DNA from: Celeribacter ethanolicus
GTDB taxonomy: Bacteria; Pseudomonadota; Alphaproteobacteria; Rhodobacterales; Rhodobacteraceae
Direction of reading: 5' to 3'
DNA length: 62,811 nucleotides
Assembly: GCF_001550095.1 (NCBI RefSeq)
Contig: NZ_LRUC01000028.1
Coordinates: 1-62,811 of the forward strand
Position 1 is the stretch's first letter. Each line of letters starts with the position of its first letter. The notes beneath the pieces are model-generated. The model saw only the letters and a program-made list of their open reading frames with translations. It made no database searches and was not told the DNA's origin. The position numbers and the translations under genes are program-made. Of the stretch, positions 1-62,811 are shown piece after piece.

Positions 1-567
1 AATGCAGCCTTTGGGCGGCGCCCGGAAAGCTATGGCCATGTTCAATGCTCGGATCGCTAAGTCGCGTTTCATGCGATTGCTGACTGCCCAGCCGATCACC
101 CGCCGAGAATGCAGGTCAAGAATAACAGCCAGGTAGAGCCATCCTTCTCGCGTCCAGACATAGCTGATGTCGCCCGCCCACTTCTGGTTCGGTTGATCGG
201 CGTGGAAGTCCCGGTTCAGCAGGTTTGGCCCGATGTTGAACGCATGGTTGCTGTCCGTCGTGACCTTGTATTTCTTCGATCTTTCGACCCGGATGCCGTT
301 CTCGCGCATCAAGCGGCCCACACGGCGATGACCGACGTCCAGACCGATCTCCTTCAACTCTTCGGTCATTCGCGGCCTGCCGTAGCTACCAAGGCTCAGG
401 CGGGACTGTTCTTTGATGTGTGCAAGCGTGACCATATCAGATCGTTGTCTGCGACTGGCAGGGCGACTACGGAAGGCCCGCAAGCCACGTGTGCTGACGC
501 CAACGACACTGCATAAACGGTTGGCTGGAAAATGGTTCCTGTGTTCCTCGACAAACCTAAATCTCAT
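1..567 (-). CDS. IS3-family transposase OrfB (DDE integrase), partial
   Basis: This is the catalytic subunit of the IS3 transposase, normally made only as the OrfAB fusion by -1 frameshifting. The minus-strand frame is open from an ATG at 567 to position 1, 189 codons, with no stop. An HTH_21-like segment (SLGSYGRPRMTEEL) is followed by the rve core. The first catalytic Asp is in AGDISYVW and the second in VILDLHSRRVIGWA; the Glu lies beyond the window edge. The ATG overlaps the orfA stop as ATGA. Nothing in the visible part is broken. Confidence 0.88.
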   Translation of the reverse strand, partial: MRFRFVEEHRNHFPANRLCSVVGVSTRGLRAFRSRPASRRQRSDMVTLAHIKEQSRLSLGSYGRPRMTEELKEIGLDVGHRRVGRLMRENGIRVERSKKYKVTTDSNHAFNIGPNLLNRDFHADQPNQKWAGDISYVWTREGWLYLAVILDLHSRRVIGWAVSNRMKRDLAIRALNMAIAFRAPPKGCI

Positions 568-839
568 TGCTTTAGGCCCGCGAAGAACTGGGTGGCCTTT
601 TTTAGGATTTCCCTCTCCTCCTTGAGAAGCCGGATCTCTCGTCGAAGCCGCTCATTCTCTTTGGCGAGGTCTAAATCCTCTTGTGAAACCACCTTCGTGT
701 CTCGGTGTGCTGTGATCCATTTGTTCAGCGTCGACATGCCAACGCCCAGATCATCAGCCACCTGCTTGCGCGTCAACCCGCTGGTCAGCGCAATACGCAC
801 TGCATCTTGGCGAAATTCGTCCGTCCGTTTCAGTCCCAT
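564..839 (-). CDS. IS3-family transposase OrfA
   Basis: A 91-residue DNA-binding subunit that recognises the inverted repeats of the element. The first half is an HTH of the HTH_Tnp_1 type (TRKQVADDLGVGMSTLNKWI). The second half is a leucine-zipper-like coiled coil (KENERLRREIRLLKEEREIL) that should mediate OrfA-OrfAB dimerisation. The length is usual for the family. Near the end, codons AAA AAG preceded by A form the A6G slippery site at 603-597 that shifts ribosomes into orfB. Confidence 0.9.
   Translation of the reverse strand: MGLKRTDEFRQDAVRIALTSGLTRKQVADDLGVGMSTLNKWITAHRDTKVVSQEDLDLAKENERLRREIRLLKEEREILKKATQFFAGLKQ
597..603 (-). other. A6G programmed -1 frameshift site of the IS3 transposase
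   Basis: On the minus strand the heptamer AAAAAAG is read as A AAA AAG in the orfA frame. This is the standard slippery sequence of IS3-family elements, and a -1 slip leads directly into the open orfB frame. Confidence 0.75.
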
Positions 840-890
840 AGTCAGTCTCCTTTGTTCCAGTAAAGGCTATCAAAGGAGCGGCATCAAACC

Positions 891-1958
891 GTGACACGTC
901 CAGTGCGCCGGGTCACGAAGGAAGGCGTCCTATACCATTTCTACGCTTGGCGGGGCGGTCCGAAGTTTTGGGTGTCAAGGGAACGGGAACCTCGCGATCC
1001 GGGATTTTCGTTGGCCTATGCTGAGGTAATGAAAAAGCACCAGCCTTCCGAGTACATGACATCGCACATGGTTGATGACTTCTTGGGCAGCACTGCTATG
1101 CCCAAGGGGGAGCGCACGAAACAAGATTACCGAAAATGGGCCTTGCGTTTTGCTAATGAGTTTGAAGAAGACCCCGCCAAACTATGGGAAGATCCAAGAT
1201 CGCGGGGAGAGCTGAACGAGTGGCGTGCTCAGTGGAAAAATTCGCCGAAGCAGCATGACTATGCGGGCACTGTCGCCGTGCGAATTTTGAATTGGGCGCG
1301 GGGTGAAGGGAAGATCTCAGCCCACTACTGTGACCGATTGCACCGTATCTACAGTGTTGATCGAGCCGAAATTGTTTGGACCGACGCCGACCGCTATACT
1401 TTCTTGGCAGTTGCTCCAGAGTGGGTGGGGCGGGTTTTGACGCTTGCTTGCGAAACCGGCCTGCGACCAGCTGGCCTAGTTCGTCTCACGCGCGGCAATC
1501 TGGAGCAGTTTGATGGCTTGGAGCGGTTCAGGGTGCGGACACAAAAGCGTGGCCGGATCGCGCACATCCCGGTTACGCCTGAGCTGCGTAAGCTGATTGA
1601 CGCGACGCCTTCTAACCAGTTTGTGCTACTCGTGAACGATCGAGGCAGTCCTTTGAAGGCCGTTTCAGCCAGTCGTGCAATTGCTCGCTATCGTGAGCGC
1701 ATCAAGCAACAACTGAGTGATCCATCGCTTCGTTTACAAGATACACGTGGAACGGCCGCCACGCGGCTTCTCCGTGCCGGCTTGGCACTCAATCAGATTG
1801 CCAATCATATGGGGTGGTCGCTGCGTTATGCGGCGTCCGTAATCGAGCACTATGCCGCTGTTTCACCATCAGAAAGCGCCGAGGTTTTGGAGCTTCTGGG
1901 CCGGGAGAAGCGGCGTCGCGAGGGCAAAACTGTAAACGCAAATGTAAACGCCCACTAG
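891..1958 (+). CDS. Tyrosine recombinase/integrase of a genomic island at tRNA-Cys
   Basis: A 355-residue site-specific recombinase, probably the integrase of the island that ends here. The N-terminal segment (VRRVTKEGVLYHFYAWRGG) matches the usual start of this integrase group, so little or nothing is lost at the N terminus although the start is a GTG lying in the end of an IS3 element. Catalytic residues seen are Arg in ETGLRPAGL, Arg in DTRGTAATR, Trp in NHMGWS and the nucleophile Tyr in IEHYA. The His of the usual HxxR motif is replaced: the sequence reads QDTRG. The gene points at the 3' end of tRNA-Cys 40 bp downstream, the normal position for an island integrase next to its attachment site. 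The IS has removed the native promoter, so expression may be low or driven from the IS. Confidence 0.85.
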   Translation: MTRPVRRVTKEGVLYHFYAWRGGPKFWVSREREPRDPGFSLAYAEVMKKHQPSEYMTSHMVDDFLGSTAMPKGERTKQDYRKWALRFANEFEEDPAKLWEDPRSRGELNEWRAQWKNSPKQHDYAGTVAVRILNWARGEGKISAHYCDRLHRIYSVDRAEIVWTDADRYTFLAVAPEWVGRVLTLACETGLRPAGLVRLTRGNLEQFDGLERFRVRTQKRGRIAHIPVTPELRKLIDATPSNQFVLLVNDRGSPLKAVSASRAIARYRERIKQQLSDPSLRLQDTRGTAATRLLRAGLALNQIANHMGWSLRYAASVIEHYAAVSPSESAEVLELLGREKRRREGKTVNANVNAH

Positions 1959-1997
1959 CGGGCAAAATGCGGAGGACGTTAAGTGTTTGAAAATAAA

Positions 1998-2071
1998 TGG
2001 AGGCGAGTACCGGAATCGAACCGGTGTACACGGATTTGCAATCCGCTGCGTCACCACTCCGCCAACTCGCC
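1998..2071 (-). tRNA. tRNA-Cys (anticodon GCA)
   Basis: The reverse complement folds as a cloverleaf of 74 nt including the encoded CCA. The acceptor stem GGCGAGT pairs with ACTCGCC, the anticodon loop contains GCA in GGATTGCAAATCC, and the T arm reads GGTTCGATTCC. Its 3' end faces the island integrase, so it is the likely integration site. Confidence 0.95.
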
Positions 2072-2270
2072 GAAATGGGTGAGGCGGTGTCTATACCATG
2101 GCGTCGGGCTGTGCAAGAGGCGCTTCTCCTTGTGCTCCGCATATTTTGTTCCGTGGTGTCAGAACTCAATAGAAACGCAGATCTGAGCGGCGATCGGCTG
2201 GCTCAGTCAGAGGAGGCCCGGGCGTTTCCCTGTGGTCGTCTGGGCTGGCTTCGATCCTTTCATATGCCGC
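2072..2270. other. Intergenic, no feature recognised
   Basis: This gap between tRNA-Cys and the convergent end of the glycosyltransferase gene should hold the tRNA promoter, since the tRNA reads leftward. No open frame with coding character is seen. Confidence 0.5.
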
Positions 2271-3710
2271 TTATCTTTCCAGCAGTGCGAAGGGCACCAG
2301 ACGTGGTGGTTTTGCGGAGGAGCGATATGGGATGCTTGCAGTATAGTACCGGATGCCCGTCAGGTCGATCGGGGTGGGGAACCCCATGGAAGTCAGCAGA
2401 GTTCTTGCGTCTTCGTCATTTTGGGTCTCCATCAGGACGAAATTGTGCGGAGCCTTGAGTGGTGCTGTTCCGGGACTGGGTGCATCCCAGTCGGGGCGGA
2501 TCAGGGCCAGGTTTCCCGTGTAAAAATAGGTTTTCCCGAACATGGTGATGGCTTGGGTCTTTGGTGCGCTGTCTTCGATGGCCTTCGCGAGGCGCTCCAT
2601 GTCCAATGCGTTGCCGGTTGTGCCGCTCAACCTGTTGGCGGCCATGGCGGTGAGTGTCAGGGAGGCAACCGCAACAGTCACCAGAAGAATGAACGCTTCC
2701 GCGCGTTCCCCGGATTTTCCCAGTGCCCATATGAACATGGCGATGCTGATTGGGATGTAGGATGGGAGGAGCCAGCGGGCCTGAAACGATTGGGTGTTGA
2801 GGGCCGAAGCCAGACTGCCGCTCACCGCCATGCCGATGAGCCCGGTGAGCAAGAGCCATTGGACGATTTGTCCGGCGGGGAAGGGTGAATTCTGTGTGGA
2901 GTGAGCGGGCACGCGGGTGATGACCCGTGCCATGCCCAGAACGATCACGGGGAAAATGAGCGCCAGAAAGCTCTGCTCTGAAAACGCGAGAAGTCCTGCG
3001 AAGGGGCCTGCCTCTGGAGAGTGGAGCTTGTGACTGGAGGCAAGTGACAGGTTTGGATGGGTGACGGACCAGAAATACGGCGCGGCGAGAAGCAGGCTTG
3101 CGATTGCGATGGACAAGACCATTTGTGGGCGGAAAATGGCGCTGCGCAGATGTCTTATGGAAAGCGCACCCAGGCCGAGTGTGCCGGCAAATAGCCAAAA
3201 GTTGTATTTGCTGAGACCGCCGGCCGCGATTGCGAGGCCGAGCGCGGCCCAGTGGCCTTTTTTTGGTCGGACGATGAGCCTTGATAAAATGTTGAGGCAG
3301 ATTGCCATGGTGGCGAACAGCGCGATGCTGTGTGTGCCGGCGCGTTGACTTTCCCAGAACATGTTAGGCAACAGAAACGCACCAAGTGTCCCGAACAGGG
3401 CAAGGCGATCGGGGAGGAGGCGTTTCAGGGCGTCGAACAATGCAATGTAGAACGTGGCCAGGAGCAGGTTCTTGACAATGGTGAGAGCGAATGTGTTCGT
3501 CCCGAAAAGGCAGAAGCTGATCGCTTGGAGCCAGTTGTAGAGCGGAAGTTGTGGGCCATACCCAAGGTGAAACCCTTGGGCCATGATGATCATTTCTGCC
3601 TCATCACGTTCGAGATTTCCTCCGACACAGCTTCGTATCACGGTGTGCGCCGCGAAATAGAGGAGGATTATGGCGTTAAAGTTTTTGCAGAAAGATTTTG
3701 TCATGAACAT
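2271..3710 (-). CDS. GT39/ArnT-like polytopic membrane glycosyltransferase
   Basis: A 479-residue inner-membrane protein with around ten hydrophobic segments. Near the N terminus, after the first membrane segment, it has the Arg-Asp-Glu signature of polyprenyl-phosphate-dependent glycosyltransferases (NLERDEAEM), followed by the HLGYGPQLPLYNWLQ segment typical of the PMT_2/ArnT superfamily. Such enzymes move a sugar from a lipid-phosphate donor to lipid A, glycans or proteins on the periplasmic face. The substrate cannot be read from sequence. The start is chosen at 3710 (MFMTKSF); upstream codons are open but look non-coding, and an ATG at 3704 is equally possible. It is a single gene with no operon partner, and its base composition is somewhat lower in GC than its neighbours. 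Confidence 0.75.
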   Translation of the reverse strand: MFMTKSFCKNFNAIILLYFAAHTVIRSCVGGNLERDEAEMIIMAQGFHLGYGPQLPLYNWLQAISFCLFGTNTFALTIVKNLLLATFYIALFDALKRLLPDRLALFGTLGAFLLPNMFWESQRAGTHSIALFATMAICLNILSRLIVRPKKGHWAALGLAIAAGGLSKYNFWLFAGTLGLGALSIRHLRSAIFRPQMVLSIAIASLLLAAPYFWSVTHPNLSLASSHKLHSPEAGPFAGLLAFSEQSFLALIFPVIVLGMARVITRVPAHSTQNSPFPAGQIVQWLLLTGLIGMAVSGSLASALNTQSFQARWLLPSYIPISIAMFIWALGKSGERAEAFILLVTVAVASLTLTAMAANRLSGTTGNALDMERLAKAIEDSAPKTQAITMFGKTYFYTGNLALIRPDWDAPSPGTAPLKAPHNFVLMETQNDEDARTLLTSMGFPTPIDLTGIRYYTASIPYRSSAKPPRLVPFALLER

Positions 3711-4033
3711 CTTTGGCGCAGTTGGGCCAATTGCTTTTGGTAAAATAACAGGCGGGGTAATGCAGGGCGAAGCTAAGGGCGAGGCTCGTGCATGTACAGG
3801 TGTTTTGCGTTGAGAACCTGTCATGACGTATGAATTATATGTCGGAAACCGTGAGAGCAGAGCCGCTCCGGAGCGTCGTCGGGGTTTCAGGGAGGCGTGT
3901 TTCGGGCAGGATTGAGGTCAGACACTGTGCAACCGCCATTCACGCGATTTCGCGAATGCATTGGGATGTTGCCCCGACCGCAGGCTTGTGGCAAAACGGC
4001 GCGGACACGTCCTTGAACGAAAGAGTTCAGCCC

Positions 4034-4687
4034 ATGGCAAACTTCACCCAGCTCCGTACCACGATGGTCGACACCCAGGTTCGCCCCTCCGATGTGACCA
4101 AATTCCCCATCATCGAGGCGATGCTCACCGTGCCGCGTGAGAATTTCGTCCCCGCCGGCAAACGCGAGGCGGCCTATGTGGGCGAGCATGTCGGTCTCGG
4201 GCAGGGCCGCGTGGTGCTCGATCCTCGGGTTCTTGCGAAGATGCTCGATGTGCTGAACATTCAAAACGACGAGCTGGTGCTCGATCTGGGCTGCGGGCTC
4301 GGCTATTCCTCCGCAGTGATCGCGCGCATGGCACAGGCCGTGGTCGCGGTCGAGGAAGATGCGGATCTGGCCAAGGAGGCCGCGGCGGCCCTGTCCGAGA
4401 ACGGTTCCGACAACGTGATCCTCGAAACCGGCCCGATCGCCGGGGGCGCGGCCCAGCATGGGCCCTACGATGCTGTGATCCTGCAAGGCGGGGTTGAGGA
4501 AATGCCTGAGGCCATTCTGTCGCAGGTGAAGGAAAATGGCCGCATCTGTGCTATTTTTCTCGACGGAGCCCTTGGCATTGTGCGTATTGGGTACAAAATA
4601 GACGGCGAAATCACATGGCGCATGGTGTTCAACGCCACGGCACCGATCCTTCCGGGATTTGAAAAACGCGCGGAATTCGCGCTCTGA
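4034..4687 (+). CDS. pcm: Protein-L-isoaspartate O-methyltransferase
   Basis: A 217-residue SAM-dependent methyltransferase that methylates L-isoaspartyl residues in damaged proteins to start their repair. The N-terminal half contains the PIMT-type segment VPRENFVPAGKREAAY. Motif I is LDLGCGLGYSS near residues 83-93 and the acidic motif II is VAVEED. The upstream in-frame region is open but has no homology-like pattern, so the ATG at 4034 (MANFTQLRTTMVDTQ) is chosen. It lies 64 bp before tolC in the same direction, an order common in alphaproteobacteria. Confidence 0.88.
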   Translation: MANFTQLRTTMVDTQVRPSDVTKFPIIEAMLTVPRENFVPAGKREAAYVGEHVGLGQGRVVLDPRVLAKMLDVLNIQNDELVLDLGCGLGYSSAVIARMAQAVVAVEEDADLAKEAAAALSENGSDNVILETGPIAGGAAQHGPYDAVILQGGVEEMPEAILSQVKENGRICAIFLDGALGIVRIGYKIDGEITWRMVFNATAPILPGFEKRAEFAL

Positions 4688-4751
4688 TGCAGAACGTGCG
4701 ATAGGCCGGGATGGCCCCGGCGTTCGAAGATAACAAAGGGGCATAAAGCCA

Positions 4752-6170
4752 ATGAGCATGAGCAGACATTTGAAGAAGACGCTTTTCGCCGGTGTTGCGG
4801 CGTTGGGCATGATGACATCGCCGGCGGCGTCCTGGGCGGAAACGCTCGGAGATGCGCTGGCCTCGGCCTATAAGAACTCGGGCCTCCTGGAACAGAACCG
4901 TGCCACTTTGCGGGCCGCCGACGAAGGTGTGGCTTCGGCGCTCTCCGCTCTGCGTCCGATGCTGTCCTATTCCTATCAGTTGAGCAAGCAGAAGTCCTAT
5001 GCTGCGACGCAAACCACCCAGGCCGACGCCTGGAGCGGCTTGAGCGATACGCTGTCTTTCGTGGCCTCGATGGACATCTATACGTTCGGGCGTAACAAGC
5101 TGTCGATGGATGTGCAGAAGGAAGTGGTGCTTGCGACCCGCGCGGCGTTGGTCAATGTCGAGCAGACCGTTCTGGCGAATGCGGTCGACGCTTACATGGG
5201 CGTGCGCGAGGCTCAGGCTCTCGTCAACCTTCGGCAAAGCGCTGTGCGCCTGAACCAGCAGAACCTCAAGGCCGCTCAGGACCGGTTTGACGTGGGTGAG
5301 ATCACCCGCACCGAAGTGGCGCAATACGAAGCGCAGCTTGCCTCCGTCCGGGCCGATCTGGCATCGGCACAAGGTGAACTTTCCGCCGCGCGTGAGGCTT
5401 ATAAAGTGGCCGTCGGGCATTACCCGCAGTCCCTGTCGACACCGCCGAACATCAAACTGCCGGTTGCATCCCTCGATGCGGCCGTGACGACCGCGAAACA
5501 GCGCCACCCTGGCATCATCGGGCTGCAACATCAGGTGGCGGCGCAGGATCTTGCCGTGACCATCGCAGAGCGTAACATGTTGCCGACCGTCTCCGGTTCG
5601 GTGACGCAAAGCTACAGCGACACGAATTCCGACAAGGATACGACGTCCGTGGGCGTGGGCATCTCCGGCGTGATCTATCAGGGGGGCGCAATCGCCTCCG
5701 GTGTGCGTGGTGCCATCGCCGATCGTGATGCGGTCCGTGCCGAGCTGTTGCAGACCTCCCGCGAAATCGAACAGGGTGTGCGTACCAACTGGGCGATGCT
5801 CTCGGTCTATGCGGCTGCGGAAGAAGCGTCCAACGCCTATGTGAAAGCCCAGCGTGTCGCCTATAACGGTGTGAAGGAAGAGGCCGATCTCGGCGCGTCC
5901 ACCACGCTGGATGTGCTGAGCGCGGAACAGGATCTTCTGGACGCACAGGTCTCCGCCATCCAGGCCCGGATCGCCCGTGAAACCCAGGCCTATTCCGTGC
6001 TGCAGTCGCTGGGCATGCTGACCGTCGATCAGCTCAAGCTGAACGTGCCGGTCTACGATCCGGCGGCCTATTACAACGCGGTGAAAAACGCGCCGACCAG
6101 CTATGTCAGCCCGCAGGGTGAAAAGCTCGACCGCGTGCTGCAAGGGCTGATGAAACAGCAAGGCCAGTAA
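4752..6170 (+). CDS. tolC: TolC-family outer-membrane efflux/secretion channel
   Basis: A 472-residue outer-membrane trimeric channel used by type I secretion and RND or ABC efflux systems. The N terminus is a signal peptide with a hydrophobic core (TLFAGVAALGMMTSPAASWA). Two OEP repeats follow, each starting with coiled-coil helices rich in Ala, Gln and Glu, with typical features such as RFDVGEITRTEVAQYEAQLA at the end of the first repeat and GASTTLDVLSAEQDLLDAQV at the end of the second. Length is usual for TolC. A terminator follows at 6189. Confidence 0.93.
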   Translation: MSMSRHLKKTLFAGVAALGMMTSPAASWAETLGDALASAYKNSGLLEQNRATLRAADEGVASALSALRPMLSYSYQLSKQKSYAATQTTQADAWSGLSDTLSFVASMDIYTFGRNKLSMDVQKEVVLATRAALVNVEQTVLANAVDAYMGVREAQALVNLRQSAVRLNQQNLKAAQDRFDVGEITRTEVAQYEAQLASVRADLASAQGELSAAREAYKVAVGHYPQSLSTPPNIKLPVASLDAAVTTAKQRHPGIIGLQHQVAAQDLAVTIAERNMLPTVSGSVTQSYSDTNSDKDTTSVGVGISGVIYQGGAIASGVRGAIADRDAVRAELLQTSREIEQGVRTNWAMLSVYAAAEEASNAYVKAQRVAYNGVKEEADLGASTTLDVLSAEQDLLDAQVSAIQARIARETQAYSVLQSLGMLTVDQLKLNVPVYDPAAYYNAVKNAPTSYVSPQGEKLDRVLQGLMKQQGQ

Positions 6171-6188
6171 GCCCGAGACCTGCATTTG

Positions 6189-6219
6189 AACCCCGTGCGG
6201 AGATCGCGCGGGGTTTTTG
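6189..6219 (+). terminator. Rho-independent terminator after tolC
   Basis: AACCCCGTGCG and the near-complementary CGCGCGGGGTT flank a short loop and are followed by a T run. It closes the pcm-tolC unit. Confidence 0.8.
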
Positions 6220-6326
6220 CATGTTTGCGGTGGAGCGATGGAAACGCGCGGCGTTTTAACGATCTATTGTGTGTCCGCGCGAAGCTGGCTACCATTGAGG
6301 GTATGTAGGACGGGGCAGGAGTCGGC

Positions 6327-7511
6327 ATGTCCGATGCGATGACAAATACCGAAGCGGATGAGGTGTTGGCCTCGATCCGTCGGCTGGTGGCGGAGACCCA
6401 TGGTCATCGGCCCGCGCCGGTGTCCGCGCCAATACCCTCTCGCGTCTCGCCCTTGGAAGCACAGGACGCCCCCCCTGCTGAGCCGCAGGCCGACCCCGTC
6501 GCAGAGGCGCTGGTCTTGACCCCCGATTTTCGCGTGCGCCAGACCTCTGCGCCAGACGCGGTGGCTCAGGAGCCTCTGGTGCTTGAAACACCTGTGACGG
6601 TGGAAATGGCTGCCGAGCCGTTGATCCTCTCGCCCGATCTTGCCGTGCATGTGCCGGAGATTGAGGCAGCGGTGGCGCCGGAGGCCGATACCCCGACGCT
6701 CGAAACCCTGATCGCCGAAGAGGTGCAGGCACAGGCCCTGCAAGCCGGGAAAGTCGACGACAATGCGGCGCAGAGCGACTGGGCGGAGGCGCTGGACGAT
6801 ACCCCCGATGCGGAAGCCGCCCGTCATGTCGCGCGTCTGACGCTCGAACAACGCATTGCCGAGCTCGAGGCCGCCGTGGGCGCGCAGGGCTTCGACTGGG
6901 AACCCGACGGCTCGGAGGATCTCGAGGCGGAAATGCCACGCGAAATGCCGCGTGGTTTCACCGAACCCGGTGCTAGGGTGCTGCATTTCCGTGCCCGTGA
7001 GGCGCCGCCCTTCACGGAGGCGCCGGCCCGCGACTTTGTCAGCGATGCTCCGGTGTCCGGGCAACCGAGCGCGAATGACCAGACCCGGGACATGCCGGCG
7101 AACGAGCGGGTGGGGGACAAGGATGACGCTGCGATGAGCCAGAGCGAAGAGACGAACCCGGTGTCCGAAACGGATCGCGATGCCATCGCCGATGCCGAGG
7201 TGATCGAGGAAACCCCTGCGCCGCAGATCGGGGAGGCGCGCGAAGCTCCTGAGATTGAAACCCCGGAGGTCGAAGACCTCGGGGCCACGCCGGAAGTGGC
7301 GCATGATCCCGATCCGAGCCTCGAGGAAGAGTTGGCGCTCGCGGGCTATGCCGATGAGGACATCATGGATGAGGAAGCGCTGCGCGATCTCGTGGCGCAG
7401 GTCATTCGCGAAGAGCTTCAGGGCGAGCTGGGCCAGCGTATCACCTCCAACGTCCGCCGTCTCGTGCGCCGCGAGGTGCAGCGCGCACTCACCCTGCGCG
7501 AGTTCGAGTAA
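6327..7511 (+). CDS. PopZ-like (DUF2497-type) acidic polar organising protein
   Basis: A 394-residue, very acidic, Pro- and Glu-rich protein. The N terminus (ADEVLASIRRLVAET) matches the conserved PopZ/DUF2497 opening helix (EILASIRRIIxE), and the C terminus carries the Arg-rich helix pair (LVAQVIREELQG and ITSNVRRLVRREVQRAL) expected of the oligomerisation region. The middle is disordered, as in PopZ, but more than twice the usual length. In other alphaproteobacteria popZ sits just after tolC and before valS. The tolC neighbour is kept here while valS lies about 11 kb away. PopZ anchors the chromosome origin and polarity proteins at the pole; that role is inferred from family and position. 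Confidence 0.62.
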   Translation: MSDAMTNTEADEVLASIRRLVAETHGHRPAPVSAPIPSRVSPLEAQDAPPAEPQADPVAEALVLTPDFRVRQTSAPDAVAQEPLVLETPVTVEMAAEPLILSPDLAVHVPEIEAAVAPEADTPTLETLIAEEVQAQALQAGKVDDNAAQSDWAEALDDTPDAEAARHVARLTLEQRIAELEAAVGAQGFDWEPDGSEDLEAEMPREMPRGFTEPGARVLHFRAREAPPFTEAPARDFVSDAPVSGQPSANDQTRDMPANERVGDKDDAAMSQSEETNPVSETDRDAIADAEVIEETPAPQIGEAREAPEIETPEVEDLGATPEVAHDPDPSLEEELALAGYADEDIMDEEALRDLVAQVIREELQGELGQRITSNVRRLVRREVQRALTLREFE

Positions 7512-7523
7512 GTTCCCCAGCCC

Positions 7524-8975
7524 TCACGGCTCTTTCGCCAGAGCATAAAGCGCATCCAGGTCCAGATGGGCCTCGAGATGATCTGCCAGAAGGTCGAGCG
7601 TCTCTTCAACCCCGGTGTCGAAATCCGTCATGCCGCCCGAGAGGCCGAACCGTTCGAGATACGCGGCACGAAAAGAATCCGATCTGAACAGCCCGTGCAG
7701 GTAACAGCCGCGCACCCGCCCGTCCGGGCTTTGCGCCCCCTCGGGTCGGCCTTCGAGGGTGAGCCAGGCGCGTTCCATATCCGCCCCGTCCGTGCGCCCG
7801 ATGTGGATCTCATAGGCCCTGACCTCGGTGCCGGACGCCAGATCGGTCGCCGTCACCTCCGCCAGCCGCTTGTCGCCCTGCATCCGGGTGCCGACCTCCA
7901 GAAGCCCAAGCGCCGCGTGCCGACCGGGGTGCCCCTCGATGCCGTCGGGATCGTCGATCCACTGCCCAAGTATCTGATAGCCACCGCAAATCCCCAAAAC
8001 ATGGCCTCCACGCCGCAGATGCGCCGCGAGGTCGATGTCCCAGCCCTGATCGCGGAAAAATTTCAGGTCGCCGATGGTCGATTTCGTCCCCGGGATCAGC
8101 ACGAGATCGGCATCGCCCGGCAGCGCGCGCCCCGGCTCGACAATCTCCACCGTCACATCCGGCTCGGCGGCCAGCGGGTCGAGATCGTCGAAGTTGGCAA
8201 TCCGCGAAAGTTTCGGCACGGCGATTTTCACCCGCCCGTCGCCGCGTGAGGCGATGTCCATCACATCCTCGGCAGGCAGGCGATGGGCGTCCTGAAACCA
8301 CGGCACCGTGCCGAGATCGACCCAGCCGGTGCGCCGGGCAATCTCTTTCGACCCTTCGGCAAACAGGCTCACATCGCCGCGGAATTTGTTGACGGCAAAC
8401 GCTTTGATCCGGTCGCGGTCCTCCGGCGGCAACACCGCTTGCGTGCCGACCAGTTGCGCGATCACGCCACCCCGGTCGATGTCGCCGACCAGGACGACCG
8501 GCACGCCCGCCGCCTCGGCAAAGCCCATATTGGCAATGTCGCCCCGGCGCAGGTTGATCTCCGCCGGGCTGCCCGCGCCCTCGATCACCATGAGATCGAC
8601 ACCGGAGGCCAGCCGGTGAAAACTTTCGAGCACCTTCGGCATCAGATTGGGCTTTTCCTTGCCGTAATCGCGGGCCCTGAGCGTGCCGACGCGTTGCCCC
8701 TGCACAATCACCTGCGCCCCCTGATCGCTTTCGGGTTTCAGAAGCACGGGGTTCATGTCCGTATGTGGCCGCAGCCCACAGGCCCGCGCCTGAAGCGCCT
8801 GCGCCCGCCCGATCTCGCCGCCGTCTGCGGTCACCGCGGCATTGTTCGACATGTTCTGCGGTTTGAACGGTGCGACCTTGAGACCCCGTCGGGTGAAGGC
8901 GCGCGCAATCCCCGCCACAAGCATGGATTTCCCGACATTCGAGCCCGCCCCCTGGATCATGATCGCCTTGGCCAT
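7524..8975 (-). CDS. cobQ: Cobyric acid synthase (CobQ)
   Basis: A 483-residue glutamine-dependent amidotransferase of the cobalamin pathway, which amidates adenosylcobyrinic acid a,c-diamide at positions b, d, e and g. The N-terminal synthetase domain has the P-loop-like [13 protein letters not shown]. The C-terminal triad-type GATase domain has the nucleophile Cys in [12 protein letters not shown] and the His in CYLHGLF. The ATG at 8975 is chosen because the domain starts immediately there and the 25 upstream in-frame residues are not family-like. It is convergent with the PopZ-like gene, 12 bp apart, and stands alone from other cob genes. Confidence 0.93.
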
Positions 8976-9081
8976 GCCGTCCTCTCTTTTCTGCCGCGCG
9001 TCCTGAGTAGTGAAGCGGCCTTGAAGAGGGAAGGGGTTTTCTGATGGCACAAATACTCATGCCGCGGCAGCAAAACAAATC

Positions 9082-9123
9082 GGCAAAAGAAAAGACGCGC
9101 CAGCGAGCAGCATGGCGCGTCTT
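9082..9123 (-). terminator. Terminator of the 9150-9470 gene
   Basis: A ten-base-pair stem, AAGACGCGCC against GGCGCGTCTT, with a 12-base loop. On the minus strand it is followed by TTCTTTTG, so it serves the leftward gene just upstream. Confidence 0.75.
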
Positions 9124-9149
9124 CTTCAAAATGGCAGAAACGGCGGCGC

Positions 9150-9470
9150 TTATGCGGCTTCCGCAGCCTCCTGGGCGTGACGGCGTTCGCTTTCCTCGCG
9201 CGACAGCGCGACGGAGGTACGGATGCCTTTGGAGACGAATTCCATCAGACCGGAAACGACGCGCTCACACGGGTCGATACCGGCACAGGACAGAACCTCA
9301 CGGCCATCGCGAGACCGCGCCCAGCGGGCGATCTGTTCCGGGCCGTTGCCATATTTCTTGTCATCGGCAATCGCATCATCGAGCGCAGCCAGCACAACCG
9401 CAGCAAACAGCTTGCGGGCGCGTTGTCCTTGCTCGTAATTGAATGCGGTGCCATCCACGAACTCAGCCAT
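9150..9470 (-). CDS. DUF6280-like conserved small protein
   Basis: A 106-residue soluble protein, highly charged at the C terminus (SREESERRHAQEAAEAA). The central part (GQRARKLFAAVVLAALDDAIADD, then a short spacer and ARSRDGREVLSCAGIDP) matches from memory a protein found as a single copy in almost all Rhodobacteraceae and named DUF6280. No enzymatic motif is visible and the function is unknown. A terminator follows, and its promoter must share the 242-bp gap with the divergent efp gene. Confidence 0.7.
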   Translation of the reverse strand: MAEFVDGTAFNYEQGQRARKLFAAVVLAALDDAIADDKKYGNGPEQIARWARSRDGREVLSCAGIDPCERVVSGLMEFVSKGIRTSVALSREESERRHAQEAAEAA

Positions 9471-9712
9471 GGTTTTTCCTTGTTTTATTGCTCTTGTCTT
9501 TCTGGCGTGCAGCGCCTTATGACAGGTTTGTGTCGATTCGGGTACGCCTGATTTGCATATCTCCTATGCGTTCACGGCATGGTGAGTGCTGGTCCGTCAC
9601 CTGTTCCGAAATCTCCGCCTCCTATCGCGCCACGTGTCAGCATGCTTGTCAGCCAGCGACTCGCCAGATATAGGGTGCGCTGATCCATCTTCAACCAATC
9701 GCGTATAGTCAA

Positions 9713-10276
9713 ATGCCCAAAATCAACGGTAACGAAATCCGCCCCGGCAACGTGCTGGAGCATGACGGGGGCCTCTGGGCCGCTGTGAAAGTCGATCACG
9801 TCAAGCCCGGCAAGGGCGGTGCCTTCGCTCAGGTCGAGCTGAAGAACCTGCGCGATGGTCGCAAACTCAACGAACGTTTCCGCTCCGCGGACAAGGTCGA
9901 GCGCGTGCGTCTCGAACAGAAGGACATGCAGTTCCTCTACGAGAGCGACGGTCTCCTGCACATCATGGACACCGAGACCTACGAACAGGTCACGATCCCG
10001 GCCGACATCCTCGGCGAACGTCGCCCGTTCCTTCAGGACGGCATGACCATCGTCGTGGAATTCCACGAGGCCGAGGCGCTGAACGCGACCCTGCCGCAAA
10101 AAGTCATTTGCAAGATCGTCGACACCGAGCCGGTCGTCAAAGGCCAGACCGCCGCGAACTCCTTCAAACCGGCGATCCTCGACAATGGCGTGCGCGTCAT
10201 GGTTCCGCCGTTTGTCGGCACCGACGAGGACATCGTGGTGAACACCGAGACGATGGAATACTCGGAGCGTGCATAA
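9713..10276 (+). CDS. efp: Translation elongation factor P
   Basis: A 187-residue tRNA-mimicking factor that rescues ribosomes stalled at polyproline stretches. The KOW-like N-terminal domain includes the loop KPGKGGAF with the Lys at the tip that is modified in many bacteria. The OB domains follow ([20 protein letters not shown]) and the C terminus carries the usual PPFV motif. There is no clear Shine-Dalgarno before the ATG. A stable hairpin follows at 10311. Confidence 0.96.
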
Positions 10277-10310
10277 CGCTCCGAAGTGTCTTCAATACAG
10301 TTGAAAATCA

Positions 10311-10338
10311 AAGCCGCTCTCTTGAGAGCGGCTTTGTT
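10311..10338. terminator. Bidirectional terminator between efp and the convergent gene
   Basis: A perfect 11-bp stem, AAGCCGCTCTC against GAGAGCGGCTT, with T-rich sequence on both flanks. It serves efp on the plus strand and the BKACE gene on the minus strand. Confidence 0.8.
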
Positions 10339-10358
10339 CATTCAGAGATGACGCGATT

Positions 10359-11204
10359 TCAGCCCGCGCGCAGCCCGAGGATCTTGCGCGCCTGCGACGG
10401 CGTCGCAATCGGGCGGCCATAGCGTTGCGCGGCATTCACGGCCAGTTCCACCAGAGCGGCGTTCGACGGCGCGAGCGTGGTTTTGTCGAGGCGGATGTTG
10501 TCCTCCAGCCCGGTGCGCAGATGCCCGCCTGCCGCCGCCGCCCAGTCGTTGAGGTCGCGCTGATGCCGACCGATCCCGGCGGCGCACCACGGAATATCGT
10601 CGCCAAACAGGTATTTCACCGTCTCGACATAGAAATCGAACACGCGTTTCTCGGCAGGCATGGCGTTTTTCACGCCCATGACGAATTGCACATAGGGCCG
10701 CGCCCCGATCTGGGCGCGTTCCATCATCTCATGCGCCTTGTAGATATGCGACAGATCGAAAGCCTCGATCTCCGGCTTCACGCCATAGGTTTTCATCTCG
10801 GAGGCGAGCCAGTCGACGAGATCCGGCGGGTTCTCATAGACCCGGGTCGGGAAGTTGTTCGAGCCGACCGAGAGCGACGCCATCGGCGGGCGCAGGTGCA
10901 GCATGCCACCACGCGCCTGACCGGCACCGGAGCGGCCGCCGGTGGAGAGTTGCACGATCATGCCGGGGCAGTGGAGCTGAATGCCCTCCATCAACCGCGC
11001 AAACCGCTCCGGATCGGAGGTCGGTTTGCCCGCGTCGTCACGGACATGGCAATGCGCAATGCTGGCCCCGGCCTCATAGGCCGCGTGCGTGCTCTCGATT
11101 TGTTCCGTGATGGTGATCGGCACGGCGGGGTTGTCCGCCTTCGTGGGCAGCGAGCCGGTGATCGCCACACAAATGATACAGGGTTTGCCCGCGACATCGC
11201 TCAT
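10359..11204 (-). CDS. BKACE-family 3-keto-5-aminohexanoate cleavage enzyme (DUF849)
   Basis: A 281-residue zinc-dependent TIM-barrel enzyme of the beta-keto acid cleavage family, which condenses a beta-keto acid with acetyl-CoA to release acetoacetate and a CoA ester. The metal-binding motif HCHVRDDAG and the conserved STGGRSGAG loop are present. The family is functionally varied (lysine fermentation, carnitine and other keto acids), so the substrate here is unknown. The ATG at 11204 is preceded by GGAAGAGG; the longer frame upstream lacks family pattern. Confidence 0.9.
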   Translation of the reverse strand: MSDVAGKPCIICVAITGSLPTKADNPAVPITITEQIESTHAAYEAGASIAHCHVRDDAGKPTSDPERFARLMEGIQLHCPGMIVQLSTGGRSGAGQARGGMLHLRPPMASLSVGSNNFPTRVYENPPDLVDWLASEMKTYGVKPEIEAFDLSHIYKAHEMMERAQIGARPYVQFVMGVKNAMPAEKRVFDFYVETVKYLFGDDIPWCAAGIGRHQRDLNDWAAAAGGHLRTGLEDNIRLDKTTLAPSNAALVELAVNAAQRYGRPIATPSQARKILGLRAG

Positions 11205-11328
11205 GATCGCCTCTTCCTTTCCATATGACGGCCCCGAAACGGTGGCCTGCAAATCGCCTCCCAAACGGCGGATGAGGGTATCATGCCGCCGCCTGAGCGG
11301 ATTGAACAGAAAAGAGTTTTCGATTCAG

Positions 11329-12066
11329 TTAAACGGTGAGCGTGGCATCACCGGCCCTGAGCACGCCCTTGGCGCGGTCGAACCGCAGATAGGCGATGGC
11401 GCGCCCGCCCGACTGGGTGAAAAGCGTGCCGGCGGTCTTGCCGTCCTCGGTGACGATCTCTGTGCCGACAGGCGCGTGGCCTTCAATGTCGACGGTCGTG
11501 AGCCCCTTGCGCAGCTCGGTCTTGTGCTTCATCCGCGCGGTGACTTCCTGACCGACATAACAGCCCTTCTTGAAATCGACGCCGTGCAGCCGCTCGAACC
11601 CGGCCTCAAGGATGAACGTATCGGGCGTCAGTTCCGCGCCGAATTCGGGGATGCAGAGCGCCACACGGATCGCGTCCCAATCGGCCTCGACCGAAGGCCG
11701 CCCGTCATAGGCGCGCCAGCCCATCTCAGGGGCGCGCGGGTCCTGAAACGCGCCTTCGGGGGCAGGGCCGGGACCCCGCGACACCGGGCGATCCGTCAGC
11801 GCAAGCGCCACCTTGGCGCGGAGTTTGTACATTGTGAGCCGCTTCATAAGCATCTCGGCTTGGGAGGCGGGCACGTCCATCAGGATCGCCTCGCCTCCGG
11901 GCACCAAAAAGAAATCGACGATGAATTTGCCCTGCGGCGTCAGAAGGGCCGCGTAAACCGCGCCGTCCTCAAGACGCTTCACATCGTTGGTGATCAGCCC
12001 CTGAAGGAAATGCAGCCGGTCTTCGCCGGTGATTTCAATGACTTTCCTGTCGTTTTCCGTCGCCAC
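11329..12066 (-). CDS. ygfZ: Folate-binding YgfZ/GcvT-like protein (Fe-S cluster maintenance)
   Basis: A 245-residue homolog of GcvT aminomethyltransferase that in bacteria supports Fe-S cluster assembly. The signature K-G-C-Y-x-G-Q-E is present as KKGCYVGQEVTARM. The N terminus (ITGEDRLHFLQGLITNDV) is the usual start of the folate-binding fold. A GTG at 12066 is chosen because AGGGG lies seven bases upstream and it matches the family N terminus; an ATG at 12105 would add 13 residues. It is divergent from the GT2 gene with an 87-bp gap. Confidence 0.88.
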   Translation of the reverse strand: MATENDRKVIEITGEDRLHFLQGLITNDVKRLEDGAVYAALLTPQGKFIVDFFLVPGGEAILMDVPASQAEMLMKRLTMYKLRAKVALALTDRPVSRGPGPAPEGAFQDPRAPEMGWRAYDGRPSVEADWDAIRVALCIPEFGAELTPDTFILEAGFERLHGVDFKKGCYVGQEVTARMKHKTELRKGLTTVDIEGHAPVGTEIVTEDGKTAGTLFTQSGGRAIAYLRFDRAKGVLRAGDATLTV

Positions 12067-12153
12067 TGTGTCGCCCCTGCACTTTCTCGCCTTGTGCCTC
12101 TTCATATAGGAAGGGGAAACCAAACGAAAAGCTGCAACCTTGCCGGACCCCCT

Positions 12154-12840
12154 ATGCGCGCGCCGATTTCCGTCATCATCCCGACCCTGAATGCCACCCC
12201 CGGTTTGCGCGAGACGATGCTGTCCCTGATGGAGGGGCTGGACGCCGGGTTGGTGCGCGAATTGATCCTGACGGATGGCGGATCGACGGACGGGGTGGAG
12301 AAGATGGCCGATTTCGTCGGGGCCGAACTGGTGATCGGCGAGGCCGGGCGGGGCAGGCAGCTCAAACGCGGAGCGGAGCGGGCCGAGGGCGACTGGCTTT
12401 TGGTGCTGCATGCCGACACATGGATGCCCGAAGGCTGGGCCGAGGCGGTGGTGCAGCATCTTGCGACATCCTACGACAAGGCGCTGGTGTTTTCGCTGTC
12501 CTTTCGTGACGCCAAAGGCTTTTGGCCGAAGATGACGGCGGGCTGGGCCAATCTGCGTACCAAACGCTTCGATCTGCCCTATGGCGATCAGGCTTTGCTG
12601 ATCTCGCGTGAGCTGTACGACGAAACCGGCGGCTATGCCGATATGCCCCTGATGGAGGACGTCGATCTCGCCCGCCGCCTCAAGGGCAAGATCGTGCTTA
12701 GTCCTTTGCGCGTCCGAACAGACCCATCACGTTACCGAACATCCGGCTGGTGGCGCCAAGGAGCCCGGAACCTTTTCCGTCTTCTCCGTTTTCGCCTCGG
12801 GGCCGACCCCGCGACGCTTTCACGGGGCTACCGTCGATGA
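12154..12840 (+). CDS. GT2 glycosyltransferase (rSAM/selenodomain-associated, TIGR04283 type)
   Basis: A 228-residue GT-A fold glycosyltransferase. The opening strand ISVIIPTLNA, the nucleotide-binding region LILTDGGSTDGVEKM and the DxD-like ADTWMPEGWAE are as in the TIGR04283 subgroup. Its C-terminal motif (GWWRQGARNLFRLLRFRLGADP) is also conserved in that subgroup, so the true end is near 12840. This end overlaps the coding sequence of the convergent MsbA-like gene by 143 bp. The acceptor is unknown. Confidence 0.88.
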   Translation: MRAPISVIIPTLNATPGLRETMLSLMEGLDAGLVRELILTDGGSTDGVEKMADFVGAELVIGEAGRGRQLKRGAERAEGDWLLVLHADTWMPEGWAEAVVQHLATSYDKALVFSLSFRDAKGFWPKMTAGWANLRTKRFDLPYGDQALLISRELYDETGGYADMPLMEDVDLARRLKGKIVLSPLRVRTDPSRYRTSGWWRQGARNLFRLLRFRLGADPATLSRGYRR

Positions 12841-14614
12841 CCGTGCGCCCGTCGGAATATTGCAGCCGGTAAAGATCGGCATACAAGCCGCCGCGCGCCA
12901 GCAATTCCTCATGCGTGCCTTCGTCCACCACGCGGCCCTTGTCCATCACCACGATCTTGTCGGCATTCTTGATGGTCGAAAGCCGGTGCGCGATCACCAG
13001 GGTGGTGCGCCCTTCCGAAAGCTTCTCAAGCGCTTCCTGAACGATCTTCTCCGATTGTGCATCGAGCGCCGAGGTCGCCTCGTCCAAGAGCAGAACCGGA
13101 CGGTCGCGCAACACGGCGCGGGCGATGGCCACACGCTGCCGCTGCCCGCCCGAAAGCCCGGAGCCACGCGGCCCCACCGGCGTGTCGAGCCCGTGGTCGA
13201 GTTGGGCGGCGAAATCGGCGACATGGGCGGTGGTCAGCGCGGCCTTGAGTTTGGCCTCATCGGCTTCGGCCCCCATCAGCACGTTGTCGCGCAGGCTCTC
13301 GTCGAACAGAAGCGCGTCCTGCGAGACCACCGAATACAGCCCGCGCAGGGTCTTCAGATCGAGCGCGGTCGTGGGCACGCCGCCGATGGTGATCTTGCCG
13401 GTCACCGGATCGGCAAGCCGCGTCATCAGGTGGAACACCGTGGATTTGCCCGCGCCCGAGGCGCCCACGAGCGCCGTGGTCTTGCCCGCCTCCGCCGTGA
13501 AGGTGGTGCCGCGCAGCACCGGGCTGTCGGCATAGGCGAAGCCGACATTCTCGAACCGGATATCGGCACGCGACGGTGGTACCGGCAGGGCGGTGGGCTG
13601 AGCCGGAGAGGTGATCTCCGGGCGCTCCTCGAAAATGGCATAGATGCGCTCAAGGGACGCGCGCGCCGCCTGCCAAACGCCGGAGACGTTGCCCAGCCGA
13701 CGGAGCGGTTCGAACACCAAAGCCATGGCGGTGAAGAACGACATGAATTCGCCGACGGTCTTGGTGCCTTCGATGATCTGATGACCGCCGTAAAGCAGCA
13801 CGCCAAAGAACCCGAGCCCCGCCACGAGGTCCATCAGCGCGGGAATGCCCGCCTGACCGGCCTCGGATTTGATCTGGGCGCGGACCATCTGGGAAATTTC
13901 GTCGTGGAACCGACCGGCTTCGCGCTTTTCCGTGCCCGAGAGCTTGATCGTCGTGGCGCCGTGGAAAATCTCGTCGAGCCGGGTCGACACCCGTGCTGAG
14001 GCGACCCGGGCGATCCGCGTGGTGCGCCGCACCAGCTTTTGCAACATAGTCACCGGCACCGCCAGAAGCGGCGTGCCCGCCACCGCAATGAGGGTCCAGC
14101 GCCAGTCTACTGTGATCGCCACGGCAAGCAGCGACACGAGCGAGATGATGTCGCGGGCGACCACGGCCAGGATCGTGCCCCAGACGGTCGCCGCCGCCGA
14201 GGAATCGCCCCGCGTGCGTTCGATCAGCGTGCCGGGCGAATTGTCCTGAAAGAACTTGCCGTCGAGCGTCAGCATATGCGCCACGAGATCGCCCTGAAGC
14301 GCCGCTGCCACCTTTTGCCCGACGCGTGACATGATCACGCGCTGCCCGAAAGACGCCACGGCGCGCAGGCTGAACACGCCGAACACCGCCAGCGCCACCC
14401 AGAGCACCGCGCTCGATTGTCCGGCGACCAGAACCTTGTCGAACATTGGCTTGATCAGATAGGACAGCGCACCCAGCATCGCGCCTTCAGTCGACATCAG
14501 CAGGATCGCGATGAAGACATAGCCGAGATAGGGCTTGAGATAGCCCCGCCACAGCCAGGAAATCAGCTTCAGCGACGGAATCTCGGGGATATGGTGCTGT
14601 GGAATGGGTTTCAT
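12698..14614 (-). CDS. MsbA-like ABC exporter, fused membrane and ATPase domains
   Basis: A 638-residue half-transporter expected to dimerise and flip a lipid or lipid-linked substrate across the inner membrane; MsbA itself moves lipid A. Six hydrophobic segments precede the nucleotide-binding domain. Walker A is GASGAGKST, the signature LSGGQRQRVAIARA, Walker B LLLDEATSALD and the switch His is in IAHRLST. The start ATG at 14614 overlaps the stop of the upstream phosphatase gene as ATGA, indicating translational coupling. A 44-residue Gly-rich tail after the family core (beyond VID) is encoded on the strand opposite the conserved end of the GT2 gene. Confidence 0.9.
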   Translation of the reverse strand: MKPIPQHHIPEIPSLKLISWLWRGYLKPYLGYVFIAILLMSTEGAMLGALSYLIKPMFDKVLVAGQSSAVLWVALAVFGVFSLRAVASFGQRVIMSRVGQKVAAALQGDLVAHMLTLDGKFFQDNSPGTLIERTRGDSSAAATVWGTILAVVARDIISLVSLLAVAITVDWRWTLIAVAGTPLLAVPVTMLQKLVRRTTRIARVASARVSTRLDEIFHGATTIKLSGTEKREAGRFHDEISQMVRAQIKSEAGQAGIPALMDLVAGLGFFGVLLYGGHQIIEGTKTVGEFMSFFTAMALVFEPLRRLGNVSGVWQAARASLERIYAIFEERPEITSPAQPTALPVPPSRADIRFENVGFAYADSPVLRGTTFTAEAGKTTALVGASGAGKSTVFHLMTRLADPVTGKITIGGVPTTALDLKTLRGLYSVVSQDALLFDESLRDNVLMGAEADEAKLKAALTTAHVADFAAQLDHGLDTPVGPRGSGLSGGQRQRVAIARAVLRDRPVLLLDEATSALDAQSEKIVQEALEKLSEGRTTLVIAHRLSTIKNADKIVVMDKGRVVDEGTHEELLARGGLYADLYRLQYSDGRTVIDGSPVKASRGRPRGENGEDGKGSGLLGATSRMFGNVMGLFGRAKD

Positions 14615-15318
14615 GGGAAGGACCGGAAGGTTTTGAATTCTCGGGCGGCTTCGCGGTCGTAACGCGTCAGGAACCACTCGCGGATCGGCATCGGGCCATG
14701 GGCTTCGACGTCCTTTTCATACATCCCGAGGATGTAATCGAGAACCCCGGTCTTGGTGCTCTTCAGATGCATGAACCGCGGCGACAGCATCTTTTTCGCG
14801 TCCTTGATCGAGGCGCCTTCGCAATGCAGAAGATAGAGCGCCGCCGCCATCCCCGCCCGGTCTGCGCCGGATTTGCAATGGATCAGAAAGGGTTTTTCGA
14901 GCGAGGCCAGAATGTCGATCTGTTCGACATAATCCGCGCCCCTGAGCGCCGTGCGCGCGCCCGCTTTCTTGGTGATGACAAGGCGAATGCCATGTTCCTC
15001 GCAGGCTTGGCGTTCCAGAAGCGTATAAGACACATCCTTGTCGCCCCGAAGCGACAGAATCGTCTTGATCCCCATTTTCGCATAGCGCGCGATGCGTTTC
15101 GGCGACGGCTGGTTCGACCGCCAGGCACCCGGTGCGAATTCATGGAGATTGGTCCAGATCCCGCGCAGGAAGGCATGGTCGAACAGATGGAAATGCCACA
15201 TCGCCAGCCGCCTTGTGCGCGGCGTCGAGATGTCATTGCCAAAGGCGCCGACCTCGGCCCGTTCGAGTTTCTTGAACCCTTTTTTCAGCGTCTTGAACAT
15301 ACGGGACCGTTTCATCAT
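14611..15318 (-). CDS. Dual-specificity/tyrosine phosphatase-like protein
   Basis: A 235-residue protein with the Cys-x5-Arg catalytic loop HCKSGADRAG near residue 146. An upstream general-acid region is plausible but not certain. The N terminus is basic (MKRSRMFKTLKKGFKKLE), suggesting contact with membrane lipid. ATGA overlap with the MsbA-like gene puts both in one operon, so a role in dephosphorylating a lipid or glycolipid handled by that exporter is a reasonable inference, not shown. The preceding GAGG supports the start. Confidence 0.8.
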   Translation of the reverse strand: MMKRSRMFKTLKKGFKKLERAEVGAFGNDISTPRTRRLAMWHFHLFDHAFLRGIWTNLHEFAPGAWRSNQPSPKRIARYAKMGIKTILSLRGDKDVSYTLLERQACEEHGIRLVITKKAGARTALRGADYVEQIDILASLEKPFLIHCKSGADRAGMAAALYLLHCEGASIKDAKKMLSPRFMHLKSTKTGVLDYILGMYEKDVEAHGPMPIREWFLTRYDREAAREFKTFRSFP

Positions 15319-15498
15319 GGATCGCGCCTCTTTAGCTTTCTTTCACCAATGGGGCAAGCGACGGGCTCTGCGCGGCTCGGAGCCATGCGCGGAGCCGCGC
15401 CGTTTTGCAAAGCCGCGCACCCGATGTGACGCGGCGCAGCATTGACCTGCGCCCGTGGGGGCGTTACCGCTTGGACCTCTTTTGCTTCGAGGTTTTCC

Positions 15499-16698
15499 AT
15501 GTCACTTGCCAACGGTCGCCACTATCTCGCCATCCCCGGTCCCTCCGTGATCCCCGATCCGGTGTTGCAGGCGATGCACCGTCCGGCGCCGAACATCTAC
15601 ACCGGTGAGCTGGTCGAGCTGACCCATGGCCTCGTCCCCGATCTCAAGACCATCGCGGGCACCAAGGAACATGTGGCGATGTATATCACCAACGGCCACG
15701 GTCTCTGGGAAGCCTCGCTCACCAATATGATCTCCCGTGGCGACAAGGTGCTCGTCTGTCTCACCGGCAATTTCGGCCATGGCTGGGCCGATGTCGCCCG
15801 TCGCCTCGGCGCCAATGTCGAGACCATCGAATTCGGCAAGCACGCGCCCGTCGATCCGGCCCGTCTCGAAGAGGCTCTGCGCGCCGATAAATACCACAAG
15901 ATCAAGGCGGTGATGACCGTTCATGTCGATACGGCCACCTCCGTGCGCAACGATGTCGCCGCCATGCGCAAAGCGATCGACGCCGCCGGTCACCCGGCCG
16001 TTTTCGCGGTCGATTGCATCGCCTCTCTGGGCTGCGACCGCTTCGAAATGGACAATTGGGGCGTCGACGTGATGATCGCCGCCTCGCAAAAAGGTCTGAT
16101 GACCCCTCCGGGCATGGGCTTTGTCTGGTTTTCCGAGAAGGCCCGCGTGGCCGGGCAGGGCAACGATCTGCGCACGCCTTACTGGGACTGGGAAACCCGT
16201 GCCAAGCCGGTGCATCTCTACGAATATTTCGACGGCACGCCGCCGACCCATCACCTCTACGGTCTGCGTCAGGCGGTCGATATGATCCTCGATGAGGGGT
16301 TGGAAAATGTCTGGGAGCGTCACGCGACGCTGGCGCGCGCCTATTGGGCGGCGGTCGACACCTGGGGGCAGGGCGGCAACCTGCGCTTCAACATCGCGGA
16401 GCCGGAATATCGCTCGCATGCCGTGACCACGCTCAGCCTCGGCGGGCCGGACGGTACGCGTCTCCGGGAATGGATGACTGAACATCTCGGCATCACTCTG
16501 GGGATTTCGCTGGGCTTCGGTGAGATCGGGTCGGAAGAGGCCGCGGGCTATTTCCGCATCGGTCACATGGGCCATATCAACGCGCATATGGTGCTGGGCA
16601 TCATCGGCGCGATGGAAACCGCGTTCACAGCCCTGCAAATTCCGCATGGCACGGGGGCCTCGCGCGCCGCGGCAATGGTTCTGGCCGAGCGGGTCTGA
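15499..16698 (+). CDS. Class V aminotransferase (alanine/serine-glyoxylate type)
   Basis: A 399-residue PLP enzyme of the alanine-glyoxylate aminotransferase fold. The PLP Lys lies in AASQKGLMTPPG, the conserved Asp in FAVDCIASLG, and the N-terminal segment LAIPGPSVIPDPVLQAM is typical. Members interconvert glyoxylate and glycine using Ala, Ser or Asp, or act as pyridoxamine-pyruvate transaminases; the exact substrate cannot be told. GAGG lies six bases before the ATG. A terminator follows at 16725. It stands alone between convergent and divergent neighbours. Confidence 0.85.
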   Translation: MSLANGRHYLAIPGPSVIPDPVLQAMHRPAPNIYTGELVELTHGLVPDLKTIAGTKEHVAMYITNGHGLWEASLTNMISRGDKVLVCLTGNFGHGWADVARRLGANVETIEFGKHAPVDPARLEEALRADKYHKIKAVMTVHVDTATSVRNDVAAMRKAIDAAGHPAVFAVDCIASLGCDRFEMDNWGVDVMIAASQKGLMTPPGMGFVWFSEKARVAGQGNDLRTPYWDWETRAKPVHLYEYFDGTPPTHHLYGLRQAVDMILDEGLENVWERHATLARAYWAAVDTWGQGGNLRFNIAEPEYRSHAVTTLSLGGPDGTRLREWMTEHLGITLGISLGFGEIGSEEAAGYFRIGHMGHINAHMVLGIIGAMETAFTALQIPHGTGASRAAAMVLAERV

Positions 16699-16724
16699 TC
16701 TTGCGCTCGACAGCCAAAACGACA

Positions 16725-16746
16725 AAGGCGCCCTTGGGCGCCTTTT
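16725..16746 (+). terminator. Terminator after the class V aminotransferase
   Basis: A perfect nine-base stem, AAGGCGCCC against GGGCGCCTT, with a two-base loop and following TT-CCTTT. It can also act on the convergent aminotransferase gene. Confidence 0.8.
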
Positions 16747-16784
16747 CCTTTGGTCTTTGATTGAGGCGCGCCAGCTTAAAACTT

Positions 16785-17888
16785 TCAGCCCAGATCGGCC
16801 AGCGCCAGAGGCAGCCGTTCGGCAAACACCGCGATTTCTTCGGGCAAGCCGACAGAGACCCGGATACAGCGATCCAGCGGCGCAACGCCCGGCATCCGCA
16901 CGAAGACGCCGCGCGCGGCGAGCGCCTTCACCAAAGCGCGGGCATAGTCCCCATCGCGACCGCAGTCCATGGTGACGAAATTGGTCGCGGAGGGCAGGGG
17001 CGTCAAACCGTTCAATTGTGCGATCCGTGCAAGTTCTGCACGCCCTTTGGCAACCCGTGCGACTGTTTGCATAAGGTAGTCCTGATCCGTCAGTGCCGCC
17101 AAAGCCCCCACTTGCGCCACGCGATTGACGCCGAAATGGTTGCGGATCTTGTCAAAGGCGGTGGCGATGTCGCGATGCGCGATCCCATAGCCGATCCGCG
17201 CACCTGCCATGCCATAAGCCTTTGAAAAGGTGCGGAACCGGATCACACGCTTGTCGGACGTGTCGAGCGCCGGACGCGTACCCTCCGGGGCAAATTCCGT
17301 ATAGGCCTCGTCGAGGATCATCAGGCATCCCTCGGGCACCGCCTCAATCATCGCCTGCACGGTTTCGGCGGAGTGCACCGAAGCCATGGGATTGTTCGGA
17401 TTGGACAAGTACACCAGTTTCGCCCCGACACCTTTGGCCTTGGCAATCAGGGCCTCCGGGTCTTCATGTTCGCCTTTATAGGGAATGGTATGAAGCACGC
17501 CGCCGAACCCCGCCACATGGTAGTTGAATGTCGGATAGGACCCCGCGGAGGTCACCACTGCATCGCCCGGCCCGACATAAAGCCGCACCAGATTGCCCAA
17601 GAGCCCGTCGATGCCCTCGCCAACCGTCACCTCCTCGGGTGCGATGCCAAGATGCGCGGCAATCGCAATCCGCAAATCGCGGTTCTCCGGCTCGCCGTAT
17701 TTCCACACGCCACTCACACTCTCTGCCATCGCAGCACGCGCTTTGGGAGAAGGCCCAAAGGACAGCTCATTGGCCCCAAGCCGGGCCTCGAACGGCGCGC
17801 CGCGCAACTCTTCCATGCGTTCGGGCGCCACGAAAGGCACGGTGGAGGGCAGGCTTTGGGCGAGGGAGGTGAGGCGCGTGTCTGTCAT
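16785..17888 (-). CDS. Histidinol-phosphate aminotransferase-like PLP enzyme (class I/II)
   Basis: A 367-residue fold-type I aminotransferase. It has the GANELSFGP substrate loop, LSNPNNPMAS, the Asp-x-x-Tyr pair in LDEAYTEF and the PLP Lys in TFSKAYGMAGARIGYG. This is the HisC pattern, but the gene is not near his genes, and Rhodobacteraceae usually carry two or three HisC-like paralogs, so it may act on an aromatic or other amino acid. CAGGAG precedes the ATG at 17888. It is divergent from the crotonase gene, with 100 bp between them. Confidence 0.85.
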   Translation of the reverse strand: MTDTRLTSLAQSLPSTVPFVAPERMEELRGAPFEARLGANELSFGPSPKARAAMAESVSGVWKYGEPENRDLRIAIAAHLGIAPEEVTVGEGIDGLLGNLVRLYVGPGDAVVTSAGSYPTFNYHVAGFGGVLHTIPYKGEHEDPEALIAKAKGVGAKLVYLSNPNNPMASVHSAETVQAMIEAVPEGCLMILDEAYTEFAPEGTRPALDTSDKRVIRFRTFSKAYGMAGARIGYGIAHRDIATAFDKIRNHFGVNRVAQVGALAALTDQDYLMQTVARVAKGRAELARIAQLNGLTPLPSATNFVTMDCGRDGDYARALVKALAARGVFVRMPGVAPLDRCIRVSVGLPEEIAVFAERLPLALADLG

Positions 17889-17988
17889 GCGCTTCTCCTG
17901 CCTCAAAGAACACGCCTGCGCAAGCGCCGTAACGTCAGACCTGACCATGCATTTTCGCGCTGCTAGTTTCGTCTGAGGAGGACCTGCC

Positions 17989-18771
17989 ATGACCGTCACG
18001 CTAACCATCGAAAACCACATCGCCCACCTGACCCTGAACCGCCCCGACAAGATGAACGCGGTGACCGAAGGTCTGATCGCCGATCTTCTGGCCCGTGTGG
18101 CGGAGATCGCCGCCTCGGACGCCCGTGTCGTGCTGCTCGCAGGCGCAGGCAAGGCGTTCTGCGCCGGGCTCGACACCTCGAATTTCCAACGCTTCATGAC
18201 CGAGGATCTCGACGCGCTCGTGATGGAGCGTACCCATGGCGACGCCAACGCGTTTCAGGCCTTTTCGCTCGCGCTTCATGACCTGCCGATCCCGGTGATT
18301 GCCGCGATCCATGGCCCCTGTTTTGGCGCCGGGATGCAGCTTGCCATCGCCGCCGACATCCGCATCGCGTCCCCCGAGGCGCAACTGTCGATCATGGAGA
18401 TGAAATGGGGCCTCGTGCCGGATATGGGCGGCATGGTGCTCTTCCCGCGGGTGCTGCGCTCCGATGTGCTGCGGCTGTTGACCTATACGAACGAGATCGT
18501 GCCCGCCGCGCGCGCCGCAGAGTTTGGCCTCGTCACAGAGATCGCCGAGGATGCCATGACCCGCGCGCTGGAGATCGCCACCACGATTGCGGGCAAAAGT
18601 CCCACCGCCATGCGGGCCGTCAAGCGGCTGATCGGTACAGCGGAAAGCTCGCATGACCGGGCGCATATTCTGATGGAGGAAAGCCGCGAACAACGCGCGC
18701 TGATCGGTACGCCGCATCAAATCGAAACCGTGATGGCCCAGATGCAAAAACGCCCGCCGGTCTACGACTGA
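17989..18771 (+). CDS. Enoyl-CoA hydratase/isomerase family protein (crotonase)
   Basis: A 260-residue crotonase-fold enzyme acting on CoA thioesters. The oxyanion-hole residues lie in AGAGKAFCAGLDTS and in HGPCFGAGMQLAIAAD, and the catalytic acidic region is IMEMKWGLVPDMG. The family covers hydration, isomerisation and C-C cleavage, so substrate specificity is open. GAGGAGG is placed seven bases before the ATG. A terminator follows at 18807. Confidence 0.9.
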   Translation: MTVTLTIENHIAHLTLNRPDKMNAVTEGLIADLLARVAEIAASDARVVLLAGAGKAFCAGLDTSNFQRFMTEDLDALVMERTHGDANAFQAFSLALHDLPIPVIAAIHGPCFGAGMQLAIAADIRIASPEAQLSIMEMKWGLVPDMGGMVLFPRVLRSDVLRLLTYTNEIVPAARAAEFGLVTEIAEDAMTRALEIATTIAGKSPTAMRAVKRLIGTAESSHDRAHILMEESREQRALIGTPHQIETVMAQMQKRPPVYD

Positions 18772-18806
18772 TCCGTCTCCTTTGCTGCTCTCAATACTCA
18801 AAACAA

Positions 18807-18836
18807 AAGGCCCGCCGATGTGGCGGGCCTTTTTTA
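18807..18836. terminator. Bidirectional terminator between the crotonase gene and valS
   Basis: AAGGCCCGCC pairs with GGCGGGCCTT around a six-base loop, followed by a run of T on the plus strand and preceded by AAAACAAAA, which gives a U-rich tract on the minus strand. Confidence 0.85.
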
Positions 18837-18864
18837 AATCTTTTGAACCGGTTCAGCCAATCTC

Positions 18865-21800
18865 TCAGCCAATTTCGGAGAGACGCGCCAGAGCGGATTT
18901 GAGCTTGGCTTCTTCCTCTTCGCGCGCGGCGAGATTTTCCTGCGCCTCGGTCACAACCTCTTCCGGCGCGGAGGCCACGAAATTCGGGTTGTTCAACCGA
19001 CCGCGCAGGCCCCCGAGTTCCTTGGCAAGCTTGCCGAGGGATTTTTCGAGCCGGGCTTTTTCTTCGGCGATGTCGATCACCCCTTCGAGCGGCAGGGCAA
19101 AGACGCCGCCCGCGACCGAAATGGTGATCGCGCCTTTCGGCATCGCGCCTTCGGATACGCTGTCGAGCCGCGCAAGTTTGAGGATCAGCGCTTCGTTGTT
19201 GGCGAAGGCGGTTTTGCCGGCCTCGTCCAACTCGACCTGCACCATCGGGATTTTCAGCCCCGCCGGCACATGCACTTCGGCCCGCGAGGAGCGGATTTGT
19301 TCCACCAGATCAATGACCCAGTTCATTTCCGCGCCCGCATCCGCGTCGATCAGATCGTCCGAAAGCTCCGGCCAGTCCGACAGCGCCAGCAGCGGACGCG
19401 CGCCATTGACCGTGCCCCAAAGTTCTTCGGTGATGAACGGCATGATCGGGTGCATCATGGCCAGCGCCTGATCCAGAACCCAGCCCATGGTTTGGCGCGT
19501 CTCGGCCAAGGTCGCCTCGTCCCCGTCGTAGAACAGCGGTTTCGAGAATTCGACATACCAGTCGCAGAACTTGCCCCAGACAAAAGCGTAAAGCGCGTTG
19601 GCCGCGTCGTTGAAGCGGTATTCCTCAAAGGCCTTGTCGACCTCGGCCAGCACCTTCACCGTTTCGCCGATGATCCATTTGTTCACCGTCGCGGTCGGCG
19701 TCGGCGTGACGCCCGGCGTATAGCCTTCGAACACGCCGTTCATCTCGGCAAAGCGCGCGGCGTTCCAGATTTTGGTGCCAAAGTTGCGGTAGCCTTTGAT
19801 CCGGTCGACGGAAAGTTTCAGAACCCCGCCAATCGACGCCATCGACGCGTTGGTGAAGCGCAGCGCATCGGCGCCGTATTCGTCGATGATCTCCAGCGGG
19901 TCGATGACATTGCCCGTGGTTTTCGACATTTTCTTGCCCTTCTCGTCGCGGACGAGCTGGTGCAGGTAGACGGTGTGGAACGGCACTTCGTCCACCACCG
20001 CGAGCTGCATCATCATCATCCGGGCGACCCAGAAGAACAGGATGTCGAAACCGGTCACAAGGGCATCGGTCGGGAAATATTTCGACGTGCTCTCATCCCA
20101 GTTCGGCCAGCCGAGTGTGCCGATCGGCCAAAGCCCGGAGGAGAACCAGGTGTCGAGCACATCCGCGTCGCGCCACACCGGGTAGACCAGCTTGGTCGGG
20201 TCCTGTGTGACGTTGTACTGTGCGAGCGCGTTTGCGAAGACCTCATTGGCCTCCTGACGTGTCGCGACCTCGACCACGCGGCAGTGATTGAGCGGCGTCG
20301 GCAGATTGTCCATATCGGCGAAGAACTTGCCATGGACACCCTCGAAATCGGCGGCGCAGTGATGCACCGTCCCGCGATGCAGCATGCCGCCCTCGGTCAG
20401 AAGCCGGATCAGTTCCACCTCGTCCAGGGCGCCATCGCCCTCGTCATCGGTGAAATCCGGCGCGGAGAGGTCCAGCCCGTACCAGACCGGGATCTGGTGG
20501 CCCCACCAAAGCTGGCGAGAGATACACCACGGCTCGATATTCTCCAGCCAGTGGAAATAGGTCTTCTCGCCGCTTTCCGGCATGATTTTCGTCTTGCCGG
20601 TACGCACCGCATCAAGCGCCTTGCCAACGATTTTCTCCGCGTCCACGTACCACTGATCGGTCAGCATCGGCTCGATGACGACCTTGGAACGGTCGCCAAA
20701 GGGCTGCATGATTGGCTTGTCTTCGACATAGGGAACCGTCTCGGTCACCTCGGTCTCGGTGCCGTCTTCGTCTTTGACCTTCTTGGTGACGGTGGTCATC
20801 ACCGCCAGACCTTCGTCGTTGATCTCCGAAATCACCGCTTTGCGCGCGTCGAACCGGTCGAGGCCCCGCAGGTGCTCGGGCACGAGGTTGATCGTGTCGA
20901 CTTCGGTTTCGGTGAACGGTTTGCCCGCCAAAATCTCGGCGGCAAGGATCGCACTGTCTTCATAAGACAAGCCATCCGCGCGCATCGCGCCTTTGGTGTC
21001 CATCAGGCGATACATCGGCAAGCCGCCGCGTTTCGCGACCTGATAGTCGTTGAAATCATGCGCACCGGTGATTTTCACAGCCCCCGAACCGAAGGTCATA
21101 TCCGGGTATTCGTCGGTGATGATCGGGATCAGGCGGCGGTGCTCTTTCGGGCCGACCGGAATTTCGCAGAGCTTGCCGACGATCGGCGCGTAGCGTTCGT
21201 CATCCGGATGTACAGCCACCGCGCCATCGCCCAGCATGGTCTCGGGCCGGGTCGTCGCAATCGAGATATAGTCGCGCTCCTCGGAGAAGGTGACGTTGCC
21301 GTCCTCGTCCTTCTCGACATAGGTATAGGTCTCGCCGCCCGCGAGCGGGTATTTGAAGTGCCACATATGGCCCGCCACTTCGATATTCTCGACTTCCAGA
21401 TCGGAAATCGCCGTCTCGAAATGCGGGTCCCAGTTCACAAGGCGCTTGCCGCGATAGATGAGACCTTTCTCATACATATCGACGAAGACTTTGATCACCG
21501 CGTCATGGAAATTGCCTTCCTCGCCAGCGGGCGCACCCGGTGCACCGGACATGGTAAAGGCGTTGCGCGACCAGTCGCAGGACGAGCCCAGACGTTTCAA
21601 CTGGTTGATGATGGTCGAGCCGTATTTGCCCTTCCATTCCCAAACTTTCTCAAGGAAGGCTTCGCGGCCCAGTTCGGCACGCGAGGGTTGCTGGGTCTTC
21701 GCCAGTTCCTTTTCGACCATGAGCTGGGTCGCGATGCCCGCATGGTCCTGACCCGGCTGCCAGAGCGTGTCGAACCCGCGCATCCGGTGCCAGCGGATCA

Positions 21801-21993
21801 GAATATCCTGAATCGTATTGTTGAACGCATGGCCGACGTGCAGCGCGCCAGTCACGTTCGGCGGCGGGATCATGATGGTGAAGGTCTCGTCGCGTTTCTT
21901 GTGGGCGCCGGCTTTGAAAGCCCCCGCCTTTTCCCATTCCGCATAGATGCGCGCTTCTGAATCCTGCGCGTCGAACGTCTTTTCCATGGCCAT
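18865..21993 (-). CDS. valS: Valyl-tRNA synthetase
   Basis: A 1042-residue class Ia aminoacyl-tRNA synthetase that charges tRNA-Val. The HIGH motif is in [15 protein letters not shown] near residue 50 and KMSKS appears as [13 protein letters not shown]. The large CP1 editing domain, the anticodon-binding domain and the C-terminal coiled coil ([20 protein letters not shown]) are present. The length exceeds that of E. coli ValS by about 90 residues, mostly in inserts within the editing region, as in other Rhodobacteraceae. A second ATG at 21987 is an alternative start. In many alphaproteobacteria valS follows popZ, but not here. Confidence 0.97.
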
Positions 21994-22198
21994 CGTGGTC
22001 TCTCGCTTCGTTCCGGTCCGGGCACGGGGAAAGGCCCCGCGCTCAAGGGTCCCGCGCTTTTACCCCGCAGGAGGTGAGAGGGAAAGGGAGAAACTCCCCA
22101 CGTTTCCGAGAGAAAAACTGCCCGGAGCGGGCCAAATTGACGTGGTGTTAAGCCTTGCTGTGGCATCACATCTTCCGGACCCGAAAGGAGAACACGGG

Positions 22199-23347
22199 AT
22201 GGGCGCCGCCTCCGCGCGATTGCAAAGACTGGCCGACCGGATGATCCGAAGCGGAATGCATCGCGGTGTGACGCTCTCGATGTTCGACCGGGACACCGGG
22301 CGGGAGGTGCATGTCGGCGCGGGCAATCTCGACAGCCGGACACCCTATTTCGCCACCGGTGTCACCAAGCTCTTCGTCACCGCGATCCTCCTGCAATTGC
22401 TGGAGGAGGAGAAAATCGACTTCGACATGCCTTTCGTGCATTATCTCGGCAATTGCGCCCATTGTTCCGAGCTGCATGTCAAGGACGGGGTCGACCGCAC
22501 CGGCGAGGTGACGATCCGTCATCTGATGTCGCACACCTCGGGTTTCGGCGATTATTTCCTTTACCGCATGCACGCCCGCCGGTTGCGCCACGAAATTGCC
22601 GAGGGCATCGACGGCGCCTGGAACTTCGAAGAGGTGATCCAGCGCACCCGCTCGCACGGTGCGGTCGCGGCCCCCGGGGCCTCGAAACGTGCGATCTACA
22701 CCGATACGAACTACCACCTTCTGGGCCGCGTCATCGAACAGATCGAGGGCAAAAGTTTCGCCCAGGTCGTCCAGACCCGCGTCGCCGAACGTCTGGGGCT
22801 GAGCTCGACCTATATCTATTGCGACCCCGCCGACCGTCATCCGATGCCGCCCCTGTCGCGCCGCATGCAGGTCCATGTGCCGCGCACCATGACCTCGTTT
22901 CAGGCCGACAGCGGCCTCGTCACCACCTCGCGCGAGTCGCTGATCTTCGCGCGCGGGTTTTTCGAGGGCTACCTCTTCGACAAACGGGTTCTGCCACGGC
23001 TCTACACCTGGCGCCCGATGTTCTTTCCCGCCGAATTCGGCACCGGCATCATGAAGGTGCAGGCACCGTGGTGGCTGCATCTGCCTTATCGCATGACCTT
23101 CCTGCCGCAACGTGTCCTGCACAAGCCGCCGCGTCTCATCGGGCATTTCGGTTTCGGTGGAAGCACCTGTTTCTACGCGCCCGATCTCGGCGTCTATGTT
23201 GCGGGAACGGTCAACCAACTGTCCGATCCCGTGCGCGGCATCGTCTTTGCCGTGCGTGGGGTCGAGGAGATGGCCGGCGACATCCGCCAGACGCAACTGG
23301 CCGCGCTGCGGGCGGAGCCGCACGATCGTCGGCATCCGGCGGAATAG
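22199..23347 (+). CDS. Beta-lactamase/PBP-fold protein lacking the catalytic serine
   Basis: A 382-residue protein of the Beta-lactamase (class C/esterase) superfamily by overall pattern: IRHLMSHTSGFGDYF, TDTNYHLLGRVIEQIEGKSF and GHFGFGGSTCF. The SxxK box, however, reads ATGVTKLF, so the nucleophile Ser is Gly while the Lys is kept, and the Tyr-x-Asn motif reads YTDTN, with Asp for Asn. It may be non-catalytic or use the preceding Thr. There is no signal peptide, so it is probably cytoplasmic. AAGGAG lies eight bases before the ATG. It is divergent from valS. Confidence 0.8.
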   Translation: MGAASARLQRLADRMIRSGMHRGVTLSMFDRDTGREVHVGAGNLDSRTPYFATGVTKLFVTAILLQLLEEEKIDFDMPFVHYLGNCAHCSELHVKDGVDRTGEVTIRHLMSHTSGFGDYFLYRMHARRLRHEIAEGIDGAWNFEEVIQRTRSHGAVAAPGASKRAIYTDTNYHLLGRVIEQIEGKSFAQVVQTRVAERLGLSSTYIYCDPADRHPMPPLSRRMQVHVPRTMTSFQADSGLVTTSRESLIFARGFFEGYLFDKRVLPRLYTWRPMFFPAEFGTGIMKVQAPWWLHLPYRMTFLPQRVLHKPPRLIGHFGFGGSTCFYAPDLGVYVAGTVNQLSDPVRGIVFAVRGVEEMAGDIRQTQLAALRAEPHDRRHPAE

Positions 23348-23376
23348 AGGGCAGATCGCGGCCTTAAATCGCGGTC

Positions 23377-23808
23377 TTAAATCGCCCTGTCGAACTTGAT
23401 CGACAGGTGGATCAGGCTTTCGATGTCCTGAACCCCGGTGATGCCGTTGATCTGCTCCAGTGTCTGGTCGATCTCTTCGGTCGTGTCACAGGCGATCTGC
23501 GCGATCAGATCGACCCGCCCCGTCGAGGTCGCGACCATTTCCACCTCCGGCAGTGCCTTGAGTTTGGTCACCACCGAGGCCGAACTGCGCGGCTCGACCT
23601 GGATCAGCACCGTTGCCTTGATCCGCCGCGCCAGCGCCACGTCGCCCAGCTTGATTGTGTAACCGGCGATGATCCCGGTGGTTTCCAACCGCTCCAGCCG
23701 CGCCTGCACGGTCGAACGTGCCACCTTGAAACGCCGCGCCAGACGCGACACCGAAGTCGATGAATCGGCTGCCAGCGCCGTCAGGATCTTTTGATCAAGT
23801 TCGTCCAT
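23377..23808 (-). CDS. Lrp/AsnC-family transcriptional regulator
   Basis: A 143-residue feast/famine regulator. The N-terminal HTH is VSRLARRFKVARSTVQARLERLE and the C-terminal RAM ligand-binding domain follows (VEMVATSTGRVDLIAQIACD). It is divergently transcribed from the ornithine decarboxylase gene with 296 bp between them. Repeats in that gap suggest it controls that gene and itself, perhaps in response to ornithine, lysine or arginine; this is inferred from arrangement. Confidence 0.92.
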   Translation of the reverse strand: MDELDQKILTALAADSSTSVSRLARRFKVARSTVQARLERLETTGIIAGYTIKLGDVALARRIKATVLIQVEPRSSASVVTKLKALPEVEMVATSTGRVDLIAQIACDTTEEIDQTLEQINGITGVQDIESLIHLSIKFDRAI

Positions 23809-23842
23809 TTTTCCGCTCCAAAATCCCGCGCGGCCCAGCGTT

Positions 23843-23900
23843 TTGGACCGGCTGATAAAGCATTATAAATTTGACCGGCAGTTTCGTTAAATTGACCGGC
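23843..23900. promoter_or_regulatory. Repeated TTGACCGGC elements between lrp-like and decarboxylase genes
   Basis: TTGACCGGC occurs at 23871-23879 and 23892-23900, each followed closely by GTTTCG and spaced exactly 21 bp, two helical turns. A related TTGGACCGGC lies at 23843-23852. Lrp-type proteins bind phased repeats, so these are candidate operator sites, although no dyad like the Lrp consensus is evident. Confidence 0.45.
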
Positions 23901-24104
23901 GTTTCGCACGATTTTACTATTTCTATCGACCAAATCAACACGCATATAGCGATCACTGAAAGACAGGATCGAAGGACGGTCGCCCGGACGAAAACGAGGC
24001 GGTCCCGCACCTGGCCTGGTTAGGATTAACCGCGTAAGCGCTATCCCAACCGGACTTTTCCCGGGCAAGATGTGGCTGCGCTCTGTTGGTAAAGGACATG
24101 ACCA

Positions 24105-25247
24105 ATGGGGCTCTCTAAAACCATCTGGGCAACGCCCAGCGAATACCTGCGCACGCATGCTCCCGAGCATCCCGTGCTGTTCTTCTCCCCCGCCATTCTG
24201 CAAGCGACCGCGCGTCGTTTTATCAAAGGGTTTCCCGGGCTTGTCACCTATGCGGTGAAATCCAACCCGGATGAAGAAGTGCTCGCCAACCTCGTGGCCG
24301 CCGGCGTCAAAGGGTTCGACGTGGCCTCCCCTGTGGAGATGGACACCATTGCCCGTATCGCCCCCGGCGCGGCCATGCATTACAACAACCCGGTGCGGTC
24401 GCGCACCGAGATCCTGCATGCCGTGAAAATGGGCGTGAAATCCTACTCCGTCGACAGCCACTCCGAGCTGGTGAAGCTGGGCGAACTGGTGCCTGCGGAT
24501 GGTGTCGAGATTTCCGTGCGCTTCAAACTGCCGGTCGAGGGCGCAGCCTACAACTTCGGTGCGAAATTCGGCGCGACTGTCGAACTGGCTGCCGAGCTTC
24601 TGCTGCTCGCCTCCCAGCTCGGGTTCACCCCGTCGCTGACCTTCCACCCGGGCACGCAATGCACCGATCCGCACGCATGGGACAAATACATCCGTGCTGC
24701 CGCCGAGATCGCTCAGATGGCCGACGTCAAAATCGCGCGCCTCAACGTGGGTGGCGGCTTCCCGTCCCATCGCCTGAACGAGGTGGTGCCGCAGCTTGAG
24801 CCGACCTTCGACCTCATCGGTCGTGTGGCGCGCGAAGCCTTTGGCGACGACATGCCGGCGCTCGTTTGCGAGCCGGGCCGTGGTCTTGTGGCCGAAAGCT
24901 ACTCGCTCGTGACCCGCGTCAAGGCGATCCGCGACGATGCCCATGTGTTCCTGAACGACGGTGTCTATGGCGGTCTCTCCGAGCTGCACCTCGTCGGTGT
25001 CATCGACCGCATCGGCGTGTTCGGCCCGCAAGGTGTTAAACGCGAAGGCGAAAAGGTGTTCCGCACCGTCTTCGGCCCGACCTGCGACAGCCTCGACAAA
25101 CTCCCGTCCGAACTGGGCTTCCCGGCGACGATGGAAGAGGAAGACCATGTGATCTTCTACGGTCTCGGCGCCTATTCGGTCGCCACCGCGACCAAATTCA
25201 ACGGCTTTGGCCAGATCACCGTGGAAACGGTGCAGCGCCACATCTGA
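24105..25247 (+). CDS. Ornithine/lysine decarboxylase, group IV PLP (alanine-racemase fold)
   Basis: A 380-residue type III-fold PLP decarboxylase that makes putrescine or cadaverine. The PLP Lys is in TYAVKSNPDEEVL near residue 50. The HPGT motif and the GGGFP phosphate loop are present, and the C-terminal CEPGR and the Asp/Cys active-site segment GPTCDSLD are intact. The length fits eukaryotic-type ODC rather than the longer biosynthetic arginine decarboxylases. AAGGA lies eight bases before the ATG. A strong hairpin follows at 25323. Confidence 0.92.
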   Translation: MGLSKTIWATPSEYLRTHAPEHPVLFFSPAILQATARRFIKGFPGLVTYAVKSNPDEEVLANLVAAGVKGFDVASPVEMDTIARIAPGAAMHYNNPVRSRTEILHAVKMGVKSYSVDSHSELVKLGELVPADGVEISVRFKLPVEGAAYNFGAKFGATVELAAELLLLASQLGFTPSLTFHPGTQCTDPHAWDKYIRAAAEIAQMADVKIARLNVGGGFPSHRLNEVVPQLEPTFDLIGRVAREAFGDDMPALVCEPGRGLVAESYSLVTRVKAIRDDAHVFLNDGVYGGLSELHLVGVIDRIGVFGPQGVKREGEKVFRTVFGPTCDSLDKLPSELGFPATMEEEDHVIFYGLGAYSVATATKFNGFGQITVETVQRHI

Positions 25248-25322
25248 TCGTTTCTATCGTCCGGCGGCGATCATCCGGGCCGAATGTCCCGGCTCCGTGT
25301 GATCAAACCTGTGACGCAACGT

Positions 25323-25352
25323 CCCCTCCCTCGCAAAAGGGAGGGGATTTTT
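25323..25352 (+). terminator. Terminator after the decarboxylase gene
   Basis: An eight-base CCCCTCCC/GGGAGGGG stem with an A-rich loop and a following ATTTTTC. Confidence 0.85.
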
Positions 25353-25377
25353 CATTTTCCCATGCTAACTCTTTCAC

Positions 25378-26439
25378 ATGGATCAGAAAAAAGGCTTCTT
25401 TGGGCGCGTTTCGCATCTCTTCAAGTTCCGCCAGCGGGTGCGCACCTCCGGCGGTCACCATTCCCGTGGTCCGCTCACCCATGTGATCATCATGGACGGC
25501 ACGCTGTCCTCGCTGGCGCCCGGCGACGAGACCAACGCGGGCCTGACCTACAAGCTCTGTACAGAGGCTGCGCAGAAGACCGGTCTGGGCGCGAACATGC
25601 TGGTGCGCTACGAGGCCGGCATCCAGTGGCGTGGCTGGCGCGACACGATGGACGTGATCGAAGGCCGCGGCATCGACCGGCAGATTCAGCGGGTTTATGG
25701 CGCCTTGGCCTCACGCTATCGCCCCGGCGACCGCATCTTCCTGTTCGGCTATTCCCGTGGCGCCTATGCGGTGCGCTCGCTGTCGGGCTTCATCGACATG
25801 ATCGGCCTCCTGCGGCCCGAAGAGGCGACCGAACGCAACATCCGCACCGCGTATCGCCATTACCAGATGGCCCCGCACGCCGCCTCCTCGCATGCGTTTT
25901 CCGCAGGCCATTGCCATCCGCGGGTCGAAATCGAATTCTTAGGCGTCTGGGACACGGTCGCGGCGCTGGGCATCCATTTCCCGCTCCTGTGGCGCTATTC
26001 CACCGTATTTCACGAATTCCACGACCAGATGCCCGCCACCTGCGTCAAGCGCGCCTATCATGTGCTGGCCCATGACGAATCGCGCGCGGCCTATGAGCCT
26101 GTGATGTTCGAAACCAACCCGGACGCCCCGATCTTCGCGGGCACACGCCAGGTTCTGCAACAGATGTGGTTTCCGGGCACCCATGGCGATGTCGGCGGGC
26201 AATTGTCCGGCAGCAACCCGGAGCGTCGGCTGTCGAACGCCACGCTGGTGTGGATGCTCGACAAGGCGGAAGCGGCGGGGCTCACCCTGCCGCAAGACTG
26301 GCGCGGGCGCTATCTCGCCGACCCGCACGGACCCTCGGTGGGCATGAACCGCGGCTGGGGCAAGTTCTTCGTCCTGCGCGAGGCGCGCGTGGTAGGGGCG
26401 GACGCCTCGGAGGTCCGGCATCCGGCGCTAAAGCGTTAG
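25378..26439 (+). CDS. DUF2235 alpha/beta-hydrolase (Tle1-like phospholipase family)
   Basis: A 353-residue hydrolase of the DUF2235 family, which includes type VI secretion phospholipase effectors of the Tle1 group. The nucleophile elbow is FGYSRGAYAVR, the Asp is probably in GVWDTVAALG and the His in FPGTHGDVGGQ, so the triad looks complete. There is no signal peptide and no T6SS, VgrG or immunity gene nearby, so a housekeeping or stand-alone lipase role is as likely as an effector role. The gene overlaps the convergent metF stop by 4 bp. Confidence 0.85.
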   Translation: MDQKKGFFGRVSHLFKFRQRVRTSGGHHSRGPLTHVIIMDGTLSSLAPGDETNAGLTYKLCTEAAQKTGLGANMLVRYEAGIQWRGWRDTMDVIEGRGIDRQIQRVYGALASRYRPGDRIFLFGYSRGAYAVRSLSGFIDMIGLLRPEEATERNIRTAYRHYQMAPHAASSHAFSAGHCHPRVEIEFLGVWDTVAALGIHFPLLWRYSTVFHEFHDQMPATCVKRAYHVLAHDESRAAYEPVMFETNPDAPIFAGTRQVLQQMWFPGTHGDVGGQLSGSNPERRLSNATLVWMLDKAEAAGLTLPQDWRGRYLADPHGPSVGMNRGWGKFFVLREARVVGADASEVRHPALKR

Positions 26440-27269
26440 GCCACGCCCAGATTCGCGCAGACCGCCTTCGTCAGTGTCGGGCGGTTCAGCGTGTAGAAAT
26501 GCAGATCCTCGACGCCTTCCGCGATCAGTTTTTCACAGAGTTTCGTGCAAAGATCGACAGACAGCTTGTGGTGATCCTGCGAATGCTCGAACGCGGCCTC
26601 ATAACTGATCGGGATCGGCGTGCCACAGCTCGCGGCGAATCTCTGAATGCCCTTCCAGCTTGTGATCGGCAGGATGCCGGGAATGATCTCGCCCGTGATC
26701 CCCGCGCGGGCGCAGCGGTCGCGGAAGCGGAAGAAATCCTCCGGCTCGAAGAAGAACTGTGTGATCGCCGAATCGGCACCCGCTTCGAATTTCTGCTTGA
26801 GCCAGGTGATGTCGGAGGTTTCATCCGCCGCATCCGGGTGCGGGTCGGGATAGGCGCCGACACGGATCTTGAAATCGCCGGTGGCCTTCAGCGCGGCGAT
26901 CAGCTCGACGGAGGTCGCAAAGCCGCCTTCCGCCGGGGTGAATTTGCCCTGACCTTTCGGCGGATCGCCCCGCAGCGCCACGATCTCGTTCACACCGACG
27001 CTTTTATAACTTTTTGCAATCGCGAGCGTTTCCTCCCGCGTCGCATTCACACAGGTGAGGTGCGCCGCGACGTTCCAGCCGTATTTGCGGGTGAGCAAAG
27101 CCACGGCGTCATGGGTTAGCTCACGCGTCGTGCCGCCCGCGCCATAGGTCACGGAGACGAATTCCGGCGCCATATCGCCCAGCACCTGAAGCGTCTCGAA
27201 CAGAGAGAAACAGGCTTCGATATCCTTCGGAGGGAAGAATTCGAAAGAAATTTTGGGCGCTTTGGTCAT
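26436..27269 (-). CDS. metF: 5,10-methylenetetrahydrofolate reductase
   Basis: A 277-residue FAD-dependent TIM-barrel enzyme reducing methylene-THF to 5-methyl-THF for methionine synthesis. It shows the opening ISFEFFPPKD with the catalytic Glu, VTYGAGGTTRE, and VALRGDPPKGQG at the FAD/NADH site. GAGGAC precedes the ATG. It is divergent from metR, and a near-consensus MetR box lies in the 94-bp gap. Confidence 0.95.
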   Translation of the reverse strand: MTKAPKISFEFFPPKDIEACFSLFETLQVLGDMAPEFVSVTYGAGGTTRELTHDAVALLTRKYGWNVAAHLTCVNATREETLAIAKSYKSVGVNEIVALRGDPPKGQGKFTPAEGGFATSVELIAALKATGDFKIRVGAYPDPHPDAADETSDITWLKQKFEAGADSAITQFFFEPEDFFRFRDRCARAGITGEIIPGILPITSWKGIQRFAASCGTPIPISYEAAFEHSQDHHKLSVDLCTKLCEKLIAEGVEDLHFYTLNRPTLTKAVCANLGVA

Positions 27270-27317
27270 CGTCTGGTCCTCATTGAACTGACGGCTCTTG
27301 TGTCACGACAGGCCATG

Positions 27318-27330
27318 TGAGACAAATTCA
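27318..27330. promoter_or_regulatory. Candidate MetR operator
   Basis: TGAGACAAATTCA matches the MetR consensus TGAA-N5-TTCA at seven of eight defined positions and sits between the divergent metF and metR starts. Confidence 0.6.
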
Positions 27331-27363
27331 TAATTCTCAAGATCAACATGAGCGCCATTCAAG

Positions 27364-28269
27364 ATGCACCTCGAATTCCGCCACTTGCGCACGATCAAGG
27401 CCATCCATGAAGAAGGGGGGCTGGCGCGCGCCGCCGACCGGCTCAACATCACCCAATCCGCGCTCTCCCACCAGGTCAAGGGGCTTGAGGATCAGGCCGG
27501 GGTGGAGCTGTTCGTGCGCCGCTCGAAACCGCTGAAACTCTCGCCCGCAGGCATGAAGCTGCTGGCGCTGGCCGAAGACGTGTTGCCCAAGGTGCAGGCG
27601 CTCGAGGACGAATTCCGTGGCATCGAAGAGGGCACTTCGGGCCGTCTGCACATCGCGATGGAATGCCATGCCTGTTTCGACTGGCTCTTTCCCGTGCTCA
27701 ATCAGTTCCGCAAGGCCTGGCCGGAGATCGACGTCGACATCCGCCAGCGTCTCGCCTTTGGGGCGCTCCCCGCACTCGAACGCGAGGAGGTGGATTTCGT
27801 CATTTCCTCGGACCCCGAAGACATTCCGGGCATCACCTTCGTGCCGCTTTTCGATTATGCGCCGATGTGCGTTCTCTCCGCGAAATCGCCTTTGGCCGAG
27901 AAGCCCTTTCTCGAAGCCGGGGATTTCGCCGATCAGACCCTCATCACTTATCCGATGGACCGCGCCCGCCTCGACGTGTTCAAGACCTTGCTGACCCCCG
28001 CCGGGATCGAACCTGCGCAACAGCGTCAGGTCGAACTGACCGATGTGATCCTCATGCTGGTCGCCGCGGGGCGGGGTCTTTCGGTGCTCCCGGACTGGGT
28101 CATGCGCGACATCCGCAGCCACCCAGATTACGCCATCCGGCCCCTGACCGCATCGGGGATTACCCGCCGGATGTACGCCGCCGTGCGCGAGGACGATGTG
28201 AGCAAACCCTACATGGCCCATGTGCTGCGCATCGCGAAAACCGAAGCCGTGAAGCTCCAGCGCGGGTGA
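27364..28269 (+). CDS. metR: LysR-family regulator MetR
   Basis: A 301-residue LysR-type regulator. The HTH is GGLARAADRLNITQSALSHQ and the effector domain begins near residue 90 (GRLHIAMECHACFDWLFP), matching MetR, which senses homocysteine and activates methionine genes. Divergence from metF and the operator in between support the name. Confidence 0.88.
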   Translation: MHLEFRHLRTIKAIHEEGGLARAADRLNITQSALSHQVKGLEDQAGVELFVRRSKPLKLSPAGMKLLALAEDVLPKVQALEDEFRGIEEGTSGRLHIAMECHACFDWLFPVLNQFRKAWPEIDVDIRQRLAFGALPALEREEVDFVISSDPEDIPGITFVPLFDYAPMCVLSAKSPLAEKPFLEAGDFADQTLITYPMDRARLDVFKTLLTPAGIEPAQQRQVELTDVILMLVAAGRGLSVLPDWVMRDIRSHPDYAIRPLTASGITRRMYAAVREDDVSKPYMAHVLRIAKTEAVKLQRG

Positions 28270-28387
28270 AACCCGGCGGAACCGACGATTTTCCGTGCAT
28301 TTCTTTGCCCTGAAACCCTTGGCAGGGCGGGTCAGGCGGCGTATACGCCCGGTTTGAACATCTCAACACCTTTCGGAGCCCGGACCC

Positions 28388-29176
28388 ATGCAAGGCAGCG
28401 CCAATCTCAATGTCATGATCAAGGCCGCCCGTGCGGCAGGTCGTTCGCTGGTCAAGGATTTCCGTGAGGTCGAGAACCTTCAGGTCTCCTCCAAGGGGGC
28501 GGGCGACTTTGTGTCCAAGGCCGACATTCGCGCCGAAGAGATCATCCGCGAGACCCTGATGGAGGCACGCCCGAATTACGGCTGGACCGGCGAGGAAAGC
28601 AAACCCGTCGAGGGCACCGACCCGACGCGGCGCTGGATCGTCGATCCGCTCGACGGCACCACCAATTTCCTGCACGGCCTGCCGCATTGGGCGATCTCCA
28701 TCGCGCTTGAGCACAAGGGCGAGATCGTCTCCGGCGTCGTCTTCGATCCGGCCAAGGGCGAGCTGTTCTGGGCCGAAAAAGGCGCGGGCGCCTGGATGAA
28801 CGACACCCGCATTCGGGTGTCGGGCCGCAGCAAGATGATCGAATCGATCTTCGCCACCGGTTTGCCCTTCGGCGGGCGCGGCGATCTGCCGGAAACCCTG
28901 CGCGATCTGGCGCGGCTTCTGCCCGCCACTGCCGGTGTGCGCCGCTGGGGCTCCGCCGCGCTCGATCTCGCCTATGTGGCCGCCGGTCGCTACGACGGCT
29001 TCTGGGAACGCCGTCTGAACGCATGGGACATGGCCGCCGGTGTGCTTCTCGTGAAGGAAGCGGGGGGGTTCGTCGAAGGGCTGCACCCCGAGGACAACCC
29101 GGTCGACAGCGGTGAAGTGATCTGCGGCAACGAAGCGCTGTTCGAGCGGTTCGCGGCCATCATCCGCGCAGCCTGA
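28388..29176 (+). CDS. suhB: Inositol monophosphatase family protein (SuhB-like)
   Basis: A 262-residue Mg-dependent phosphatase of the IMPase superfamily. The metal motifs are complete: GEES, WIVDPLDGTTNFLHG and WDMAAG. The SuhB-like group also acts with rRNA antitermination complexes in gammaproteobacteria, but that is not established here. The preceding region contains TTCGGAGCCCGGACC as the likely ribosome site. A single gene. Confidence 0.92.
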   Translation: MQGSANLNVMIKAARAAGRSLVKDFREVENLQVSSKGAGDFVSKADIRAEEIIRETLMEARPNYGWTGEESKPVEGTDPTRRWIVDPLDGTTNFLHGLPHWAISIALEHKGEIVSGVVFDPAKGELFWAEKGAGAWMNDTRIRVSGRSKMIESIFATGLPFGGRGDLPETLRDLARLLPATAGVRRWGSAALDLAYVAAGRYDGFWERRLNAWDMAAGVLLVKEAGGFVEGLHPEDNPVDSGEVICGNEALFERFAAIIRAA

Positions 29177-29327
29177 ACGCAGTTTTCCGCATGACGCTTG
29201 CTCCGACTGGGCCGCACCGCAGGGCGCGGCTCACGGAAGCGTGAGTTTTCCTCGCAAATGCGCGGTTCCTGCCCTGATTTCGTCGCTTTCTCATGGAAAG
29301 CTGATCGGGATCATCGGAGGGATAGAC

Positions 29328-29606
29328 GTGATTGACAGATTCAAACATTTTTGCGCGCTCTTCCGTGCAGATGACGAGGGGGCTGTGACGGTCGACTGGG
29401 TCGTGCTTGTCTCGGCCATCGTCGGGATGAGCATCATGGTGCTGTCGATCATCTGGCAGGGGGCCTTCACCTTCTCGATGCGGTTGAATTCCGAAGTCGA
29501 AAGCATGGACGTCGTGAATTATACCGACGCCTCGGAAGACAACTCTTCAGCAGAAAACGCTGCAGAAGACAACACCGCGGAGCAAAGCTCTTCGGCCAGC
29601 TTCTAA
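29328..29606 (+). CDS. Small Flp/Fap pilin-like membrane protein
   Basis: A 92-residue protein with one membrane segment (VDWVVLVSAIVGMSIMVLSII). The preceding DDEGAVTVDW is the prepilin-like motif seen in small Flp-related proteins of Rhodobacteraceae, with the Glu-Gly pair and downstream hydrophobic helix. The C-terminal third is acidic and Ser-rich. A GTG at 29328 is chosen because GGAGGG lies six bases upstream; a longer frame opens at 29241. There is no pilus assembly operon in the window. Confidence 0.65.
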   Translation: MIDRFKHFCALFRADDEGAVTVDWVVLVSAIVGMSIMVLSIIWQGAFTFSMRLNSEVESMDVVNYTDASEDNSSAENAAEDNTAEQSSSASF

Positions 29607-29708
29607 TAACGCCATTCGTTCAAAGCCGTGAGCCCCAGCCTGACGGCCGCGTCCGCCGTATGCGGGACGGTGCGGGCAGGATCGTGTGGCTTTTGCTGTC
29701 CGTGGTGA

Positions 29709-30449
29709 TCAGCGCCGGCGCCGGACAATCGGTACGGAGCTTCGGGCATAGCGCGCCGCAGCATGCACCGGCCGTCCGTGGGTGCGCTGCCAATAGATCG
29801 GTCCGCCAAGTCGAAGCCAAAGTGGTAGGGCCAGCACCACCCCCGCGACAAAGCCGCCGACATGCGCTAGATGCGCCACCCCGCCGGCGCCCGCCGTCGA
29901 ACTCAGCTCCGCCACAACCTGAAGCGCGAACCAAAGCCCCAGCATGACCCAGGCGGGCAGGGGGAAGACCTTGAAAAAGATGATGAAGATGAACAGCACA
30001 TCGACCCGCGCCTTGGGGAACAGCAACAGATAGCCCCCCATCACCCCCGCAATCGCGCCCGAGGCGCCCACCATCGGCACGCGCGATCCGGGATCGGCCA
30101 GATATTGCGCCATCCCGGCCGCAAACCCGCACAGGAGATAGAAGACGAGATAGCGCATATGCCCCATCTCGTCTTCGAGATTGTCGCCGAAAATCCACAG
30201 GAACAACATGTTGCCCGCGATATGCATGACGCCCCCATGCATGAACATGGAAGTGAGAAACGTATCGTAGCCGGAGCCCTGGCTGATCCGTGCGGGCAGA
30301 AGCGCCCAGTCCGAATAGATCGACAAAAGCGCACGCTCGTCGCCATAGCTCGGCAGCATCGCCAGAAACACCGCCAGGTTCACCGCGATCAGCGCATAGG
30401 TGACAAGGGCGGGACGGCGCGAGGGGTTATGGTCGCGGATCGGAAACAT
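29709..30449 (-). CDS. Rhomboid-family intramembrane serine protease
   Basis: A 246-residue membrane protease with six predicted transmembrane segments. The catalytic Ser is in GASGAIAGVMGG and the His in AHVGGFVAG; the helix-2 motif HGGVMHIAGNMLFLWIFGDN is present, giving a complete site. The basic C-terminal tail is cytoplasmic. It lies 6 bp from the end of the sulfotransferase gene on the same strand, so the two may be co-transcribed. Confidence 0.93.
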   Translation of the reverse strand: MFPIRDHNPSRRPALVTYALIAVNLAVFLAMLPSYGDERALLSIYSDWALLPARISQGSGYDTFLTSMFMHGGVMHIAGNMLFLWIFGDNLEDEMGHMRYLVFYLLCGFAAGMAQYLADPGSRVPMVGASGAIAGVMGGYLLLFPKARVDVLFIFIIFFKVFPLPAWVMLGLWFALQVVAELSSTAGAGGVAHLAHVGGFVAGVVLALPLWLRLGGPIYWQRTHGRPVHAAARYARSSVPIVRRRR

Positions 30450-30455
30450 CAGACC

Positions 30456-31214
30456 TCAGCCTCGCAGGCTCTGGTAAAACGCGATGTCCCGCGCATAAAG
30501 CGCCTCGATCAAAGCGCGCTCCCGCACACTGATCTCAAGCTTCTTCTTGCGGGAATCCGTCGCATGGTGCAGCACATTCTGGAGCCCCGAAAACTGCCCG
30601 AAATAGGTCATGCAAACCCGTTCCAGAAAGGGCTCAAGCCGCTCCACCGTCCCGACATCATAGCGCTCGATCGGACCGGGGATCATGTCGAGCTGCGGCA
30701 GGTAATGGCCATTCCGGTAATAGTCATTGTCCCGCAGCGCGATCAGGAATTGTTCCAGTGTGGGGATCGTTTCTTCATCGCCGGCATAGCGATGCTGACG
30801 GATGAAGGCGGCGCTATGCCCCTTGTCGCGCCATGCGGAAACCGCGCGTTCAACGGGGTCGCGCAGCACGGTAATCTTTGCCGCGGCCTCGAATTCACGC
30901 GGCCAGGGCAGCGTGTTGAACAGGGCTTTGAGCCGATTGATCCGCACATCTTCCAGCCCTGGCCGAGAGGCGTTGGCCATCGTGCGCACGATGGTCGAAT
31001 TGGCGCATTTCGGCAGGCGGGCGTAAAACAGCTTCTGCGCCGGTGCATAGCAGACACGGGACATCGCGGCCTGACGCGCACGCTCCGGCAAGAGCGCCGT
31101 GACCGGATAGCTGTCGGGCGAGGCGTACCGGAGGCGCACCAGACGGTTGCGCAGATTGCGTTTCGCCATCGCTGCAACCGGGGCGTTTCGTCCGGTCAGG
31201 CCGTTGTCTGACAT
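30456..31214 (-). CDS. Sulfotransferase family 2-like protein
   Basis: A 252-residue PAPS-dependent sulfotransferase candidate. The 5'-phosphosulfate loop is YARLPKCANSTIVRT and the 3'-phosphate loop is VLRDPVERAVSAWRDK. This pattern is that of bacterial carbohydrate (family 2) sulfotransferases that modify polysaccharides. The start at 31214 (MSDNGLT) follows AAAGAG; the longer frame to 31526 runs antisense over the glycoside hydrolase promoter and is not family-like. Probably upstream of the rhomboid gene in one unit. Confidence 0.8.
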   Translation of the reverse strand: MSDNGLTGRNAPVAAMAKRNLRNRLVRLRYASPDSYPVTALLPERARQAAMSRVCYAPAQKLFYARLPKCANSTIVRTMANASRPGLEDVRINRLKALFNTLPWPREFEAAAKITVLRDPVERAVSAWRDKGHSAAFIRQHRYAGDEETIPTLEQFLIALRDNDYYRNGHYLPQLDMIPGPIERYDVGTVERLEPFLERVCMTYFGQFSGLQNVLHHATDSRKKKLEISVRERALIEALYARDIAFYQSLRG

Positions 31215-31434
31215 GAGCGCTCTTTCTGCGAAAGGATCGGTTTTCTTGTGCGGCGAACACATGGCCGGGTCAAGAGGCGCGCTGACATCCGCTGCGTCGC
31301 TGCGCTGCGGCGTGTTTCCGCGCGCCTTTCCTTCGCACCGGCAGAAACACGCCAATTGTTCGGGCTTTGCCACAATCTGGCCGCATTCATGACCTCTTGC
31401 CTTTATAGCCTCGCAAAAACCCGACGAGGCAGCG

Positions 31435-32274
31435 ATGCTCAAACGACTTCTCTTAGCGGCTCTCATGTTCATGCCCACGGCGCTGTTCGCGGACAAGGCC
31501 GGGATCGGCGCGTGGGAAAATTCCAACCAGACGATGTTGCGCTGGATCGAGGACGCGCCTGCGCTCGATTGGTATTACACTTGGCGCCCGACCCAGATGT
31601 GGTCGAAAGACACGCGCCGCCGCTCCGTCGAATTCGTGCCGATGATCCGCGACGCAGGGGATGTGAACAAGAAAATCGTCTCCGACCTGCCGGTGCGCAC
31701 GCTTCTGGCCTTCAACGAACCGGATTCCCGCAAGAGCGCAGGCAGCAATCTGTCCGTCGAACAGGCCGTCGCCCTCTGGCCGAAACTCGAAGCCCGCGGG
31801 TTGCGCCTCGGCAGCCCGGCGGTGACCCAAGGCCAGACGCTCGGCAAAACCTCATGGCAGGGCCGCTTCATGGCGCAGGCGGAGGCCCGTGGCCTGCGCG
31901 TCGATTTCATGGCGGTGCACTACTATTCCACCAATGGCGATGTGAAGGCGTTTGAAAACTGGCTGCGCGCGGTGCATGCCGAATATGGCCGCCCGATCTG
32001 GGTCACGGAATTCGCCTATATCGACTGGTTCAATGTCCGAAGCGCCAATTACGCGCAAAATGCCGCTTTCGCCGAGGCTGCCATCCTGATGATGGAGCGG
32101 TTGCCCTTCGTCGAACGCCACGCCTGGTTTGCCGCCAATCCCTATCCCTATGCCGGAGGCGCGCCGCAGATCAATCTGGTGTCCAACACGTTGCAACCGA
32201 CTCCGGTCGGCGTCGCTTTCGACCGTGCTCTGAGCCGTATCGGTGCGCGGCGTGTGGCCTCCGCCGAAGAGTGA
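31435..32274 (+). CDS. Secreted glycoside hydrolase, GH128/Asl1-like
   Basis: A 279-residue protein with an N-terminal signal peptide (KRLLLAALMFMPTALFA) followed by a catalytic TIM barrel. Two catalytic Glu candidates lie in LLAFNEPDSRKS and in IWVTEFAYIDW, matching the Glyco_hydro_cc (Asl1-like) family, whose members cut beta-1,3-glucans. It may act on an extracellular glucan or on laminarin from algae, a common food of marine Rhodobacteraceae; the substrate is inferred from the family. Confidence 0.82.
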   Translation: MLKRLLLAALMFMPTALFADKAGIGAWENSNQTMLRWIEDAPALDWYYTWRPTQMWSKDTRRRSVEFVPMIRDAGDVNKKIVSDLPVRTLLAFNEPDSRKSAGSNLSVEQAVALWPKLEARGLRLGSPAVTQGQTLGKTSWQGRFMAQAEARGLRVDFMAVHYYSTNGDVKAFENWLRAVHAEYGRPIWVTEFAYIDWFNVRSANYAQNAAFAEAAILMMERLPFVERHAWFAANPYPYAGGAPQINLVSNTLQPTPVGVAFDRALSRIGARRVASAEE

Positions 32275-32445
32275 CGTCGCCGCTCCCCGCCCGCAAATCG
32301 GCTTGCCTCCGCTTACGCATCCTGTAACGCTCCGCCGCGACATGTTTCTCCCTGCGCCCTCTGGGCAAGCCGGGGGCAAGATGTTAGGAGGCGGGCATGG
32401 CTTGATCCGGGGCAATCGGACCGATCTCTTGCCCGGATAAGGCAG

Positions 32446-32532
<87 letters not shown>

Positions 32533-32619
32533 ATAGTTTCAATGTGTTGTGAGAATTTCTTTGTAATGTAAATTGCCTTGAATAGCATTCGCTCCCACAC
32601 CTAACTCCCACATCTCATT

Positions 32620-33678
32620 TTATTCTATTTTTGTTCTGTTCCGAGTCATGGCGCGTTTGGACAGAGCTTTGCGGTTCGCTTTCTTCCGGTAAAACACGAC
32701 CATTTCGGCGCTCTGGTTGGTCACTGCCTGTATCTCTGCGTCAGAGCATCCGGCCTCTGCGAGGCGAACGATTGCCAGTTTTCGCAAACCGTGAAGGCTG
32801 AACTTTTTGGCGTCGTCGCCCAAGGTCTTGCGCCACTTCTGGAATGAAGACGCAACAGCGTTATAGGTTAGGGGTTCGGTCAGATTTTTGGCGAGCACGT
32901 ATTGACCGCGCTTCGGCTGAGCGGCGAGGAAGGAGCGCAATTCTTCTGGGCAATAGACAGGAAAAAGCTCGTCTGCCTTTTCATCTGTGACGTGCATCCA
33001 TTCGCCTTCAAATTGCTCCCATTTCATAGTGATCGCGGCCCCCGGTCGCTGTCCCGTGCCGAGTATCAGTTCGGCTGCAATACGGACGCTTTCAGGAGCG
33101 CCGGGCAGTTTTTTGATCATCCATTCTGGCCATGCCTCAAGCTCTCTCTGCTTCCCGTACAGGTCGATTTTCGAAGCGGGATTGTCGCCGATTGGCCAGT
33201 CCTGTTTGTTCTTCCCGTAATTCCATAGCATTCGTATGGTCTGGATGTACTTGTCTGCCTCACGTGGCGTTGCTGCCAGCTTGTCATGAGCTGCGCGAAT
33301 GGCAGATCTCGTGGTGTTGCGCACATCCTTGTTGCCATTTTTCTCCATGATGTTGTCCATGGTCGGGCGATAGAAAGTCTTGGTACCGGCTGAGAGCTTG
33401 TTTTGAACGCGAGGGTCTTTTCTCCACGCGATGATGAGTGCCTTCCAAGTGTATTTTAAGGGAGCCGCTTGGCGCTCATGGCGACCCGCCTCGCACGCCC
33501 AATATTGGCGGTCGAGTTCTTCCGCATCTCCACCCCATCGCAACAAGATATGACGCTCTTTGCGCTTTCCATCCTGCGACCAAGTCACCCGATGGTAGGG
33601 TTCCCAGGTGCCTTTGCTCTTGTTCCATTTCCATGAAAGGTGCGGCTTGGCTATGCGCGGTTTGGCCGGTTTTCTCAT
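32620..33678 (-). CDS. int: Prophage tyrosine integrase
   Basis: A 352-residue recombinase. Catalytic Arg in GTGQRPGAAI, HxxR as LHGLRKLAI and the nucleophile Tyr in VVFYRKK are present; the second His/Trp position reads TNQS. It points at the tRNA-Leu attachment site 88 bp away. The ATG overlaps the stop of the excisionase-like gene (ATGA), making it the last gene of the leftward operon. Confidence 0.92.
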   Translation of the reverse strand: MRKPAKPRIAKPHLSWKWNKSKGTWEPYHRVTWSQDGKRKERHILLRWGGDAEELDRQYWACEAGRHERQAAPLKYTWKALIIAWRKDPRVQNKLSAGTKTFYRPTMDNIMEKNGNKDVRNTTRSAIRAAHDKLAATPREADKYIQTIRMLWNYGKNKQDWPIGDNPASKIDLYGKQRELEAWPEWMIKKLPGAPESVRIAAELILGTGQRPGAAITMKWEQFEGEWMHVTDEKADELFPVYCPEELRSFLAAQPKRGQYVLAKNLTEPLTYNAVASSFQKWRKTLGDDAKKFSLHGLRKLAIVRLAEAGCSDAEIQAVTNQSAEMVVFYRKKANRKALSKRAMTRNRTKIE

Positions 33679-33890
33679 AGCTCGAAATCTTGATCTTTGG
33701 GACGAGCGGCGGTGCCGTTCACGATGGCTTCGAGGTCGGCCACACGCCACCGCTCAATGGTTCCAGCGATTGTTGTGGGGCGCGGCAATGCGCCGCGCTG
33801 AACGAGGCCGCGAAACTCAATGGGCTTCATATCGAGCATGGCGGCTGCGGTTTTTTCAGTGACCGCAATCTGTGTTGTCTGGCGTCCCAT
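33675..33890 (-). CDS. Excisionase-like MerR/AlpA-type HTH protein
   Basis: A 71-residue protein with a winged-HTH look (EKTAAAMLDMKPIEFRGLVQRG, then RWRVADLEAIVNG), like small recombination directionality factors. It overlaps int by 4 bp and the upstream gene by 1 bp (TAATG). Position before int supports an Xis role, bending attachment-site DNA for excision. Confidence 0.72.
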   Translation of the reverse strand: MGRQTTQIAVTEKTAAAMLDMKPIEFRGLVQRGALPRPTTIAGTIERWRVADLEAIVNGTAARPKDQDFEL

Positions 33891-34396
33891 TATTCACCGC
33901 CTTTCGCGGATAGCGCTCGGTCGATCCGCGTCACGAACCAATCGCGCATCGCTAACTTACTGGAATTATATTCCTTCGGCGCTCCGATCACTTCCATGAT
34001 TGCATCTAGACTGTCGTTTTTCATATTTGAAAGGAGTTCCAGAAGCTCCGTTTTGTGGGTCTCAGCGGCTTCGGCGCGCTCCCGCCATTTGTCCGCGTCT
34101 CCGACGGCTCTGTCGTTCTCGCGCGAAATGATCTCAATTGATTGGCGCAGGTCTGCAATGGTGCCGCGCAAGCGGGTAATCTCGTCAAAGTCAATACGCG
34201 CGCGTTCTTCGGATATGGCCCGTAGCTGCAAATCTCTAGCCACTGCCTTAGTGTGCTCGGCGCGAAGACGGGTGATTTCAGATGCGGCCCATTCATGCGG
34301 AAAGCAGCGGGGGCACGGGATCATGGCGAAGCCCGCCGGGTCCTCGACGCCGCAGCCGTTGCAGACGGGACAATCCTTGTTTGCTTTTCGTGTCAT
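33890..34396 (-). CDS. Zinc-ribbon and coiled-coil prophage protein, function unknown
   Basis: A 168-residue protein. The N terminus holds a small zinc-ribbon candidate (CPVCNGCG and CPRC) and the rest is a long charged coiled coil. The ATG at 34396 is preceded by AAGAGAA; a GTG at 34453 would add 19 basic residues. Not recognised beyond this; it may be a nucleic-acid-binding accessory protein. Confidence 0.65.
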   Translation of the reverse strand: MTRKANKDCPVCNGCGVEDPAGFAMIPCPRCFPHEWAASEITRLRAEHTKAVARDLQLRAISEERARIDFDEITRLRGTIADLRQSIEIISRENDRAVGDADKWRERAEAAETHKTELLELLSNMKNDSLDAIMEVIGAPKEYNSSKLAMRDWFVTRIDRALSAKGGE

Positions 34397-34535
34397 GCGG
34401 ATTTCTCTTTTTTTCTGGCGCACGGGATGGGGCCGCGCTGTGTCGGCCCGCACCGGTGGGTCAGGTCAATTTATCCAAGAGCGGCACGGACCATGCAGTC
34501 CTTGGCTTCCAAAAGCTTGCGCAGGGGGCTGTAAC

Positions 34536-34745
34536 TTACGCACAAACCCTTTCGGCCATGAGCAATGCCCTGGCTCTCATAACGGGATCCGTCTCAGTTT
34601 TGGCGGCCAGCTTGGCACTCATGGCCACGACCTCTTTTTCAAGGCGTTCGAAAACAGGAAGGGCCCGCGGATCTACCAATGCGATCCGCGCCGCTTTTTC
34701 CCGGGCGCGCTCAAGGACGGAAAGTGAATGCGTGCCGATCTCCAT
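34536..34745 (-). CDS. Small helical prophage protein, function unknown
   Basis: A 69-residue, mostly helical, charged protein. Its ATG overlaps the stop of the GapR-like gene (TAATG), indicating coupled translation. No family recognised. Downstream 140 bp to the next gene contain no clear frame. Confidence 0.6.
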   Translation of the reverse strand: MEIGTHSLSVLERAREKAARIALVDPRALPVFERLEKEVVAMSAKLAAKTETDPVMRARALLMAERVCA

Positions 34746-35050
34746 TAGATCATCCCCAGCGCTTCTTTGTACATTTCAAGGATCGCCTCTTCCTCGGCGA
34801 TCTCGTCGGCGGTCTTCTTACGCAGCGCGATCAGTTTGCGCATCGCCTTGGTGTCGTAACCGCGCCCCTTGGCCTCGGCCATCACCTCTTTCTGCTGATC
34901 GGCGATGTCCTTTTTCTCAAGCTCAAGCCGTTCGAAACGCTCTATGAAATTGCGCAGCTCTTCGGCTGTCACGCGATAGGTTTTGTCGCGTACCTCGCGG
35001 TCGGCATCGGTCTCTTTCATCGGGGTCTGATTTTCTGTCATGTCGAGCAT
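34745..35050 (-). CDS. GapR-like DUF2312 DNA-binding protein
   Basis: A 101-residue protein whose main part ([21 protein letters not shown], then KALIALRKK-like [21 protein letters not shown]) is the DUF2312/GapR coiled-coil fold. Chromosomal GapR encircles overtwisted DNA ahead of forks and RNA polymerase. A phage-borne copy may help phage replication or compete with the host protein; this is inference. AGAGG lies seven bases before the chosen ATG; 35041 is an alternative. Confidence 0.85.
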
Positions 35051-35054
35051 TTTC

Positions 35055-35327
35055 TTACCTCTGGGTTGCGATTTTTCCGGTCCATGCGTCGAACTCGGTG
35101 CGTAGGGCCTGAAAGCGGATTTGGGCGATGGTGTTGGCGGCAAGGTCGCGACGGCTGGCGATCTGGCAGACCTCGCGCAGGTATTCGGCGGCCGCCTCAG
35201 CGGTGAAGTGACGATCAGGAAGGCCGCTGCGCGTGGCTGCGAATTTCTGAAAGCGCGGGTCGTTGCAGATGATCCCCGCCTGTTGCGACAGGGGCAGGGT
35301 GTCGAAGGGCTGTTTGGTCATGCTCAT
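35055..35327 (-). CDS. Prophage protein of unknown function
   Basis: A 90-residue soluble protein with a central segment [21 protein letters not shown] and no motif I recognise. The ATG at 35327 overlaps the stop of the 30-codon gene as ATGA; an alternative Met lies at 35321. Confidence 0.65.
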
Positions 35328-35416
35328 TCCATCCGGTATAGGATTTCGAGGTAGGCCCAATGTGCGAAGACACCGAGCACAATGCCGATGGTGAGGGAGG
35401 CGATGGCGCAGATCAT
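35324..35416 (-). CDS. 30-residue single-pass membrane peptide
   Basis: A tiny gene too short for usual callers. It encodes a hydrophobic helix (ASLTIGIVLGVFAHWAYLEI) flanked by a short charged end. Both ends overlap neighbours in ATGA form: its ATG with the stop of 35413-35607 and its stop with the ATG of the 35327 gene. That double coupling is the main evidence that it is real. Confidence 0.6.
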   Translation of the reverse strand: MICAIASLTIGIVLGVFAHWAYLEILYRME

Positions 35417-35607
35417 GTGAGTGCCATGATGGTGAGGGCGGCGCACATGATCGTCAGCGCAGTGCAGAAGGTGACCCCTACGCTCACATTCTTCTGAGGC
35501 GCTTCATCGTTGGCGGAAATACGACCCGCCAAGATTGCGATCAGGATCGCAACGGCACCGAGACAGAGTGCCATTGCCCACGCGAGAATGAGGACAATGA
35601 GGCTCAT
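35413..35607 (-). CDS. Small membrane protein with two hydrophobic segments
   Basis: A 64-residue protein with a long N-terminal membrane segment (IVLILAWAMALCLGAVAILI) and a second one at the C terminus, joined by a short polar loop. Start and stop both overlap neighbours as ATGA. Function unknown; superinfection exclusion or membrane-associated immunity is a common role for such peptides in early operons but is not shown. Confidence 0.65.
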   Translation of the reverse strand: MSLIVLILAWAMALCLGAVAILIAILAGRISANDEAPQKNVSVGVTFCTALTIMCAALTIMALT

Positions 35608-35918
35608 GCCTCCACCTCGGCGCGGATCACCCGGCGCGCTTGCCTGATCCAGTTGCTGATTGCCTCGTCCTCGGTTGCACCGAAGGACGAGACCCCGTGC
35701 AGAGAGATTTCGGCCAGATGCGAGGCAGGCCAGCTTTCGCCCTGCGGCACGGTATAGCTGCCGCCGCTTTCGATCACCTCATTCACCACGGCGTCCCGCA
35801 TATCTTTCGGGTCGAGGAGGATCACGCGATCATAAAAGCGCGCACGGCGGTTTTCGATGTCAGAGAGCAAGGTGGCCTCCGTGGTTGGGGCGGTGAAAAT
35901 CGTTCGGATGGGTGCCAA
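35604..35918 (-). CDS. Prophage protein of unknown function
   Basis: A 104-residue soluble protein. Its stop overlaps the next ATG by 4 bp. Its start lies 59 bp inside the preceding gene, in another frame; the next in-frame Met would remove 39 residues. No family recognised. Confidence 0.6.
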   Translation of the reverse strand: MAPIRTIFTAPTTEATLLSDIENRRARFYDRVILLDPKDMRDAVVNEVIESGGSYTVPQGESWPASHLAEISLHGVSSFGATEDEAISNWIRQARRVIRAEVEA

Positions 35919-36153
35919 GCCAAAGCTCGGCGAGAGGATCGACCTCGGACTTGCGGCGCATCTTGGCGGCGTGGGTCCGACGGTGCCGGGTGCGTTCGCG
36001 CCAGAGGTGCGGGCTGTCGCCCCACGTCCGGGCGCAAATCCGGTTCAGAATGTATTTTCCGACCTCGGGGCCGCGTTCCTCGCTGATGCGCCGGATCGCG
36101 CGATGCCGGTGGTCGAGGCGTATGGCGGCAAGGGTGTGAACGATCCCGATCAT
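35860..36153 (-). CDS. Basic prophage protein of unknown function
   Basis: A 97-residue, Arg- and His-rich protein. The ATG overlaps the stop of the preceding gene as ATGA. A plus-strand frame across the same stretch was judged a shadow because the minus-strand frames are chained by overlaps. Likely nucleic-acid contact from charge only. Confidence 0.5.
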   Translation of the reverse strand: MIGIVHTLAAIRLDHRHRAIRRISEERGPEVGKYILNRICARTWGDSPHLWRERTRHRRTHAAKMRRKSEVDPLAELWLGTHPNDFHRPNHGGHLAL

Positions 36154-36287
36154 TTGCGGCCCCGTTTGGTGAAGGGCTTGGCCTGACGGAGGGTCGGAGG
36201 CTTGCCTCTGCTCTCGTCGAGGAAGGCGGAGGCCAAAGCCAGACCGAGGGCGGCGACAAAGCCGAGGGCGACGATTGCGGTGCTCAT
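36150..36287 (-). CDS. 45-residue single-pass membrane protein
   Basis: A membrane helix (TAIVALGFVAALGLALASAF) is followed by a basic tail. Both start and stop overlap neighbours as ATGA. Function unknown. Confidence 0.6.
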   Translation of the reverse strand: MSTAIVALGFVAALGLALASAFLDESRGKPPTLRQAKPFTKRGRK

Positions 36288-36472
36288 GCCGAACGCCCTC
36301 CGTCGATCACGGCCATGGATTGGACCAACATGCGGCCCGAGTTCATGGTCTGGCCTTTGCTGCGCATGAGGGTGCGCCATGCCAGCGTGCGCACGGTAGC
36401 GGTGAAGAGGTGGCCGTTCAGAGCGACATGTCGCGCCCCGTCAGGTGTGGTTGCAAGGTGGGAAGATTGCAT
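36284..36472 (-). CDS. First gene of the leftward early operon, unknown function
   Basis: A 62-residue protein without recognised motif. A perfect AGGAGG seven bases before the ATG and a TTGACA promoter with an operator upstream mark it as the first gene of the operon that ends with int. Confidence 0.65.
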   Translation of the reverse strand: MQSSHLATTPDGARHVALNGHLFTATVRTLAWRTLMRSKGQTMNSGRMLVQSMAVIDGGRSA

Positions 36473-36506
36473 CTGTGTGCCTCCTGTTGATGGGAGGCAA
36501 CATGAA

Positions 36507-36550
36507 GGGGACAATTGTCCCTGTCAATACAAAATAGGTACTATAGTCCC
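36507..36550 (-). promoter_or_regulatory. Leftward early promoter with two repressor operators
   Basis: Operator A, GGGGACAATTGTCCC (36507-36521), contains a perfect 14-bp palindrome. Operator B, AGGTACTATAGTCCC (36536-36550), matches it at 11 of 15 positions. On the minus strand a consensus -35 TTGACA (36527-36522) lies between them, and operator A fills the spacer to a weak -10 (CATGTT). Repressor bound to A would block the promoter. Confidence 0.75.
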
Positions 36551-36584
36551 CATTTGGATTTTGAGTGTTCGAATCATCAAAAGA

Positions 36585-36605
36585 AAACCCCGCGGGGGGC
36601 GGGGT
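36585..36605 (-). terminator. Terminator of the repressor/VasI-like operon
   Basis: On the minus strand CCCCGC and GCGGGG flank a C-rich loop and are followed by TTTTCTTTTG. It separates the cI operon from the leftward early operon. Confidence 0.75.
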
Positions 36606-36632
36606 CTGTCTCCTGATGTTGTCGGTGGGCGC

Positions 36633-37241
36633 TTACCAGCGGCAGGTTTCGCGCAGTTTGAGAATTGCCTGGTCAACTCCCCGGATGTCGAAGGTCGCAG
36701 TAATTGGGCTTTCATTGTACGGAGTTGCCCGAATGATAAGAGTTTCATGCCCGATAAGTTTCTTGGCAAATGGGATGGCTTGAGCGCCGGACCAGAGTCC
36801 AAGTGCTTTGTTGTCTGTACTTTCTTTTGCAGAGATCTGGGACATTTTTTCAGTGTCTAAGCGGTATTCAATTTTTCCGTAGCCCTGAATGCTTGCCAAG
36901 AATAAATTGTTGAGGCGGAAGAATGCGGATGTGGTGTTTTCCTTGCAGCGCAGGATAAGTGTTGCCGGTCCTGCGGAGCCGAATTGACCGCGAATTTCAT
37001 CGTCGCTTTCCAGACTGAGGTATACATTGGTTTCGTCTGTGAGTGCTGATGTGTCTACGCTGACGTGCCATTTTCCAGTGTCGGAAGGCTCAGGTGTTTC
37101 AATTTTTTTGGCGCCAAAGGCAAGGTCGTAGCAGGCAAGGCGTTCATCATCGTTGGTGATGGATTTGCACTCTTCTTGTGCGGTCGCGGCCATGGGGAGT
37201 GCGAGTGATAACGCAATTGCTGTGGAAATATTCCTAATCAT
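36633..37241 (-). CDS. Secreted VasI-like protein (T6SS-associated family) in lysogenic operon
   Basis: A 202-residue protein with a cleavable signal peptide (STAIALSLALPMAATAQ). The mature part follows the VasI/TagO (PF11319) pattern: ECKSITNDDERLACYDLAF, then LSLESDDEIRGQFG, a RCKENTT strand, GAQAIPFAKKLIG, ESPITATFDIRG and a final LRETC. In T6SS clusters this periplasmic protein assists assembly. Here it stands in a prophage, one base after the repressor stop on the same strand, so it should be made in the lysogen. It is a candidate moron or superinfection-exclusion factor; no T6SS genes are near. Confidence 0.8.
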   Translation of the reverse strand: MIRNISTAIALSLALPMAATAQEECKSITNDDERLACYDLAFGAKKIETPEPSDTGKWHVSVDTSALTDETNVYLSLESDDEIRGQFGSAGPATLILRCKENTTSAFFRLNNLFLASIQGYGKIEYRLDTEKMSQISAKESTDNKALGLWSGAQAIPFAKKLIGHETLIIRATPYNESPITATFDIRGVDQAILKLRETCRW

Positions 37242-37242
37242 T

Positions 37243-37899
37243 TCAATTCTCTGTTTGTTTTGGTGTCGTGCGGTGTGCTAGTGCTGCACTCAAATGCATT
37301 TTGACTGGTGCGGCCCATTTCACGGCGACGTCATACATGGGTGGGGTGTCGGCGTGAAATGAGATCAGGTCGAACAGGCCCTCGGGCTGTCCGTCGCGGC
37401 GGCGAAGCAGCTTGATCCAGACCATTCCGTCGGCGTCTTCAACAACGCAGCGTTTGCCGATGGCCTCAGAGGGAACGCCGATTACATCGCGGCTGTAGAA
37501 CAGGATGTCACCGGCTTCGTAAGCGGGTTCCATGGAATTGCCCTCGACCTCGACGGCGACAATGCCATGCGGCCCGATCTGCGGCGGACAGGCTATGTGG
37601 TAGAGGCCGTCGCCTTTGGGATAAGGGTCTTCAAGCTGCACTGTGGCTCCGGCTCCGACACGTCCTGCGACGGCAACAGAGTATGAACGCCCAATATTGC
37701 CGCTCATAAATTCTTCGGCAGAGACTCCGAAAGCCTCAATAACTTTCATGGCATCATCGACATTGGTCGATTTGTTGGCGCCCTGTTTGATTTTCTTGAG
37801 CTGTTCATAGGACACGCCAGATTGCTCCGCAATTTTGCGAAGCGATGTCCCTGTTTTTTCAAGGGCATTAGCCAATGCCGAACTGAACGTATTTTCCAT
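37243..37899 (-). CDS. CI/LexA-like prophage repressor (XRE HTH plus S24 peptidase)
   Basis: A 218-residue repressor. The N-terminal HTH (LRKIAEQSGVSYEQLKKIKQG) is followed by a Peptidase_S24 domain with the catalytic Ser in EGNSMEPAYEAGD and the Lys in WIKLLRR. An Ala-Gly bond in AVAGRVGAG is a likely RecA-stimulated self-cleavage site. The ATG at 37899 has no Shine-Dalgarno. A -10 TATTAT ends 6 nt upstream, so the message is probably leaderless, as for lambda cI. It faces the Cro-like gene across three operators. Confidence 0.92.
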   Translation of the reverse strand: MENTFSSALANALEKTGTSLRKIAEQSGVSYEQLKKIKQGANKSTNVDDAMKVIEAFGVSAEEFMSGNIGRSYSVAVAGRVGAGATVQLEDPYPKGDGLYHIACPPQIGPHGIVAVEVEGNSMEPAYEAGDILFYSRDVIGVPSEAIGKRCVVEDADGMVWIKLLRRRDGQPEGLFDLISFHADTPPMYDVAVKWAAPVKMHLSAALAHRTTPKQTEN

Positions 37900-37901
37900 A
37901 G

Positions 37902-37974
37902 GGGAATAATAATCCCCGCATGATCCCTTCATAAGGAGACAAAAGTCCCTTGACTGATTGGGGATAATAGTCCC
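37902..37974. promoter_or_regulatory. Immunity region: three operators and divergent cI and cro promoters
   Basis: Sites related to the palindrome at 36507 lie at 37902-37916 (11 of 15), 37935-37949 (12 of 15) and 37960-37974 (13 of 15). The rightward promoter reads TTGACT (37950-37955) with a -10 near CTATAT and has the third operator in its spacer. The leftward promoter has its -10 TATTAT inside the first operator. Three sites in 73 bp match a lambda OR layout. Confidence 0.8.
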
Positions 37975-37984
37975 TATATCGCGC

Positions 37985-38182
37985 ATGGCTAAAGATGACC
38001 TCATTTGTGAAATCGAAAAGTTTGCGGAGAGCATGAATGTTGCTCCAGCAACCGTCACAAGCCGTGCGGTCGGCAATAGTCGTTTGTATCAAAGGCTGAA
38101 GGACGGTGGCAGTTGCACTGTGCGGATCGCCGCAAAGTTGCGGGAATACATGGCTTCCGCCTCTGATCGGAGGGCCGCATGA
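37985..38182 (+). CDS. Cro-like HTH protein
   Basis: A 65-residue protein with a small HTH (NVAPATVTSRAVGNSRLYQRL) of a type common beside repressors in Rhodobacteraceae prophages. The promoter position puts the RNA start at or next to the ATG, with no ribosome site, so it too may be leaderless. The expected role is to lower repressor synthesis during lytic growth. Confidence 0.7.
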   Translation: MAKDDLICEIEKFAESMNVAPATVTSRAVGNSRLYQRLKDGGSCTVRIAAKLREYMASASDRRAA

Positions 38183-38287
38183 TCTGCGGTTTTCTTCATA
38201 ATTTGGTCCTCACGTCTGTTTCCGACTGCCCCCATGTTCCGACATGCGCGGGCGTTTGTCATGTGAACTCGACGGGGTGTTTTTGAC

Positions 38288-38761
38288 ATGCGCGGCGTAC
38301 GGGCAGGGTCCATTCAAAGCGCGGTGCGGGCGGCATTTTCATCGGTCGGCGGGTTAGAAAACGCGTCCGTCGATTTGGGCGTTTCGGTGTCCACGCTGTC
38401 CTATGGCACGTCGGTAGACGAGGCACGGCCCGGAGGCTTGGGGGTGAATTACCTCGACCGCCTCGGGCGCATGCATCGGGCGGCGGCTTTGCCGCTGGCT
38501 CAGCATTTTTCGACCTTGGCGGGCGGGTTCTTTCAGCCGGTCGATCTGACCGGGCTTGACGGGGTGGCGATCCACGATCTGACAGCCGAGTTTTCCGAGG
38601 TTTTGCGGGACTATGCGGCTGCGCATTCGCCCGCTTCGCCGGACCCGACGGGCTACACCGACGACGAGCTGCGCAAGATGATCGAAAGCCTGTCCCGCCT
38701 GTCGAAGGCCACCGCCCGGCTGCGCGCCGGGCTGGTGGACAGTTTGGAGAGGCGAGGATGA
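38288..38761 (+). CDS. CII-like phage regulatory protein
   Basis: A 157-residue protein. The N-terminal part (GGLENASVDLGVSVSTLSYG) looks like the HTH of phage CII/regulatory proteins and the C-terminal part is helical. It is the first gene after cro and ends 2 bp before the end of the convergent exonuclease gene. The assignment rests on pattern and position. Confidence 0.55.
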   Translation: MRGVRAGSIQSAVRAAFSSVGGLENASVDLGVSVSTLSYGTSVDEARPGGLGVNYLDRLGRMHRAAALPLAQHFSTLAGGFFQPVDLTGLDGVAIHDLTAEFSEVLRDYAAAHSPASPDPTGYTDDELRKMIESLSRLSKATARLRAGLVDSLERRG

Positions 38762-38763
38762 TG

Positions 38764-39630
38764 TTAGGCGTCCGCTACCAAACTCAAGAACTCGCTTTCT
38801 CCCAGAATTCGAATGGCTTGCCCTTTGGCAATCAGATCTTCTGCTTTGCGGTGTTTCGAGCTTTTTTCATGTCCAGCCAGGACTGCAAGGTCCTGATCTC
38901 CGACGATCAGGAGCGTGGTTTTCTTTGTGACACCAGAGGCGACCTCAATTCCGACTTTTGCGGCGAGCGCAGCGGCATCGCTTCGGGAAATTGTCAGGGC
39001 TCCGGTGAACACGCCGACTTGCCCGAACAACGCGCCCGCTTCATTGCCCGAAGCGGTGATGTTGTAATTCTTGTGGGGCGGTTTGTAGTCGAGCCAATCG
39101 CGGGGCGACCTGCCCGAGTGCGCAAAGGCGCGGAGCAGGACTTCGGCTGTGATGCGCGCATCTTCACCAGCGTCGTGATGGTTGAATGGAATACCGAAGT
39201 GCTTGCTGAGGTTGGAGAGACCATAGCCGCGTTTCGCGAAGTGCTCGGGCCAGGTGCGGCGCACAATGGTCATGCTGTCGAGCCAGAGGTCGAGTGGGCT
39301 TTGGGCGTTCAGAAGTGCATAGGCGTCGTTGATTGCCTTTTTGTCGAATGCGCTGTGGCTGATGGCGATGGTCGAACGAAACAGCTCCTCAAATGGGCTG
39401 ATTGCCTCAATGAAGGAGGGGCAGTCGACCACACGTTCGGGGGTGATCCCGTGGACGCTGATGTTCATGGAAGAAAAGCGGCAACCGGGGTTCACGTCGA
39501 TTGCATGCGTTGCGCTGACGCGGCCACCTTCGACGATAGAAATTCCGATCTGGCAAATCGAGCTGTGGTGTTCGTTCGCGGTCTCGAAGTCAAAAGTAAA
39601 AAAGTCGATGTTTGTGGCGTCGAGGGCCAT
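38764..39630 (-). CDS. DnaQ-like 3'-5' exonuclease with C-terminal BRCT domain
   Basis: A 288-residue protein. The exonuclease domain has DxE in FDFETAN, the Exo II region ISHSAFDKKAIND and Exo III HHDAGEDARITAE. From about residue 205 a BRCT fold follows (GQVGVFTGALTISRSDAAALAAKVG, quoted in part). It may act in proofreading, repair or degradation of foreign DNA. It is on the minus strand, against the early rightward genes, which suggests an independently acquired gene with its own promoter. GAGAGG precedes the ATG at 39630. Confidence 0.85.
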   Translation of the reverse strand: MALDATNIDFFTFDFETANEHHSSICQIGISIVEGGRVSATHAIDVNPGCRFSSMNISVHGITPERVVDCPSFIEAISPFEELFRSTIAISHSAFDKKAINDAYALLNAQSPLDLWLDSMTIVRRTWPEHFAKRGYGLSNLSKHFGIPFNHHDAGEDARITAEVLLRAFAHSGRSPRDWLDYKPPHKNYNITASGNEAGALFGQVGVFTGALTISRSDAAALAAKVGIEVASGVTKKTTLLIVGDQDLAVLAGHEKSSKHRKAEDLIAKGQAIRILGESEFLSLVADA

Positions 39631-39922
39631 ATCAATTTCCTCTCTCAAATCCGGGCGCAGCGTAGCGTGGGGCGGGTGCCCTGTCGAGCGTGGCGCGCGG
39701 GGCTGCCCGTCGCTTCCTCACCTTGTGCGGCGGGCAGGGGCGTGCGCTCCATTTCCTCCTCCCAAAGGGGCGCACGTCGGATTTCGGAATGCGTCGAGCG
39801 TGCCTGCCTGTGCGCGCTCCGCATGGGCTGTGGGGCGGGGGTGTGCCCTGCCGTCCATCTGGGCGCGGCGGCTCTCGAAAGCCGGTATGCCGCCGCGCCT
39901 CTTTTTCACAAGGGGGTGGCCT
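39631..39922. other. GC-rich stretch without a recognised gene
   Basis: This 292-bp gap should hold the promoter of the leftward exonuclease gene and possibly a rightward one. Frames are open on both strands because of high GC, but none shows a ribosome site with family pattern. Confidence 0.4.
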
Positions 39923-40372
39923 ATGGGGTTTGATGTGGTGTCCGCCGTCGTCTCGCGGCCTTTTTCGACGGGGCCGGGGCGTTCCGCAGAGGTGGCGCGG
40001 GCGTGGGTGCGCGTGGCCTCGATCCACGAGGGAGAAATCGCGGCGCGTATGGTGTCGGCTGCGGTGGCGGATGGTCATCGTGGGCGGGTGCCGCCGTCCA
40101 ATGGTGGCTCGCGTGTCGGTGTGCGCCATTCGAGCATTGCGGCGCGGGTTCTGGCGCTCCTCGGGGGCTGTGTTGGCGGTCTGACGGTCGGTGAGATCGC
40201 CAAGGCGCTTGGCGATGTGTCGGTCCGGTCGGTGATGTGGTGCACGACAGATATGCAGAGTCGGGGGCTTGTCACGCGCAGTCATGGATCGGGTGCCGGG
40301 GTTTTTGTCGCGATGACGGAGCGGGGGCGCGAGGTCCTGTCGGCTTGTGAGCGGGTGGAGGTGGGCCAGTGA
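39923..40372 (+). CDS. Winged-HTH (MarR-like) prophage protein
   Basis: A 149-residue protein whose C-terminal half (RVLALLGGCVGGLTVGEIAKAL, then a recognition helix and VTRSHGSGAGVFVAMTERG wing) is a winged HTH. The first half is polar and unassigned. The stop overlaps the next start as GTGA. Likely a regulator or replication-linked DNA binder. Confidence 0.65.
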   Translation: MGFDVVSAVVSRPFSTGPGRSAEVARAWVRVASIHEGEIAARMVSAAVADGHRGRVPPSNGGSRVGVRHSSIAARVLALLGGCVGGLTVGEIAKALGDVSVRSVMWCTTDMQSRGLVTRSHGSGAGVFVAMTERGREVLSACERVEVGQ

Positions 40373-40650
40373 GTGCGCTTCCTGCGGAGATGATCGGTCC
40401 TGAGGTGACGGACCCGGACCGGCTTCGGATGATGTGGCTGGCGGTGTTGGTCGAGGGGGTCAATACGGCGCTCGGTCATGGGGTGGGCAAGATCTCGGTT
40501 GCGCAGCGGGTCGAGGCAGTTTCGTGGATCGGATCGCAGGATTTCGATGCGGTCTGCGGGTTCATCGGGATCGAACCCACGGTGGTTCTGATGCAGATCG
40601 AGACCCTGCGCGAGATGGGGTTGCCGTTCGAGGTGGAGGTTTGGGGATGA
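40369..40650 (+). CDS. Prophage protein of unknown function
   Basis: A 93-residue acidic, helical protein starting at GTG, overlapping its neighbours by 4 bp on both sides (GTGA and ATGA). No family recognised. Confidence 0.65.
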   Translation: MSALPAEMIGPEVTDPDRLRMMWLAVLVEGVNTALGHGVGKISVAQRVEAVSWIGSQDFDAVCGFIGIEPTVVLMQIETLREMGLPFEVEVWG

Positions 40651-41354
40651 GTGCAGCCTCCGTCAAACCGCTTTTCCGTGCCATTTCGGGTCAGAGCATG
40701 AAGGCTCACTCGGCGCAGATGATGATTGCCGGGTGCGATCGGGAACATCGCCGTGCGGATGGTGGGCGCGATCCTCTGGATTTTGACCCGACACCGCCAA
40801 GTGCGATAGAGGCCGTTTTGCGCGAAGAGGCCGAATTCATCCGCGCTCATGGCAATGTGGTTTGGGAAAATGCCGTGGGTGCCGGTCACTGCGCGAAGGT
40901 GCTTTCTGCGCATGGGTTCGAGGTTTTGGGCAGTGATGTCGTGGATCGAGGCTGGGGCGGTGATTTGGAACTGCGCAGCTTTCTCGACTACGCCGTGCCC
41001 AGGTCGCGCGTGGCGTTCACGAATCCGCCGTACAATCTGATCAATGCACGTGACGGTCACGGTTGGTGGCTGCGTCATTCTTTTGATCTTGGCCTTGGCT
41101 ATGTCGGTCTGCTGCTCAATGCAGATTGGCCCGCCGCGCGGATCAACGGCATGGACGCGCTTTTGGAAGAGCACCCGCCCAGCGTGGAATATCTCTGTTG
41201 CTGGAAAATTGATTTTCGGGGTGGCGGCGCGCCACCGCAGCGCAATTCGTGGTTCATCTGGGATGAAAACAGGCCTGCGCCAGACGGCGGCGGCTGGCTG
41301 CGCAAGCGGCTCTACAAAGACGGGCCGGACCCGCGTCAAGAGGTGTTGCTATGA
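40647..41354 (+). CDS. Phage N6-adenine/N4-cytosine DNA methyltransferase-like protein
   Basis: A 235-residue protein with the amino-methyltransferase motif IV as TNPPYN near residue 132. Motif I is weak (NAVGAGHCAK), as in phage Dam-like enzymes that use the ENPVGxG form. Probably methylates phage DNA to avoid restriction or to control packaging; the specificity is unknown. Overlaps neighbours by 4 bp on both sides. Confidence 0.8.
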   Translation: MSAASVKPLFRAISGQSMKAHSAQMMIAGCDREHRRADGGRDPLDFDPTPPSAIEAVLREEAEFIRAHGNVVWENAVGAGHCAKVLSAHGFEVLGSDVVDRGWGGDLELRSFLDYAVPRSRVAFTNPPYNLINARDGHGWWLRHSFDLGLGYVGLLLNADWPAARINGMDALLEEHPPSVEYLCCWKIDFRGGGAPPQRNSWFIWDENRPAPDGGGWLRKRLYKDGPDPRQEVLL

Positions 41355-41713
41355 GCGAGACCCGTTCCGCAAATGCGGTGGCAGCGCATTTTGAGCCGTT
41401 TAAGGAGTTCGCTTTTGCGCAACTCGAAGCCGCCCCGCTGATTGAGCCGGGGGTGTGTTTCCGGCCCGAATGCGGGCGGCGGTTCGTCTCGTCACGCGGG
41501 TGGCAGATTTATTGCTGTGCGGCCTGTCGAAATGCCGACACGGCAGAGGCGCGGGCTTGGGGCCACAAGGCGTCATTGCCGCTTTTGGTCCACCGGCTCG
41601 GGAACAAATCAAAAGATGAGGCGATCCGGGAGCGCACGAAGGTGGCGCGCCGCTACTTGTGGCGGCTGCAATCAGCGTGGCTGGAAGATCGTCGAGGGAG
41701 GGGCGAAAAGTGA
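41351..41713 (+). CDS. Small zinc-finger-like prophage protein
   Basis: A 120-residue protein with four clustered Cys (CFRPECGRRF and YCCAACRNAD) that form a likely zinc ribbon, then a basic helix. It overlaps both neighbours by 4 bp. It lies just before the replication gene and may bind DNA or RNA. Confidence 0.65.
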   Translation: MSETRSANAVAAHFEPFKEFAFAQLEAAPLIEPGVCFRPECGRRFVSSRGWQIYCCAACRNADTAEARAWGHKASLPLLVHRLGNKSKDEAIRERTKVARRYLWRLQSAWLEDRRGRGEK

Positions 41714-42366
41714 CAGAGATCGGATTGTGTGAGGGTCGCGACTACATTGTGTGGCCGCTCAAGCGGGGTGAAACTTTGTCGAACCACGACTGGTTCCCGT
41801 TCTATGGTCACAGGTTTCTTGGTTCTCGCTTCTTGTCCGTTTCGTTGTTGAAGGGGCGAAGGGAAGATATTGGCACGGCTCTGATCCTCTGGACAGAGGC
41901 GATGAGCCAAGACCCCGGAGGGACGTTGCCGGACTGTAATATGGAGCTGGCAGGGCTCGCGCGCTTTTCCAGTGTCGATGAGTGGGTGTCCGTCAGGGAA
42001 AATGTGATGGCGGGCTGGGTGCCGGTCGAGGTCGAGGACGAAGTGGCGGGAAAGATGATCACCCGGCTCGGCCACCCTGGCTTCATGCAGGGGGTCGTCG
42101 CGGAAATGTATAAGCGCAAGAAGGGCCGCGATGGTGCGCGTGAGGCCGCTCGTGTTGCGGTCAAAAAGTCGCGGCTCAAAGCGAAGCTGGAAGAGATGAA
42201 AGGCTATGAAAATGTCATCGCCAACCCTCAGGCGATCATGCAGCTTGTCGAGTATTTCGAGCATTCCGACCTCTTTATGACACCGGACAATATCCGTGCC
42301 GCGTTGCATGAAGTGCTCGGGTGGAGCGGACAGGTCCGGCCTTTTCCGCAAAATGGAAGTGCCTGA
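41710..42366 (+). CDS. DUF1376-like phage replication protein
   Basis: A 218-residue protein. The N-terminal segment (DWFPFYGHRFLGSRF, then LWTEAMSQDPGGTLPD and LAGLARFSS) resembles the DUF1376/replisome-organiser N-domain found in initiators of temperate phages. The rest is basic and helical. GTG start overlaps the preceding stop. It is followed directly by the iteron cluster, which it probably binds. Confidence 0.6.
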   Translation: MTEIGLCEGRDYIVWPLKRGETLSNHDWFPFYGHRFLGSRFLSVSLLKGRREDIGTALILWTEAMSQDPGGTLPDCNMELAGLARFSSVDEWVSVRENVMAGWVPVEVEDEVAGKMITRLGHPGFMQGVVAEMYKRKKGRDGAREAARVAVKKSRLKAKLEEMKGYENVIANPQAIMQLVEYFEHSDLFMTPDNIRAALHEVLGWSGQVRPFPQNGSA

Positions 42367-42373
42367 TGAGGTC

Positions 42374-42531
42374 CTGAAATACATCTGAAATCTACTGAAA
42401 TGTTTCTGAAATATTTCAGTAGATTTCAGGTCGATTACTGAAATTGCCCTATAGGACAACACATTAAAAAACATAACAAAAAACCTTTCCTTAGGGCGCG
42501 GAGAGAGGTCGCCGTTGCGATCTGTGGATAA
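42374..42531. other. Candidate phage replication origin with iterons and a DnaA box
   Basis: Seven copies of CTGAAAT lie within 71 bp: direct at 42374, 42385, 42395, 42406 and 42438, inverted at 42413 and 42423. The first four are spaced 11, 10 and 11 bp, on one face of the helix. An AT-rich run (ATTAAAAAACATAACAAAA) follows, and TGTGGATAA at 42523-42531 is a perfect DnaA box. This is the anatomy of an iteron origin. Confidence 0.75.
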
Positions 42532-42561
42532 GTTGGAAGTTTGCTGAGAAAGGGGGCTGAA

Positions 42562-43158
42562 ATGGACGGGGAAGTGCAGAAGGTGGAAAGCGGTCGCGCC
42601 CGTGTGAAGCGGGTTTTGATCGGGTCTCTCGAAGAGGGCGGAATGGGGCGCAAGCGCGGGGTGAGTGTGGCGGACCATGAGGCCACGATGGAGAAGCTGG
42701 CGAACCGATTGAGCTACATGACCGAAGACGGTCTCAAGGGGTTGGCGATGTATCTGATCCGCATGGGCGGGGAAAAGAACGTCTGGCCGGACCTCAATAT
42801 CGTCTTGCGCTGTGCCTGGTCGATGGAGCCGCCGCCGCCGCGTGACAATGATTTCCTGATGAGCCTCATGCGGTCTCGGGCCGGGGAGGCTGCGCTGACG
42901 GGTGGGTATGCGCTCCAGCTTTATGCTGCGGCGCGCAAGCTCGGGCCACCTCCTTCGAAATACGAGGTTCAGCGGTTGCGCGATAAGGCGCAGCAGGATC
43001 GGGACCGAAAGCGTGTGATCGAAGACCGGATCAAGCGTGGTGTTGTGACACGGGCCGAACAGGGGTGGCTCGACGGTTACATGCGGATGAGCGCGGAGGC
43101 CGAAGCGCTGATCCGCGAGGGAATTGAAAGACGCGAAGCGGGAAGGGATGCGGCATGA
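42562..43158 (+). CDS. Prophage protein downstream of the origin, possible helicase loader
   Basis: A 198-residue protein with a globular first half (EDGLKGLAMYLIRMGGEKNVW) and a charged helical second half (LRDKAQQDRDRKRVIEDRIKRG). No family is recognised. A helicase loader or replication factor is suggested only by location between initiator, origin and late genes. GGGGG lies five bases before the ATG. Confidence 0.6.
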   Translation: MDGEVQKVESGRARVKRVLIGSLEEGGMGRKRGVSVADHEATMEKLANRLSYMTEDGLKGLAMYLIRMGGEKNVWPDLNIVLRCAWSMEPPPPRDNDFLMSLMRSRAGEAALTGGYALQLYAAARKLGPPPSKYEVQRLRDKAQQDRDRKRVIEDRIKRGVVTRAEQGWLDGYMRMSAEAEALIREGIERREAGRDAA

Positions 43159-43841
43159 TGCGGGTGGTTTTCATTGGGGAGAAAGAGCGGGTCGCACGGG
43201 CAGATTGCGCCGACGAGGCTTTGCGCATGGTTCGGCGGATGGGGGCAGTTCCGAGTGTTTGCGGTCCCGAGGTGGTTGAGGCTCCGGCGCGTGGGCCGAT
43301 CCGGCTGGTAGTGCCGACGGTCACGCGGGTTGTGGAGGGTGGGGCCAAAGAGGCGGAGCGTGTGGCGATGAGCCACGAGGGGCGGAAGGTTGCTCGGGTG
43401 TGCGATGTGTTCGATCTCATGGAGGTGAGGGCTAAGCGCAAGCTGTTCTCCGAAGCTCAGATCGAGGTGGGGCGCAGATATGGTGCGCTTGTCGAGCGTC
43501 ACGCGAAGGGGGCGACGAAGTGTAGTTCTCTTGAGGCCATGGGGGGCGGCGGGGCGGGAGAGTTCATGGATGCGTTCCTGGCCGAGGGCTGTGAGATCGC
43601 GGCACTGAGGCGTGCGGCGGCTTATGATCGGGCAGGGCACGAGGTTGTGGCTTTGGAGGTTCGTGTCGGGGCAAAGCTGCGCCGCATCTTGGCGGGCGAT
43701 CTGGTCGAGCGGGTTTGTGTCGGGCAGCAAAGTTTGAGCGCGGTTTTGCGAGCACATGGTCTGTCGAACCGTGGCGGTCATATTGGCGGTCTCAGGGGGG
43801 CGCTTGGGGCGGCTCTGGACCGGATGCGCGCGGTCTTGTAA
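43155..43841 (+). CDS. Candidate late-gene regulator, HTH-like C terminus
   Basis: A 228-residue protein that overlaps its neighbour as ATGA and is the last gene before a terminator and the late operon. The C-terminal 35 residues (VGQQSLSAVLRAHGLSNRGG) look like an HTH. Position matches Q/ArpU-type late activators or antiterminators, but there is no clear family match. Confidence 0.5.
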   Translation: MMRVVFIGEKERVARADCADEALRMVRRMGAVPSVCGPEVVEAPARGPIRLVVPTVTRVVEGGAKEAERVAMSHEGRKVARVCDVFDLMEVRAKRKLFSEAQIEVGRRYGALVERHAKGATKCSSLEAMGGGGAGEFMDAFLAEGCEIAALRRAAAYDRAGHEVVALEVRVGAKLRRILAGDLVERVCVGQQSLSAVLRAHGLSNRGGHIGGLRGALGAALDRMRAVL

Positions 43842-43909
43842 AAAAACTTCGAAGGAGGGGATGACAGGCCGTGTCGCGTGGCTGTATGACTAACGTCATC
43901 ATCCAGAAT

Positions 43910-43940
43910 AACGCCCGCCGGAAACGGTTGGGCGTTTTTC
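43910..43940 (+). terminator. Terminator between early and late genes
   Basis: AACGCCC and GGGCGTT form a seven-base stem around a 13-base loop, followed by TTTTC. Confidence 0.75.
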
Positions 43941-43991
43941 TTTGTCCAGCCTTTGCTGAGGCTGAGAGGTTCGGCATGTGGGGGAAAGTAC

Positions 43992-44255
43992 ATGAGCAAT
44001 CCATTCGCGGGGCGTTTTCTTGGTGCGTCAGGTCCGGCCTTTGATCTTGTGCCGGTGGTCTCCAGCGATGCAGTCGAGTTCGAAAGTGTCGCGGTCGCGC
44101 TTTACATCGAGACGGGTGGCGATCTGTCCTTCGTGTCGGCGTTGGGGCGGGCGCGGACAGTTAAGGTTGGCGATCTTTCGATCTTGCCGGTCGGTGTCAA
44201 ACAGGTGATGGCGACAGGGACCACGGCCTCAGGCATTCATGCTTTCGTAGTCTGA
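43992..44255 (+). CDS. Head spike base protein (RCAP_Rcc01079/GhsA-like)
   Basis: An 87-residue beta-rich protein. SVAVALYIETGGDLSFV, DLSILPVGVKQVMATGTTASGI and the end match the spike-base family named after R. capsulatus rcc01079, part of the gene transfer agent head spike that helps attach to host capsule. It is the first gene of the late block and overlaps the HNH gene by one base (TGATG). Confidence 0.7.
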   Translation: MSNPFAGRFLGASGPAFDLVPVVSSDAVEFESVAVALYIETGGDLSFVSALGRARTVKVGDLSILPVGVKQVMATGTTASGIHAFVV

Positions 44256-44641
44256 TGGCGCGGCGTTTGATCTGTGTCGTGGCTGGGTGCGATGATCTTG
44301 CCGAGCCGGGCGGAAATCGCTGTGCCTGTCATGCGGAGAAACAAGCGCGCAATATTGCCGAGAGCAAAGCGCGGGTGAGGCGCAGCGATCAGGCGGTGAA
44401 GTGGCACAAGCTTTACAGTGATCCGCGCTGGCAACAGTTGCGCAGAGCGTACCTTGCCCGTCACCCTCTGTGTTCGGATTGCGGGGAGCTTGGGGTGGTT
44501 GTTCCTGCGACGGAGGTCGATCACATCGAGCGCCACATGGGCGATCTCGGGAAGTTCCTCGATTGGGACAATCTGCAAGGTTTGTGCAAGCGGTGCCATA
44601 GTCGCAAGACGGCGCGCGAGGTGTTTCACGGATCTGAATAA
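44255..44641 (+). CDS. HNH endonuclease of the packaging module
   Basis: A 128-residue HNH nuclease. The core is CSDCGELGVVVPATEVDHIERH, followed by WDNLQGLCKRCHSRKT. HNH proteins next to P27-type TerS/TerL genes are needed for genome cleavage in HK97-like phages. An extra N-terminal Cys/His cluster is also present. Confidence 0.9.
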   Translation: MARRLICVVAGCDDLAEPGGNRCACHAEKQARNIAESKARVRRSDQAVKWHKLYSDPRWQQLRRAYLARHPLCSDCGELGVVVPATEVDHIERHMGDLGKFLDWDNLQGLCKRCHSRKTAREVFHGSE

Positions 44642-44764
44642 GGGGGGGTATCCTGAAAATCCGGGGTGGAAACGCCTTACCGGAGAGGGGACAATTCTTT
44701 TTGCGGTTCTGTAATTGAGGAAAAAAGCCCACTTATCAGGAGGGTTAGGAGAGAGGGGATTGGA

Positions 44765-45205
44765 ATGAAAGGGCCGAAGCCTAAGCCGAACAATGTCATC
44801 CCCATGAAGGGCGATGCGTCGAAGCCTGTGCCGGAACCGCTGGCCTTCTTGTCCGATGAGGGTAAAGACGTCTGGAAACGGCTCGCGCCGGAGATGGTCA
44901 AGCTGGACCGGCTCAAGCCGCAGTATCACGATCTGTTCGGCGCCTATTGCGAGGCGGCTGCGGATCTCATGCGGTTCACGATCCAGCTTGTCGACGGGCG
45001 CTATAACTACACCTCGCAGACCCGAAACGGGGAGCAGGAAAAGAAAGCCGCCGCATGGGGGCAGCGGCAAGAAGCCATCGCAAATCTGCGTCAGATCGGC
45101 GCCCTGTTCGGTATGTCGCCAGTGGACGAACAGCGGCTCTCTGACGGCGGGCAAGGAAGCTTGCTCGATGAGCTGGCACGGGCGGTGCGCGGTGAATCCG
45201 CTTGA
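44765..45205 (+). CDS. Terminase small subunit, P27 family
   Basis: A 146-residue protein of the Terminase_4/P27 type: KGDASKPVPEPLAFLSDEGKDVW opening and a helical core ending in DELARAVRG. It recognises the packaging site and feeds TerL. It overlaps TerL by 14 bp. Confidence 0.85.
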   Translation: MKGPKPKPNNVIPMKGDASKPVPEPLAFLSDEGKDVWKRLAPEMVKLDRLKPQYHDLFGAYCEAAADLMRFTIQLVDGRYNYTSQTRNGEQEKKAAAWGQRQEAIANLRQIGALFGMSPVDEQRLSDGGQGSLLDELARAVRGESA

Positions 45206-46859
45206 CCACCCGGTCACGCAATATGCCGTTTCAGTTCTCGAAGGGAAAGAAATCGCAGGGGAGCTGGTCCGGCTTCAATGCGAACGGCATTTGCGCGACC
45301 TTGAAACCGCTCATGAGCGCGGCCTGATTTTCGATTGCGCAGCGGCGAGCGCAATCGCCAACTTTGCCAATGTGTTGCAACACACGGTCGGGCCGAAGGC
45401 GGGACAACCGCTCAAGCTGGAGCCGTGGCAGGTTTTCCGACACGGTTCGGTGTTTGGCTGGAAATACGAGGCGACAGGGTTGCGCCGGTTCCGCTCGACC
45501 TATCACCAAGTGGGCAAGAAGAACGGCAAGACAACGGACACGTCGGTGCCTTTGCTCTACTCGCAAATTCTCGACGGGGAAGCGGCTCCGCAAGCCTATA
45601 TCGCGGCGACAACGCGCGATCAGGCGGGCATTCTGTTCAAAGAGGTCAAACGGATCATCAAGCGCAACCGGGTATTGCGCGGGCTGATGGTTCCGGGTGT
45701 CTCTGTGATCGAAACGCCCGAGGTTGATGGGCTGATTACATGCCTGTCGCGAGACGGGAACAGCGCGGACGGGATCAACCCGTCATTCGTGGCGCGCGAT
45801 GAAATGCACCGCTGGACGGATCGCGAGCTCGCAGAAACGATTGTGCAATCCATGATCGCGCGGGCTCAGCCGATTGATTGGGTGATCACCACGGCGGGGC
45901 ATGACCGGCAGTCGTTGTGCGGTGAGCTGCGGGGCTATGCGGAAAGCGTGCTGACGGGGCAGGTCGAAGATGATCGCTTTTTTGGCTATGTCGCTGAGCC
46001 GCCGAAGAACTGCGATCCGATGGACCCGCGTTATTGGAAAATGGGCAACCCGAACCTTGGCGTTTCCAAGCCGCTGGAAGCGATGGAGGCAGCGGGCAAG
46101 CGGGCCCAGATCATTCAGGCGGAAATGCCGAACTTTCGGCGCTTTCATCTCAATATGTGGACCGAGGGGGCACAGACGTGGATCGCCAGTGAAGTTTGGA
46201 ACAAGGGCGATGCAGACAAGGCGTTCGATGACGCGCAGCTTTTCGGACGCGAGGCGTGGGTCGGTGTCGACCTGTCGAACAAGATCGACACGACGGCGAT
46301 TGTCGTGGCCGTGCCGGTCGATGGGCTGATCTATCTGATCTGCTACACCTTCTTGCCTGCGGGTCAGGATGGGTTTGTCGCCCGCGCGCAAAAGGAAAAG
46401 CGCGAATATGTCGGCTGGCGCGATCAGGGCTGGCTCGAAGTGCATCATGGCGGCTCCATCGACGAAGAGCTGATCGAGGCGCGTCTCGATTGGATCAAAG
46501 CCAAGTTCGATGTGCAGGAAGTGGCCTATGACCCTTGGGGCATGAAGTACCTAGCCGACCGGCTCGACAAGAAGGGGTTTCCTCTGGTCGAGCACCGGCA
46601 AGGCTTTGCCTCGATGTCGAACCCGATGAAGCGTGTCGAGGAATTGGTGGCTCAAAACCGGCTGCGCCATGGCGGCAATCCGGTTTTGTCCTGGCAAGTG
46701 GGCAATGTTCACCGCGACGAAGACGCGGCGGAGAATATCAAGCCGAACAAGAAGCGCTCGACTGGCCGCATCGACGCGGCGGTCGCGGCCATCATGGCAA
46801 TCGGTCGGGCCGAGGCCGGGCATCGCAAACGCAAAACGAGGGAGTTTGACTCGATATGA
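45192..46859 (+). CDS. Terminase large subunit
   Basis: A 555-residue packaging motor. Walker A is GKKNGKTT near residues 109-115, Walker B is FVARDEMHRW near 200, and the RNase H-like nuclease begins with GVDLSNKIDTTAIVVA. A GTG at 45192 is used, overlapping TerS by 14 bp. Typical for HK97-type phages. Confidence 0.95.
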   Translation: MNPLDHPVTQYAVSVLEGKEIAGELVRLQCERHLRDLETAHERGLIFDCAAASAIANFANVLQHTVGPKAGQPLKLEPWQVFRHGSVFGWKYEATGLRRFRSTYHQVGKKNGKTTDTSVPLLYSQILDGEAAPQAYIAATTRDQAGILFKEVKRIIKRNRVLRGLMVPGVSVIETPEVDGLITCLSRDGNSADGINPSFVARDEMHRWTDRELAETIVQSMIARAQPIDWVITTAGHDRQSLCGELRGYAESVLTGQVEDDRFFGYVAEPPKNCDPMDPRYWKMGNPNLGVSKPLEAMEAAGKRAQIIQAEMPNFRRFHLNMWTEGAQTWIASEVWNKGDADKAFDDAQLFGREAWVGVDLSNKIDTTAIVVAVPVDGLIYLICYTFLPAGQDGFVARAQKEKREYVGWRDQGWLEVHHGGSIDEELIEARLDWIKAKFDVQEVAYDPWGMKYLADRLDKKGFPLVEHRQGFASMSNPMKRVEELVAQNRLRHGGNPVLSWQVGNVHRDEDAAENIKPNKKRSTGRIDAAVAAIMAIGRAEAGHRKRKTREFDSI

Positions 46860-48148
46860 ATTTTCTGTCCCGCTCCAAACACCGGGCGCGTCATGTAGTG
46901 GAGCGGGCCAGCTCGGTTCCGGCTGTGCCGCGCATGCGTGAGCCTGTGCAGGCCTCGGTCTCGGTGTCGAATCCTGCGTCGGCGTCTGTCTTCGAGGGGC
47001 TGGGGTTTGTTGGGTTCTCACGGAGCAACGTGTCCACCTTGCCGCGTGTCTCGCCGGAACTGGCGCAAAAACACGCGACGGTCACCGCCGCATGTTCGGT
47101 GATCGCGGGCGATCTGGCAAAGCTTCCTTTGCAGGTCTTCGAACGGGGGGCGGATGGCCGCGAACGTCGGTTGCGGGATCACCCGGCGGAGTACCTTTTG
47201 AACACGGAAAGTTCGGCTGGTGTCCCGGCGAAGGTCGCACGGTTCGGGTTGAGCTATTCCTTTTGTCTTCGGGGGCGCGGCTTTGCCTATGCGCCCCGCG
47301 ACGCCGGTGGAGAGCTTGAGCTGATCGAGTCCATTCGTCCCGATCAGATGATGGTGCTGCGGGATGGCCGGGCGCGGTTCTATGAGTTCGAGGATGGCGC
47401 CGGGATACGCCGCCGGGTTGCGGGCCGTGTCATGGTCCATCTGCGCTACATGGCGGAGGATGGCTGGACATCGCGCTCTCCGATTGAGGTGGCTGCCGAA
47501 AGTCTCGGGATCGCGCTCGCCGGGCAGGAAGCGGCGGCGCGTCAGGCCAGCGGCGAGAGTTTTAAGCAGATCGCCAAAATCTCTGCCTTTGATGCGGATG
47601 ACGAGACTTGGGAGCGGCAACGCTCTCGCCTGAAGGATCACATGCGGCGGGATCGCGACAGCGGTGTCCTGATTGTCGGCTCCGAGGATGATTTCAAAAC
47701 GCTCGGGGCTTCGGCTGCGGACTTGCAGCTTTTGGAAAGTCGCAAGTTTGATCGCGAGCAAATTATCGCGCTCTATCGCGTCCCGCCGTCCAAGCTTCAG
47801 ATGCTTGAACACGGGGTCAAAGCGAACGGCGAGCAACAGGCCATCGACTACAAGGCGGACTGTCTGACCCACTGGGGCGGGTTCGTGGAAAACGGCCTGA
47901 CGCTTGGGCTTTTGAGCGAAGGTGAGCGGCGGCGCGGTCTGTTCCTGCGTCACAACTATGACGCCTTGCTTGCGGCCACCACCAAAGAGCGGTTCGAGGC
48001 GCTGACCAAGGCGGTCGGGGGACCGTTCATGCTCTGGCAAGAGGCGCGCGAGATCGAAGGCATGAAGGACCTGCCAGAAGGGCAAAGCCCCTATCCGCCG
48101 TCGAACATGACGCGCAAGGATGACAGCGAAAAGGAAAGTGACACATGA
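46856..48148 (+). CDS. Portal protein, HK97 family
   Basis: A 430-residue dodecameric portal forming the DNA channel at one capsid vertex. HATVTAACSVIAGDLAKLPL, MVHLRYMAEDGWTSRSPIEVA and IALYRVPPSKLQML are family landmarks. ATGA overlaps at both ends. Confidence 0.95.
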   Translation: MNFLSRSKHRARHVVERASSVPAVPRMREPVQASVSVSNPASASVFEGLGFVGFSRSNVSTLPRVSPELAQKHATVTAACSVIAGDLAKLPLQVFERGADGRERRLRDHPAEYLLNTESSAGVPAKVARFGLSYSFCLRGRGFAYAPRDAGGELELIESIRPDQMMVLRDGRARFYEFEDGAGIRRRVAGRVMVHLRYMAEDGWTSRSPIEVAAESLGIALAGQEAAARQASGESFKQIAKISAFDADDETWERQRSRLKDHMRRDRDSGVLIVGSEDDFKTLGASAADLQLLESRKFDREQIIALYRVPPSKLQMLEHGVKANGEQQAIDYKADCLTHWGGFVENGLTLGLLSEGERRRGLFLRHNYDALLAATTKERFEALTKAVGGPFMLWQEAREIEGMKDLPEGQSPYPPSNMTRKDDSEKESDT

Positions 48149-49053
48149 CGCGGACGGTTGAACAGGTGATCGCGCGGGGCGGGATGATGGCGCTGGATCG
48201 CGCCTTGTCTCTGGATCACCTCGCTCAGGTATGGCCCGAGGCCATGCTTGAGGCAGACGGTGGCGGGGCGAAAATGATGGCTGCACCGGAGCGCTTCCGC
48301 GTTGAGCGCGGAGTTGCCGTTGTTCCGATCCGGGGCGTGTTGACGGCAAATTCCGCGATCCTCGAAAAGTATTTCGGCTGGACCACCTATCGCGGCCTTG
48401 AAGAAACCTGCGACACGCTTGCCGCTGACGACAGCGTACAGACCGTGATCCTCGATGCGAACAGCGGCGGCGGAATGGTCCTCGGCCTCAAGGGGGCTGC
48501 GAATGCGTTGACGCGCCTTGCACAGGCCAAGCCTGTTCATGCTCTGGTCGATACTGTGGCAGCCTCGGCGGCTTATTGGCTTGCCGCACAGGCCGGTGAG
48601 ATTTCCATGACGGCAGGGGCCGTGGTCGGGTCCATCGGGGTTGGCGTGTCGAGCTATGCCTATGTGCAGCCGGGCGGGTCCGGGGTCCAGCTCTTTGAGT
48701 TCACCTCGACGCATGCTCGCGCAAAATGGCCGGACCCATCGACCGAAGAGGGCCGCGCCGAGATCCTGCGTGATCTCGATGCGACGGAGGCGGAGTTCCA
48801 CGATGCGGTCGCGGCGGCACGCGGGGTGTCACGCGATGAGTTGACGGCGCGGCTCTCCGTCACCGACGACCCGCGCGACGGTGGCGCGGTGTTCGGCCCG
48901 GCGGAGGCAATGGCCCGAGGTCTGGCGGATCGCATGGAGATCCGTGCCGAATTCTATGCTCGGCTGATCGGCGAAGGGGTTACGAAGCCGAAATCGAGAT
49001 CGCGCGCCAGTCTGGCGCGTGCCAGCGCAGCACTTGCCGCGTCGCACATGTGA
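48145..49053 (+). CDS. S49-family capsid maturation protease
   Basis: A 302-residue SppA-like serine peptidase. The fold signature VAVVPIRGVL and SGGGMVLG is present, and the catalytic Ser is in DTVAASAAYWLAAQAG. In HK97-like phages it removes the capsid delta domain. It starts at an ATGA overlap with the portal gene. Confidence 0.92.
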   Translation: MTRTVEQVIARGGMMALDRALSLDHLAQVWPEAMLEADGGGAKMMAAPERFRVERGVAVVPIRGVLTANSAILEKYFGWTTYRGLEETCDTLAADDSVQTVILDANSGGGMVLGLKGAANALTRLAQAKPVHALVDTVAASAAYWLAAQAGEISMTAGAVVGSIGVGVSSYAYVQPGGSGVQLFEFTSTHARAKWPDPSTEEGRAEILRDLDATEAEFHDAVAAARGVSRDELTARLSVTDDPRDGGAVFGPAEAMARGLADRMEIRAEFYARLIGEGVTKPKSRSRASLARASAALAASHM

Positions 49054-49079
49054 CCACGGCCTGACGCGCGGTCTGTCTG

Positions 49080-49103
49080 CCCTGCCATTCGGCGGGGTTT
49101 TTT
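49080..49103 (+). terminator. Hairpin with T run before the capsid gene
   Basis: CCCTGCC and GGCGGGG form a stem around ATTC, followed by TTTTTTG. It sits between protease and capsid genes, so it should reduce or condition read-through, or mark the end of one transcript and the start of a separate capsid message. Confidence 0.7.
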
Positions 49104-49148
49104 GTTGCCGCTCCGGCGGCGTGATTTCACTGACAAAGGGGACTTTCG

Positions 49149-50462
49149 ATGCCGAAAAACATCGACGATCTGCGCCGTGACCGCAAAGCGGCTGCAGACA
49201 AAATGAAAGAATGCGCGGATCAGATCGCCGCGCTCGAAGAGGCGGACACGCCGGACGAGGAGGCGATTGCCACGGCTCAGGCCACGTTCGATTCCGCCGA
49301 GGTCACGTTTGCGAAGGCGCAAAAGGCGGTTGCACGGGCTGAGGCGACCGAGGCCGCGCAAGCGGCAGCCGCCGGTGCGGGCGATGAAATCGGCGCAGGG
49401 GCCGGTGTTCCGGCACAGCCGATCAACCCGGAACACAAGGGCGCGGAAGTGGCGCTCATGGTGCATGCGCTGGCGGCCTCTGGTGGCGACAAGGACAAGG
49501 CCGTGACGCGCCTCGAAAAGACCGGATACGGCGCGGTTGCCGCCACGCTGATCGGTGCGGATGAAAACTCCGGCGGGGTGCTGATCCCGCGCGCACAGGT
49601 GTCCAAGGTGATCCCGATGCTGCGCGCCAAGACCGTGCTCGACAAATGCGGTGCGCGCTCGATCCCGGTTTCCGCTGGCGAAATGCGCAACGCCAAACAG
49701 ACGGGCCGTGCCAGCGCCGCCTATGCCGATGAGATCGGTGAGGCTGCCGAGAGCAACCCGACCTATGAGCCCGTTTCTGAAACGCTCAAAGATCTCAAGG
49801 CGCTGGTGCCGGTGTCGAACCGTCTTCTTGAACGGTCCGACATTGCAGTCGCCATGATGGTGCTCGACGACATGCTGTCGGCCATGGCGCTCAAACGCGA
49901 CATCGCCGGTCTGCGCTATGACGGCACCGGGCTTTTGCCGAAAGGTGTGCGGCACTGGATTCCGGGGGCGAACTGGCTGGCCACGGTCGATGCGTCCTCG
50001 GTGGCTCTGATCGACATCGCGTTGCGCTCCTTGGTGGACAAGGTGGAGGACGCCGACGTTCCGATGTTCAAGCCCGGCTGGGTGATGCGCGCCAGTGCCA
50101 AGAATTTCTTGGCATCGCTCAAAGACGCCTACGGCAAGCCCTATTACCCTGAGATCGACGAAAAGGGCATGTTGAAGGGCTATCCGATCTATACCACCTC
50201 TCAGATCCCGAAAGACCTTGGCGTCGGGGGCGATGAAACCGAGATCACCTTCGGCGACTGGGCCGAACTGATGATCGGCGAAGAAGACCGCATCCAGATC
50301 GCGCAATCGCGCGAAGCGGCTTACCGCGACACCAATGGCACCATGCAATCCGCGTTCCAGCAGGGCAAGACCTTGCTCCTTGCGGTCACGGCAAACGACT
50401 TCGCGCCGGATCATGAGGAGGCCTTTGCGGGCTTCAATGCTCAGGGCTGGACGCTGGTCTGA
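49149..50462 (+). CDS. Major capsid protein, HK97 fold
   Basis: A 437-residue protein. The first 110 residues are a helical, Ala/Glu-rich delta (scaffold) domain that the upstream protease should remove. The HK97 core follows (GGVLIPRAQVSKVIPMLRAKT; FKPGWVMRASAKNFLASLKD; GYPIYTTSQIP). A ribosome site AAAGGGGAC lies before the ATG. Confidence 0.95.
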   Translation: MPKNIDDLRRDRKAAADKMKECADQIAALEEADTPDEEAIATAQATFDSAEVTFAKAQKAVARAEATEAAQAAAAGAGDEIGAGAGVPAQPINPEHKGAEVALMVHALAASGGDKDKAVTRLEKTGYGAVAATLIGADENSGGVLIPRAQVSKVIPMLRAKTVLDKCGARSIPVSAGEMRNAKQTGRASAAYADEIGEAAESNPTYEPVSETLKDLKALVPVSNRLLERSDIAVAMMVLDDMLSAMALKRDIAGLRYDGTGLLPKGVRHWIPGANWLATVDASSVALIDIALRSLVDKVEDADVPMFKPGWVMRASAKNFLASLKDAYGKPYYPEIDEKGMLKGYPIYTTSQIPKDLGVGGDETEITFGDWAELMIGEEDRIQIAQSREAAYRDTNGTMQSAFQQGKTLLLAVTANDFAPDHEEAFAGFNAQGWTLV

Positions 50463-50522
50463 GCCTGATCGGCGCGCGGTGATCTGATCTGCGCGCCTCT
50501 TTCATTCAAAAGGATACGGGAT

Positions 50523-50969
50523 ATGGCAAAGGTTGCTGTCGAGTTCAAAAAAGTGCGGGGTTCTTTCGTCGCGGGGGATCGTGCGGCGTTCTCCGAAGAA
50601 AAGGTCAAAGAACTGGAAAAGGGCGGCTTTCTGCGGCGCCTCACCAATGAGGAGGTGAGCGAGGCGCGTGCCGCCTCTGTGGCTGGCGCGCCTCTGGATG
50701 AGGTGGCGGATCTCAAGGAGCGGCTTCGCGTTGCTGAAAGTGAGATCGCAGCGGCCCGGAACGCTGAGGCCAAGGCCGTGAAAGCCGCAGAAGTTGCGGA
50801 GCAGGGGCGCGGCACGGCACTGGCTCAGTTGGCCGCTTTGAAGGCTGAGGCTGCCGGTGTCTCTCAGGATGCCAAAGCGGACACGGAAACCGTCGTCACG
50901 ACGGACGAGGCGAAGACCGAGGCGGCGAAAGCGACCGGCACGCCGCCGAAGCAAGGGGCAACCAAGTAA
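50523..50969 (+). CDS. Small head-region protein, function unknown
   Basis: A 148-residue protein with an N-terminal globular part (FVAGDRAAFSEEKVKELEKGG) and a long Ala/Glu coiled coil. In comparable phages this position holds decoration or head-completion proteins, but no specific family is recognised. Confidence 0.65.
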   Translation: MAKVAVEFKKVRGSFVAGDRAAFSEEKVKELEKGGFLRRLTNEEVSEARAASVAGAPLDEVADLKERLRVAESEIAAARNAEAKAVKAAEVAEQGRGTALAQLAALKAEAAGVSQDAKADTETVVTTDEAKTEAAKATGTPPKQGATK

Positions 50970-50981
50970 AAGGGCAATGTC

Positions 50982-51554
50982 ATGCGGGTGATTGGCGGCG
51001 GAGTGCCGGAGGCTGTGTCGGTCAGCGAGTTTAAGCGGGCGACACATTTCTCGGGCGGGGATCAAGACGACGATCTGTCTCTCGCCGCCTATCTCATGGC
51101 GGCGCAAGAGGTGGTCGAGACGGCCAGCGGTCGACCGATCGGGGTGCGCTCCGTGCGCTTCGAGGTGCCTATCCAGTCCGGGTGCACGCGCTGGTGGTTT
51201 CCGGTCGCGCCGGTCGCGGCGCTGACAAAGATTCAAGGCTTGGTCGCTGGTGTCTGGGGGAATCTCGATCCGGGCGCGGTGCATGTCGAGTTTGGGCATG
51301 ATGAGCCGCAACTTGTCATGCCGGCGGGATTTCTCAGTTCTGGGGAAGACGCCATAGCGGTTGAGGCCACGGTCGGGGCGGATGTGGGTGCGCGTGAAAA
51401 AGCCCTGAAACAGGCGGTGATTCTGATCGCGAAAAGCTGGTTCGAGGCGGGAATTTCCGTTGAGGAGTTCTCAGAGGCTCAGATGAGTTTCGGGGCGAGG
51501 GCGCTGATCCGACAGGCGCGGTACAAACGGCCCTGCATTTGGAGGGCGGTGTGA
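50982..51554 (+). CDS. Head-tail connector protein (gp6-like)
   Basis: A 190-residue protein starting with a helix bundle (FSGGDQDDDLSLAAYLMAAQ) as in the phage gp6/DUF connector family, with a beta insertion (CTRWWFPVAPVAALTKIQG). It forms the ring under the portal. Overlaps the next gene by one base. Confidence 0.82.
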   Translation: MRVIGGGVPEAVSVSEFKRATHFSGGDQDDDLSLAAYLMAAQEVVETASGRPIGVRSVRFEVPIQSGCTRWWFPVAPVAALTKIQGLVAGVWGNLDPGAVHVEFGHDEPQLVMPAGFLSSGEDAIAVEATVGADVGAREKALKQAVILIAKSWFEAGISVEEFSEAQMSFGARALIRQARYKRPCIWRAV

Positions 51555-51883
51555 TGCGTTTTGATTGCAAATTTGCTGTCTTTCGCGAGGTCGAAACTGG
51601 GCGGGATGGGATGAATGAGCCGGTGACCGAGGCTCAGGAAATCGCCAAGGGCTGGTGTGCGGCGGCAAGCGTGTCGCGGGAAAGGTTCGATGCCTTGGGC
51701 CTCTCCGGCACGGTCGAGGCCGTCGAACTGGTCGTGGGGGATGCGGCTGCGCTGCGCGATTTGCGCGCGACGGATCGGGTCGACCTCGACGGGGTATCCT
51801 ATCGCTATGTATCGCAATCTGCGCGACCTGAGGCACGGCGACGGTTTCTCAACCTGATTGCGGTGCGGGAGGTGGCGGCATGA
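51554..51883 (+). CDS. Head closure (head-tail adaptor) protein
   Basis: A 109-residue beta-barrel protein: VFREVETGRDGMNEPVTEAQ, RERFDALGLSGTVEAVELVV and DLDGVSYRYVSQSA. This is the SPP1 gp16-like head closure pattern. Confidence 0.82.
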   Translation: MRFDCKFAVFREVETGRDGMNEPVTEAQEIAKGWCAAASVSRERFDALGLSGTVEAVELVVGDAAALRDLRATDRVDLDGVSYRYVSQSARPEARRRFLNLIAVREVAA

Positions 51884-52281
51884 TGGAAGCGGTTTTAGCG
51901 CATCTTCTGGCTGCGTCTGAGATCAGCGCGCTTGTCGGGGCGCGGATCAACTGGCGTGTGCAACCACCGGAGCAAACCGCGCGGCCCTATGTGAACCTGC
52001 AACTCGTGGGAGGGGGGCGCGACTACAGCCTTGATGGCCCGCGCCGTTGGCGCCGGGTGCGGGTGCAGGTCGATGTCTGGGCCGAGAGCGGCACTTCCGC
52101 ACATGCGGTCTGGGCCGCTGTCGAGGCGAGGCTATCGGGCTTTGCGGGGGCGTTATCTGGTGTCGAGGTCTCGATGGTCCGCCTTGAGGGGGTGCGCAGC
52201 CTGTCGGATCGGTCCGAAGACGGAACCCGTCTTGCAGGCTGTTCCGGTGATTTTTCGTTTCGATGGAGGGGCGTCACATGA
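51880..52281 (+). CDS. Tail completion/terminator protein, DUF3168
   Basis: A 133-residue protein of DUF3168 type (ISALVGARINWRVQPPEQTA; RVRVQVDVWAESGTSAHAVW). It caps the tail tube at the head end. Here it precedes the gp10-like gene, whereas the two are often in the opposite order. Confidence 0.82.
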   Translation: MMEAVLAHLLAASEISALVGARINWRVQPPEQTARPYVNLQLVGGGRDYSLDGPRRWRRVRVQVDVWAESGTSAHAVWAAVEARLSGFAGALSGVEVSMVRLEGVRSLSDRSEDGTRLAGCSGDFSFRWRGVT

Positions 52282-52721
52282 AAATGGAATTCCATGGTGG
52301 GCGTGAACTGGAAGAGGCTTTGCGCGAGCTGAAGCTTTCCACGCGCAAGTCCATTGCTCGCAAAATTCTCAAGCGGGCAGGGCAGAAGTTCGCGGAGCGC
52401 GCCAATGCGCTCGCGCCGAAGGGGCGCGGATCTCGGCACCTGTCTGGCTCTTACGGGGTGTCCTCGCGCCTGAGCAAACGTCAGGCGGCAAAGGTTCGCA
52501 AAGAGGGGCGCGATGATGTCTTCATGTATGCGGGCACGAATGATCCGGCGGGACAGCAACAGGAATTCGGCAATTCGCGCCACCCTGCGCAGCCTCATGC
52601 GCGGCCTGCATTCGATGAGACAGCGAAACCCATGTTCGATTTGATCCAAGATGAAATGGCTGGGGAAGTCGAGAAATCCGTCGCGCGTGCCCGTCGCAAG
52701 GCTGCGCGTGCGGGAAAGTGA
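52278..52721 (+). CDS. HK97 gp10-family neck/tail-joining protein
   Basis: A 147-residue basic protein with the gp10 pattern: GRELEEALRELKLSTRKSIA, ANALAPKGRGSRHLSGS and the C-terminal PAQPHARPAFDE. ATGA overlap with the DUF3168 gene. Confidence 0.88.
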   Translation: MKMEFHGGRELEEALRELKLSTRKSIARKILKRAGQKFAERANALAPKGRGSRHLSGSYGVSSRLSKRQAAKVRKEGRDDVFMYAGTNDPAGQQQEFGNSRHPAQPHARPAFDETAKPMFDLIQDEMAGEVEKSVARARRKAARAGK

Positions 52722-52746
52722 TCTTTAAACTGAAAAGGGGGCCAAA

Positions 52747-53172
52747 ATGGCTGGTGACAAGGAATTTTTCGGGGGCGTCGTGCGGCGTTCGCCGGACGGT
52801 CTCACGTTCACGGAAATCCGGGGCGTGAAGGGGGTGAAGATCCCCGAGCTGTCGATTGACATGAAGACGCGCAAATCGCTGGACTCCCCGGATCGGGTTG
52901 TGCGCAAGCGCCCCGGTTGGGCTGATCCCGGTGAATTCGAAATCGTGGTCTATGACGATGAAGGTGACATCGACGAGGCAATGGCGGATCAGGCCCGCAC
53001 GCTGTCGGGGGCTTCGACATTCTATGAGATCGAGTTCGCCACCGGGAAAAAATGGGCTTTCGAGTCCTTCCCGATGGTCACGCCGCCCGCGCCGAGCGAG
53101 GTCGATGTCGATATCGAATTCACGATCAAGGGGGCGGTCTCCGGTCTGCCCGAATTCACGCCTGCCGCGTGA
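52747..53172 (+). CDS. Major tail tube protein
   Basis: A 141-residue protein with the tail tube fold pattern (GLTFTEIRGVKGVKIPELS; PGEFEIVVYDDEGDIDEAMA; VDIEFTIKGAVSG). Polymerises around the tape measure. A ribosome site AAAAGGGGG precedes the ATG, suiting high expression. Confidence 0.85.
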   Translation: MAGDKEFFGGVVRRSPDGLTFTEIRGVKGVKIPELSIDMKTRKSLDSPDRVVRKRPGWADPGEFEIVVYDDEGDIDEAMADQARTLSGASTFYEIEFATGKKWAFESFPMVTPPAPSEVDVDIEFTIKGAVSGLPEFTPAA

Positions 53173-53195
53173 TCTGACACAAGAGGCTTAACACC

Positions 53196-53624
53196 ATGAC
53201 TGACACGAAAAAAATCGCCCGGCTCAAGGTCGGCGGCGAAACCCTGGCGCTTGCCTTCACCACGAATGCGCAGGTCGAATACGAAGATGAGATGAGCTGT
53301 GATTTCAGCTCGGTCAGCGACTTTTTCGCAAACGCGTCGAACCGGGATGCAGCGGGGCGCGCGAAACCCGTCAAGCTGTCGATCCGCACCATGCGCGCGC
53401 TGCTTTGGGCTGCGCTCAAGGGCGGCGATGAGGCGGGCAAGGGCGTCTCCATGAAGCGTGCGGGGGAAATCGTCGATGAGGCCGGGTATGAAAGCGTCAT
53501 GCTGGCCCTGTCTGAGGCTCTGGCACTGGCTTTCGGGCAGGGAGGTGACGAGTCCAAGGGAAAGGCGAAGGCGGCTCCGAAAGACGCGGAGAAAGCGCAA
53601 GAGACGCCCGTCAGCGCCTCCTGA
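53196..53624 (+). CDS. Tail assembly chaperone, G-like
   Basis: A 142-residue protein in the position and with the fold of lambda gpG-type chaperones (ARLKVGGETLALAFTTNAQ; MRALLWAALKGGDEAGKG). Its last 20 residues are low-complexity and Lys/Ala-rich. A GGGAAAG slippery site at 53558 lets some ribosomes move to -1 and read through to 53926, giving the longer GT-like product. Confidence 0.85.
   Translation: MTDTKKIARLKVGGETLALAFTTNAQVEYEDEMSCDFSSVSDFFANASNRDAAGRAKPVKLSIRTMRALLWAALKGGDEAGKGVSMKRAGEIVDEAGYESVMLALSEALALAFGQGGDESKGKAKAAPKDAEKAQETPVSAS
53558..53564 (+). other. GGGAAAG programmed -1 frameshift site
   Basis: In the chaperone frame the heptamer reads G GGA AAG, the X XXY YYZ form and the same sequence lambda uses for its G/GT frameshift. 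The -1 frame is open from 53549 to 53926. Confidence 0.85.
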
Positions 53625-53926
53625 CGCTCTGGGTCGAGGCGGGGCAGCCGTGGGCGTTGTTCTGGCGCCTGACCCCCGCCGAGATCGCTTTGGGGCTCTC
53701 CGCCTATGTGAAGGGGGTAGAGCGCAAGGCCAGAATGCGGCGCGCGGACATTCACGCGCTTGCCTCTCTGGTCGGGGTCGCCGTCAACAATCCGAAACAA
53801 CTCCCGTGCGGGCGTGACTTCATCGAGGGTCGCGCCCGTTCGCGTTTCTCAAGCGAGGCGCAAATCGACGCCTATTTCAGGACGCTGCAAAGCGTGAAGA
53901 AAGCACAAGGGGCAGGGCATGTTTAA
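53564..53926 (+). CDS. T extension of the GT tail chaperone, made by -1 frameshift
   Basis: From the slip the -1 frame gives 120 further residues, for a GT fusion of about 243. The conserved part (WALFWRLTPAEIALGLSAYV, then RADIHALASLVGVAVNN) resembles tail chaperone C-terminal (DUF6441/Phage_TAC-like) segments that recruit the tube protein to the tape measure. There is no good independent start. It overlaps the tape measure start by 8 bp. Confidence 0.8.
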   Translation, partial: GEGGSERRGESARDARQRLLTLWVEAGQPWALFWRLTPAEIALGLSAYVKGVERKARMRRADIHALASLVGVAVNNPKQLPCGRDFIEGRARSRFSSEAQIDAYFRTLQSVKKAQGAGHV

Positions 53927-56921
53927 AGGTCTGATCGGGGCGCTTCGCGTTGACCTCGGCATGAATAGCGCGGAATTCACGAAGGGCGCTGATCAGGCCA
54001 TTTCTTCGGTTCAGCGTATCCAGAAGCGCATGGGGGCGATTGCCTCTCGGATGAGCATTGTGGGGGCCAAGCTGTCAGTTGGGGCAACTCTGCCGCTTGT
54101 GGCCTTCGCGAAAAAATCCATGAATGCGGCGGAGGTGCAGGAAAGTGCCGTCGCTGCCATGGAAACGGCCCTGTTCTCGATGGGCAATGTCGCGGGTTAC
54201 ACCTCCGAACGCCTGCAAGCCATGGCGTCCGAATTGCAAAATGAATCTCTTTACGGCGATGAGGAGATTTTGCAGAAGGTCACGGCAAACCTTCTGACTT
54301 TTGGTAATGTGACGGGCGAGGTCTTCGCGCGGGCGCAACAGTCTGCGCTCGATCTGTCCGCGCGTCTTGGTCAGGATTTGCAGTCTTCAACCGTGATGCT
54401 TGGCAAGGCGCTGAACGATCCGGTGAAAGGTATCACGGCCCTGACCCGTGTGGGTGTATCCTTCACCGAACAGCAAAAGAACCAGATCAAGGCTATGGCC
54501 GAGGCTGGGGATGTCGCCGGGGCGCAAAGCCTCATTCTCGATGAGCTGAACAAGCAATATGCGGGGCAGGCGGAGGCCCTGCGCAATCTTCCGGCTGGCC
54601 AAATTCAGGCGGCCAGCATGGCGATTGGCGATGCAATGGAAAAGGTCGGTTCGATCATCCTTCCCGTGGTGGCCGAGGTGGCGACCTATGTCGAGGATCT
54701 GGCCGTCCGGTTTCAAAACCTATCTCCCGAGACCCAAAGGCTTATCGTTCTGGGCGGGTCTCTTGCGGCGGCTCTGGGGCCGGTTGCAGTGGCGTTCGGG
54801 GCCACGGTGGCCGCAGTCGGCGCATTGATTTCGCCGGTTGGGGCGGCGGTCGCCGGGGTGGCGGCTCTGGCTGCTGGCGCGGCCTATCTGGTTGCAAACT
54901 GGGATACGCTCACCGCGCGCTGGCCTGTTTTGCAGGGCATTTTCGATGCGCTCAAGTACAGCGTATGGTTGCCCGTGACCTTGATGGTGACGCTGGGCAA
55001 GAAAGTGGCCGAGGTGATCCAGAAGCTCGGCGGTTTCGGCGACACCATGGTCTTCCTGAGTGATCTCTCTGCCGAGGTCTGGGGGCGAATTGCCATGCTG
55101 GCCGGTGGGTTCGGGTCCCGGTTCGAGGCGATTGTTGGCAAGATCAAGGCGGTCTGGGCTGCTGGTGTCTCTTACCTTGCCGACAAGTGGGCTGGGTTCG
55201 TCGGGACGATTGCGCCCACGTTCAACGCCATCGCGGAAAAGGCCGGGTCGGCGTTGCGGCTCGATGCCATGGCGACGGCGACTTGGGCCTCCGGGCTTGA
55301 GAATGCCGCGCAGAATGCCAAGACGCTCGCGGCCAATGCCGATCTGGCGGCGGATGCGATGATCGCGGCGGCAAAGGCACCGCTCGTCACATTGGACCGC
55401 CTGAATGCGAAGGTGACGGAAGTTGCCGAAGATGCCGAGGACGAGGCCGGTGGCGCGGCGGATGTCGTCAGTGGTGCGGTCGAGGATGTCGAAGACGCTT
55501 TGGACAACGCCGGAGATGCGGGCGCGACTGCTGGCGGCAAGATTGCGAAAGGGCTCGAAAAGGCGCTCCCGGTTGCCGAGACGCTGGCCGAAACTTTGGC
55601 CAAGATTGCAGAGACGACCTTTGACAATATCGCCGAGGGTTTGGCGAATTCGCTTGCCAAGGGGGATCTCGTAGGTGGCATTAAGGGGGTGTTCTCGGAC
55701 TATATGTCGGGAGCGACGACATCCTTTTCCAAGATTCTAAAAGATGCCTTCACGGGGGGAGGATTTGCTTCTATCGGTGCAAGTCTCTCGACGGCGTGGA
55801 GTGGGTTCACCGGAGCGCTTGGGGATATTTCCTGGGGGTCCATCGGATCTGTGTTCAGCGGAATTGGAGCGGCGGCGTCTAAGATCATGCCGGTTGTCGG
55901 GTTGGTGTCTGCGGTCGTCGGTATAATCAAAGGGTTCAGCTCAAAAAAGCTGACCGCATCGGGGTTTGACTTTGCGTTCGAGGGTGGTGAACTGGTCGGT
56001 GGCACCTATGAGACGTGGAAAAAGTCGAGCTTTTGGGGGCTGAAAAAATCTACCAGCACGAAGCACAAAGCCTTCGATGAGGAAACGTCCGCGATTTTCA
56101 ACGAACAAATCGAAGCCGTTCAAGATGCCGTCGCCGCGACCTACAAGGCTGCGGGGGAGGCTATCGAAGATGGCTTTATCGAGGGGTTCGATTACGACTT
56201 CGGCAAGATCAACACCAAAGGCATGAGCGAGGATGAGGTTTCTGAAGCACTGTCCAAGGCCTTCGCCGCGTATGGTGATGCGATCTCCGAAGCGATTGGC
56301 GGAGTCGGTCTCGAACTGGCCGCGACCTTCGCGCAGGTCAAGAACATCTTGGAGCCCAGCGGGCAATCCTTCCTCGGCACCTTTGCCGAAATGGCAAAGG
56401 CGGCGGCGAATGTTGCCGATCTGGTGGGTGGCACTTCGGCGCTGGCCTCGGGCGTCAGCTCCTTTGTGGCGACGTATTTCAGCGAGGCTGAGCGGTTCCA
56501 GATGGTCTCCGATCGGGTGGCCGGTGTCTTCGACGATCTGGGCTTTGCCATCCCCGACACGCTCAAGGGGTTCCGAGATCTGATCCTGTCGCAGGACCTC
56601 ATGACGGAGAGTGGCAGGGAGGCTTACGCCGCCCTTCTGGGGGTGGCCGATGCTTTTGCCGCCGTAAATGCGGGGCTCGATGAGAGCTTCGATCTGAGCG
56701 GCGGGTGGTATGCCAATGAATATGAGGCACGTCTTGCGCAGGTCGCAGCGGCGCGCGGCTATTCGACGGTGACGGAGGTCGCGCAAACGTCTGGCACGAC
56801 ACAGTACGGACGAACCTCGCTCGGCGGAGATGAGGGGGCTGCGGTGCAGCTCCTGCAAACCATGCTCGGCATTTTCAAAAACTGGGACGAAGAGGGTTAC
56901 CCGCAGGAAAGGAGCTTCTGA
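53919..56921 (+). CDS. Tail tape measure protein
   Basis: A 1000-residue protein that sets tail length. Helical N-terminal part, a conserved tail-length-tape-measure segment (GLIGALRVDLGMNSAEFTKG, GAKLSVGATLPLVAFAKKSM), hydrophobic helices around 280-330 and 620-690 expected to insert in the host membrane, and long Ala-rich coiled coils. No lytic transglycosylase or peptidase domain is seen. Confidence 0.92.
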   Translation: MFKGLIGALRVDLGMNSAEFTKGADQAISSVQRIQKRMGAIASRMSIVGAKLSVGATLPLVAFAKKSMNAAEVQESAVAAMETALFSMGNVAGYTSERLQAMASELQNESLYGDEEILQKVTANLLTFGNVTGEVFARAQQSALDLSARLGQDLQSSTVMLGKALNDPVKGITALTRVGVSFTEQQKNQIKAMAEAGDVAGAQSLILDELNKQYAGQAEALRNLPAGQIQAASMAIGDAMEKVGSIILPVVAEVATYVEDLAVRFQNLSPETQRLIVLGGSLAAALGPVAVAFGATVAAVGALISPVGAAVAGVAALAAGAAYLVANWDTLTARWPVLQGIFDALKYSVWLPVTLMVTLGKKVAEVIQKLGGFGDTMVFLSDLSAEVWGRIAMLAGGFGSRFEAIVGKIKAVWAAGVSYLADKWAGFVGTIAPTFNAIAEKAGSALRLDAMATATWASGLENAAQNAKTLAANADLAADAMIAAAKAPLVTLDRLNAKVTEVAEDAEDEAGGAADVVSGAVEDVEDALDNAGDAGATAGGKIAKGLEKALPVAETLAETLAKIAETTFDNIAEGLANSLAKGDLVGGIKGVFSDYMSGATTSFSKILKDAFTGGGFASIGASLSTAWSGFTGALGDISWGSIGSVFSGIGAAASKIMPVVGLVSAVVGIIKGFSSKKLTASGFDFAFEGGELVGGTYETWKKSSFWGLKKSTSTKHKAFDEETSAIFNEQIEAVQDAVAATYKAAGEAIEDGFIEGFDYDFGKINTKGMSEDEVSEALSKAFAAYGDAISEAIGGVGLELAATFAQVKNILEPSGQSFLGTFAEMAKAAANVADLVGGTSALASGVSSFVATYFSEAERFQMVSDRVAGVFDDLGFAIPDTLKGFRDLILSQDLMTESGREAYAALLGVADAFAAVNAGLDESFDLSGGWYANEYEARLAQVAAARGYSTVTEVAQTSGTTQYGRTSLGGDEGAAVQLLQTMLGIFKNWDEEGYPQERSF

Positions 56922-57811
56922 TGCTCGTATGTGAGCCAATCGAGATGTCTTTGGACAATATCTCGGTTTCCTTGCCCGAAGACGATGCGCCTGCATGGGA
57001 TGGGGTTACGGCGTGGGGTCTCGGCGCTTGGGTTGTGCGCGGTCATCGCATCTTTGAGAGCATGATCGCGGATAATACCGGTATTGATCCTGCGGCGGTC
57101 GATCAGAGCAAAGTGTCGGCGGAATGGCTTGAGGTGCAATATACCAATGCGTTTCGTGCCTTCGACGGTGTGCTCGATAATCCGACTGTCGGGGCAGAAA
57201 ACATCGTGATCGACATCACGGTCGCGGACAGTTTCGACGTGCTCGGTCTGTTCGGGGTTCGTGCGGTCTCGGTCTCGGTGGCCTTCTATAACGCGGCGGG
57301 GCAACAAGTTGGGGAGCGAAGCCTCTCCCTTGGTGGCCGGATCGTGTCGAGCTGGTTGGAGTGGTTCACGGTCAGGCCAGATCCGCGCCGCGACAAGGCG
57401 TTCTTTTACAACATCCCGGTGTCTGCGCGTCGGGCGGTGATCCGCATCGACGGCGGGGATTTGCGCCTCGGTGAGGTCTTTCTGGGCCGATCCTTCTACG
57501 TTGGCGAGGCGCAACCAAAGACCGCAGGTCGGGCGGTGACGGCCTCGCGCTATGAGGTCAACGATTTCGGGCGCACGATCTGGACCAAACGTCCGACGCG
57601 GCGGGAAATGACCTACATCGTCGAGGCGGAACGGCTCGCCTTCGAGGCCATCGAGCCGCGCATGGGGGAGTTGGCCGGGTCTCTGGTGGTCACTGTCGGG
57701 GCCTTCGAAATTCCGTCCACAATCCAATTCGGGATTCTGGGCACCATCGACTGGGCCGAGGATGGACCGGACGAATATCTCTATTCCTTCACGATCAAGG
57801 GGCTGTCATGA
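56921..57811 (+). CDS. Distal tail structural protein, not assigned to a family
   Basis: A 296-residue beta-rich protein (YNAAGQQVGERSLSLGGRIV; IRIDGGDLRLGEVFLGRSFY). It directly follows the tape measure, where the Dit-like hub protein is usual. A Dit or tail-tip role is inferred from position. It overlaps both neighbours (TGATG and ATGA). Confidence 0.65.
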   Translation: MLVCEPIEMSLDNISVSLPEDDAPAWDGVTAWGLGAWVVRGHRIFESMIADNTGIDPAAVDQSKVSAEWLEVQYTNAFRAFDGVLDNPTVGAENIVIDITVADSFDVLGLFGVRAVSVSVAFYNAAGQQVGERSLSLGGRIVSSWLEWFTVRPDPRRDKAFFYNIPVSARRAVIRIDGGDLRLGEVFLGRSFYVGEAQPKTAGRAVTASRYEVNDFGRTIWTKRPTRREMTYIVEAERLAFEAIEPRMGELAGSLVVTVGAFEIPSTIQFGILGTIDWAEDGPDEYLYSFTIKGLS

Positions 57812-58401
57812 GCTTTACCGAAATCACACCTTATGATGGTCAGTTGCCATCCTCGGATGATCTCGCGTCTTTCGATGGTCGGGCCGCGGCTCTTATGTCT
57901 TGGCTGGTGGCGAATTTCGCGCCTGAGATTGCGGCTCTCGCTGTGGAGATCGCCGGGGCGTTGAATGGAGAGGAGGACACATTAGCCGCTGTGCAGGCGC
58001 TGGCGGACGGGTTGGGTGGGGCGGCGGCCTATAGCGTGTCCGGCGATCCAGACTTTGCGGTCAGTGGTGAGATGTTTGCGGTGCGATCCGTGATTGCCGC
58101 GTATATCGAGGCGTTTCGAGACGCGACAGCGCTTGGCTGGGGGCAGGAGCCCAAGGACATGACCGCAGAGCGCCTCACGAACACGGTGTACCACAATACG
58201 ACGGGCCATCCTATCTGGCTATCCATCGAGCATGCCAGCGATTTTTGCCAGATTGATGCCAGCAAGGATGGCGCATCCTTTAACAAAATTGCCCGCGACG
58301 GGTCGAGCCAGACCAGCACGATATACGCCATTATCCCGGATGACTGGAGATACAAATTTTGGGGCGCCGCAATCTACAAATGGACGGAGCTAAGGAGCTA
58401 A
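57808..58401 (+). CDS. Tail tip/fibre-like protein
   Basis: A 197-residue protein: an N-terminal helical segment (AALMSWLVANFAPEIAALAVEI) typical of tail fibre attachment domains, then a C-terminal beta sandwich with YHNTTGHPIWLSIEH and FCQID, a pattern seen in small receptor-binding domains of phage tails. Function inferred. Confidence 0.6.
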   Translation: MSFTEITPYDGQLPSSDDLASFDGRAAALMSWLVANFAPEIAALAVEIAGALNGEEDTLAAVQALADGLGGAAAYSVSGDPDFAVSGEMFAVRSVIAAYIEAFRDATALGWGQEPKDMTAERLTNTVYHNTTGHPIWLSIEHASDFCQIDASKDGASFNKIARDGSSQTSTIYAIIPDDWRYKFWGAAIYKWTELRS

Positions 58402-58402
58402 G

Positions 58403-58762
58403 ATGATGGAGTACGGGTATTACCACCCTGATCTCGGGTACTGGCAAGCCGTGGTCGCGCCGACGGAGGCCACCTTGTCCAAGTATCCTGATGGCACCAT
58501 TAAGGTCCCGAGGAAACCGGGGGAGGGCTACGAATGGCAGGACGGTCAGTGGGTCCATTTGTTCCCGAGTGACGAGGATCTGATCGCGCAAATTCGTGCG
58601 CGGCGGGCGCCTCTGCTGGCTGCATCGGACTGGACGCAACTCCCGGATTGCCCGCTGTCCGACGCTGATAGGGCCGCGTGGGCATTGTACCGGCAGGCTC
58701 TGCGCGATCTGACGGAGGCGGAGGACTTGGCCGCCATCGTGTGGCCGGCCCCTCCTTCCTAA
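58403..58762 (+). CDS. Tail fibre assembly chaperone-like protein
   Basis: A 119-residue protein. The C terminus (LLAASDWTQLPDCPLSDADR, then AWALYRQALRDL) is the common phage XkdW/tail fibre assembly motif. It probably helps fold the fibre encoded next to it. Confidence 0.78.
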   Translation: MMEYGYYHPDLGYWQAVVAPTEATLSKYPDGTIKVPRKPGEGYEWQDGQWVHLFPSDEDLIAQIRARRAPLLAASDWTQLPDCPLSDADRAAWALYRQALRDLTEAEDLAAIVWPAPPS

Positions 58763-58837
58763 CTGTTTGGTCTTCCTTGCGCTGTCAGGTCTTCCTTTGG
58801 GTAGATTTTCTGGGTCTCAATTCTGTGGGTAAAACGA

Positions 58838-59290
58838 ATGGTTCGTGCTTTGAGCTTGAAGGCGGATGATGCTGAGGCAATCGCCCGCGATATTGTGGTG
58901 ACGCGTGATGAGCCGTGCGTTGTAACGGTCGCAAATAAGTCTGAGGTTGAGATAGTGCTGACGATTGCCGCTCTTCCTGGGGATGTCCCGTTGGTGGAAA
59001 TCCCCGGCGTCGGTTCGGTCAGCATTGAGCCTGTGTTTGTTCAGGCTCTGACCGAGGGCAGGGTCTACAAATACAACATTTGGCAGGTCGATGGGCCTAT
59101 GCTCCTTTTTTCGGGGGGGGTGGAAATCAGGAACAGTATCGCCCCTAGCGGCGCTGATTTTGCGACCACATTCCTGAATAATTTCGGCCAGTCCGGCGGG
59201 CCGTCTCAGGTGGTGGTTCTGACAGCGGCGGAGTATGCCGCGCTGACGCCGCCGGACGATGACACAATCTACATGATTTCGGAGGGCTGA
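58838..59290 (+). CDS. Small tail/baseplate protein
   Basis: A 150-residue beta-rich protein ending in VVVLTAAEYAALTPPDDDTI, a short C-terminal motif often seen in phage minor tail and baseplate proteins. The 75 bp before it contain no clear terminator. Role not defined. Confidence 0.6.
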   Translation: MVRALSLKADDAEAIARDIVVTRDEPCVVTVANKSEVEIVLTIAALPGDVPLVEIPGVGSVSIEPVFVQALTEGRVYKYNIWQVDGPMLLFSGGVEIRNSIAPSGADFATTFLNNFGQSGGPSQVVVLTAAEYAALTPPDDDTIYMISEG

Positions 59291-59294
59291 GGCG

Positions 59295-60062
59295 ATGGAT
59301 TTTGCAATTGGATTGACGTCGGTCACGGCGATCTATCGTGGCAGTAGGCTGATATATCCCAATCTCATTGGGAATGATTCTGGTCTGATTGCTTGGTATG
59401 ATGTGAGTGACCTCTCCACGCTTCATCAGGACACGGCGATGACGATCCCGGTCACCATGGATGGCGATCCGGTCGGGGCTGTGCGGGACAAACGCGGTCA
59501 GGGGCTATATTTGAGGCAGTCCACCGCCTCATCGCGCCCGACCCTCGCGGCAAATGCCCTGTCCTTCGATGGCGTCGACGACTATCTCGTGGCCTCCGTT
59601 GCGGGGTATCCCGGCATTCGGGAGGTTCATGTTGCGACGACGCTCCCGCCCGCGTTTGTCGGAGATGCTTATCAGGGGCTATTTGGTGCACGTACCCAAT
59701 ACAATACGCAGATCTCCTATCTGGTTGTCGCGCAGGTCGCCGGGGTGCATCAGCTCTGGGCTGGCGCGGGCACGACACAGCTCAAGATCAGCAACGGCAT
59801 CGCCGCGCTGATGGGAACGCGCTGTGTGCTTGGCTATTCGCACGACGGCAGCACCGTCAGGCTCTTCGTCAACGGGGTGCAGATCGGCGCCACGGGCCAG
59901 TCCGGCAGTGCGGCGGGCACCCTGTCCAGTATTGTCGGCGGGATCAACGCCGGAGGTGGTCTGGGCACGCCGTACAGTGGCCAAATCGAAGGTGTCGTCG
60001 AGTTCGACCGGCTTCTGAGCGACACCGAACGCGGGCAAATCGTGCAATATCTGGCTGCGTGA
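59295..60062 (+). CDS. LamG/concanavalin-like tail protein, candidate receptor binder
   Basis: A 255-residue protein whose residues from about 80 onward (LSFDGVDDYLVAS, QISYLVVAQVAG, GYSHDGSTVRLFVNGVQIG, EGVVEFDRLLSDTERGQI) form the LamG jelly-roll lectin pattern. The N-terminal 30 residues (SVTAIYRGSRLIYP) are an anchoring segment. It is the best host-recognition candidate in the tail module. Confidence 0.8.
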   Translation: MDFAIGLTSVTAIYRGSRLIYPNLIGNDSGLIAWYDVSDLSTLHQDTAMTIPVTMDGDPVGAVRDKRGQGLYLRQSTASSRPTLAANALSFDGVDDYLVASVAGYPGIREVHVATTLPPAFVGDAYQGLFGARTQYNTQISYLVVAQVAGVHQLWAGAGTTQLKISNGIAALMGTRCVLGYSHDGSTVRLFVNGVQIGATGQSGSAAGTLSSIVGGINAGGGLGTPYSGQIEGVVEFDRLLSDTERGQIVQYLAA

Positions 60063-60074
60063 GGGAGGGGAACA

Positions 60075-60479
60075 ATGACGGCAATCATCATCACGGCGGC
60101 TTGCCCATCAGATCTGATCGCATCCGCCAATCATCTCGCGATGTGCCTGGCCTATTCCGAAGCAGACGCGCTCACTTACCGAGACCCGTCATGGCAAGAT
60201 ACCGACGGCAATCTCTACGCCGCAGCCTCGTTTTCCGCCAGTCAGGCATGGATCACAGGAGCACAACAGGCATTGGTGCGCCCGGCTTGGGATGTAGGGC
60301 AGATCATCGACATGGAGGCCGCCGCGCGGGCGCAGGCGGCAATGGTGTTCTGGGTCTCCGATATGGGAGGGCAGCCCCCACAGGCAGCGGGTGGTGCGCT
60401 TACGGTCATCGGCGGGATGGATGGCCTCTCAGCTCTCATGGCGATGGGCTTGGCGCGGGTGGGGGCCGTAAGCCCATAA
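60075..60479 (+). CDS. Conserved prophage protein of unknown function
   Basis: A 134-residue protein (SEADALTYRDPSWQDTDGNL; DMEAAARAQAAMVFW). Similar small proteins are found at the end of tail modules in Rhodobacteraceae phages, from memory. No domain recognised. GGAGGGG precedes the start. Confidence 0.6.
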   Translation: MTAIIITAACPSDLIASANHLAMCLAYSEADALTYRDPSWQDTDGNLYAAASFSASQAWITGAQQALVRPAWDVGQIIDMEAAARAQAAMVFWVSDMGGQPPQAAGGALTVIGGMDGLSALMAMGLARVGAVSP

Positions 60480-60505
60480 TGGGATATTAAAATGGACACT
60501 ATCAA

Positions 60506-60528
60506 GGCCGCCTTCGGGCGGCTTTTTC
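60506..60528 (+). terminator. Strong terminator before the lysis cassette
   Basis: A perfect GGCCGCC-type stem: GCCGCC, a TTCG tetraloop, GGCGGC, then TTTTT. It lies 18 bp before the lysis gene, so lysis genes need read-through, antitermination or their own promoter. Confidence 0.9.
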
Positions 60529-60545
60529 TATTCCTTGAGGACAAC

Positions 60546-61286
60546 ATGAGCAAACTCGAACACATCGCTTCCACGAAAGCCGCCCTGACGATTTCCGGCG
60601 GGTCTCTGGCTTGGCCCTTCGTCGTGCCGTCACCGGACCAATATGCAAGTTTCCTGAATCTGATCGTGGTTCCGACCATCGGCGCGCTCATTGCTCTGAT
60701 CACGCTTCTGATCAAGGCGCGGCAATTTTGGCGCGGCCGGGCGGCAGCCTTCCATGAAGACGAAAGTGGAGCCGTGAGCAAACGCGGCATTGGTCTGATT
60801 GTCGGCGGCGTGCTGACTGCCACGCTTGCGACCGGGCAATGGGCTTACACCTCTGCGTGGGAGGGCTATGAGAATTGCGTTTATCTCGACAGCGGCGGCT
60901 ATCCGACGGTTGGGGTCGGTCACATGGACCCGTCTCTCAAGGTCGGTGAGTGTTATTCCGATGCGCAGATTGAGGCGTGGTTCTGGCAGGATATGGAGAT
61001 GAAGGTAGACCGGCCTCTGAGCCGCTGCATCACGAACGAGAGCCTGTCCGAGGCCACGGTTACGGCTGTACGGGACTGGACGTTCAATGTCGGCGGCGGC
61101 GCGGCTTGTCGATCGACGCTGGTGCGCCTGTTGAATGCCGGGCAGGTTCGGGAGGCCTGCGAGCAACTGCCGCGCTGGGTCTACGTCAAGGGCATGCTGC
61201 TGCGCGGACTGGAAAATCGCCGCTGGCGCGGTTTGCCGGGTATGCCGCTTTCGAACCGGGCTCTTTGTCTCTCGGGTCTGCAATGA
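60546..61286 (+). CDS. Holin and SAR-endolysin in one open reading frame
   Basis: A 246-residue frame. Residues 1-75 look like a holin (membrane helices SGGSLAWPFVV and LIVVPTIGALIALITLLI, then a basic and acidic tail). Residues from about 77 are a complete GH24 SAR endolysin: a Gly/Ala/Thr-rich weak membrane segment (GLIVGGVLTATLATGQWAY) and the catalytic Glu-8-Asp-5-Thr in WEGYENCVYLDSGGYPTVG. GAGGA precedes the ATG at 60546. A GTG at 60774 could start a separate 170-residue endolysin. TGA in another frame at 60775 would make a normal GTGA overlap, so the fusion may have come from a frameshift in the holin. Confidence 0.82.
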   Translation: MSKLEHIASTKAALTISGGSLAWPFVVPSPDQYASFLNLIVVPTIGALIALITLLIKARQFWRGRAAAFHEDESGAVSKRGIGLIVGGVLTATLATGQWAYTSAWEGYENCVYLDSGGYPTVGVGHMDPSLKVGECYSDAQIEAWFWQDMEMKVDRPLSRCITNESLSEATVTAVRDWTFNVGGGAACRSTLVRLLNAGQVREACEQLPRWVYVKGMLLRGLENRRWRGLPGMPLSNRALCLSGLQ

Positions 61287-61573
61287 TCGCGCGCCTGTGG
61301 TCCCGGATCGTCACGCCGCTGGCTCTCGCGCTCGCTGTGGTCGCCCTCTCCATCGGTGGCTGGGCGTGGGGGCTTAAATTCCGCAATGACGCTCTGAGCG
61401 CGGCTGTGAGCGGCTATCAGGAGGCGGTGCGCATCCGGCGCCAGTCGGACTTCGAACAAGCCAAGATCCGCGCCGAGGCGGCGCAGATCGACACCTATCT
61501 CGACACACAGGAGGGCGGCGATGCGCCTCTTAGCGATTATCTCTCTGATGCTGCTGGCAAGCTGTGGCCGTGA
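61283..61573 (+). CDS. Rz-like inner-membrane spanin
   Basis: A 96-residue protein with an N-terminal membrane helix (LALALAVVALSIGGWAW) and a helical periplasmic part. It overlaps the endolysin by ATGA and contains the start of the Rz1-like gene in another frame, the classical nested spanin arrangement. Confidence 0.75.
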   Translation: MIARLWSRIVTPLALALAVVALSIGGWAWGLKFRNDALSAAVSGYQEAVRIRRQSDFEQAKIRAEAAQIDTYLDTQEGGDAPLSDYLSDAAGKLWP

Positions 61574-61754
61574 GACGCCGCTGTCGCTTCTTGATCTGGA
61601 GCCTTGTCCGGGCTGGCAGGGGGCGACCCCGCAAAATGAGCGCCAATTTGCGCGCGCTGCTGCCGCTGAGATGGCCGGGCGGCTCTGTGCGAATGCGAAG
61701 TTGGAGGTAGTGGGAAATTCTTCGGGGGCAGTTTATACCTCTGTCGGCAAGTGA
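61521..61754 (+). CDS. Rz1-like outer-membrane lipoprotein spanin
   Basis: A 77-residue lipoprotein. The signal peptide ends in the lipobox LLASC (Cys 15). It starts within the Rz-like gene and extends beyond it. With Rz it would fuse inner and outer membranes in the last step of lysis. Confidence 0.72.
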   Translation: MRLLAIISLMLLASCGRETPLSLLDLEPCPGWQGATPQNERQFARAAAAEMAGRLCANAKLEVVGNSSGAVYTSVGK

Positions 61755-61765
61755 AGGAGATGGAT

Positions 61766-62122
61766 ATGATCCTGATGGCATGTGCGGTGATTGCCGTAGT
61801 CGATGGGGACACGGTAAAATGCGACGGTCAGAGCGTGCGACTAATCGGCGACGGCATCCCATTTAAATCTGGCTTCGACACGCCAGAGACATACCGCCCC
61901 AAATGCCAGCAAGAGCTTGAGCTGGGCCGGGCTGCAACAACTCGTATGGCGGAGCTGTTGCGGGACGCTGTCGGGATCATGGACACTGGCGCACATGACC
62001 GGTACGGGCGCGTTCTCGGACGTTTGATCCTGAGCAATGGCGAGACGGCGGGGGAGGTTCTGGTGCGCGAGGGTTATGCGGTCCGGTGGGCACCGGGGCG
62101 GCATATGGACTGGTGTCGGTGA
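61766..62122 (+). CDS. Staphylococcal-nuclease-like (thermonuclease) protein
   Basis: A 118-residue SNase-fold protein: VIAVVDGDTVKCDG, RLIGDGIPFKSGFDTPET, a helix QELELGRAATTRMAELL and DRYGRVLGRLIL, with metal and catalytic positions kept. AAGGAG six bases before the ATG at 61766 decides the start; a GTG at 61751 would overlap the Rz1 stop. The N terminus is hydrophobic, so export is possible. Accessory nuclease at the end of the late operon. Confidence 0.85.
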   Translation: MILMACAVIAVVDGDTVKCDGQSVRLIGDGIPFKSGFDTPETYRPKCQQELELGRAATTRMAELLRDAVGIMDTGAHDRYGRVLGRLILSNGETAGEVLVREGYAVRWAPGRHMDWCR

Positions 62123-62232
62123 TGTTTGAATGTGTTGCGTATCAGAAAAGGGCGTATTTTGTTGAAAAACTCGTGCTTGATCGGTGTGTGATCTGCTGTT
62201 TCAATTCTTCCAACGGACGGGAGGATTGACCG

Positions 62233-62811
62233 ATGATGGGTCCGAGGCAGGAAGCGCAGGCATCGCTGTTTTACGAGTTCTCGCTTGAGGATCACGTCCC
62301 TCAGGATCATTTGCTGCGGTCGATTGATCGGTTCGTCGACTTGGGCAGCATCCGTGCTCATCTTGCTGAGTTCTACAGCCGCACGGGCCGGCCTTCCGTT
62401 GACCCCGAGCTGCTGATCCGGATGCTTCTGGTCGGCTATTGTTTCGGCATCCGGTCGGAGCGGCGGCTCTGCGAAGAGGTGCATCTGAACCTCGCCTATC
62501 GCTGGTTCTGCCGCCTCGATCTGAACGACCGGGTGCCTGATCATTCGACGTTTTCGAAGAACCGGCACGGTCGTTTCCGCGAGAGCGAGCTGCTGCGCCA
62601 TCTATTTGAGACAACGGTGGCGCGCTGCATCGAAGAAGGCCTGGCGAGTGGCCAGCGCATGGCGGTGGATGCCAGCCTGATTGAGGCAGATGCGAACAAA
62701 CAGAACTCGACGTCAAAGGAAGACTGGGATGCTTCAACCATCGAGCCCGCTGATGCGCCTCGTGCCGTACGCGAGTATCTCGACACCCTTGATGAGGCTG
62801 CATTTGGCGCA
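62233..62811 (+). CDS. IS1182-like transposase, 5' part only
   Basis: A frame open from ATG 62233 to the right edge, 193 codons. It has the DUF772 domain (SIDRFVDLGSIRAHLAEFYS; GRPSVDPELLIRMLLVGYCF; DHSTFSKNRHGRF) and the first catalytic Asp in MAVDASLIEADANKQ. It lies about 110 bp beyond the nuclease gene. Whether the IS is inserted in the prophage or beside it cannot be told. Confidence 0.88.
   Translation, partial: MMGPRQEAQASLFYEFSLEDHVPQDHLLRSIDRFVDLGSIRAHLAEFYSRTGRPSVDPELLIRMLLVGYCFGIRSERRLCEEVHLNLAYRWFCRLDLNDRVPDHSTFSKNRHGRFRESELLRHLFETTVARCIEEGLASGQRMAVDASLIEADANKQNSTSKEDWDASTIEPADAPRAVREYLDTLDEAAFGA

Follow-up and report, generated by a model that had tools for sequence, protein, structure and literature searches.

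A predicted iteron-type phage origin in Rhodobacteraceae and the covariation of its repeats with a DUF1376-related initiator

The locus and its features

The window (the whole stretch of DNA that was analysed, 62,811 nucleotides) contains a prophage in which an S24 repressor gene (37243-38076), an exonuclease gene with a BRCT domain (38764-39648) and a methyltransferase-like gene (40641-41354) are followed by the gene of a putative initiator. On the 3' side of the latter lie a repeat array, two genes with a small open reading frame, and an HNH gene; terminase, portal and capsid genes, read from the list of open reading frames, come further along. The same prophage is present in a viral-contig record, with a 100% identical initiator. 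The features on which the analysis rests are the following.

41710..42366, plus strand: initiator gene, 218 aa (structure model, phrog_22470 profile match, homologues)
42151..42189, plus strand: codons 148-160 of the initiator, the best predictor of the iteron among distant relatives (covariation, nearest-neighbour prediction)
42374..42380, plus strand: iteron 1, CTGAAAT (sequence match)
42385..42391, plus strand: iteron 2, CTGAAAT (sequence match)
42395..42401, plus strand: iteron 3, CTGAAAT (sequence match)
42406..42412, plus strand: iteron 4, CTGAAAT (sequence match)
42413..42419, minus strand: iteron 5, CTGAAAT inverted (sequence match)
42423..42429, minus strand: iteron 6, CTGAAAT inverted (sequence match)
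42438..42444, plus strand: iteron 7, CTGAAAT (sequence match)
42444..42459, no strand: near-palindrome TTGCCCTATAGGACAA (inverted repeat I4), bridging iteron 7 and the T-poor tract
42453..42485, plus strand: A-rich, T-poor tract with a 5-bp period, a predicted DNA unwinding element (period and weak duplex)
42523..42531, minus strand: DnaA box TTATCCACA (exact match; same orientation in relatives)
42562..43158, plus strand: conserved downstream gene, 198 aa, predicted all-helical (aligned with 35 loci; model pLDDT 92.7)

The original prediction described seven copies of CTGAAAT in 71 bp, five direct and two inverted, and all seven were located at 42374-42444; the leading four direct copies, which it held to be helically phased, start 11, 10 and 11 bp apart. 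CTGAAAT occurs 14 times in the window, against 7.2 expected (the observed count being reached in 0 of 100 shuffles), and the 4.2-Mb genome contains no second site with three direct copies at the array spacing. The array starts at 42374, past the stop codon of the initiator gene (which ends at 42366), so that no iteron lies inside that gene. There is no copy between 34,281 and 42,374, and therefore none near the repressor gene. An eighth copy (42557-42563), outside the array, extends into the downstream start codon, probably by chance.

An AT-rich run and a perfect DnaA box had also been claimed, and both are present. Duplex stability was computed for the window only: among its 101-bp stretches none (0 of 62,711) is less stable than 42376-42476, and among those of 51 bp the iterons (42377-42427) are weakest, followed by 42433-42483 with the tract. 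The period of the tract has a p value of 0.007, computed over a script-chosen 45 bp that begins at the last iteron. An exact DnaA box occurs in the window once, as TGTGGATAA at 42523-42531; taken by itself this is weak evidence (0.09 expected, and a box turns up in 9 of 100 shuffles). The minimum of the cumulative GC skew falls at 34,963, and there is no switch at 42.4 kb. The window contains 48 GANTC sites, with 0 in the origin region (42200-42700).

A structure model of the initiator, computed from the window protein and 39 unaltered homologues (alignment A2, 40 members; mean pLDDT 89.5, pTM 0.71), predicts a winged-helix-like N-terminal half (residues 33-121), a long basic helix of 38 residues (125-162) and C-terminal helices (167-203). 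A Foldseek search with this model returned no firm relative, only weak winged-helix matches, the best being TFE-alpha (E 0.039) and a GlpD-DnaD model (E 0.052). The PHROGs family phrog_22470, annotated 'replication protein', is matched by 40 of the 40 A2 members at E<=0.01 (best 4.7e-17), the window initiator itself matching weakly (E 0.0067). The description of the gene as DUF1376-like failed for the window protein, which has no Pfam DUF1376 match at E<=0.1 or at E<=1; 12 of the 40 A2 homologues match DUF1376 (PF07120) weakly at E<=0.01, the best of them (L040, E 8.9e-6) scoring 26.4 bits against a gathering cut-off of 30.1. No Pfam plasmid Rep family matches the window protein (E<=0.1) or any of the 40 A2 members (E<=0.01). 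Apart from the copy in the same prophage, the nearest homologue is 69% identical (L105). Residues 144-161 of one homologue (L034), at the end of the long helix, give a weak match to Pfam bZIP_2 (E 0.0075, below cut-off); the corresponding value for the L032 initiator is E 0.34.

A structure search with the downstream protein found no PDB match at E<=0.001 and nothing below E 1.2; among the 35 downstream loci aligned, one (L071) is a NusG-like gene that was included by mistake. By its position only, the downstream product is a candidate replication partner, for example in helicase loading.

Conservation of array, tract and DnaA box among relatives

Samples of 394 genomes from the host family and 390 from the host order yielded homologues of the initiator in 21 and 36 genomes, respectively (the genome of the window being counted in both), and other scans added to these; loci were taken for 30 of the 52 matches of the order-wide scan. 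The 102 loci collected gave 71 distinct gaps behind the initiator gene; three were added and three dropped as broken, cut or another gene (L069, L096, L100), leaving 71 that were tested for arrays. A copy of L033 (L106) was left out of the element counts, which thus cover 70 gaps, and these with 45 hold-out loci make up the set of 115. An N-terminally short member (L015) was left out of the covariation tests, and a locus with another gene and no array (L207) was left out of the period, spacing and hold-out DnaA-box counts. One further homologue (G440:C28:219183-219800) has an in-frame TGA and is apparently a broken copy. Because the distinctness filters compared positions without gaps, loci differing by insertions or deletions were counted apart; since the filter is coarse in this way and the loci are related, the effective number of independent origins is smaller than the locus counts given here.

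Loss of the repeats near homologous replication genes had been named as an outcome that would speak against an origin; the array is found in the same gap in 62 of 71 loci. These are the loci with a repeat array at p<=0.05 in the 120 bp 3' of the initiator stop codon (most repeated exact 6-mer against dinucleotide shuffles), 55 of the 71 also passing p<=0.01; upstream and downstream coding controls gave 1/71 and 2/71 at p<=0.05, and the exact 6-mer test at that threshold missed 9 of the 71 gaps. At least three exact iteron copies (median five) are present in 109 of the 115 loci, and in these 109 the distance between same-orientation neighbours is 10-11 bp in 152 and 20-22 bp in 57 of 241 pairs. 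With 209 of 241 pairs at whole-turn spacing, helical phasing is therefore a trait of the family. The iteron itself varies from relative to relative (CTGAAAT, GTGAAAT, CTGTAAT, CTGTTAT, CTGTCAT, CTGTGAC, CTGTTGCGC, CTGTCC, CTGTTCC, CGGAAGGAA and others). The comparison thus goes beyond the first reading of the locus in three respects: the iteron is not fixed, the adjacent tract has a 5-bp period, and the exact DnaA box occurs in under half of the relatives.

Exact copies of TGTGGATAA are present in 27 of the 70 related gaps, all in one (forward) orientation, with 0/70 in each control, and in 21 of 45 hold-out loci, again all forward and with none in controls. The exact box is missing in 43 of the 70 gaps; when one mismatch is allowed, 31 forward and 1 reverse copies are found. 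Given these frequencies and the single orientation, we regard the box as part of the design, yet over half of the loci lack it. The core of the near-palindrome, CCTAYARGACA, is found exactly in 31 of the 70 gaps (0/70 in each control). Between box and downstream gene the window has TTGCTGAGAAAGGGGG (42541-42556); GCTGAGAAAG, with at most one mismatch, occurs in 36 of the 70 gaps and in 3/70 and 1/70 of the controls.

In 69 of 70 loci one and the same strand of the tract is poor in T, and over the 70 loci its 5-bp period is evident at lags 5, 10 and 15 (z 17.7, 15.4 and 12.5; other lags <=2.4). Taken locus by locus, the period is seen in 68 of 115 loci at p<=0.05 and 62 at p<=0.01, leaving 47 of 115 in which it is absent at p<=0.05; for the coding controls the counts are 12 and 7 of 115 at the looser threshold and 2 and 0 at the stricter one. 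When the loci are reduced to 41 cluster representatives, lags 5 and 10 give z values of 7.6 and 7.3, and lag 15 drops to 2.7. On the opposite strand, lags 10 and 11 are raised (z 5.5 and 3.9) and lag 5 is not (0.5), a signal that we ascribe to the iterons; some of the chosen 45-bp stretches overlap iterons, which would lift lags 10-11 and not lag 5. A period of 3, the mark of the DnaA-trio, is not seen, the z values at lag 3 being -1.7 and -2.4 (against 17.7 and 7.6 at lag 5).

Covariation of iteron and initiator

Across 69 loci, the C-terminal half of the initiator tracks the iteron distance (partial r 0.33, permutation p 0.001) and its N-terminal half does not (-0.05, p 0.97); in sliding windows the covariation is highest at residues 140-163 and 148-171. 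We also predicted the iteron triplet of each locus by taking it from the locus with the most similar protein segment, with identity of the N-domain limited as a control for kinship; the 91 of 115 loci used were those whose CTG/GTG triplet was seen at least three times. With N-domain identity below 55%, the triplet is correctly predicted in 44% of cases from residues 148-160, 38% from residues 140-163 and 32% from the whole N-domain (chance, 13%); the six segments in front give 14-32%, and the two segments behind give 18% and 24%. For base 5 alone, both helix segments reach 66% at this limit, against 35-56%. Below 70% identity, residues 182-205 are level with residues 140-163 for the triplet (53% and 54%) and score 65% against 78% for base 5; below 90% all segments perform about alike (53-69%), as expected. 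The C-terminal codons adjoin the iterons, and joint inheritance of the two by recombination could therefore give part of the covariation.

Near-identical initiators can face different arrays. The proteins of L053 and L056 are identical over residues 1-150 and have 15 differences thereafter, and their arrays are almost wholly different, with CTGTAAT in the former and CTGTTAA/CTGTGAT in the latter. Both kinds of initiator (L025, L029) coexist in a single genome, G051.

A code in which a single residue, 151, sets base 5 of the iteron was considered separately. It was clean in the discovery loci and met exceptions in new ones, and for that reason the relation that we propose from these alignments (V, T or L with A; M with T; Q with C; S or N with G) is graded as suggestive. 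In 53 main-clade loci, V, T or L goes with A in 30/31 and M with T in 6/7 (the seventh, L056, has mixed iterons); Q goes with C in 3/4, S or N with G in 4/4 and A with T in 4/4, and K is found with C twice and with T once. Among hold-out loci of the main clade (a clade drawn after the hold-out), V, L or T goes with A in 7/8, the exception being a V with G in L154, a locus that shares its contig with the excluded L069. Q goes with C in 1/2 (L181; L169 has A), L155 has N, for which there was no prior prediction, and no new main-clade locus has M or S; a second hold-out added no main-clade locus. In a tree-based test of co-change with base 5, residues 150, 158, 127 and 151 rank highest (p 0.0013 to 0.0057); once the 194 columns are corrected for, none remains significant. 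For base 4, columns 34, 134 and 27 come first, all outside the helix end.

Interpretation, known systems and spread of the module

The only homologue in the phage collection is p32 of Paracoccus phage Pben1 (40% identical, annotated 'putative replication protein'), and the gap behind it has the same layout: it contains CTGAAAT and CTGTAAT copies of either orientation together with a TGCCCTACAGGACA box, and CCTGTGGATAA precedes the following gene. Pben1 also resembles the window in having a methyltransferase-like gene upstream of its initiator. The authors of the Pben1 study place the phage among active phages and p32 among predicted initiators (PMC6536676, in the portion of the text available); in that portion no description of the origin was found, and the word 'iteron' is absent from the main text. 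Likewise, neither 'iteron' nor 'origin of replication' was found in the available text of a survey of 103 alphaproteobacterial phages (PMC10783043). No description of the present class of origin was found in the open-access literature searched.

The original prediction of a compact phage origin is supported, as far as comparison of sequences goes, by the conserved array, its helical spacing, the DnaA box of constant orientation, the phrog_22470 match and the Pben1 layout. We consider the locus to be an iteron-type origin of a temperate phage of Rhodobacteraceae type with a DUF1376-related initiator, and put the probability of this reading at roughly 0.87; the host family is taken from the named relatives. 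From the arrangement we infer binding, melting, strand capture and helicase loading in that order. Several copies of the 41710-42366 protein would occupy the phased 7-bp iterons, whose variable bases would be read by the terminal part of the long basic helix (about residues 140-163). The initiator complex, together with host DnaA at the single box, would then melt the neighbouring A-rich tract; one exposed strand, with its 5-nt periodic RGACA/ACARN-like motif (read by eye), might be kept in register by either the initiator or DnaA; and a helicase would be loaded at the melted tract, possibly via the 42562-43158 product. That the family as a whole reads its iterons by the end of the long helix under a largely readable residue-to-base relation, perhaps with that helix placed in the groove like a bZIP basic region (compare the weak bZIP_2 match of one homologue), and that the 5-nt repeat sets the register of the melted strand, is a tentative proposal, to which we give a little better than one chance in three.

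The predicted origin shares elements with several known systems. Like the iteron plasmid origins (RK2/TrfA, F/RepE, P1/RepA), it has phased repeats, an adjacent initiator gene, a DnaA box and a weak AT-rich element with short repeats; it differs from them in its 7-bp core, one-turn spacing and mixed orientation, in the lack of a match to a Pfam Rep family, in a DNA unwinding element (DUE) of period 5 where the plasmids have 13-mers, and in a DnaA box that is often missing. With lambda O and ori-lambda it has in common a temperate phage initiator with iterons and a next gene that may encode a helicase partner; the lambda iterons are located inside the O gene, whereas here they start after the initiator stop codon. 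Plasmid Rep proteins are reported to bind one DUE strand besides the iterons (PMC4081077; PMC10797057), and ori2 of Vibrio cholerae, also an iteron-type origin, has a 5-nt DUE repeat, (G/A)ATCA, with single-stranded DNA binding by its initiator RctB (PMC10797057; these sources as available in part). In ori2 the repeat sequence and the initiator are other than those described here, and the replicon is a chromosome, not a phage. The DnaA-trio of bacterial oriC likewise consists of short strand-specific repeats near a DnaA box, which according to the available part of the same paper (PMC10797057) position protein on one strand; its period is 3, and that of the present tract is 5. A 5-nt unwinding-element grammar of the present kind was not found in the literature compared, nor was a described origin found in the open-access literature searched for the DUF1376/phrog_22470 phage replication proteins, the sequence family to which the initiator belongs.

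The array might instead be a set of operators through which the upstream protein or another regulator controls downstream transcription, replication starting elsewhere. It does lie directly before the gene at 42562, and inverted copies are typical of operators; many initiators also autoregulate. A median of five phased copies, a weak duplex, a periodic tract and a DnaA box would be unexpected of an operator; moreover, all 40 A2 members match a 'replication protein' family, and CTGAAAT is absent from the neighbourhood of the repressor gene. We judge this reading improbable. A structured element (an RNA hairpin, attenuator or cruciform, with the repeats a by-product) is more improbable still. 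For the window array a stem of 23 pairs is predicted (-28.3 kcal/mol, z -6.7), and the L031 and L163 arrays likewise fold more stably than their shuffled versions (z -5.6 and -3.6), but such a stem arises by necessity from opposed iterons, and arrays like that of L031 consist mostly of direct copies. Neither the 10-11 bp direct spacing nor the covariation with the protein requires an RNA, no U-run follows the stem in the window, and Rfam yields only matches to microRNA hairpins, far below cut-offs.

On the reading as an origin, exchangeable iterons read by one helix segment, together with a 5-bp unwinding grammar, would make the system more than just another iteron-type origin. Joint changes of specificity in origin and initiator are hard to trace when the pairs evolve slowly; here the layout is kept while the repeat and one helix change together, and the recognition rules may for that reason be readable by comparison. 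If the proposal is true, the 115 loci are natural initiator-origin pairs with switched specificity, and because they combine one layout, many iterons and near-identical initiators (as in G051), both the residue-to-base reading and the strand-specific 5-nt guidance are testable with natural proteins. The analysis also offers a candidate origin for a class of prophages in the sampled genomes of the family and order and for phages such as Pben1 and Psul1.

In Paracoccus phage Psul1, a gene annotated as hypothetical, p22 (L246, 3980-4780), encodes a member of the family and is followed by an ACTGTCC-type array and CCTGTGGATAAG. The available part of the Psul1 description suggests p21 as the replication gene (PMC6536676); from the sequence comparison, the replication initiator is probably p22 and not p21. 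Initiator and downstream gene can be uncoupled: the initiator of L032 is 60% identical to that of the window, and its downstream protein 22%.

The module is also carried by the Phaeobacter inhibens plasmid pP66_i (L245, NZ_CP010714.1), a complete circular record of 33,801 bp that has phage capsid, portal and terminase genes and an integrase gene as well. The PLSDB gene table, which may be incomplete, lists 53 genes for it and names no replication protein among them; Pfam searches with 10 of the 53 gave no Rep family. As evidence for autonomous replication the plasmid is circumstantial, and the integrase gene tells the other way. Phased repeats beside a winged-helix gene are also found at centromeres, and the presence of the module on a circular phage-like plasmid would suit a partition or incompatibility site (a parS-like centromere, to which the upstream protein would bind to serve maintenance instead of initiation), but no partition ATPase was found among the ten neighbours scanned or is named in the pP66_i gene table, and an origin accounts better for the periodic tract and the DnaA box, so that this is the least probable of the readings considered. 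In the pP66_i gap an ACTGTC/AGTGTC-type array is followed by a tract with a DnaA box and, beyond these, by another such pair. The second pair sits in a 774-bp stretch that is 94% identical to L006, which points to a recombination joint inside the pP66_i origin: positions 29182-29448 form a mosaic in which an array-tract-DnaA box unit is fused to a tract, DnaA box and downstream gene of the L006 lineage.
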